DNA from: a bacterium
GTDB lineage: Bacteria; Campylobacterota; Campylobacteria; Campylobacterales; Arcobacteraceae
Length of the DNA: 32,377 bases
Direction: 5' to 3'
NCBI GenBank assembly: GCA_018816105.1
Contig: JAHIWE010000040.1
Span: 1-32,377 of the forward strand
The notes beneath the pieces are model-generated. The model had not been told where the DNA came from, made no database searches, and saw nothing but the letters and a program-made list of their open reading frames with translations. Numbering within the stretch: position 1 is the stretch's first letter; each line of letters opens with the position of its first letter. Positions 1-32,377 of the stretch are shown piece by piece. The position numbers and the translations under genes were made by a program.

Positions 1-1319
1 CAGAAGAAGTAAATGTAGATAATAAAGAAGAAGTAAAAAGTACAAGTTCTTTACTAGATAGATTAATAATAGAAGCAAAAAAAGATGTAAAAACAGTAAG
101 TGAAGAAGAATTAAAGAATTTAAATTTAAAAACAGATGTAAGTGTAGTAGTAAGTAAAGTTGTAGATGAAGTAGTATTAACACAAACGCCAAATGAAGAA
201 GTTGAAGTAAATAAAACAATAATAGTATCTACTCAATCTACAGAACCTGTATCTATTTTAACAAATACTACTCTAGCTGATGAAACTAAAAATAGTTCTT
301 TACCTACAAATGTTGATATTAAATTAAATGTTTTAAATGAAACTGTTTCTTCTACACCTATGGATACTAAAATATCTTTAATGGATCAATTAATTCAGAA
401 AAATATTGAAAATAGTAAAACTATAAACTCTTCTGATAAAATTGATTTTTTACAAAAAGAAACACTTTCTAAAGATTTTATTTCAAGTATATATTTAGGT
501 TCTCAAAAAAATTCTATAAATAATCAAGAGCTTTTTAATAAAAATGAAGCTATTAATTTATTAAAAGATGCAAGTTCTTTAAATGATGTAAAAACAAGTG
601 CTGGAATGTTAGATTTAGGTTTGGAAAATATTGATGTAGATGTTGAACAAAGCTTAGACTTAACGACAAAACTTGATCTTAATAAAAAAATAGATTTGGA
701 TTTAGCTACACGAAGAAATATAATTGATAATTTAATACTTTCAAAAAATATTAAAAGTGAAGGTATTAAAGGTTTGATTACAAAATCTGTAGAAGCTAGC
801 AGTGCTTTACTTGATAATACTTTACAATTGGCAGATGATGCAATTGTTACAGTAAATTCTCCCTTATCATATAATATTCAATCTAAAATTATAGGTGCTA
901 GACAGCAAATGTCAACAATGATGTCTGATATTGCAAAACAAATGTATGAGAACTATAAGCCTCCTGTTACTGTATTTAAAATAAATTTAAATCCATTAGA
1001 GTTGGGAAGTATTGCAATATTAATGAAAAGTGATAAAAACAATGCATTATCAATTAGTATGAATGTATCAAGTAATTCTACTTTAGATGCTCTAGTTGAA
1101 AATCAAAATGTTTTAAGAAATTCTTTGAATAAAACTTTTGATGAAAATACAAAATTTAATCTCGATTTTAGTTCTTCAAATCAGAATAATAATCAATCAA
1201 ATAATCAAAATAACCAAGGCAATCAAAATAAATTTGATCAACAAATGGATACACAGTCTGTATTACAACTAAAAGAAGAGAATAAAGATAGAGAAGAAAA
1301 AAGCATAGATTATATGTAA
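1..1319 (+). CDS. fliK: Flagellar hook-length control protein, FliK-like (5' end outside window)
   Basis: The reading frame is open from the left edge (codons begin at base 3), so the first ATG at 360 is internal and about 119 further codons are visible upstream; the true start is outside the window. FliK is exported through the flagellar type III apparatus and sets hook length by switching FlhB specificity. The N-terminal part is low-complexity and rich in Ser, Thr, Asn, Val and Glu, as in FliK rulers. About 110 residues before the end is a segment matching the FliK C-terminal hook domain (INLNPLELGSIAILM, then a helix ending LRNSLNKTF). It is followed by an Asn/Gln-rich run and a charged tail. 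The stop TAA shares its last A with the fliR ATG. The position directly before fliR and flhB supports the assignment; overall identity to known FliK proteins is probably low. Confidence 0.72.
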   Translation, partial: EEVNVDNKEEVKSTSSLLDRLIIEAKKDVKTVSEEELKNLNLKTDVSVVVSKVVDEVVLTQTPNEEVEVNKTIIVSTQSTEPVSILTNTTLADETKNSSLPTNVDIKLNVLNETVSSTPMDTKISLMDQLIQKNIENSKTINSSDKIDFLQKETLSKDFISSIYLGSQKNSINNQELFNKNEAINLLKDASSLNDVKTSAGMLDLGLENIDVDVEQSLDLTTKLDLNKKIDLDLATRRNIIDNLILSKNIKSEGIKGLITKSVEASSALLDNTLQLADDAIVTVNSPLSYNIQSKIIGARQQMSTMMSDIAKQMYENYKPPVTVFKINLNPLELGSIAILMKSDKNNALSISMNVSSNSTLDALVENQNVLRNSLNKTFDENTKFNLDFSSSNQNNNQSNNQNNQGNQNKFDQQMDTQSVLQLKEENKDREEKSIDYM

Positions 1320-2068
1320 TGGAAGCTTTTTTATCTTTATTAAATGAAGAAGTTTTATTTCAATTTCTTCTTCTTTTTGCTAGAATTATAGCCTTTGTTG
1401 CTTTTATGCCAGTTTTTGGCCATGCTGCTATTAATCCTACAGTTAGAATTGCATTTTCATTTTATATAACAATTTTTATTTTCCCATTAGTTGAAGTAGC
1501 TACAAATATAACACAAGATAATTTTTTATTAGGTTTAATATCTGAAATAACACTAGGACTTGTAGCTTCAATGTTTGTAAATATAATTTTTTCTGCAGTT
1601 AAAATTATAGGGGAATTTATTGAGTATTCAACTGCTTTATCCATGGCTGCTATGTTTGATCCTACAACAGGTGCTCAAGAGGGATTGATTGCAAAACTAC
1701 TTACTTGGATAGCTTTAATGTTGTTTTTTCAAACAGGTATGTATGAAATGACATTAGTTATTTTAGTCAAGAGTTTTTCTCTTATTCATTTAGGTAGTTT
1801 TGATATCTTTTCGTATAATGGAATACAATTAGCAATAGATGAGGTAAAAAGAATGTTTGCATTTGCATTTGCATTTGCTTTACCTTTATTTTTTATAGGA
1901 TTTATTTTGGATATTTATTATGGTTATGGTACAAAATCAATGCCATCTTTTTCTCCTTTTGTAATCACTTTTCAGTTAAAATTTGCATTAATATTTGTTT
2001 TCTTAATATTTGGTATGGAAATATTTACAGAAGCATTTACAAATTATTTCATAGATAAACTTCAATAA
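1319..2068 (+). CDS. fliR: Flagellar export apparatus membrane protein FliR
   Basis: FliR is an inner-membrane component of the core FliP-FliQ-FliR export gate of the flagellar type III secretion system. The 249-residue product has the usual family length and is almost entirely hydrophobic, with about six predicted membrane segments and the typical FliR stretch around residues 95-125 (EFIEYSTALSMAAMFDPTTG). The ATG overlaps the fliK stop (TAATG) and there is no strong Shine-Dalgarno sequence, so translation is probably coupled to fliK. flhB follows 16 nt later, as in many bacteria. Confidence 0.93.
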   Translation: MEAFLSLLNEEVLFQFLLLFARIIAFVAFMPVFGHAAINPTVRIAFSFYITIFIFPLVEVATNITQDNFLLGLISEITLGLVASMFVNIIFSAVKIIGEFIEYSTALSMAAMFDPTTGAQEGLIAKLLTWIALMLFFQTGMYEMTLVILVKSFSLIHLGSFDIFSYNGIQLAIDEVKRMFAFAFAFALPLFFIGFILDIYYGYGTKSMPSFSPFVITFQLKFALIFVFLIFGMEIFTEAFTNYFIDKLQ

Positions 2069-2084
2069 TTTAAGGTAGTAGTAT

Positions 2085-3134
2085 ATGGCTGATGAAGAAG
2101 AAAAAACCGAAGAACCCACCTCCAAAAAAATAGAAGATGCCAAAAAAGAAGGAAATGTTTCTAAGTCAATGGAAGTGACGGGAGCTACTGTTTTATTTTT
2201 TGGATCTTTATATTTACTATTTTTTTCCTCTTTTTCTATGATGGAAATAAAAAAACTCATGATGTTTACATATGGTTTTATTGGCCAAGAATTAGATTCA
2301 ACAGTTTATTACGCAATTACCTATAGTGTAACTCTTACTTTATTAAAAGCGTTGGCACCTTTATTTATATTGATTATTGTTTTAGTACTTGCAAGTAATT
2401 TTGCCCAATTTGGCTTAGTTGTGGTGCCTTTAAAATTTGATTTACAAAAACTTGATCCAATAAAAGGTATGAAAAATATTTTTGGATTAAAAAAATTTAT
2501 TGAAGCTTTAAAATTAACATTGAAGTTAATTGTAATTATTGCAATTATGTGTATACTATTTTTGTTAACAAATAAGCAATTTTTAGCGATGATGAATCAA
2601 GAAACAATGGCAACTGTATCTTCAATGCTTGAACTCTCTATTTATTTTATTTTTACAATTCTGTTAATTATTATTATTTTTGCTATAATAGATTTTTATT
2701 TTAGCCGGCATTATTATATGAAGTCTTTAAGAATGAGTAAACAAGAGATTAAAGATGAATATAAAAATATGGAGGGAGATCCTCAGGTTAAAGGGCGAAT
2801 TAGAAGAATTCAAATGCAAATGGCCCAAAAAAGAATGATGAGTGCCGTTCCAGAGGCGGATGTTGTTATTACAAATCCCACTCATTATGCTGTTGCATTA
2901 AAATATAACAATGCAGTCGATTCTGCACCAAAAATTGTTGCAAAAGGAATTGATTTTTTAGCTCTTAATATTAAAGATATTGCTAAAGAAAATAAAATTC
3001 CAATCATAGAAAATCCTGCACTTGCAAGATCTTTATATGATCAAATAGATATAGATAAAGAAATCCCTAGTGAGTTTTATAAAGCTATGGCAGAAATTTT
3101 TTCATATGTTTATGAATTAAAAAGAAAAAGGTAA
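2085..3134 (+). CDS. flhB: Flagellar export switch protein FlhB
   Basis: FlhB is the substrate-specificity switch of the flagellar export apparatus. It autocleaves in its cytoplasmic domain so that export changes from rod/hook to filament substrates. The 349-residue product has the charged N-terminus (MADEEEKTEEPTSKK), four membrane segments between about residues 30 and 205, and a cytoplasmic domain with the autocleavage motif NPTH at residues 264-267 inside DVVITNPTHYAVALKY. AAGG at 2072-2075 is a fair ribosome binding site. The last codons of flhB carry the AAAAAGG that serves the next gene. Confidence 0.97.
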   Translation: MADEEEKTEEPTSKKIEDAKKEGNVSKSMEVTGATVLFFGSLYLLFFSSFSMMEIKKLMMFTYGFIGQELDSTVYYAITYSVTLTLLKALAPLFILIIVLVLASNFAQFGLVVVPLKFDLQKLDPIKGMKNIFGLKKFIEALKLTLKLIVIIAIMCILFLLTNKQFLAMMNQETMATVSSMLELSIYFIFTILLIIIIFAIIDFYFSRHYYMKSLRMSKQEIKDEYKNMEGDPQVKGRIRRIQMQMAQKRMMSAVPEADVVITNPTHYAVALKYNNAVDSAPKIVAKGIDFLALNIKDIAKENKIPIIENPALARSLYDQIDIDKEIPSEFYKAMAEIFSYVYELKRKR

Positions 3135-3137
3135 AAA

Positions 3138-5132
3138 TTGAAATTATTAATAACACTATTTTTATTAGTAAATATTTTATATGCAAAAAAAGATTTTTAT
3201 TATAGTTTTATAGATTCATCAGGAACTCAAATATCTGAACAAAGAAAACAATCAATCTCAGATGGTTTTGATATTTTACAAAATGCAAGAAACTTAGCTC
3301 GTGATGATAAAATTGATGAAGCATATACTCAAGCAAAAGATTTTAAAGAAAAAAATAAAGTAAAAGTTCTGATCTCTGATACTATGATACTGTATGCAGA
3401 ATTATCACTAAAAAAACAGTCAAAAAGACTAATTTTAGATGCTTCAAAAGAGCTTGAAACAGCAATTAATTCATCTTTAATAAATAATGATGATTTAGCA
3501 AAAGCCTATATGGTTTTAGTTGAGTTAAAACTAGAAATCAATAAAATAGATGATGCTAAATATTTTGCTCAAATTATTATTGATAATTTTGATAATGAAA
3601 TAACAAAAACTTATGGAAAAATTGCCCTTGCTAAAGTATATAAATATCAAAAAGATTATTCAAAAGCAATAAAATATTTATATGAAATATTAACAGTTGC
3701 AAAAGATAAAGTAGTAGCAACTTTGGTTGCTGATGAGCTTTTTGATGTTTATATTTTAGATGGACAATTTGATAAAGCAAATGAATTGATATCCCAAGTT
3801 TTAAAAACAAATATTGAGTTTTATGCAAATGATTCCTATTTAGCAAATAAAAAAATAAACAAATTAATTAATGCAGGTATGCCAGAACATGCATCTGAAA
3901 TTTTAAAAGAGTTATTAAATAAAACTACAAAAGAGGATGTAATTGAAGATTTTAAATATAAATTAGCAAATACATATATGCTAATGTATGATAAAACTAA
4001 TTTTTATTTGGAGAAAGCAAAAGAGTTGTATAAAGATATAATTAATGATTTTCCTCAAGGAATTTATGCAAAAAATTCAAAAATGTATCTTGATGAAATT
4101 CTAATGAGACAAGGATTTTTAACTCCGAGCGTTGTAGCTGCCAAATATCAAGATAGTGAAGCAATGCAACAAAAAGCACTTTTACAGGAATTAATGAATG
4201 ATAAAAAAGATAAAAAATTTGAATTAATTTTAAAAACAGAAAAAGTTTATAAAAAAATTGCAAATGAAATAGTAAAAAGATTTGGATATGAATCAATTAA
4301 TCATATTTTTGATGAAGTTAATATTGAATTAATTAAAGATTATTTAGCTCAAGGAAAATGTTTTGAATTGAATAATATTTTAAAAACATCAAGAAAAGAG
4401 ACTTTAGAAAAGTTAATTGAAGATGAAAGTGTAAAATATAATTTTTTTGAATGTTTAGTTGAAGCTCCATATGAAAGAGCATATCTTCAAATCAAAGATA
4501 CTTTTAATAAAACAAGAGATGCTAATATTTATTTATACTTAGAAAGAATGGCATTTTCTTTAGATTTAAAAGATGAAGCATTAGATTTTTCAGCAAAAGT
4601 TGAAATGGTAAATGATACGAAAGTATTAGCTAAAGAGTTTTTATATAGATATCAAATATTAAAATCAAAAGCTAATGATATTGATATGGAAAAATTCTTT
4701 TCATATACTCAATTAAATCCAGATTTTATTAAAGTAAATGAATCTAACCCAATAATTATAGATTTTTATCATGATTATTATTTCTTTTTATTAAAAAATC
4801 AAAATCAAACATTAGCAAATGAAATATTAAAAAAATTATATGATAAACAAAAAGAAGTAAAAGCTTTTGTTTATTCACCATTTGTAGAATTAGAATTATC
4901 AAAATTAGCAAAAGATAAAAATGATGAGCAAAAATCAATTGATTATTTACTTGAATCTTTATCGAATCCAAGAAAAATTAAAGCAAATGATGAAGTTAAA
5001 ATTTATTATGATATTTTAAATTTATATGATAAATTAGGAAATAAACAGAAAAAAGATGAATATATTTTAAAATGTAAAGAAGTAAAAGATAGTGTTGATA
5101 GTTTATATAAAAAAATGTGCGATGAGATGTAA
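3138..5132 (+). CDS. Secreted TPR-like protein, probable PflA-type flagellar motor protein
   Basis: The 664-residue product starts at TTG, with AAAAAGG just upstream at the end of flhB and only a 3-nt gap. The start gives a clean signal peptide (KLLITLFLLVNILYA, then a mature start at KKDFYY), so the protein is periplasmic. The rest is almost wholly alpha-helical with degenerate TPR/SEL-like pairs, for example around residues 140-240 and 580-650. Campylobacter and Helicobacter carry a periplasmic TPR protein, PflA, that is part of the disk scaffold needed to place stators around the motor. Length, signal peptide and location inside the flagellar operon fit a shorter PflA relative. This is inference from architecture and context; no diagnostic motif was seen. 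It ends TAATG, overlapping fliI by one base. Base composition is among the most AT-rich in the window. Confidence 0.6.
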   Translation: MKLLITLFLLVNILYAKKDFYYSFIDSSGTQISEQRKQSISDGFDILQNARNLARDDKIDEAYTQAKDFKEKNKVKVLISDTMILYAELSLKKQSKRLILDASKELETAINSSLINNDDLAKAYMVLVELKLEINKIDDAKYFAQIIIDNFDNEITKTYGKIALAKVYKYQKDYSKAIKYLYEILTVAKDKVVATLVADELFDVYILDGQFDKANELISQVLKTNIEFYANDSYLANKKINKLINAGMPEHASEILKELLNKTTKEDVIEDFKYKLANTYMLMYDKTNFYLEKAKELYKDIINDFPQGIYAKNSKMYLDEILMRQGFLTPSVVAAKYQDSEAMQQKALLQELMNDKKDKKFELILKTEKVYKKIANEIVKRFGYESINHIFDEVNIELIKDYLAQGKCFELNNILKTSRKETLEKLIEDESVKYNFFECLVEAPYERAYLQIKDTFNKTRDANIYLYLERMAFSLDLKDEALDFSAKVEMVNDTKVLAKEFLYRYQILKSKANDIDMEKFFSYTQLNPDFIKVNESNPIIIDFYHDYYFFLLKNQNQTLANEILKKLYDKQKEVKAFVYSPFVELELSKLAKDKNDEQKSIDYLLESLSNPRKIKANDEVKIYYDILNLYDKLGNKQKKDEYILKCKEVKDSVDSLYKKMCDEM

Positions 5133-6436
5133 TGGATATTGATAAATTAATAGATGATATTGATTCAACAAATCTTTCCATTGCTTTTGGAAGAATTAAA
5201 AATATATCAACTACAACATTAAATGCAACTGGTCTTGAGGTTGCTGTTGGGGATATTGTAAAAATAGAATCAGTTCAGCATTTATATACAGTTTTAGGTA
5301 TGGTAGCATCAATTAGTGATGATTTATTTACTATTGTTCCTTTTTCTTTTATAGATGGTTTTAGAATTCATGATAAAGTATATTTACAAAAAGATGGATT
5401 GAGTGTAAAGTGTGGATATGGCCTTTTAGGACGAGTAGTAAATGCTTTGGGTGATCCTATTGATAATAAAGGTAAAATAAAAGATTTAGAACAAAATTCA
5501 CCAATAAATAAACTTTCAATGCCAGCACTTGAAAGAGGAATTATTGATGAAAAGTTTTCTACAGGTGTAAAAGCAATTGACTCAATGCTTACAAGCGGAA
5601 AAGGTCAAAAAATAGGTATCTTTGCAGGTTCTGGAGTTGGAAAATCAACTTTAATGGGAATGATTGTACAAGGTTGTGAAGCACAAATAAAAGTAATAGC
5701 ATTAATCGGTGAAAGAGGGCGTGAAATTCCCGAATTTATTCATTATAATTTAAATAATAATTTAGAAAATACAGTGATTATTACAGCAACTTCTGATGAA
5801 TCAGCACTTATGAGAAAATATGGAGCTTTTACTGCTATGAGTATTGCTGAATTTTTTAGAGATAAGGGACATGATGTTTTATTAATGATGGATTCAGTTA
5901 CTAGATTTGCAATGGCTCAAAGGGAAATTGGACTAAGTACAGGAGAACCACCTGTTAGTCGTGGATATCCACCTTCTGTGTTTGCTCTTTTGCCTCAATT
6001 AATGGAGCGAGCTGGTAATAATAAAAAAGGTTCAATTACTGCATTTTTTACAGTTTTAGTTGATGGTGATGATATGAATGATCCAATTGCAGATCAAAGT
6101 AGATCTATTCTTGATGGACATATTGTACTAACTAGAGATTTAACAGAACAAGGTTTTTATCCTCCAATAAATCTACTGAAATCAGCTTCTAGAGTAATGG
6201 ATAAAGTTGTTACAAAAGAGCATTATAATGACTTTTTAAAGTTAAAAAGAGTATTATCGTTAATAAAAGAGAATGAAGTATTAGTTAGAGTTGGTGCATA
6301 CAAAGCGGGTATGGATCCAGAACTTGATAATGCAATGGCAAAGAAAGAGCGAATACGAGAGTTTCTTACTCAAGACACTCAACAATTAGTAGGCTTTAAT
6401 GAGACTGTTGCTATGTTTAGAAAGGTTTTACAATGA
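5132..6436 (+). CDS. fliI: Flagellum-specific ATPase FliI
   Basis: FliI is the hexameric ATPase at the cytoplasmic base of the flagellar export apparatus, related to F1 beta. The 434-residue product has the normal length. It shows the Walker A loop GSGVGKST at residues 166-173, the GERGREIPEF motif after it, a Walker B region (DVLLMMDSVTRFA) and the family signature DDMNDPIADQSRSILDGHIVL-type segment near residues 310-330. The ATG overlaps the preceding stop by one base, and its own stop overlaps the flgL start by four bases (ATGA), indicating a co-translated operon. Confidence 0.96.
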   Translation: MDIDKLIDDIDSTNLSIAFGRIKNISTTTLNATGLEVAVGDIVKIESVQHLYTVLGMVASISDDLFTIVPFSFIDGFRIHDKVYLQKDGLSVKCGYGLLGRVVNALGDPIDNKGKIKDLEQNSPINKLSMPALERGIIDEKFSTGVKAIDSMLTSGKGQKIGIFAGSGVGKSTLMGMIVQGCEAQIKVIALIGERGREIPEFIHYNLNNNLENTVIITATSDESALMRKYGAFTAMSIAEFFRDKGHDVLLMMDSVTRFAMAQREIGLSTGEPPVSRGYPPSVFALLPQLMERAGNNKKGSITAFFTVLVDGDDMNDPIADQSRSILDGHIVLTRDLTEQGFYPPINLLKSASRVMDKVVTKEHYNDFLKLKRVLSLIKENEVLVRVGAYKAGMDPELDNAMAKKERIREFLTQDTQQLVGFNETVAMFRKVLQ

Positions 6437-7566
6437 TTAATCAAACAGAACAAACAATTTATAGACTAAGTAACTTAGATGCTCAGCAACAAAGAATTTC
6501 ATATCAAATGAGTACTGGTAAAAAACTTCAACAAGGTAGTGATGATTCAGTACTTTATTCTAGAGAGGTTTTAGTTGATGATAAAATAAGAACCTACGAA
6601 GGTTTAAAATCTCAAATTGAAAGAACAACAGCACAAAATACCGTTGCGGATACAAGTATGAGTGATATTAAGAAAATTTTAGAATATGTAAAAGCAGAAT
6701 TAATAAAAGCAAATACAGCAACTACTACAGAAGATGGTCTAAATTCAATTGCTGTAAACCTTGCAGGTATGAAACAAAATCTTATTGATTTAGCAAATAC
6801 GCAAGTTGAAGGTGAGTACGTTTTTACTGGTTCTGATTCTTCTGTTAAACCATTTGAAGAAGATTCTAATGGAAATGTTACTTATGTTGGAAATAACAAA
6901 CTAAGAAGAGTAACAGTTGAAGAGGGAAGTTATAGAGAAAGAGGAGTTACAGGTCTTGATATGATGATGTATCCTTCTTCAACAGCTTATAAAGGTGAAA
7001 CTCTAAGTTTTGGTGAAAAAGATAGAATAATAGATCAAGATGGTAATGAGTGGAAATTAAATATTCCAACAAATAATACTCTTACTAAATATGATTTAGA
7101 TGGAAATGTAACAACTGAAACATTAGCAGTTGATAATTCAAATGCTCCAATATATACTGCAACTGCTCCAACAACTGATGGAACAAAATTTGAAGCAAGA
7201 ACAAATATTTTTAATGTTCTTGATGATGTTGTAAATGCATTAAGAAGAGTTGATAGTAGTGGAAATCCAATTTCATTAGCAGAAGCTAGAACTGGAATTG
7301 CAAATGGGCAAAATAAAATATCTAGCGCTTACGATGGAGTAAATGTTGCCCATGCTGAACTTGGTGGAAGAAATAGAGTATTTGAAGTTTCTTTAGAAAG
7401 AGTATCTTCTAAATTAACTCATTATAATATTTTATCACAACAAATAAGTGCCGTGGATTTATCAAAAGTAGCAATGGAAGCAAAATCTTTAGAGCTAACT
7501 TACACAGCACTTTATTCAACAATAAATAGAACAAATCAACTGTCACTAGTTAATTTTTTAAATTAA
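6433..7566 (+). CDS. flgL: Flagellar hook-filament junction protein FlgL
   Basis: FlgL (HAP3) joins the hook to the filament and is exported by the type III apparatus. The 377-residue product has flagellin-like helical ends: an N-terminal segment (LSNLDAQQQRISYQMSTGKKLQQGSDD, near residues 12-38) and a C-terminal one (LSQQISAVDLSKVAMEAKSLELTYTALYSTINR region). A variable middle domain of beta-rich, Gly/Thr-rich sequence lies between them. AAAGG upstream inside fliI gives a ribosome binding site with about 7-nt spacing. Its end forms part of a 10-bp inverted repeat that spans the stop codon. Confidence 0.9.
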   Translation: MINQTEQTIYRLSNLDAQQQRISYQMSTGKKLQQGSDDSVLYSREVLVDDKIRTYEGLKSQIERTTAQNTVADTSMSDIKKILEYVKAELIKANTATTTEDGLNSIAVNLAGMKQNLIDLANTQVEGEYVFTGSDSSVKPFEEDSNGNVTYVGNNKLRRVTVEEGSYRERGVTGLDMMMYPSSTAYKGETLSFGEKDRIIDQDGNEWKLNIPTNNTLTKYDLDGNVTTETLAVDNSNAPIYTATAPTTDGTKFEARTNIFNVLDDVVNALRRVDSSGNPISLAEARTGIANGQNKISSAYDGVNVAHAELGGRNRVFEVSLERVSSKLTHYNILSQQISAVDLSKVAMEAKSLELTYTALYSTINRTNQLSLVNFLN

Positions 7567-7569
7567 CTA
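7547..7569 (+). repeat. Perfect inverted repeat over the flgL stop codon
   Basis: TAGTTAATTT (7547-7556) and its exact reverse complement AAATTAACTA (7560-7569) are separated by three T. The element contains the flgL stop codon and ends 19 nt before the flhA start. There is no T-tract after it, so it does not look like a classic terminator. It could slow or process the transcript, or affect flhA translation, since flhA lacks a visible Shine-Dalgarno sequence. Confidence 0.55.
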
Positions 7570-7588
7570 GCTAAATAATAATTAATAT

Positions 7589-9700
7589 ATGAATATAAGA
7601 AAGATATTTTCAAAAGACTTAATTGTCGTTGCACTATTTGTTTCAATACTTGCAATTATAATTGTTCCACTACCAAAAGGAATCTTAGATTTCTTTTTGG
7701 TAATATCTTTATCTTTATCTTTACTTATTTTATTAATATCTTTATATATTCAAAAACCATCTGATTTAACAACTTTCCCAACCCTTATATTAATACTTGC
7801 CTTATTTAGGTTATCCTTAAATATTGCTACAACAAGATCTATTTTAAGTGAAGGACATAATGGTCCTGATGCTGTAAGTTCAATAATTGCAGCTTTTGGT
7901 GAGTTTGTTGTTGGTGGAAATATGGTAATTGGAGTTATTGTATTTATTATTTTAGTTCTTATTAACTTTATGGTTGTAACAAAGGGTGCTACAAGGGTTG
8001 CTGAGGTAACTGCGAGATTTACACTTGATTCTATGCCTGGTAAACAAATGGCAATTGATGCTGATTTAAATGCTGGATTTATTGATGATAAAGAAGCACA
8101 ATCCAGAAGAAAATCTTTAATATCTGAAGCAAACTTTTATGGAGCTATGGATGGATCATCTAAGTTTGTAAAGGGTGATGCGGTTGCTGGTATTATCATT
8201 ACTATGGTAAATCTAATTGGAGGCCTTTTAATAGGACTTTTTCAACATGATATGACTGTTGCACAATCAGGTGAAATTTATACAATTTTAACTATTGGAG
8301 ATGGATTAGTAGCTCAACTTCCAGCGCTTATTTTATCAACTGCAACTGCAATTATTATTACTCGTTCGAATATGGATGAAGACAAATTTGCAAATCAAGC
8401 TATTGGTCAACTTATTAAAGATAGTAAATCTTTAGTTTTACTTGGTATGGGAATGGTTCTTTTTGGATTTATACCTGGATTCCCAACTGGAATTCTAATG
8501 ATAATGGGTTTCTTAATGATGTTTATTGGATATGTAATAAGCATGATTGAAAATGAAAAAGAAAATGCATTAACCAGATTTTTCAAACCTCAAGCTGTTA
8601 AAGCTAAAATTGATGAAAATGTATCTACTTTAAAAGACAAAAAGAAAAGTATGGCTGTCCCTGATGAAGGTCAAACTATTGAAAATATAATGAAACTAGA
8701 AGTTTTAGAGTTAAAACTTGGAATTAGACTTTTACAATTAGTTCAAGGAAACTCTGAATTACTAGATAAAATAAAAGCTATTAGAAAAACAATTGCTAGT
8801 GAATTAGGATTTGTAATTCCTCAAATTAGAATTTCTGATGATGCAAATTTATCTCCAAATGAGTATCAATTATATTTAAAAAGAATTCCCCTTGTAAAAG
8901 GTAAAGTTGAAGTTGATAAACTTCTTGCAATGGGTGGATTAGCAAATGAGAAATTAGCAGGATTAAGAGTAAAAGAGCCTGTATTTAACCTTGATGCCAC
9001 ATGGATAGCTAGTGATTTAAAAGAAGAAGCATTAATGAAAGGTTTTACAGTTGTTGATGCTCCAACTATTATTTCAACTCATATTTCTGAAATTATTAAA
9101 AAACATGCTGAAGATATTATTACAAGACAAGATATTGTAAATATAGTTGAGCGATTGAAAAAAGATTTCCCTATTGTTATTGATGAAGCTATGAAAGTTA
9201 CTTCTTATGGTTCATTATTAAAAGTATGTAAAGATTTATTACATGAAAAAATTCCAATTATTGATATGCTAACTATTATTGAAGCAATTGCAGATATTGC
9301 AGAGTTTACTAAAGCTCCAGAGATTTTATTAGAACATGTTAGAGCTAAGCTTTATAGACTTATTACTCAAAAGTTTAAAGATACAGATGGAATATTGCAT
9401 ATTGTTACTATTAAACCTGAGTTAGAACAGCAGTTTATTGGAAAATTACAAGAGCATCATGGTGTTTCACAACTTATGATTTCAATTGCAGAAATTAATA
9501 ATTTAGTTACAAAAACTAAAAAACTTCTTGATGATATTGAAGCAAAAGGTTTTTCAAAAGTTACAATGGTTGTAGATCCTGTTTTAAGAAAAAGAATTTC
9601 TGAAATTTATGAAAAATTTGGTTTACAAGTTTCTGTATTATCTCATGCAGAACTTGATTCAAAAGCAAATTTTGCTATTGAGGGAACATTGGAGTTTTAA
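7589..9700 (+). CDS. flhA: Flagellar export apparatus protein FlhA
   Basis: FlhA forms the nonameric export gate ring of the flagellar type III system and docks chaperone-substrate complexes. The 703-residue product has the typical length. About eight membrane segments occupy residues 10-330, interrupted by the conserved FHIPEP loop with NFMVVTKGATRVAEVTARF and FTLDSMPGKQMAIDADLNAG near residues 130-165. The large cytoplasmic domain runs from about residue 340 to the end. The ATG fits the family N-terminus, but the bases before it (ATAATTAATAT) hold no ribosome binding site. The next gene starts one base after the stop. Confidence 0.97.
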   Translation: MNIRKIFSKDLIVVALFVSILAIIIVPLPKGILDFFLVISLSLSLLILLISLYIQKPSDLTTFPTLILILALFRLSLNIATTRSILSEGHNGPDAVSSIIAAFGEFVVGGNMVIGVIVFIILVLINFMVVTKGATRVAEVTARFTLDSMPGKQMAIDADLNAGFIDDKEAQSRRKSLISEANFYGAMDGSSKFVKGDAVAGIIITMVNLIGGLLIGLFQHDMTVAQSGEIYTILTIGDGLVAQLPALILSTATAIIITRSNMDEDKFANQAIGQLIKDSKSLVLLGMGMVLFGFIPGFPTGILMIMGFLMMFIGYVISMIENEKENALTRFFKPQAVKAKIDENVSTLKDKKKSMAVPDEGQTIENIMKLEVLELKLGIRLLQLVQGNSELLDKIKAIRKTIASELGFVIPQIRISDDANLSPNEYQLYLKRIPLVKGKVEVDKLLAMGGLANEKLAGLRVKEPVFNLDATWIASDLKEEALMKGFTVVDAPTIISTHISEIIKKHAEDIITRQDIVNIVERLKKDFPIVIDEAMKVTSYGSLLKVCKDLLHEKIPIIDMLTIIEAIADIAEFTKAPEILLEHVRAKLYRLITQKFKDTDGILHIVTIKPELEQQFIGKLQEHHGVSQLMISIAEINNLVTKTKKLLDDIEAKGFSKVTMVVDPVLRKRISEIYEKFGLQVSVLSHAELDSKANFAIEGTLEF

Positions 9701-9701
9701 A

Positions 9702-11180
9702 ATGAATCCATATAAGATCTTAGTATTATTACTTTTTACTCTAACTACACTTTTAGGAAATTTAAAATTATCAATTCCTTCAAATACAATAATAAAAAAT
9801 GAACCATTTATTTTTGTTTTGGAAGCTTATGGAAATGATATTAAGTTTTCAAATATTGATTTGATAAATGGAAATGTAGTACAAGAAATAGCTAGTTCAA
9901 CGGCTACAAATATAATAAATGGTCAAATAACTAAAAGAGTAAAAAAAACTTACTCTTTTAATCCAACAAAAGATTTTACATTACCATCTTTTGAGGCTGT
10001 AATTGATGGTAAAAGTTATCATACAAATGAAGAAAAAATAACTCTTCAAAAAGTTTCAAAAACACAATCTAATTTTTTTGATTTCACAATAAAGACAGAA
10101 TCAAAAGAATATTACATGGGTGAAAACTTTATTCTTACAATGGTTTTTAAATATAGAAAAGATTCTCAATTAGAAAATCTGTATTTAGAAAAACCAAATT
10201 TTGAGAATTTTTGGTATAAGCAATTAGATGATTCTAAAAACTTTGAAGATGGTGATTATATAGTTTCTGAAGTAAAATTCTTAATGTTTGCATTAAAAGA
10301 GGGTACTTTAAATATTGAGCCAATAAAAATAAATGCTCAAATTATGGAAAATAACTCATACTCTATTTTTTCAACAACTAGAAATAAAAGCATATACTCA
10401 AATGAACTAAGTTTTAATATAAAAATTTTACCTCAAAATATAAAACTAATTGGTGATTTTCAAATAGAGGCTTCTATTGATAAAGAAAAAGTAAAAATGG
10501 GAGAAGCTATCTCTTATAAACTAAAAATCAAAGGAAGTGGAAATATTGATGATGTAAGGGACATAAAACTTCCTATAAATGATGTAACTATTTATGAAAA
10601 TAAACCTGTAATTAAAACTCAAATAATAAATAATCAATATTCAGGGGAATATGAAAAAGTATTTTCAATTATTGCAAACAAATCTTTTTCTATTCCATCT
10701 ATTTCTTTAGAATATTTTGATAAAGATTTAAAAAAAGTTATAACAAAACAAGCAAAAAGTTTTCATATTGAAGTTTTAAATGAAGAGTTAAAAAAAGAGG
10801 TACTTTTAGAAAAATCACCTGCTCTTGCGCCAATTGAAACAGTAAAAGAAGAAAGTACAAAAGAGATAATAAAAGTAGTAGAAAAAAGCCCATTATTAGA
10901 TAAAATCATTTTCTTTGCATTAGGAGTAATTACTTGTTTGTTAATAATAAGTTTATATTTTTATGTTATAACTACAAGAAGAAAAAAAGATGAAGAATCT
11001 AAACCTTTACTAAAAAAAGTAAAAAATGCTAAATCAAAAGATGAGTTAATAAAATTATTAGCTGTATATTTAAAAATTGATTCAAGATTAGATAAATTAA
11101 TTTTTGACTTAGAGAAAACACAAGATATTAATAATTTAAAAAAAGATATTGTAAAAATAGTAAAAGAATTAAAATTATAA
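9702..11180 (+). CDS. BatD-like membrane-anchored periplasmic protein
   Basis: A longer reading frame begins at 9609 inside flhA, but the better start is ATG 9702. It has GGAG seven bases upstream within the end of flhA and gives a proper signal peptide (MNPYKILVLLLFTLTTLLGN). The 492-residue product then has beta-rich repeats of the BatD/oxygen-tolerance type, with phrases such as IKGSGNIDDVRDIKLP near residue 280 and SGEYEKVFSIIANKSFSIPSI. A single membrane helix (near residues 402-422) precedes a lysine-rich cytoplasmic tail. BatD proteins normally occur with von Willebrand-factor BatA/BatB partners; none is adjacent here. The cellular role is unknown, and linkage to flagellar genes may be only transcriptional. 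Confidence 0.7.
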   Translation: MNPYKILVLLLFTLTTLLGNLKLSIPSNTIIKNEPFIFVLEAYGNDIKFSNIDLINGNVVQEIASSTATNIINGQITKRVKKTYSFNPTKDFTLPSFEAVIDGKSYHTNEEKITLQKVSKTQSNFFDFTIKTESKEYYMGENFILTMVFKYRKDSQLENLYLEKPNFENFWYKQLDDSKNFEDGDYIVSEVKFLMFALKEGTLNIEPIKINAQIMENNSYSIFSTTRNKSIYSNELSFNIKILPQNIKLIGDFQIEASIDKEKVKMGEAISYKLKIKGSGNIDDVRDIKLPINDVTIYENKPVIKTQIINNQYSGEYEKVFSIIANKSFSIPSISLEYFDKDLKKVITKQAKSFHIEVLNEELKKEVLLEKSPALAPIETVKEESTKEIIKVVEKSPLLDKIIFFALGVITCLLIISLYFYVITTRRKKDEESKPLLKKVKNAKSKDELIKLLAVYLKIDSRLDKLIFDLEKTQDINNLKKDIVKIVKELKL

Positions 11181-11190
11181 GGAAAAATTT

Positions 11191-11898
11191 ATGAGAATAT
11201 TATGGATATTTTTATTTACCATTAGCGCAGTTTTTGCAAATGAATATTATGCAAAATTAGAACCAATTGAGAGTTATAGTGTAAAAGCTGCAGTTTCAGG
11301 AAAAGTGATTTATTCTAATTCTAAAATAGAAGGATTAAAAGCAAATAATTCAACAATAATTGAAATAGATTCAATGGTAAATAAAGTTGAACTAGAGCAA
11401 TCAAGAAATAAATTAAAATACATAGATGAAATGATTAAAATTGAAAAAAATAATTATGATAGATTAAATCAAGTTTCATCAAAATCTGCATTTGAAAAAG
11501 ATACACAAAAATTAAAAGTAATAAATTTAGAATCTTCAAAAGCTGATATGATTGTAAAAATTGATACTTTAAAAGATACTATTGCAAATAAAAAACTAGT
11601 AGAAAAATCAAATTATATTTTTAATATTGCTGTAAAAGATGGTGATTATGTAAATCCTGGAACTTTACTTTATGAAGCAAAAGATTTATCAAAGGGTAAA
11701 TTAGAAATATTTGTTCCAATTGCACAAATTGGTGAAATTAAAAATAAAGAGATTTTTTTAGATGGGCAAAAAAGTGATGTTAAGATTTCAAAAATCTATG
11801 AAATAGCAGATTCTACAAATATTTCATCATATAAAGTTGAGTTAATTATAGATAATGTAAAAACATTTTCAAGGTTGGTAAAAATTGAGTTTAGATAA
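11191..11898 (+). CDS. HlyD/RND-type periplasmic adaptor-like protein without adjacent pump
   Basis: The 235-residue product begins with a signal peptide (MRILWIFLFTISAVFA) and then follows a membrane-fusion-protein layout. There is a first lipoyl half (IESYSVKAAVSGKVIYSNSK, residues 27-46), a coiled-coil hairpin (about 70-130), the second lipoyl half (VKDGDYVNPGTLLYEA) and a short beta-barrel remnant. It is much shorter than typical 350-400 residue adaptors and lacks a clear membrane-proximal domain. It follows the BatD-like gene by 10 nt with GGAAAAATTT before the ATG. No RND, ABC or outer-membrane TolC partner is next to it; the MFS gene two places downstream is a possible but unproven partner. 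Its stop overlaps the next gene by 14 bases. Confidence 0.65.
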   Translation: MRILWIFLFTISAVFANEYYAKLEPIESYSVKAAVSGKVIYSNSKIEGLKANNSTIIEIDSMVNKVELEQSRNKLKYIDEMIKIEKNNYDRLNQVSSKSAFEKDTQKLKVINLESSKADMIVKIDTLKDTIANKKLVEKSNYIFNIAVKDGDYVNPGTLLYEAKDLSKGKLEIFVPIAQIGEIKNKEIFLDGQKSDVKISKIYEIADSTNISSYKVELIIDNVKTFSRLVKIEFR

Positions 11899-13594
11899 CA
11901 ATAAAGTAGCCTGTCCTATGGACTGCTACGATGCTTGTCAAGGACAAATGATTGATGAGAATATTAAGGGTTCAAAAGAGCATAAAACTACCAATGGAAA
12001 GCTTTGTGTGAACTTTGCAAATTTATTAAAAGAAGAAAATCTTTCAAGTGCAATTTTTCAAGGTAAAAAAATCTCACTAGATGAGTCATTAAATATTTTA
12101 AGAGATAAATTAAAAAATACAACTCCTTCAAATACACTTTTTTATACAGGAAGTGGAAATCTAGGTGTTATGCAAAGCTCTACTAAAAACTTTTTCACAC
12201 AATATGGTTCAACTTTAACAAGAGGAAGTTTATGTGATGGTATTGGTGCTGCTGGTATTGAAGCAGGGCGTCAACATGTAATCAATCCCCCAATACAAAA
12301 ACTAATTGATGCAGATATTATAATTGTTTGGGGAAGAAATTTTTCTGTTACATCTTCTCATATGTATAATCTTGTAAAAGATAAAACTTTTGTAACAATA
12401 GATCCAATTTGTACAGATATTGCAAAGAAATCAAAAATACATATGCAAATAAATCCAAAAACAGATTATGAATTAGCTTTATTATTCACTAGATTTGCAT
12501 ATATGCAAGATTTAGAAGATAAAGAGTTTATTGAAGAGTTTGGAAATGGTGCTGATTGGTTTTTTGATATATCAAGAAATAGACCGGTAGTTTCATATGA
12601 AGCAACAACAGGAGTTCCACTTTCACAAGTAAATGATTTTTTTGATTTAATACAAAATAAAAAAGTTGCAATCATGTTAGGTCTTGGTGTTCAAAAATAT
12701 TTTGAAGGTGCACAAATAACAAGATGTATTGATTCTTTTGCTGCATATATGGGATATCATAAACAAGATGCAGGTGGACTTTGGTATTTAAGTGATTCAT
12801 CTTATGGATATGAAAAGCAATTTGAAGTTAAAGGAAATAATAAAAAAGTATCAATTCCTAAAGTGGATTTTGGCTCTTATGATTTAGTTTTCATTCAAGG
12901 TGGAAATCCTGTTGTTTCTCATCCTAATACTCAAAAAGTAATTGATGGATTAAAAAACACATTTGTAGTTTATTTTGGAACGACTTTAAATGATACTTGC
13001 GAATATGCAGATTTAATTATACCTTCAAGCTCTTTTTTATCAAAAAAAGATCTTAGATTATCTTATGGTCATGAATTTAAATCCATATCAAATATAGTTA
13101 AAATAAAAAATGAAAACACAATAAGTGAATATGAACTAGCTTCTTATTTAATAGAACAATTTGGATTTGAAAAATTAAAAAGTGAAGATGAAGTTATTTC
13201 ATATTATGAAAATCATAAACCAAATTTAAGTGATTTTGGAACTTTTAATTTTATTGAAGAAGTAGAAATCGAAGCACTTTATAAAGATAAAACAGCAGAT
13301 AATTTTTATTTTATTACTGCAAAAGCTAAAAATTCATTAAATTCACAATTTGCAAAAGATAATTTTGTTTATTTAAATTCGGCTACAAATTTTAAAGATG
13401 GTGATTTAGTGAATATCTCTTCAAAAAATGGATCTGCACAATTTGTTGTAAAAATAGATGATGATATTAAAAGTGATTGTGCATTTTTCTTTGCTGGAAA
13501 TAAATATGTAAATTATTTAACTCTAGCCCTTGAAGATGAGAGTTCATTCTCAGCTATGTATCAAGAGGTTTTGGTAGAAATTGAACTATCGTAA
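11885..13594 (+). CDS. Molybdopterin oxidoreductase with N-terminal [4Fe-4S] motif
   Basis: The 569-residue product belongs to the DMSO-reductase (bis-MGD) superfamily. Four cysteines at residues 10, 14, 18 and 41 (C-x3-C-x3-C-x22-C) form the [4Fe-4S] site. GSLCDGIGAAG around Cys117 lies where the family carries its molybdenum ligand, suggesting cysteine. Later segments (IIVWGRNF, FIQGGNPVVSHPN, ADLIIPSSSFL) and a small C-terminal beta domain fit MGD binding. There is no twin-arginine signal, so it is cytoplasmic. The TTG start is forced: an in-frame TAA lies at 11879-11881, only one codon before it. It is shorter than most relatives and has no adjacent small Fe-S or membrane subunit, so electron partner and substrate are unknown. 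Confidence 0.8.
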   Translation: MSLDNNKVACPMDCYDACQGQMIDENIKGSKEHKTTNGKLCVNFANLLKEENLSSAIFQGKKISLDESLNILRDKLKNTTPSNTLFYTGSGNLGVMQSSTKNFFTQYGSTLTRGSLCDGIGAAGIEAGRQHVINPPIQKLIDADIIIVWGRNFSVTSSHMYNLVKDKTFVTIDPICTDIAKKSKIHMQINPKTDYELALLFTRFAYMQDLEDKEFIEEFGNGADWFFDISRNRPVVSYEATTGVPLSQVNDFFDLIQNKKVAIMLGLGVQKYFEGAQITRCIDSFAAYMGYHKQDAGGLWYLSDSSYGYEKQFEVKGNNKKVSIPKVDFGSYDLVFIQGGNPVVSHPNTQKVIDGLKNTFVVYFGTTLNDTCEYADLIIPSSSFLSKKDLRLSYGHEFKSISNIVKIKNENTISEYELASYLIEQFGFEKLKSEDEVISYYENHKPNLSDFGTFNFIEEVEIEALYKDKTADNFYFITAKAKNSLNSQFAKDNFVYLNSATNFKDGDLVNISSKNGSAQFVVKIDDDIKSDCAFFFAGNKYVNYLTLALEDESSFSAMYQEVLVEIELS

Positions 13595-14762
13595 ACTTTT
13601 TTGCGAACATAAAATTGTAAGAGATTTATCCCTTGTTCAGTTTATTGCATATTTTGGAGCATGGTTTTCTAATGTTGCTATTTATACTATGCTTGTTGAT
13701 TTTGGCTCAACTGAGTTGGCTATTTCAATAGTTACAGCAATGCATTTTTTACCTGCTGTGTTAATTGCTCCATTTTCAGGAGCAATTATTGATAGGGTAA
13801 AAATCAAGCCACTTATGATTACACTTCTTGCAACTGAATTATTAATGACGATTTTATTTTTAACTATTGATAATAAAAGTGAAATTTGGTTTTTGATGAT
13901 TTTAATTTTTATTAGAATGAGTGCTGCATCAATGTTCTTTTCAACTGAAATGTCACTTTTAGCAAAACTATTAAAGGGCAAACCTTTACAAATGGCAAAT
14001 GAGATTCATTCTATTATTTGGTCATTTACCTATGCTGTTGGTATGGCAATAAGTGGTTTTGTTGTAAATTGGTATGGAGTTAGAACTGCATTTATAATTG
14101 ATGCAATAATTTTTGCAATAGCTTTAATAGTATTTATTAGAATTGATTTTGTAGTCAAAGCTAGTATTGCCACAGATAAATTTTTTGAACTTATTAAAGA
14201 TGGTTTTAGATATATCAAAAATGACAAAATAATTCTTCATTTAATCTTTTTACATTCAAGTGTAGGGTTAACCTCTTTTGATGCTTTAATTACAATTTTG
14301 GCAAAAAATGAATATAAATATATTATTTCAGTTCCACTAGCTATTGGTTTGTCAAATGCAGTAAGAGCAGTCGCTTTGATGTTTGGACCAATATTTATTT
14401 CAAAATATGTTACTAAACAGAACTTACACTATTTATTGATTTTTCAAGGAATATCAATAATTTTATGGGGATTATTACAAGATGATTTTTACATCTCATT
14501 GATTGCTTTATTTATTGTTGGGCTTAGTACTACGACTTTATGGTCATTTACTTATGCTTTATTACAAGATAACTGTGATGAAAAATATATAGGAAGGGTA
14601 ATTTCTTATAATGATATGTTCTTTATGCTCTCATGTATTGTTACTACTTTATTTATTGGATTAATGGCAAGTTTAACTTCTATAGATATAATTACTATTC
14701 TTTTAGGACTAGGATTTTTAGCCTTTGCTTTTTACTATACAAGGATATTAAAATGGATATAA
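13581..14762 (+). CDS. MFS transporter (EntS/MFS_3-like)
   Basis: The 393-residue product is a 12-helix major facilitator protein. It carries the loop 2-3 signature in the form APFSGAIIDRVKIKPLM (about residues 65-85) and an internal repeat of hydrophobic segments to the C-terminus. The N-terminal helix (SLVQFIAYFGAWFSNVAIYTML) resembles the MFS_3/EntS group of exporters. The TTG start at 13581 is the first possible one, since TAG lies in frame at 13575-13577. The gene overlaps the upstream oxidoreductase by 14 bases, exactly as that gene overlaps its own predecessor. The substrate is not predictable from sequence. Confidence 0.82.
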   Translation: MNYRKLFCEHKIVRDLSLVQFIAYFGAWFSNVAIYTMLVDFGSTELAISIVTAMHFLPAVLIAPFSGAIIDRVKIKPLMITLLATELLMTILFLTIDNKSEIWFLMILIFIRMSAASMFFSTEMSLLAKLLKGKPLQMANEIHSIIWSFTYAVGMAISGFVVNWYGVRTAFIIDAIIFAIALIVFIRIDFVVKASIATDKFFELIKDGFRYIKNDKIILHLIFLHSSVGLTSFDALITILAKNEYKYIISVPLAIGLSNAVRAVALMFGPIFISKYVTKQNLHYLLIFQGISIILWGLLQDDFYISLIALFIVGLSTTTLWSFTYALLQDNCDEKYIGRVISYNDMFFMLSCIVTTLFIGLMASLTSIDIITILLGLGFLAFAFYYTRILKWI

Positions 14763-14977
14763 ACGAAAAAGTTTTATTACTAGCAATATTAAAAAAAGAG
14801 TTAGATGAAACTCTGAATGATGTTGTTTTAAAACTAGAAAATACAAATTTGTTCTCTTTAAAAGAGGGTAAAAAATTATTGAAAAAACTAAGAAATGAAG
14901 AGTATTTGACAGATTCATATTTGACTTTAAAAGGTGAAGTAATAGCTAAAAATGTTGATCAAGAATTTAAAATATAA
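14753..14977 (+). CDS. Small protein of 74 residues, possible winged-helix fold
   Basis: The start chosen is ATG 14753, preceded by AAGGATATTAA and overlapping the MFS stop by 10 bases; a longer in-frame version from 14633 would lie mostly inside the MFS gene and is rejected. The product is charged and helical with a C-terminal segment (KKLLKKLRNEEYLTDSYLTL, then KGEVIAKN) that looks like the recognition helix and wing of a small winged-helix protein. This is a visual impression only; no family was recognised. It is 12 nt upstream of the flavin-reductase-like gene and is clearly part of the same transcription unit. Confidence 0.6.
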   Translation: MDINEKVLLLAILKKELDETLNDVVLKLENTNLFSLKEGKKLLKKLRNEEYLTDSYLTLKGEVIAKNVDQEFKI

Positions 14978-14989
14978 AAAAGGAAATAG

Positions 14990-15553
14990 ATGATTTTAGA
15001 TTATAAAGATATTGATGACTTAAATAGATACAAGATTATGTCAGGAACTGTAATTCCAAGACCAATTGCTTGGATTGTAACAGATGATGAGGGTGTTTTA
15101 AATGCAGCCCCATTTTCATATTTTATACCAATCTCTTCAAATCCTGCACTTTTAATTGTTGCAATTGGGAAAAAAGATGATGGAACGCCTAAAGATTCAT
15201 TAGCAAATATTTTAAAAACAAAAAAAGCAACTATTTGTTTTGTAAATAAAGATAATGTTGATAAGGTACAAAAATGCGCAACTCCTCTTGGAAAAGAAGT
15301 AAGTGAAATTGAAAAATTTGAAATAGAAGTTACAAATGTAATGGATGGATTCCCACCAATGATAGCATCTTCACAAAGTGCAATGTTTTGTGAATATTAT
15401 GATACTTATGAAATTCCAGGAGATACAACACCCGTTGTTTTAGAGTTAAAATATCAATATATTGAAGATGATAGAATTAATGAAAGAAATCATATTAATG
15501 TTGAAAATATCGGAAGATGTGGAGTTACATTTAAAACTTTAGTTGATTTATAA
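14990..15553 (+). CDS. Flavin reductase-like (FMN-binding split barrel) protein
   Basis: The 187-residue product matches the flavin reductase-like/DIM6-NTAB family. It has GTVIPRPIAWIVTDDEG near residues 19-35, LNAAPFSYFIPISSNPALL near 36-55 and a FMN-contacting T/S-rich loop (GTPKDSLANIL). Members bind FMN and often reduce flavin or act on small quinone-like substrates. AAAAAGGAAATAG gives a good ribosome binding site. As the last gene of the long + strand unit it sits right before a strong hairpin. A redox link to the molybdopterin enzyme upstream is possible but unproven. Confidence 0.82.
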   Translation: MILDYKDIDDLNRYKIMSGTVIPRPIAWIVTDDEGVLNAAPFSYFIPISSNPALLIVAIGKKDDGTPKDSLANILKTKKATICFVNKDNVDKVQKCATPLGKEVSEIEKFEIEVTNVMDGFPPMIASSQSAMFCEYYDTYEIPGDTTPVVLELKYQYIEDDRINERNHINVENIGRCGVTFKTLVDL

Positions 15554-15580
15554 TTAAAAGGCTTAAAGCCTTTTAATTTT
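15554..15580 (+). terminator. Rho-independent terminator between convergent genes
   Basis: TTAAAAGGCTT (15554-15564) pairs with AAGCCTTTTAA (15566-15576), and the + strand continues AATTTTTTG. It starts directly after the flavin-reductase stop codon and lies 6-33 nt downstream of the mscL stop on the other strand. The A and T flanks allow it to serve both genes. Confidence 0.85.
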
Positions 15581-15585
15581 TTGTT

Positions 15586-16023
15586 TTATACAGCTGTATT
15601 TCCACAGTGTCCACATTTTTTTGCAGCAATTGGAATTTCCATTGCACACTCAGAACAAACTTTTGTAGTTGGCGCTGCTTCTACAACTACTTCTTCTTTT
15701 TTAAGTTTATTATATGATTTGATAAACATAAACATAACAAAACCTAAAATTACAAATGAAATAGTATCATTTACAAATAAACCATATTTAATAGCAGGAG
15801 CTCCTGCTTTATCAAGTTCTGCCATAGTAGCATATGTATTTCCATCTAAAGAGATGAATAATTGTGAAAAATCAACTCTTCCAAGTAATAAACCAATTGG
15901 AGGCATTATTACATTTGATACAAGTGATTTGATTAATGTTGCGAATGCAGCTCCAAAAATAAATCCAACAGCCATATCAACTACATTACCTTTTATTAAA
16001 AAATCTCTAAATTCTTTAAGCAT
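15586..16023 (-). CDS. mscL: Large-conductance mechanosensitive channel MscL with zinc-ribbon tail
   Basis: MscL is the pentameric emergency channel that opens under high membrane tension after osmotic downshock. The N-terminal part is canonical (MLKEFRDFLIKGNVVDMAVG, then the first pore helix with GAAFATLIKSLVSN), and the second membrane helix is at about residues 85-105. Beyond the usual C-terminal bundle the protein ends in a compact CxxC-x10-CxxC module (Cys 123, 126, 137 and 140), a rubredoxin-like zinc ribbon, giving 145 residues. AAGGGAAAAT precedes the ATG on the minus strand. The gene is convergent with the flavin-reductase gene. Confidence 0.96.
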   Translation of the reverse strand: MLKEFRDFLIKGNVVDMAVGFIFGAAFATLIKSLVSNVIMPPIGLLLGRVDFSQLFISLDGNTYATMAELDKAGAPAIKYGLFVNDTISFVILGFVMFMFIKSYNKLKKEEVVVEAAPTTKVCSECAMEIPIAAKKCGHCGNTAV

Positions 16024-16219
16024 ATTTTCCCTTTTGTTTTTTTGAAATTATAATTGAAATAGCTTTATTAATAATAAAATAAAATAATTGATAATTTAAA
16101 TTATAGGAAATAACTAAAAAATAATTTGTAAATTACATCTGGGTTACACGTCAATAACACCTAATCTTCTATTTAAAAAATTAATAATATATTACGGAAG
16201 ATATAAAATTGAGGTGAAA

Positions 16220-19144
16220 ATGAATAATCTAAAATTAAAAAATAAGATATTATTAATATTGACTTTACCTATTATTGCAATATTAATTTTATCTTTTATT
16301 TCCATTAATGATAAATTTGAAAAAGAAAGAAATATGATTATGACATCAAGTTATATTGATTTTACAGTAAAGATTTCAACACTTTTAACAAGTTTACAAA
16401 AAGAGAGAGAATTAACAATTTCCTATATAGATAGTTATGCAAAAGTTGGAAAAACAAAATTAGAGAAACAAATAGAATTAAGTAATCAAGCATTAAATAG
16501 TTTGAATATTTTTTTAGAAGATTTTACTATTATAAAAATAGATAGTAATTTACTAGAAAAAATAGATATGCTTAAAAATAATATTTTAAAAATTAAAGAA
16601 ACAAGAGAAAAAGTTATAGAATTAAAAATCAATTCTACTGAAGTTATTGATTATTATAATAATTTAAATATGAATCTTATCTCTTTCTTTGATGATTTAT
16701 TAATTTATTCAAGTGGGAAAGAGTTATCAAAATCATCACAAGCTTATGTAGCTTTAATAAATGTAATAGAAAAAACATATGCGGAAAAGAATATTGTTAA
16801 GAATATTTTTAATCATAATCATATATCAAATGAAGATTACAATCTGTTTTTATCTTTTGTTTCTTCACAAAATTCTTACTTAGATATATTTGTAAAAAAT
16901 TTATCTACAAAACAACTTGAATTTTATGAAAAAGAGATTAGTTCTAATAGTTTTAAGGAAGTTAAGAATTTTAGAGAATTGATTTATATAAAAACACAAA
17001 AAGAGAGTTTTCTTTCTGAAATAAAAGATGCCATTGGATATGGTGGATTAATACACTCTTATAAAGATTATGTTTTAAATCAAAATGATAAATATTTAAA
17101 TAAAATACAAAAAAATCATACAAAAATGTTAAGAGCAATTAAAAATTATAAAAAGCTTGAAAATATCACAAATGACGAAAGTGTATTGTTAACTCAAGTT
17201 CAAGAAACATTTGATTCTTATATGTCGAAAGCTTATGAAGGTTCTGATTTACTAACTTCAAATATTGATGATTCAAAAGCAATAAAAGCAATAATTACTT
17301 TATCTAAAAATATTTATGGTTCAGATGTTATAAAGTGGGAAGAAGAATCATCAAAAAGAATAGACTCTTTTGAACAAATTAAAAATAAAATTGTAGATGA
17401 TATGCTTTTTGATATTGAGTCAAATATTTCAAAATTAGATAATCATGTTATTTTATTTGTTTTATTTATTGTAGTTCTTTTAATTTTGATTTTTATCGTG
17501 ATTAGTATTTTAACTAATAGAATTTCAAAATCTATCAATAAATTTCAAGATAATTTAGATGCATTTTTTGCTTATTCTATGAGAGAAAAAGATTCTATCT
17601 CTTTAAATGAAATTGATGGAAATGATGAGTTTGCAATAATGACTAAAAATATGAATGAACAAGTTTTAAAAATAGAAAAAATTATTGAAAAAGATAAAAA
17701 TGTAGTTTTAGAAATTACAGATGTAATAGGAAAAGTAAATAATGGATTTTTCGAATATTCAATAAAACAAACAGCAGCTACAAAAGAGTTATCTTCATTG
17801 GTTGACATTATAAATAAAATGATTGATAGAACAAAGTTAAAAATTGATAGTTTAAATGTTCTATTAAATAGCTATTCTGTAGGTAATTATCAATTTAAAC
17901 TTGATGAAGTTCATAAAAAAGGAATGTATGGAGATTTTGGAACTTTATGTTCATCAACTATTCTTTTAGGACAATCATCTTCTGAATTAATTGCAATGAT
18001 TACAAATGCTGGAATTGCTCTTGAAAATAATACAAGAACATTAACAAACTCTTCAAATGAACTTGCTATTTCATCAACTGAACAAGCAAGTTCTTTAGAG
18101 CAAAGTTCAGCAGCCCTTGAACAAATCACTTCAAATATTAGAAATAATAATGAAAATATGAATCAAATGATGAAAATTGCAGATGATTTAAATGAAGCCT
18201 CAAATATTGGAAGTAAAGCAGCAAAAGAGACTTCTTTATCAATGGATGAAATAAATGATAAGGTAAAAGCTATTAATGATGCAATTACAATAATAGATCA
18301 AATAGCATTTCAAACAAATATATTATCATTAAATGCAGCAGTGGAAGCAGCAACTGCAGGTGAAGCTGGACGTGGATTTGCTGTTGTTGCACAAGAAGTA
18401 AGAAACTTAGCTTCACGAAGTGCAAATGCAGCACGGGATATAAAAAAATTAGTTGAAAGTGCAAGTATTAAGTCAAATGAAGGAAAAATCATTGCTGATG
18501 ATATGATAAAAGGTTATGAAAATTTAAGTGATAAAATTATTCAAACAAAAGATATTATTGAAAATGTTACACAATTTAGCAAAGAGCAAGAACAAGGGAT
18601 TATTCAAATAAATGATACAATTTCAAGACTTGACACAGCAACTCAAAAAAATGCATTTATAGCTTCAAATATAGATATTTTATCAAATGAAGTATCAAAA
18701 TTATCATCTAAACTTCTTCAAATCACCTCTCAATCTAAAATTGATGAAAAATATTATGATATGGTTGAAAATATAGATTTAATAAAAGAAGTTTCAAAAT
18801 ATAAAAATGATCATATTAATTTTAAGAAGAAATATTATTTAGAACTTGATAGTTTTGAAAATCATCAAGTTATAGACTGTAAATCTTGTGATATGGGAAA
18901 ATGGATTTTATCTTGTGAAAAAAATAATAGAAATTTTACAAAAACACAGCAATGGAGTAGTTTAAAAATAAACCATCAAGAAGTGCATCAAAATGTACAA
19001 AAATATCTATTAGAAAATTCATTAAAAATTGAAAATAAAGTTTTAAGAAAAACAGCTTCACAAATAGAAGAATCAACTCTTAGAGTTTTTGATAGTTTAA
19101 ATGATATTTTATATGTGGATTCAAAAGTAAGAGATAAAGATTAA
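16220..19144 (+). CDS. Methyl-accepting chemotaxis protein with NIT-like sensor and CZB domain
   Basis: This chemoreceptor has about 974 residues. GTG 16214 is an alternative start, but GAGG at 16211-16214 is ideally spaced for ATG 16220. A first membrane helix (about residues 10-30) is followed by a large periplasmic helical domain beginning with [14 protein letters not shown], the hallmark of nitrate/nitrite-sensing (NIT) domains. The second membrane helix is near 410-430, followed by HAMP-like and linker helices. The conserved signalling hairpin ([20 protein letters not shown], then [16 protein letters not shown]) is near 695-735. The C-terminus (about 860-930) has the zinc-binding CZB pattern: His, then CDMGKWI, then HQEVH. 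It should feed the CheA-CheW array and the flagellar motor. The ligand is unknown; nitrate is only a family suggestion. Confidence 0.9.
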
Positions 19145-19163
19145 ATCTTTTCTCTTGCTTTTC

Positions 19164-20000
19164 TTATTTAACGTATTGATGTAGTTTAGAGCATTTACCT
19201 AAAAATGTATCCATTCCACACATATCATTGAATATATCATCAAATGAGTGTGAGTGAGCATCATAAACATATACAAAAATTTCATCACCTTTTTGTACAA
19301 AATTTTTCTTACCAAAATCAGCATAAGCAGTAGCACCTGCTGCTATTAAAATACCTTTTGCATCTTTTGCTGCAACTTTTAAAAATTGTGTTAATTCTTC
19401 TAATGGACCGCAATCTTCTTGAGTATTTAATTTTTCAATCATCCAATCTTTTAATTGGTCAAAAAAGTAACTATATGATTTTACAGCACTTGTTGTTCCA
19501 TAATCATGAACTATTCCATTTCTTTTAATAAATGAAGCAATGTGATATCTACTTAAAACACCTTTTTGTGTAAAGTTATCAATTTCTATAATTTCTTGAG
19601 AAATTCCTTTTGTATTAGGTCCCCAATTTTTCTTAGTACTTAATTTATTTCCATCTTGAATTCTTATTGAGAAATCATTAAATGCAGAAAAATATCTAGG
19701 AATAATATCAATAACTTTTTCATTTTCATATACAAAATCACAAATTAGTGCAACTTCTGCTTCAACTTGAAGATTATCTTTTTCTCTTCCATGAGTTTCA
19801 ATAATATCTTCACAAATAGGATAAGTTCCTAAAAAACTATTATGTTCTTTTATATAAAAAGGGAACATCCCTTTTGGTGCATTTTTTTCTTCAGTTTTTA
19901 TAACAGAAAATTCGTCAGCTTCTCCAGCCTCACCTAAGTGATTTGCAAAGTTTCCTGCTACTGCAAAGCCTAAATAATCTTTTAAATCCTCTAGTAACAT
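19164..20000 (-). CDS. Conserved protein with fumarylacetoacetate hydrolase-like features
   Basis: The 278-residue product resembles a DUF5718-type conserved protein of Campylobacterota (recalled from memory, not searched). Several segments look like the FAH fold: an ExE metal-binding pair in QVEAEVALICDF (Glu80, Glu82), FNDFSIR (residues 107-113) at the place of the family's NDxSxR motif, and KKNWGPNTKG where FAH proteins have their substrate lysine and GP motif. FAH members cleave or decarboxylate acylpyruvates and oxaloacetate with Mg2+. AGGAATAAAAATG gives the start. It is convergent with the chemoreceptor (19-nt gap) and lies downstream of the fumarase region on the same strand, but a candidate small-RNA gene separates them. 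The function is unproven. Confidence 0.6.
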   Translation of the reverse strand: MLLEDLKDYLGFAVAGNFANHLGEAGEADEFSVIKTEEKNAPKGMFPFYIKEHNSFLGTYPICEDIIETHGREKDNLQVEAEVALICDFVYENEKVIDIIPRYFSAFNDFSIRIQDGNKLSTKKNWGPNTKGISQEIIEIDNFTQKGVLSRYHIASFIKRNGIVHDYGTTSAVKSYSYFFDQLKDWMIEKLNTQEDCGPLEELTQFLKVAAKDAKGILIAAGATAYADFGKKNFVQKGDEIFVYVYDAHSHSFDDIFNDMCGMDTFLGKCSKLHQYVK

Positions 20001-20083
20001 TTTTATTCCTGTATTTTTGTATTAAGGTGGAAAGAATAGCAAATATTTTATCTTCTTAAAGTCAAAAATTGAATGTAGTTTAA

Positions 20084-20092
20084 TGATATAAG
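20084..20092 (+). promoter_or_regulatory. Extended -10 promoter for a possible small RNA
   Basis: TGATATAAG is a TGnTATAAT-type extended -10 on the + strand with one mismatch. No good -35 is visible, as is usual for the other promoters in this window. It would start transcription near 20099 and matches the + orientation of the T-tract terminator at 20141-20172. Confidence 0.35.
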
Positions 20093-20098
20093 AATTGT

Positions 20099-20172
20099 TT
20101 TATATAAGTGCTTTTAAGAATTTAAATTCTTAATTTTGGTATACAAAAGGCTTTTGCCTTTTGTATTTTTTT
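20099..20172 (+). ncRNA. Candidate small RNA of about 75 nt
   Basis: Two structured elements follow the extended -10 at 20084-20092. One is a perfect 20-nt palindrome (20114-20133, TTAAGAATTT/AAATTCTTAA). The other is an 11-bp hairpin with a TTTT loop (20141-20166) running into seven T, a textbook intrinsic terminator in the + direction. No + strand gene lies upstream for this terminator: the nearest + gene ends at 19144 and the intervening gene is on the - strand. That leaves an independent short transcript as the simplest reading. It is not recognised as a known RNA family, and there is no visible open reading frame of note. Confidence 0.4.
20141..20172 (+). terminator. Strong hairpin with T-tract, + orientation
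   Basis: ATACAAAAGGC (20141-20151), loop TTTT, GCCTTTTGTAT (20156-20166), and a T-run to 20172. On the minus strand the hairpin lies 13 nt after the fumarase stop but is followed by ACCAAAATT rather than a T-tract. It is therefore a better terminator for + strand transcripts, although it may also stabilise the fumarase 3' end. Confidence 0.7.
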
Positions 20173-20178
20173 AATTGA

Positions 20179-21672
20179 TTAAATAGTTCTCCATTTAGCA
20201 GGACCAGTTGTATGAATTGAAACACCTTCAGTGTCAACAGCTACAGTAACTGGCATATCTTCTACATCAAACTCATAAATAGCTTCCATTCCCATTTCTT
20301 CAAATGCAAGAACTTTTGCATCTTTAATTGATTGAGAAATTAAGTATGCTGCTCCTCCTGTTGCAATTAAGTACATAGATTTATATTCTTTAATTAAATC
20401 AATTGTTGGTTGCTTTCTTTCAGCTTTACCAATCATTCCCATGATTCCAATTTCCATCATGTCTTTTGTAAATTTATCCATTCTAGTTGATGTTGTAGGA
20501 CCAGCAGGTCCTACTTTTTCATCTCTAACTGGATCAACAGGTCCAACGTAGTAGATGAATCTATCTTTTAAATCAACACCATTTGGAAGTGGTTTACCAG
20601 CATTTTTGTACTCAACAATTTTTTTATGAGCAGCATCTCTAGCTGTTAAGATTTTTCCAGTTAATAATAGTGTATCACCTGATTTAAATTGAGATAAGTT
20701 TTCTTTTGTTAAATCTGCAATATTTACTTTTTTAATAGAATCTAATGGTAATTTTACATCTGGCCATAAATCTAAATTTGGTTTTTTAAATTTAGCTACA
20801 CCTTCTCCTGCTTTTAATTTAAAGTGAATATGTCTAGTAGCAGCACAGTTAGGAATCATAGCAACAGGAAGTGAAGCAGCGTGACATGGGTAATCTAAAA
20901 TTTTAACATCAACAACAGTTGTTAATCCTCCAAGACCTTGTGCCCCAATTCCAACTTTATTAATATCAGTATAAAGTCTTAATCTTAATTCTTCTAAGGC
21001 ATTTTGAGGGCCTCTTGCTTGTAATTCATGAATATCAACATGCCCCATTAAAGACTCTTTTGCAAGAAGCATTGCTTTTTCTGGATTTCCACCAATACCA
21101 ATACCTAATATTCCAGGAGGACACCAACCAGCTCCCATTTCTCTAACATTTGCCATAACCCAGTCATAAACTGAATCTGATGGATTTAATACAGCAAATT
21201 TAGATTTGTTTTCACTTCCTCCACCTTTTGCAGCAACAGTAATATCTAATTCATCTGAATTATCAACAGTAACATGAATAACCGCTGGAGTATTATCTTT
21301 TGTATTTGTTCTTTTTCCTGCAGGATCAGAAACAACAGAGTATCTTAATGTATTATCAGGATCCGTATAACCTTTTGCTACACCTTTATTTAATACATCT
21401 ATTAATTCTTCTGTTAATTCTAAGTTAGCTTTTAATCCAACTTTAACAAAAATATTTACAGACCCAGTATCTTGACATAAAGGTCTATGACCTAATGCAC
21501 ACATTTTAGAGTTAATTAGAATTTGCCCAATTGCATTTTTAGCAGCTTCTGATTTTTCATTCTCATAAGCTTCAACCATCGCTGTTACGAAATCTTCAGG
21601 GTGAAAATATGAAATGTATTGACATGCATCAGCAATGCTATCGATTATATCTTGTTGTTTTATTACGCTCAT
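20179..21672 (-). CDS. Class I (iron-sulfur) fumarate hydratase, possible mesaconase
   Basis: The 497-residue product is a class I, oxygen-sensitive [4Fe-4S] hydratase with the fused alpha and beta parts of FumA/tartrate dehydratase. The three cluster cysteines are Cys66 (RPLCQDTG), Cys184 (GAGWCPPGILGIGIGG) and Cys276 (NCAATRH). The C-terminal part has LLLTGKILTARDAAH and the YYVGPVDPVRDEKVGPAGPTTS-type segment. The reaction is reversible hydration of fumarate to malate. Some class I enzymes of about this length also hydrate mesaconate to citramalate (mesaconase activity), which fits the neighbouring mesaconyl-CoA genes. GGAAACAA precedes the ATG. It has its own extended -10 promoter and is separated from the operon upstream by 246 nt. 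Whether it is the housekeeping TCA-cycle fumarase cannot be told from one window. Confidence 0.93.
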   Translation of the reverse strand: MSVIKQQDIIDSIADACQYISYFHPEDFVTAMVEAYENEKSEAAKNAIGQILINSKMCALGHRPLCQDTGSVNIFVKVGLKANLELTEELIDVLNKGVAKGYTDPDNTLRYSVVSDPAGKRTNTKDNTPAVIHVTVDNSDELDITVAAKGGGSENKSKFAVLNPSDSVYDWVMANVREMGAGWCPPGILGIGIGGNPEKAMLLAKESLMGHVDIHELQARGPQNALEELRLRLYTDINKVGIGAQGLGGLTTVVDVKILDYPCHAASLPVAMIPNCAATRHIHFKLKAGEGVAKFKKPNLDLWPDVKLPLDSIKKVNIADLTKENLSQFKSGDTLLLTGKILTARDAAHKKIVEYKNAGKPLPNGVDLKDRFIYYVGPVDPVRDEKVGPAGPTTSTRMDKFTKDMMEIGIMGMIGKAERKQPTIDLIKEYKSMYLIATGGAAYLISQSIKDAKVLAFEEMGMEAIYEFDVEDMPVTVAVDTEGVSIHTTGPAKWRTI

Positions 21673-21701
21673 TTGTTTCCTTTTTGCTTAGAAATTTTAA
21701 T

Positions 21702-21710
21702 ATTATAGCA
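21702..21710 (-). promoter_or_regulatory. Extended -10 promoter of the fumarase gene
   Basis: On the minus strand these bases read TGCTATAAT, a perfect TGn extended -10. They lie about 30 bases before the fumarase ATG, giving a leader of some 20 nt that contains AAGGAAAC. No convincing -35 is present 17 bp upstream. Confidence 0.65.
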
Positions 21711-21887
21711 ATGCTAGTATGAAATGATTCTTTTATTTATATTTTAATATTAATTTTTTTTAAAGTGTTTAGTTTTTACCTTTTTATAGACTTTATTGAA
21801 GAGTAATATTTAAAATAAAAATGGAATTATTGTATGTTTAATAATATGTAGTAATATTAGTTGTAGATTAAAATAGGATTTGAGATT

Positions 21888-21913
21888 TAACTTAAGGCAA
21901 AAGCCTTAAGTTA
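21888..21913 (-). terminator. Hairpin after the malyl-CoA lyase operon
   Basis: TAACTTAAGGC and GCCTTAAGTTA form a perfect 11-bp stem with a four-base loop, starting five bases after the lyase stop codon on the minus strand. There is no T-tract on either side, so it may be a weak or factor-assisted terminator or a transcript-protecting hairpin. It separates the four-gene operon from the fumarase. Confidence 0.6.
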
Positions 21914-21918
21914 GAAAA

Positions 21919-22902
21919 TTATGAGAAGAATCTTGTTTCAACAATATCTTGTAATTTAGTTCCAGAGAATTTTGCTCTTTGAACTAGTTCCCAGAAATAT
22001 CTGTACGTTGCTCTATCGTGTAATTCACCATCATATTGAATTGGTCCCCACTCAGCATCTTGAGCAGCAATTAAAATATTTTGAGCAGCTTCTAATTCTG
22101 TAAAGTCAGGTTTCATTGCATCAACAATAGCTTGAACTTGAGTTGGGTAAATTGACCACATTCTCATGAATCCGAACTCATTTCTTGCTTTTTCAGCATC
22201 TTTATAAGTTTGGTATGGGTTTTTTAAATCAAGTGTAACATTGTGTGCAGGAATAATGTGATTAGAAAGAGCAGCTTGAACAACTTTTGCTTTAGCAGCA
22301 GCAATTAATCTATGTTCAAATTGACCTGGACTTCTCATATTTGAAGCAGGAATAGCACCTTGGTAACCAGAAACGAAGTCCATTAATCCAAAGTCTAATA
22401 CTTGTACCCAAGGTAGTGTTGCAGTTTTTTCAACATCTCTTAAAGCACCATGTGTTTCAATTAAAACGTGAATTGGAATTTCTCTTGTAATTCCAGCTTT
22501 TCTTGCAGTTTCTTGAATATATTCAACTTGAGTTTTTGCATCTTCGTAAGAAGTTGATTTAGGAATAGTAATATATGCTAATTTCTCACCAGCACCTGGT
22601 ACTAAAATATCAATATCTTGTCTCCAATCTGGATGGTCAAAATCATGAATTCTAGTTCCGGCCATTCCATAAGGATTAGCATCAGAATTAACAACTCTTA
22701 CGATCATTTCAGCATGTGCAACTTCTTTACCAGTTTCAGCTCCATCTTCACAGTCACAAGTAATATCAAAAACAGGTCCTAATTTTTTTTGCATCTCAAA
22801 ACCTTTTAAGATTAGCTTTTCGCTACCTGCAAAGTGTTCACAAGATGGAATGATTGGTAAGTTATCTCCAGAACCGAATAGTGCTTCATTTGGGTGTGTC
22901 AT
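21919..22902 (-). CDS. mcl: Malyl-CoA/beta-methylmalyl-CoA lyase (CitE superfamily)
   Basis: The 327-residue product is a CitE/HpcH-like TIM-barrel lyase that cleaves or forms 3-hydroxyacyl-CoA diacids using Mg2+. The acidic motif DCEDG (residues 50-54), an arginine in AGTRIHDFDHPDW (Arg84), the metal ligands Glu149 (VLIETHG) and Asp175 (GLMDFVSGY) are all present, so it should be active. Family enzymes interconvert malyl-CoA with acetyl-CoA plus glyoxylate, and beta-methylmalyl-CoA with propionyl-CoA plus glyoxylate. Its position 29 nt after a mesaconyl-CoA hydratase gene favours the methylmalyl-CoA reaction. AAAGGATATTAT gives the ribosome binding site. It is the last gene of the operon. 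Citramalyl-CoA cleavage is an alternative. Confidence 0.82.
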   Translation of the reverse strand: MTHPNEALFGSGDNLPIIPSCEHFAGSEKLILKGFEMQKKLGPVFDITCDCEDGAETGKEVAHAEMIVRVVNSDANPYGMAGTRIHDFDHPDWRQDIDILVPGAGEKLAYITIPKSTSYEDAKTQVEYIQETARKAGITREIPIHVLIETHGALRDVEKTATLPWVQVLDFGLMDFVSGYQGAIPASNMRSPGQFEHRLIAAAKAKVVQAALSNHIIPAHNVTLDLKNPYQTYKDAEKARNEFGFMRMWSIYPTQVQAIVDAMKPDFTELEAAQNILIAAQDAEWGPIQYDGELHDRATYRYFWELVQRAKFSGTKLQDIVETRFFS

Positions 22903-22931
22903 ATAATATCCTTTATTTTAAATTTAATTTT

Positions 22932-24002
22932 TTATTTTTTTGTTTTGTTTTTTGGGATTACAACAGTGTAATCTAAGTCAAGTACAACATTCGGTAAATA
23001 TTTACCTTCTGAATCTTTTGGATTAAGGATTTCTTTAGAAACTTGGTTTTTAATTCCAACTGTTCTAAGTCTTAATAATCCAATATCATCTCTACCTACT
23101 TCAATTGTTTCAACAATTTCAGTATATGCATAAATTGTATCACCAGCATATGTAGGGTTTGCGTGAGCTCCACTATTAATAGCGTATACCCATTGTGCAT
23201 TTTGTAAACCATTAAAAGAAATAGCTCTCGCCATTGAAATAATGATTCCACCATACATAAGTCTTTGACCCATTGGTGTACTTTTCATCATATGGTCATT
23301 GAAGTGAACTTTAGCATTGTTTTGATATAGCTTTGTTGCTAAAGTATGATCACTATTATCAATAGTAATACCTTCAGGATGATTTAATCTCTCACCTGCA
23401 ACATAATCTTCAAAGAAATATTTTCCACCAGTTGAATCTGTATTTACAGCTTTAATTGTTGGAATATTTATAACATCTGCAATAGGTGTAGTTTTTGCAA
23501 AAGTAGGAACTTCATTTATGCCGCTTGTAGTTTCCTTATCTTTTTTATGAACCATTACCCATCTTTTAAAGTCAAGAACAACAGCGTCATTTTGGTTTAC
23601 ACCAATAGAGTGAACATAAACAACTCCACTTTTACCATTTGAATTTTCTTTTAATCCAATAACAGTAGAAGTCATAGAAACTGTATCTCCAACAAAAACA
23701 GAATTAGGAAAAGACATTTCAGCGTATCCTAAATTTGCAATTGCATTTAAAGATACATCTTGAACAGATTTTCCAAATGTTAAGTGAAACATTAACATAT
23801 CATCAATTGGTTTTTTAGCATAACCCATTTCCTTTGCAACTACATCCGAAGAGTGTAGTGCAAATCTAGAACCAGTAAAAGCAATGTATAAAGATACATC
23901 ACCATCACTTATTGTTCTTGGAAGGGGGTGAACAATTTTTTGTCCAATTGAGAAATCTTCAAAAAAATTACCGAAATTAATTTTAGTACTTATGTTAGAC
24001 AA
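22932..24002 (-). CDS. mch: Mesaconyl-CoA hydratase (double hot-dog, MaoC-like)
   Basis: The 356-residue product has two MaoC-like hot-dog halves: residues 10-155, and from FFEDYVAGERLNHPEG at 196 to the end. The N-terminal half carries sequence I recognise from mesaconyl-CoA hydratases of the ethylmalonyl-CoA pathway: GDVSLYIAFTGSRFALHSSD (34-53), FGKSVQDVSLNAIANLGYAE (76-95), IGLKENSNGKSGVVYV and VLDFKRWVMV. The enzyme interconverts mesaconyl-C1-CoA and beta-methylmalyl-CoA in the cytoplasm. The start is TTG at 24002, with GGAG six bases upstream, only 10 nt after the ligase-fusion gene. The downstream lyase would act on its product. An itaconyl-CoA hydratase-like role is less likely given length and motifs. 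Confidence 0.85.
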   Translation of the reverse strand: MSNISTKINFGNFFEDFSIGQKIVHPLPRTISDGDVSLYIAFTGSRFALHSSDVVAKEMGYAKKPIDDMLMFHLTFGKSVQDVSLNAIANLGYAEMSFPNSVFVGDTVSMTSTVIGLKENSNGKSGVVYVHSIGVNQNDAVVLDFKRWVMVHKKDKETTSGINEVPTFAKTTPIADVINIPTIKAVNTDSTGGKYFFEDYVAGERLNHPEGITIDNSDHTLATKLYQNNAKVHFNDHMMKSTPMGQRLMYGGIIISMARAISFNGLQNAQWVYAINSGAHANPTYAGDTIYAYTEIVETIEVGRDDIGLLRLRTVGIKNQVSKEILNPKDSEGKYLPNVVLDLDYTVVIPKNKTKK

Positions 24003-24012
24003 TTTTATCTCC

Positions 24013-26532
24013 TTATTTATTAAATAGGTTTTGACCTAATGATTTATATGTTTCATATAATGTAATCATTTTTTTAGCCCATTTAATTCTTGAAGAATCT
24101 ACAAGTCTATCATTATGTAATATTACTTCTTTACCATCTTTTACTGCATCTTCATAAGATGCAATCATTTTTTCATAATCTTCAACTTCAGCTTGTTTTG
24201 GAGTAAAGATATCATTAATATATTCAATTTGAACAGGATGGATAAGTGATTTACCATCGTATCCTAAATTAAATGCATCTTTAGTTGAATCTTCACAAGC
24301 AAATTCATCATGAACATCAAAGTGCGGTCCATCAATCACAGTTTTACCATAAGCTTTTGAAGCTAAGGCAATTTGTGATAAATAGTTAAGCATTGCTTTT
24401 GAACCTTTTTTAATATCAATTTGAAGTCTATTTGCAAGTTTATTAGATCCAACAACTACAACTTCAACTTTTGTTGATGCTGCACAAATTTCTTGAATAT
24501 TTAAAACTGCCAATGGAGTTTCAATCATAATCATTAAAGATAAATTAGGATTTACTTCTTCTAGTAATCTAACTGCTTCTAAAACATCCTCTTTTGTTTG
24601 AATTTTAGAGAATAATAAAGCATCAAGTTCGATTGTTTTAGCAAGTTCTAAATCTTTTGCTAAATCTTCACTACCAAGATTATTAATTCTTAAAACTCTT
24701 TCTGATTCACCAAATTTAGCTCCATCTTCTTTATAAACTTCAGCAACTGTTGATCTTCCTAATTCTCTTTGCTCTTGTAAAATTGCTTCAAGATCAAAAA
24801 TCACTGCATCAGCAAGTACAGTTTTTGCTTTTTGTACATTGTGTTTATTATAAGAAGGAATAAATAGCATAGATCTTCTTGCTTTATATTCAACCACTTC
24901 AGTTCCTGTTTCAATTGCATGATGTTGTGCATGTAATTGTTTAACAAGTTGTTTTCTTAAAACTTTTCCATTTTTAGTTCTTGGATAATCAAGCATTGCA
25001 AAGATCTCTTTTGGAGCTTTGTATTTTGCAAGATTAGCTTGAGCAAATGCTAAAACTTCTGCTTGTTTTTCTACTGATAATTCTTCATGTCCAATAACTG
25101 CAATTGCAACTATCGTTTTATCTTTACCAATATCTAAACCAAAAGCAACACAATCTGCAACTGCATCATGAGTTTTCACAACTCTTTCGATTTCGTGTGG
25201 AGATACTCTAAATCCAAAAGTATTGATAATATCATCTTTTCTACCTATGAACCAAATATATCCATCTTCATCCTTTTTAGCATAATCACCTGTAAAGAAG
25301 TATCCATCATGTCTTGATTTTGTAGTTTCTTCTTCTAATTGCCAATACTCTAAGAATAAACCTGGATCATCTTCCCCAATACAAATCATACCTTCTTCAC
25401 CATCTTCAACTTCTTCTAAAGTATCAGGGTCAAGTAGTTTTACCGTATGTCCTGGTTGTACGAATCCTGCACTTCCTGGTCTTATTGGGTTATTTTTAGA
25501 GTGAGAAATATAATAAGAACATTCACTCATTCCGATTGCTTCATAAATATCTTGTTTGAATTTTTCTCTCCAAAGTCCAAGCATTTCATCTGATAAATGC
25601 TCACCTGCACTCATACAATATCTTAAACTAGGGCAATCAGCTAAAGTGAAATCTGTTTTTTGAATAATTTGTCTATAAATTGTTGGAACTCCAATAAATA
25701 TAGTACATTGGTGTTTTTTAATTAAATTAATCCAAGTTGAAGCATCATTTGAACCTTCATAAGCAATAACAGTATGACCATTAAATAATGGATCCATTAA
25801 AGCAGAACCTAAAACATAGGTCCAGTTAAATTTACCAGAGTGCATAATTCTATCATTATCTTTAAAATCAAACCAATATTGAGTTGCTGGAGTTCTACCA
25901 ACTAATGATCTATGTGAATGTAAAACACCTTTTGGATAACCAGTTGTTCCTGATGTATATACTAAATAAGCTGGCTCACCTGATTTTGAATTATAATGAT
26001 TAGCTTTAGTATCAGTTGTTTTAAAAATTTCACTCAAAGAGTATACATTTATACCTTTTGGTTTTTTTAATTCATCAACATTATCAATTCCAGCAACAAC
26101 AATTGTTTTTAAATTATCAAGGTTTTCTAAGTATGGAAGTAAATTTTCATACATAGAAGCTGATAATACAATTGCTCTTGCTTGTGAATCTTCAGCTAGA
26201 TATTTAACTTCGCTACCACTTAAAAGTGTAGAGGTAGGAACTGCAATAATTCCAGCCTTCATTGTTCCAAAAAACGAAATAGGATAAGCTAAAGAGTTTT
26301 TTAAACAAACTAGAACTCTATCCCTAGCTTCTAGACCAATACCAGTAAAGAAATTACATACTTGATCAGATTTAGTAGCTAAATCTTTATAAGTTATTTC
26401 ATCTGTACCTAATTTATCATCTTCGATAATCATAGCAATACTGTTCTCTTTAGGTGTTCCCACATGAGCAGATGTACAAGCAACTCCGATGTTTAAAAAT
26501 TCAGGTATTTCAATTTTTACGTTTGAACTCAT
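24013..26532 (-). CDS. Acyl-CoA synthetase fused to a degenerate CitE-like domain
   Basis: The 839-residue product joins two enzymes. Residues 1-535 are an AMP-forming acyl-CoA synthetase of the benzoate/medium-chain ligase type, with P-loop YTSGTTGYPKG (192-202), MSECSYY (335-341), TGD (414-416), the hinge GRKDDIINTFGFRVSP and catalytic Lys523 in NGKVLRK. Residues 551-839 are a CitE/malyl-CoA lyase-like barrel (RRSMLFIPSYNKHN, LRINNLG with Arg615, MIETPLAVLN with Glu671). Two conserved acidic residues are missing: DLED is DLEA at 580-583, and the metal-binding Asp of the G-x-x-D-L motif is Lys698 (GSNKL). The lyase half may therefore be inactive, altered or regulatory. The ligase half probably activates a C4-C5 dicarboxylate such as mesaconate; this is inferred from neighbours. 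GGGAG precedes the ATG, 15 nt after the previous gene. Confidence 0.85.
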   Translation of the reverse strand: MSSNVKIEIPEFLNIGVACTSAHVGTPKENSIAMIIEDDKLGTDEITYKDLATKSDQVCNFFTGIGLEARDRVLVCLKNSLAYPISFFGTMKAGIIAVPTSTLLSGSEVKYLAEDSQARAIVLSASMYENLLPYLENLDNLKTIVVAGIDNVDELKKPKGINVYSLSEIFKTTDTKANHYNSKSGEPAYLVYTSGTTGYPKGVLHSHRSLVGRTPATQYWFDFKDNDRIMHSGKFNWTYVLGSALMDPLFNGHTVIAYEGSNDASTWINLIKKHQCTIFIGVPTIYRQIIQKTDFTLADCPSLRYCMSAGEHLSDEMLGLWREKFKQDIYEAIGMSECSYYISHSKNNPIRPGSAGFVQPGHTVKLLDPDTLEEVEDGEEGMICIGEDDPGLFLEYWQLEEETTKSRHDGYFFTGDYAKKDEDGYIWFIGRKDDIINTFGFRVSPHEIERVVKTHDAVADCVAFGLDIGKDKTIVAIAVIGHEELSVEKQAEVLAFAQANLAKYKAPKEIFAMLDYPRTKNGKVLRKQLVKQLHAQHHAIETGTEVVEYKARRSMLFIPSYNKHNVQKAKTVLADAVIFDLEAILQEQRELGRSTVAEVYKEDGAKFGESERVLRINNLGSEDLAKDLELAKTIELDALLFSKIQTKEDVLEAVRLLEEVNPNLSLMIMIETPLAVLNIQEICAASTKVEVVVVGSNKLANRLQIDIKKGSKAMLNYLSQIALASKAYGKTVIDGPHFDVHDEFACEDSTKDAFNLGYDGKSLIHPVQIEYINDIFTPKQAEVEDYEKMIASYEDAVKDGKEVILHNDRLVDSSRIKWAKKMITLYETYKSLGQNLFNK

Positions 26533-26547
26533 AGTATAATCTCCCTA

Positions 26548-27678
26548 CTAAATTTGACCGTAAGGCCAGTTTTCTTTAAATGTATGAATTGGCATTCTGT
26601 TTAATACAGATAATGCAAATATCTCATCCTCTTTTGCTAAAGATCTTAATGCATAAGCTCTTAAAATATTTTGTAAAGATTTACCAAACATTGGTGGATC
26701 TAACATTTCACCTTCATATCTAATTGCACCAGATAATAAAGCATCAGCTTCAATAGCAGCTTTTAAGATTCTTACATCTTTTTCAATCTCTTTTGGAGAA
26801 GGAGTAAATGCAACTTTACATACATTAATATGATTTGGAGTAATAACTTGTTTACCTGTTAATCCCATTGCATTTTCTCTAATTGCATGAGCATAAACAT
26901 GTCTAGAAGCATCATCACCATGTAAATCTAACCATCTTCTAATATCTTTTTTCTCAACACAAGAATCAGGTAATGAATGTGGTGTTAACATAACTTCAAC
27001 TCCACCAATAACCCCTTTACCTTTAACTCTAGCTTCCATAGTAAGCATATTAAAGAAAGTTTCTAACTCATCAATCCAACCTTGAGGAGTGATTTTGTAA
27101 GCCATAGCTTTTGAAAAGTCATGGATACCAAATACAACGTGTTTAACAGTTGAATGTTCCATTAATCTATCAGCAATCTGTAAAGATTTTGGATGCTCGA
27201 TAATTGGTTGAATTGTTAAATTACTTCCAATTGAAATTAACCAAGATGATAAGTCTCTAATTTCAGCAGACCCATAAACTTCTCCCGCTTTTGCTAATAC
27301 AATTACATCAATATATTGATGAATTTGTTTTAACATTTTTAAATCTTCCTCATACTCATCTGTTCTAAATGGGTTGATTCTAACAGCTATTTGGAAAGTT
27401 CTTTCTGGAAACTTTGGTAACTCTTGAATTAAAAGTTCTCTTGACATTGCTTTTTGTCTACAACCATCTTCTAAGTCAAATAAAACAGTATGTGCTTTTG
27501 TTTTATATGCGTGTTTTTGTAGTCTTAGCTTTGCTTGTTCCATACTCTCATATGTTCCATCTAATGGATTAAATTTAATTGGTGGGTAATAAATTTGAAT
27601 ACCAGGCCAATATCCACCAAGAACTGGTGTTAAATCATCATTTGCTGTTAATTTAGATAAATCTATTGCAGAAGTCAT
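26548..27678 (-). CDS. CitE/HpcH-HpaI-superfamily protein, lyase or thioesterase
   Basis: The 376-residue product is a longer CitE-like barrel and the first gene of the four-gene operon. It keeps the catalytic set: DLEDG at 68-72, Arg100 in AVRIN, Glu161 in PIIEHP and Asp187 in VFGIHDFSKA. A distinctive N-terminal extension (GGYWPGIQIYYPPIKFNPLDG, residues 21-41) and a C-terminal segment of about 90 residues after ITPNHINVCKVAF set it apart from the 327-residue lyase downstream. Possible roles are a second lyase of different specificity (citramalyl-CoA or malyl-CoA) or a malyl-CoA thioesterase, both known in this superfamily. AAAGGTAG upstream gives the start. Confidence 0.72.
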   Translation of the reverse strand: MTSAIDLSKLTANDDLTPVLGGYWPGIQIYYPPIKFNPLDGTYESMEQAKLRLQKHAYKTKAHTVLFDLEDGCRQKAMSRELLIQELPKFPERTFQIAVRINPFRTDEYEEDLKMLKQIHQYIDVIVLAKAGEVYGSAEIRDLSSWLISIGSNLTIQPIIEHPKSLQIADRLMEHSTVKHVVFGIHDFSKAMAYKITPQGWIDELETFFNMLTMEARVKGKGVIGGVEVMLTPHSLPDSCVEKKDIRRWLDLHGDDASRHVYAHAIRENAMGLTGKQVITPNHINVCKVAFTPSPKEIEKDVRILKAAIEADALLSGAIRYEGEMLDPPMFGKSLQNILRAYALRSLAKEDEIFALSVLNRMPIHTFKENWPYGQI

Positions 27679-27740
27679 TTTTTATCTACCTTTCATTGTT
27701 TGATTTTAAATACTATTTTGTCTCATGTTATAAACGTAAT

Positions 27741-27746
27741 ATTATA
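27741..27746 (-). promoter_or_regulatory. -10 element of the mesaconyl-CoA operon
   Basis: ATTATA on the + strand is TATAAT on the minus strand, about 63 bases before the ATG of the first operon gene, giving a leader of about 55 nt. There is no consensus -35; that place is taken by two direct repeats. Confidence 0.55.
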
Positions 27747-27765
27747 CATGAAAACCAACATGAAA
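27746..27765 (-). promoter_or_regulatory. Tandem TTTCATGT repeats at the operon promoter, possible operator
   Basis: Read on the minus strand, TTTCATGT occurs twice with a 12-bp period (complements of 27746-27753 and 27758-27765), directly upstream of and touching the -10 element. A further CATG lies downstream at 27724-27727. Two equally spaced half-sites in the -35 region are typical of an activator or repressor site. No regulator gene is adjacent. Confidence 0.4.
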
Positions 27766-27987
27766 GTTATACACCATTTAAAATGAATTGTTTTAATGTG
27801 TTTTGAAATAGCAAATAAATTTAAGCTTAAAATAATAAAACTATCATAAGTCCCATAAATAGGGAAAATAAAACTTAAATAAGTAAGGAAAATAAAGCAA
27901 AAAGCAATAAAAATAGAGTTTAAATGTAGTTAAAAAAAATGAAAAATTACAAAAAAAAGAAATTTTTTTTCATAATTTTCATAATTT

Positions 27988-28620
27988 TTATAAATCTTGT
28001 AAAAAATTTAGCTTTTGAAAGTAGTCTAATAGAAAAGGTTTTGATACTTTTTCAAAACTATCTTTATCTTCATATAGATTTATAAAAAATTCAAAATCAA
28101 TATTTTTAGCTTTTAAAGCATTTATAGAAAGTAGGGTGTCATTAATACAGCCAAGTTTTGAAGGTGTAATTAAAATAGCTTGGGCATTTAATTCTTTTAT
28201 TAAATCAATTATAAATAAATTCTTTTCAATAGGTACCATTAATCCTCCTGCACCTTCTATTATTAGAACATCACAAAATTGCTCTAGATATTTTTTCTTT
28301 TCTTTTATAATCTTTAATGATATAAAAGTATTTTCTTTTGCAACCCAAGGAGCAGCAGGAAGTTTAAATTGATAAGGTACAACGTCATTTATATCTACAT
28401 TAAAATCAGGATTTAATTCCTTTGTTATATTTAACATCTTAGTTCCATCTATTGGCAAATCAACAACTCCTGTTTCGCAAGGTTTGAAATATCCAACCTT
28501 AAAACCTTTAGATGCAAAAAATCTAAGAAATTTTTCACAGGCATAAGTTTTGCCTACATCTGTGTTTGTTGCAGTTATAAATAATGATTTGTTTAAATAA
28601 TAATTGATATCTTTTTTCAT
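27988..28620 (-). CDS. bioD: Dethiobiotin synthetase BioD
   Basis: BioD closes the ureido ring of dethiobiotin from 7,8-diaminononanoate, CO2 and ATP, the penultimate step of biotin synthesis. The 210-residue product has the P-loop TNTDVGKT (residues 18-25), KPCETG around Lys46 and the EGAGGLMVP loop at 122-130. It is close to the normal length of 210-230. No other biotin gene is adjacent. It is divergent from clpS, and its leader overlaps the clpS promoter region. Confidence 0.92.
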   Translation of the reverse strand: MKKDINYYLNKSLFITATNTDVGKTYACEKFLRFFASKGFKVGYFKPCETGVVDLPIDGTKMLNITKELNPDFNVDINDVVPYQFKLPAAPWVAKENTFISLKIIKEKKKYLEQFCDVLIIEGAGGLMVPIEKNLFIIDLIKELNAQAILITPSKLGCINDTLLSINALKAKNIDFEFFINLYEDKDSFEKVSKPFLLDYFQKLNFLQDL

Positions 28621-28634
28621 AATAATCTCTTTTT

Positions 28635-28643
28635 TGTTATAAT
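28635..28643 (+). promoter_or_regulatory. Extended -10 promoter for clpS-clpA
   Basis: TGTTATAAT is a perfect TGnTATAAT extended -10 on the + strand, about 50 bases before the clpS GTG. It lies in the 72-bp gap between divergent bioD and clpS. A second possible -10 (TATTAT at 28670-28675) is closer to the start. Confidence 0.55.
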
Positions 28644-28692
28644 AATGTGTTTTTTTAATTAAATAAATATATTATCATAAAAAAGGTTTGAC

Positions 28693-28992
28693 GTGAGTAA
28701 TGAAATAGAGATAGAATTAAATGATGAATTAGATTTACAAGAGCCAAATAAATATAAAGTTTTCCTATTAAATGATGATTTCTCAACAATGGATTTTGTA
28801 ATAGATGTATTAGTAAAAATATTTAGAAAATCAGTAGATGAAGCATCTGTAATTATGTTAAATATACATAATAATGGTAGAGAAATATGTGGAACTTATA
28901 GTTACGAAATAGCTTCTACAAAAGTTGCTCAAGTAAAAGCAATGGCAAGAGAAAAAGGCTTTCCTTTAAAAGCTGTAATGGAAGAAGAATAA
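28693..28992 (+). CDS. clpS: ATP-dependent Clp protease adaptor ClpS
   Basis: ClpS delivers N-degron substrates to ClpA and blocks self-degradation of ClpA. The 99-residue product starts at GTG with AAGG six bases upstream. The N-degron pocket and ClpA-binding features are visible: LNDDFSTMDFV near residues 26-36 and MLNIHNNGREICG near 56-68. It has a short acidic N-terminal tail. clpA follows after one base, so the two are made together. Confidence 0.95.
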   Translation: MSNEIEIELNDELDLQEPNKYKVFLLNDDFSTMDFVIDVLVKIFRKSVDEASVIMLNIHNNGREICGTYSYEIASTKVAQVKAMAREKGFPLKAVMEEE

Positions 28993-28993
28993 A

Positions 28994-31216
28994 ATGATTA
29001 GTAAAGAATTAAGAAGTATATTTGCTCAAGCAGTAGGATATGCAAAAAGTAGTAAACATGAATACCTAACAGTAGAACATGTTTTTTTAATGTTAATCCA
29101 TGATCATACAATTGAAAATTTATTTATAGATTTAGGTGTGGATACAAATAGACTATTTGATGAGTTAAAAGTATATATAGATGAAAATACTCCAAAATTT
29201 CCAATAGAACAAAATATTGAAGAAGAGCCAATAGAAACAATATCACTAGCTTCAACAATAGAGTATATGATTGCACATTCACAGACAAGTGGAAAAGAAA
29301 ATGCAAATGTTGAAGATATGTTTGTGGCTATATTAAAAGATGAAAAATCTTATGCTACATACTTATTAAAGAAACTAGGAATTCAAAGAGTTGATATTCT
29401 AGAAGAGATTTCTCATAAAGAAGTAGAAGAAGAAAATTCTTCAAATGATGAAGATAATGAAAATAAAGTATTAGATAAAAATTCAACAGAATTAGTTGCC
29501 TTTGCTAAAAAAGGTGAAATTGATCCTGTAATTGGAAGAGCAAAGGAAATTTCAAGGGTTATAGAAATCTTAAGTAGAAGAAAGAAAAACAATCCAATCC
29601 TTGTAGGTGAACCAGGAGTTGGTAAAACTGCAATTGCAGAAGGTTTAGCATTACAAATAGCACAAGAGAAGGTTCCAGAATTTTTATTAAATGCAAAAGT
29701 CTTCTCTTTAGATATGGGTTCAATGGTTGCAGGAACTAAGTATAGAGGCGATTTTGAAAAAAAATTAAAAACACTTTTAAAAGAAGTTTCAAAAATTCCT
29801 AACTCAATATTATTTATTGATGAAATTCATACAATTGTAGGTGCGGGAAGTGTAGGCGGATCTGCAATGGATGCTTCAAACATATTAAAACCAATGCTTG
29901 CAAATGGAAAGCTAAGATGTATAGGCGCTACTACTTTTAGTGAATTTAGAAATGATTTTTCTAAAGATAAGGCATTGAGTAGAAGATTTGCAAAAGTTGA
30001 TATTGAAGAGCCTTCAATTGATGATAGTATTATTATATTAGAAGGTTTAAAATCTAAGTATGAAGAGTATCATGGTGTAAAATATTCAAAAGGTGCAATA
30101 CAAAGTGCTGTTGAATTAAGTAAAAAATATATTACAGATAGATTTTTACCTGATTGTGCAATTGATGTTATTGATGAGGTGGGAGCTTCTAAAAAAATAT
30201 TATTAGCAACACAGCTTAAAACAAAATCTACTAATAATATTACTGTTACACAAAAAGATGTTGAAACAACAATTGCAAAAATGGCTCATATTCCAGAGCG
30301 AAGTGCTACAAAATCAGATTTAACTTTATTAAAATCATTAGAAAAAAACATGCAAAAAAGAGTTTTTGGTCAAAATGAGGCTATTACAACTATAGTTCAA
30401 TCAATAAAAAGAAATAAAGCAGGTCTTGGACTTGATAAAAAACCAATTGGAAGTTTTTTATTTACAGGGCCAACGGGAGTTGGAAAAACTGAAGTTGCTA
30501 AAGAGTTATCAACACAACTTGGAATTCATTTTGAAAGATTTGATATGAGTGAATATATGGAAGCTCATACAATCTCAAGACTTATTGGAGCACCAGCTGG
30601 ATATGTTGGATTTGAACAAGGTGGACTTTTAACTGAAGCTATACGAAAACATCCTCATACGGTTTTATTATTAGATGAGATTGAAAAGGCACACCCTGAT
30701 TTAATGTCGATTTTATTACAAGTAATGGATAATGCAGAACTTACAGATAATAGTGGTAATAAAGCAGATTTTCAAAATGTAGTTTTAATTATGACTTCAA
30801 ATCTTGGAGCAACAGAAGCAAATGTTATGGGATTTGCAAAAAATGATAAGTTAAATGAGAATAAAGCAATAAATAAATTTTTTGCACCTGAGTTTAGAAA
30901 TAGACTTGATGCTGTAGTTGCTTTTGATGCATTAACATTAGATGTAGTTGCAAAAGTTGCAGGTAAATTTATAGAAGATTTAGAAAGACAATTAGTAGAT
31001 AAAAAAATTAAAATAGAAATAACTGCAAAAGCAAAAGCACAACTTGCAACTTTAGGTTACGATAAAGCAATGGGAGCAAGACCACTTAATAGAGTAATCT
31101 CAGATAAAATTAAAAATATATTGACAGATGAGATTTTATTTGGTAAATTAAAAAAAGGTGGTTTAGTGAAAATTGATTTTGAACAAGAATTTATTTTTCA
31201 ATATGAAACCAATTAA
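28994..31216 (+). CDS. clpA: ATP-dependent Clp protease ATP-binding subunit ClpA
   Basis: ClpA is the AAA+ unfoldase that feeds ClpP. The 740-residue product has the double Clp N-domain (about residues 1-140) and D1 with Walker A GEPGVGKT (205-212) and Walker B LFIDEIHT (273-280). D2 has Walker A GPTGVGKT (492-499). There is no ClpB-type middle coiled-coil, which distinguishes it from ClpB/ClpC. The ClpP-docking loop position before FFAPEFRNRLD reads VMGF instead of the usual IGL/IGF tripeptide. It follows clpS after one base. Confidence 0.96.
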   Translation: MISKELRSIFAQAVGYAKSSKHEYLTVEHVFLMLIHDHTIENLFIDLGVDTNRLFDELKVYIDENTPKFPIEQNIEEEPIETISLASTIEYMIAHSQTSGKENANVEDMFVAILKDEKSYATYLLKKLGIQRVDILEEISHKEVEEENSSNDEDNENKVLDKNSTELVAFAKKGEIDPVIGRAKEISRVIEILSRRKKNNPILVGEPGVGKTAIAEGLALQIAQEKVPEFLLNAKVFSLDMGSMVAGTKYRGDFEKKLKTLLKEVSKIPNSILFIDEIHTIVGAGSVGGSAMDASNILKPMLANGKLRCIGATTFSEFRNDFSKDKALSRRFAKVDIEEPSIDDSIIILEGLKSKYEEYHGVKYSKGAIQSAVELSKKYITDRFLPDCAIDVIDEVGASKKILLATQLKTKSTNNITVTQKDVETTIAKMAHIPERSATKSDLTLLKSLEKNMQKRVFGQNEAITTIVQSIKRNKAGLGLDKKPIGSFLFTGPTGVGKTEVAKELSTQLGIHFERFDMSEYMEAHTISRLIGAPAGYVGFEQGGLLTEAIRKHPHTVLLLDEIEKAHPDLMSILLQVMDNAELTDNSGNKADFQNVVLIMTSNLGATEANVMGFAKNDKLNENKAINKFFAPEFRNRLDAVVAFDALTLDVVAKVAGKFIEDLERQLVDKKIKIEITAKAKAQLATLGYDKAMGARPLNRVISDKIKNILTDEILFGKLKKGGLVKIDFEQEFIFQYETN

Positions 31217-31282
31217 CACAATTTTTATACAATAGTTTTGATATAATAAAAAAGATTGTTTTTTATTAGACAAAAATTGTGT
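31216..31282 (+). promoter_or_regulatory. Promoter of the cytochrome gene flanked by an 11-bp inverted repeat
   Basis: ACACAATTTTT (31216-31226) and its exact complement AAAAATTGTGT (31272-31282) bracket a perfect extended -10, TGATATAAT (31239-31247). A 9-bp AT-only stem (AATAAAAAA/TTTTTTATT) lies between them at 31245-31267. Arm spacing suggests either a DNA looping/operator arrangement or a long stem in a read-through clpA transcript that would occlude the promoter region RNA. The predicted leader is about 55 nt, with AAAAAGGAAAAAG before the ATG. Confidence 0.5.
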
Positions 31283-31308
31283 AAATTTTAACAAAAAGGA
31301 AAAAGAAT

Positions 31309-32073
31309 ATGAATAAAATTTTATTAGGTTCTGCTGTAACAGTACTTTTATTAGCTGGATGTGGAGATGAGAAGAAAACGACTGCTGAAGCAACTGCTAA
31401 AGTTGCAACACAGGAAACTACGACTAAAGATGTAGTTTCAGAAGCTACAAAAGATGTGGCATCTACAGTTTCAAAAGCCGCAACAGAGGTTACTAATACG
31501 GTTAGTGAAGCAACTAATAAAGTTGTAGAAAATACTACAGAAGCAGTTAAAGAAACTACTGCAAACGTATTAGCAACGGCTAAAGAAGTAGTTGCACCAA
31601 TAGATACAACAGCAAAAGAAGCTACAACAACAGCAGTTGCAACTGCTACTGATAAAGTAGAAGAAGTAAAAGAAGCTACAAAAGAAATGGTAGTAAATGT
31701 TGTTGAAGAAACAAAAACTGCTGCATCAAATGTTGAAGCAACAGCTACTTCAGCAGTAGCTGCTGCTACAACTGCAACACAAGAAGTTGTTGTAAATGCA
31801 GAGCAAGCTGCGACACCAGTTGTAAATGACGGATTAGATGGAGAATTATTATTTAAATCTTGTGCATCATGTCATGGTCAAAAAGCTGAGAAACAAGCTT
31901 TAGGTAAATCACAAGTAATAGCTGGGTGGCCTAAAGATAAAACTATCCAAGCATTAAATGGATATAAAGATGGATCTTATGGTGGTGTTATGAAAAATAT
32001 CATGAAAGGTCAAGTAGCTACAAAAACAGATGCAGAAATTGATGCATTAGCTACATTCATTTCTAACTTATAA
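31309..32073 (+). CDS. Lipoprotein class I cytochrome c with long Ala/Thr/Val-rich tether
   Basis: The 254-residue product begins with a lipoprotein signal peptide ending LLLAGC (lipidation at Cys18). About 150 residues of low-complexity helical repeats follow, of the form TKDVxxxATxxV, reminiscent of LEA or apolipoprotein 11-mers. The C-terminal 80 residues are a small cytochrome c: GELLFKSCASCHG with the heme motif CASCH at 185-189, an axial methionine candidate at 228 or 232 (GGVMKNIMKG) and a C-terminal helix DAEIDALATFISNL. It should be a membrane-tethered periplasmic electron carrier. The partner oxidase or reductase is not in the window. Confidence 0.85.
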   Translation: MNKILLGSAVTVLLLAGCGDEKKTTAEATAKVATQETTTKDVVSEATKDVASTVSKAATEVTNTVSEATNKVVENTTEAVKETTANVLATAKEVVAPIDTTAKEATTTAVATATDKVEEVKEATKEMVVNVVEETKTAASNVEATATSAVAAATTATQEVVVNAEQAATPVVNDGLDGELLFKSCASCHGQKAEKQALGKSQVIAGWPKDKTIQALNGYKDGSYGGVMKNIMKGQVATKTDAEIDALATFISNL

Positions 32074-32098
32074 AAATCTCTCAATATAATATAGAATT

Positions 32099-32130
32099 AA
32101 AGAAAGATAAAGTTTCTTTCTTTGATTTTA
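32099..32130 (+). terminator. Probable terminator of the cytochrome gene
   Basis: AAAGAAAG (32099-32106) pairs with CTTTCTTT (32116-32123) around a 9-base loop, followed by GATTTTA. It is 26 bases after the stop codon. The T-tract is short, so efficiency is uncertain. Confidence 0.5.
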
Positions 32131-32297
32131 GAACTAAAATATTAAAAAACCGCAAAAAGCAACGAAAACTATAATTTCAAGTTAATACAAAGAAGTAAAA
32201 CCCCACTAAAATAAACAAGTAAACCCAATAGAAACAAAGTAAAAGTGAAATAAAAACATAAAAAAACAATAAATTATAAAATTTGTACAAAAATCTC
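32131..32297. other. A-rich gene-free spacer upstream of the edge promoter
   Basis: No open reading frame or folded RNA could be supported here. The + strand is strongly A-biased and poor in G and T, with many A-runs, and the last part (about 32256-32297) would act as an UP-element-like region for the promoter that follows. Confidence 0.55.
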
Positions 32298-32326
32298 TTG
32301 ACAAAGTAAAAAGAATCTATTATAAT
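32298..32326 (+). promoter_or_regulatory. Perfect-consensus sigma70 promoter
   Basis: TTGACA (32298-32303), a 17-bp spacer and TATAAT (32321-32326) match consensus at every base, with A-tracts immediately upstream. It is the only promoter in the window with a full -35. Such strength is typical of rRNA or tRNA operons. The predicted start is near 32333. Confidence 0.88.
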
Positions 32327-32332
32327 TCCCGT

Positions 32333-32377
32333 CCAATTTGACTGAAGCGTCACTAACTGAAAGGTTGATGAATAGCG
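32333..32377 (+). other. Start of a transcript, likely stable-RNA leader, cut by the window edge
   Basis: The 45 bases after the promoter (GTCCAATTTGACTGAAGCG onward) are less AT-rich than the DNA before them, contain no start codon with a ribosome binding site that continues convincingly, and run to the window end. They may be the leader of an rRNA operon or another stable RNA, but the mature gene is outside the window. Confidence 0.4.

Follow-up and report, generated by a model that had tools for sequence, protein, structure and literature searches.

The analysed window, a stretch of 32,377 nucleotides from a member of the Arcobacteraceae, carries on its minus strand a gene cluster which encodes, in this order, the CitE-like protein CitE376, a fusion protein, a MaoC-type hydratase, the CitE-like protein CitE327 and a class I fumarase. 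The fusion protein comprises 839 amino acids, is encoded at 26532-24013 (-) in an unbroken frame with no frameshift, and joins an AMP-forming CoA ligase in its N-terminal half to a CitE/malyl-CoA-lyase domain in its C-terminal half. The features are listed below. Counts refer to 42 distinct fusions, which stem from separate genomes of two Campylobacterota families, and residue equivalences are based on an alignment of the lyase domain with the malyl-CoA lyase of R. sphaeroides (MCLR) and human CLYBL.

26548..27678, minus strand: CitE376, separate CitE-like lyase, first gene of the cluster, catalytic residues intact
24943..26532, minus strand: AMP-forming acyl-CoA ligase domain, residues 1-530 of the fusion (PF00501 6e-72, PF13193; motifs intact)
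24898..24942, minus strand: variable linker, residues 531-545 (58% mean identity vs 82-86% in both domains, 28 rows)
24016..24897, minus strand: degenerate CitE/malyl-CoA-lyase-fold domain, residues 546-839 (PF03328 1.1e-31; AlphaFold; structure comparison)
24784..24795, minus strand: D580-L581-E582-A583, DLED motif minus one acid (codons gat ctt gaa gca)
24688..24690, minus strand: R615, Arg76 equivalent, kept (R40, K2 in 42 fusions; alignment)
24520..24522, minus strand: E671, equivalent of the Mg ligand Glu141, kept in 42/42 (alignment)
24439..24441, minus strand: K698 at the position of the Mg ligand Asp168 (codon aaa; K30, N5, T5, S1, A1, never D in 42 fusions)
24097..24099, minus strand: D812, equivalent of the lid residue Asp299, kept in 42/42 (alignment)
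22932..24002, minus strand: tandem MaoC/hot-dog hydratase of the mesaconyl-CoA hydratase (beta-methylmalyl-CoA dehydratase) type (PF19315 2e-20; PDB matches)
21919..22902, minus strand: CitE327, separate CitE-like lyase, catalytic residues intact (PDB 3qqw 1.4e-139, 3r4i 1.3e-101)
20179..21672, minus strand: class I fumarase, possible mesaconase (profile match; neighbourhoods)

The N-terminal half of the fusion harbors the AMP-binding (residues 42-397) and AMP-binding_C (447-523) domains of Pfam together with the P-loop and the catalytic lysine of AMP-forming acyl-CoA ligases (motifs YTSGTTGYPKG, GMSE, RKDD and PRTKNGK), which are retained in all 42 fusions apart from conservative Y/F and R/K exchanges; its nearest solved structure is 3etc (E 6.4e-58). 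The C-terminal half matches HpcH_HpaI (553-766) with 110 bits, compared to a Pfam cut-off of 25, and thus belongs by sequence to the CitE-like superfamily. An AlphaFold model of this domain alone, calculated as a metal-free monomer (pLDDT 90, pTM 0.86), predicts the TIM barrel and the C-terminal lid of the superfamily, and it aligns over 282-288 residues, lid included, with CLYBL and malyl-CoA lyases at Z scores of about 31-34, among them 33.8 for CLYBL and 33.7 for Mcl (5ugr). The model of the full-length fusion (pTM 0.57) is too weak for placing the two halves relative to each other.

In the malyl-CoA lyase of R. sphaeroides, Mg is bound by Glu141 and Asp168, two Mg waters are held by Glu44 and Asp45, and Arg76 and Asp299 of the lid are catalytic, with Asp42 positioning the arginine; the metal and second-shell residues were described as absolutely conserved, both across the CitE-like superfamily and among malate synthases (Zarzycki and Kerfeld, PMC3832036). 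As the initial annotation had noted, the fused domain keeps the arginine and the first metal-binding glutamate, and it also keeps the lid aspartate. The annotation was equally right in placing Lys698 (aaa, 24441-24439) at the second metal-binding aspartate, i.e. Asp168. The pair of Mg ligands is broken in every fusion. Aspartate occupies this position in 28/28 comparison homologues (CLYBL, Mcl, RipC and 25 gammaproteobacterial proteins), all of which have an intact DLED as well. The lysine is not fixed, and since residue 698 varies between K, N, T, S and A, the aspartate has no single replacement residue, while the preceding residues G695-S696-N697 (context G695-S-N-K698) are invariant among the fusions.

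The second reported change, DLEA for DLED at residues 580-583, holds for the residues and the codons but not as a plain Asp-to-Ala substitution. At this site the fused domains lack one residue (DLE-AILQEQR vs DLEDAVAPDAK), and the alignment indicates a one-codon deletion within DLED, with Ala583 matching the small residue that follows DLED. The deleted acid is either Glu44 or Asp45, between which the alignment cannot decide (the sister separate protein reads DLQES), and one fusion additionally lacks Glu582. The alignment with Mcl and CLYBL thereby confirmed the loss of the Asp168 equivalent and of one member of the second-shell pair. D580, the Asp42 equivalent, is invariant in the 42 fusions, as are D734, D739 and H765. 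Of the acids that might stand in for Asp168, those invariant in the fusions are mostly common to the canonical enzymes; Asp774 is group-specific, though present elsewhere too.

The lyase domain evolves under purifying selection, with dN/dS values of 0.05-0.17, and the pocket segment (residues 691-770; 0.00-0.08 in nine close pairs) is constrained as strongly as the ligase domain (0.06-0.10) or more so. From the sequences compared we conclude that the loss of the metal site is a family trait, shared by all relatives recovered from two bacterial lineages.

The second of these lineages is represented by seven gammaproteobacterial genomes, in which the same cluster has one gene for the ligase and another for the CitE-like protein. 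None of the seven separate proteins is intact at the Glu44/Asp45 position (DLHES twice, DLGAP, ELHEA, DLHRS, DLYES and DLQES), and each carries Gln or Glu in place of the lid aspartate. At the Asp168 position four have Asn and three keep the metal aspartate, and in one protein the arginine is replaced by Gly. The catalytic positions thus differ by lineage (K/N/T/S/A/D; E/H/Y/Q/G/A; D/Q/E), which is the variation expected from lost catalysis.

In a maximum-likelihood tree, the long branches of which call for caution, the fused domains form one clade (100/100) nested among the separate degenerate proteins, with the separate protein of genome L028 as neighbour (95/87). Because the L028 protein retains the metal aspartate, the loss of this residue requires two changes on the tree. 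A larger clade (99/96) takes in all degenerate proteins plus one intact protein, G409, and monophyly of the degenerate proteins excluding G409 was neither shown nor rejected (p-AU 0.36). Intact homologues that branch near the degenerate family carry a lid Glu, as is reported for the (3S)-malyl-CoA thioesterase group (Mcl2; PMC3832036); they keep DLED and the metal aspartate, whereas the fused domain has a lid Asp and no metal aspartate. G409 (L157:7475-8353), the only intact protein found within the degenerate clade, adjoins genes which, named from sequence, are prpB-, prpC- and prpD-like, i.e. resemble those for methylisocitrate lyase, methylcitrate synthase and PrpD; this neighbourhood hints at an origin of the family in propionate metabolism.

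The genome encodes only three HpcH_HpaI proteins, namely the fusion, CitE376 and CitE327. That the latter two are intact, as had been stated initially, applies throughout their families: the metal and acid residues are complete in 51/51 copies of CitE376 and in 49/49 copies of CitE327. CitE376 is present in 38/394 Campylobacterota genomes, all 38 of which also encode the fusion, and in 6/369 gammaproteobacterial genomes, all six of which encode a degenerate protein. That the domain is fused to the ligase in one lineage, while its gene adjoins that of the ligase in the other, suggests that the cluster genes are functionally tied. However, the co-occurrence could also mirror the inheritance of the cluster as one unit and does not prove contact between the proteins. 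Together, the low dN/dS, the invariant pocket segment and the strict co-occurrence with CitE376 support that the domain has retained a selected function. A scan for promoters and terminators returned fewer promoter-like sites than shuffled sequences, and we therefore infer no operon boundary from it.

With respect to the pathway, the MaoC protein matches 4e3e (4.4e-115) and the beta-methylmalyl-CoA dehydratase 8hgn (1.1e-104), in line with a mesaconyl-CoA hydratase (Mch), as expected for a partial 3-hydroxypropionate bi-cycle or mesaconyl-CoA pathway. With their intact sites, CitE376 and CitE327 are candidates for the lyase that such a pathway needs for beta-methylmalyl-CoA or citramalyl-CoA. 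The window's own genome, which is about 92% complete, contains no CoA_transf_3 protein and hence no mesaconyl-CoA isomerase of the Mct type, so that the CoA-moving step is missing. There is likewise no match to malate synthase in this genome, and its one isocitrate-lyase-family match, a short frame of 297 aa, looks like methylisocitrate lyase. The class I fumarase is missing at its position in several related clusters and is thus not part of the core; PF10415 is matched at another locus of the genome by what could be either a class II fumarase or an aspartase, so that this match does not settle whether the cluster fumarase is spare for mesaconate. An apparently alternative form of the pathway, lacking CitE376 and CitE327, is found at a related gammaproteobacterial locus in a Chromatiales genome (L029:13363-17576), where the genes near those for ligase and MaoC include one for a mesaconyl-CoA isomerase and three for intact lyases.

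Based on the observed residue losses and their conservation, the predicted fold, the purifying selection and the genetic linkage to the ligase, CitE376 and MaoC, we consider it probable, at roughly 60%, that evolution has preserved the C-terminal half as a pseudo-lyase: lacking the Mg site for carbon-carbon cleavage, it would serve the ligase to which it is tied as a non-catalytic partner and probably assemble with CitE376 in a mesaconyl-CoA pathway. The pseudo-lyase would have arisen as a separate protein encoded beside the ligase, a state that persists in the Gammaproteobacteria, and would then have been joined to the ligase in the Campylobacterota. The product of the ligase half would be a short-chain acyl-CoA, with mesaconyl-CoA and citramalyl-CoA as the likeliest candidates, although the substrate is a guess. 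The dead lyase half, in which the arginine of the family, the lid aspartate and one metal glutamate persist along with the fold, would most likely bind CoA thioesters and dock with the intact CitE376, and perhaps with MaoC, thus bringing the ligase and a working lyase side by side. The initial annotation had proposed either a non-catalytic module binding CoA esters and channelling product to the separate lyase or a metal-independent enzyme. The non-catalytic part of the former is borne out by the losses in all fusions and separate homologues, the lack of a fixed replacement and the intact neighbouring lyases; CoA-ester binding and channelling, like the formation of a hetero-oligomer, are inferences. 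Further points speak against the pseudo-lyase reading: the arginine, the lid aspartate and Glu671 are fully or nearly fully kept in the fusions, which exceeds the need of a pure scaffold, and three of the seven separate homologues have the metal aspartate, so that some of them may bind metal.

A wider generalization, which we offer tentatively, is that the CitE-like superfamily includes a subfamily of conserved pseudoenzymes. These would join an AMP-forming CoA ligase to an intact CitE lyase in an obligate complex, in effect a channelling assembly of ligase and lyase built around a dead lyase, and would put their lid or their CoA pocket at the partner's disposal; the metal aspartate would have been lost twice and the fusion formed in the Campylobacterota. 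Somewhat more doubtful is a specific form of the pseudo-lyase reading, according to which the fused domain, its own site being dead, serves in a mixed trimer and supplies the lid, with Asp812, that closes the CitE376 active site. Such a hetero-oligomer is attractive because the lid aspartate is invariant in fusions whose own metal site is gone; Mcl is a hexamer, a dimer of trimers, in which each subunit closes the active site of its neighbour with its lid (PMC3832036), and the linkage with CitE376 is strict. However, CitE376 carries a lid aspartate of its own in 51/51 copies, and the separate gammaproteobacterial proteins have Gln or Glu at this position.

The main rival to the pseudo-lyase reading, in our view unlikely, is a metal-free activity of the fused domain on CoA esters, for example their hydrolysis or a shift of CoA between the carboxyls of mesaconate, by means of the arginine, Glu671, the lid aspartate and His737. 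In its favour are the full or nearly full conservation of R615, E671, D734, D739 and D812 in the fusions, His737, which marks the group (36/41 fusions and 7/7 separate proteins vs 3/28 comparison homologues), the lid Glu of the related intact branch, as in the malyl-CoA thioesterase group, and the missing CoA-moving step. Yet there is no fixed replacement set, given that His737 is Tyr in five fusions, the lid residue is Asp, Glu or Gln and the arginine is Gly in one separate protein, and CoA could be added or removed by the ligase and by thioesterases encoded elsewhere.

An active lyase, in which the metal is held by other residues such as the invariant Asn697, Glu671 and Glu582 or is replaced by a base or cation, appears improbable: the invariant G695-S696-N697, the retained E671 and the intact predicted fold with its lid would agree with it, but the range of residues at 698, the fusion without Glu582 and the different alterations of the second-shell pair in the separate homologues argue against it. 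Single-residue differences can stem from errors, but a sequencing error, or a single strain in which the gene is a pseudogene or drifts under relaxed selection, has next to no probability and is ruled out by the same losses in 42 distinct orthologues from separate genomes and by dN/dS values well below 1, which indicate neither decay nor error.

Known members of the CitE-like superfamily (malyl-CoA lyase 4l9y and 5ugr, human CLYBL 5vxc, citramalyl-CoA lyase 8khl, M. tuberculosis CitE 6aq4) share with the fused domain the predicted TIM barrel with lid (Z about 28-34) and the equivalents of Arg76, Glu141, Asp42 and Asp299; unlike them, the fused domain lacks Asp168 and one of Glu44/Asp45 and is joined to an AMP-forming ligase. 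ATP-citrate lyase is a CoA ligase fused to a lyase that acts on its CoA ester product, and hence resembles the fusion in concept, but its parts are non-homologous and its lyase half is active. The fusion and its cluster are already known from Arcobacter butzleri, where AB1917-AB1921 with the fusion AB1918 were described in 2007 as a CaiC-CitE fusion, two CitE proteins, an enoyl-CoA hydratase and a fumarate hydratase (Miller et al., PMC2147049). The accessible part of that paper regards any of the three CitE proteins, including the fused one, as a possible malyl-CoA lyase and does not mention the lost metal residues; the pathway genes of the present genome fit the proposal made there for A. butzleri. 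In the limited range of sources searched, neither the loss of the metal site in the fusion nor its conservation is described, and we did not find anything on a malyl-CoA lyase pseudoenzyme or on a CitE-like protein, a mesaconyl-CoA hydratase and a CoA ligase together. The subfamily breaks the published rule of absolutely conserved metal residues in two bacterial lineages and is nevertheless strongly selected. The fused lyase of the Arcobacter cluster should therefore not be annotated as malyl-CoA or citrate lyase, and the expected lyase activity would shift to CitE376 or CitE327. The fused and split forms provide a natural pair for testing whether, in central carbon metabolism, a dead enzyme can act as a module for channelling or for assembly.

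Several further features of the locus were observed. CitE327 has RIHD in place of the family RIN in 49/49 copies, and the solved structures of its relatives, 3qqw and 3r4i, were deposited merely as putative citrate lyases. In nearly all Arcobacteraceae loci of sufficient length, the cluster is followed by a DUF5718 gene (window 19164-20000), but none was seen in the clusters of the second Campylobacterota family (f10). Just upstream of the cluster, f10 carries a divergently transcribed regulator-like gene, IclR-like by eye (L095:1695-2414; L091:9676-10395), whereas the window has a dethiobiotin-synthase-like gene at the same spot.
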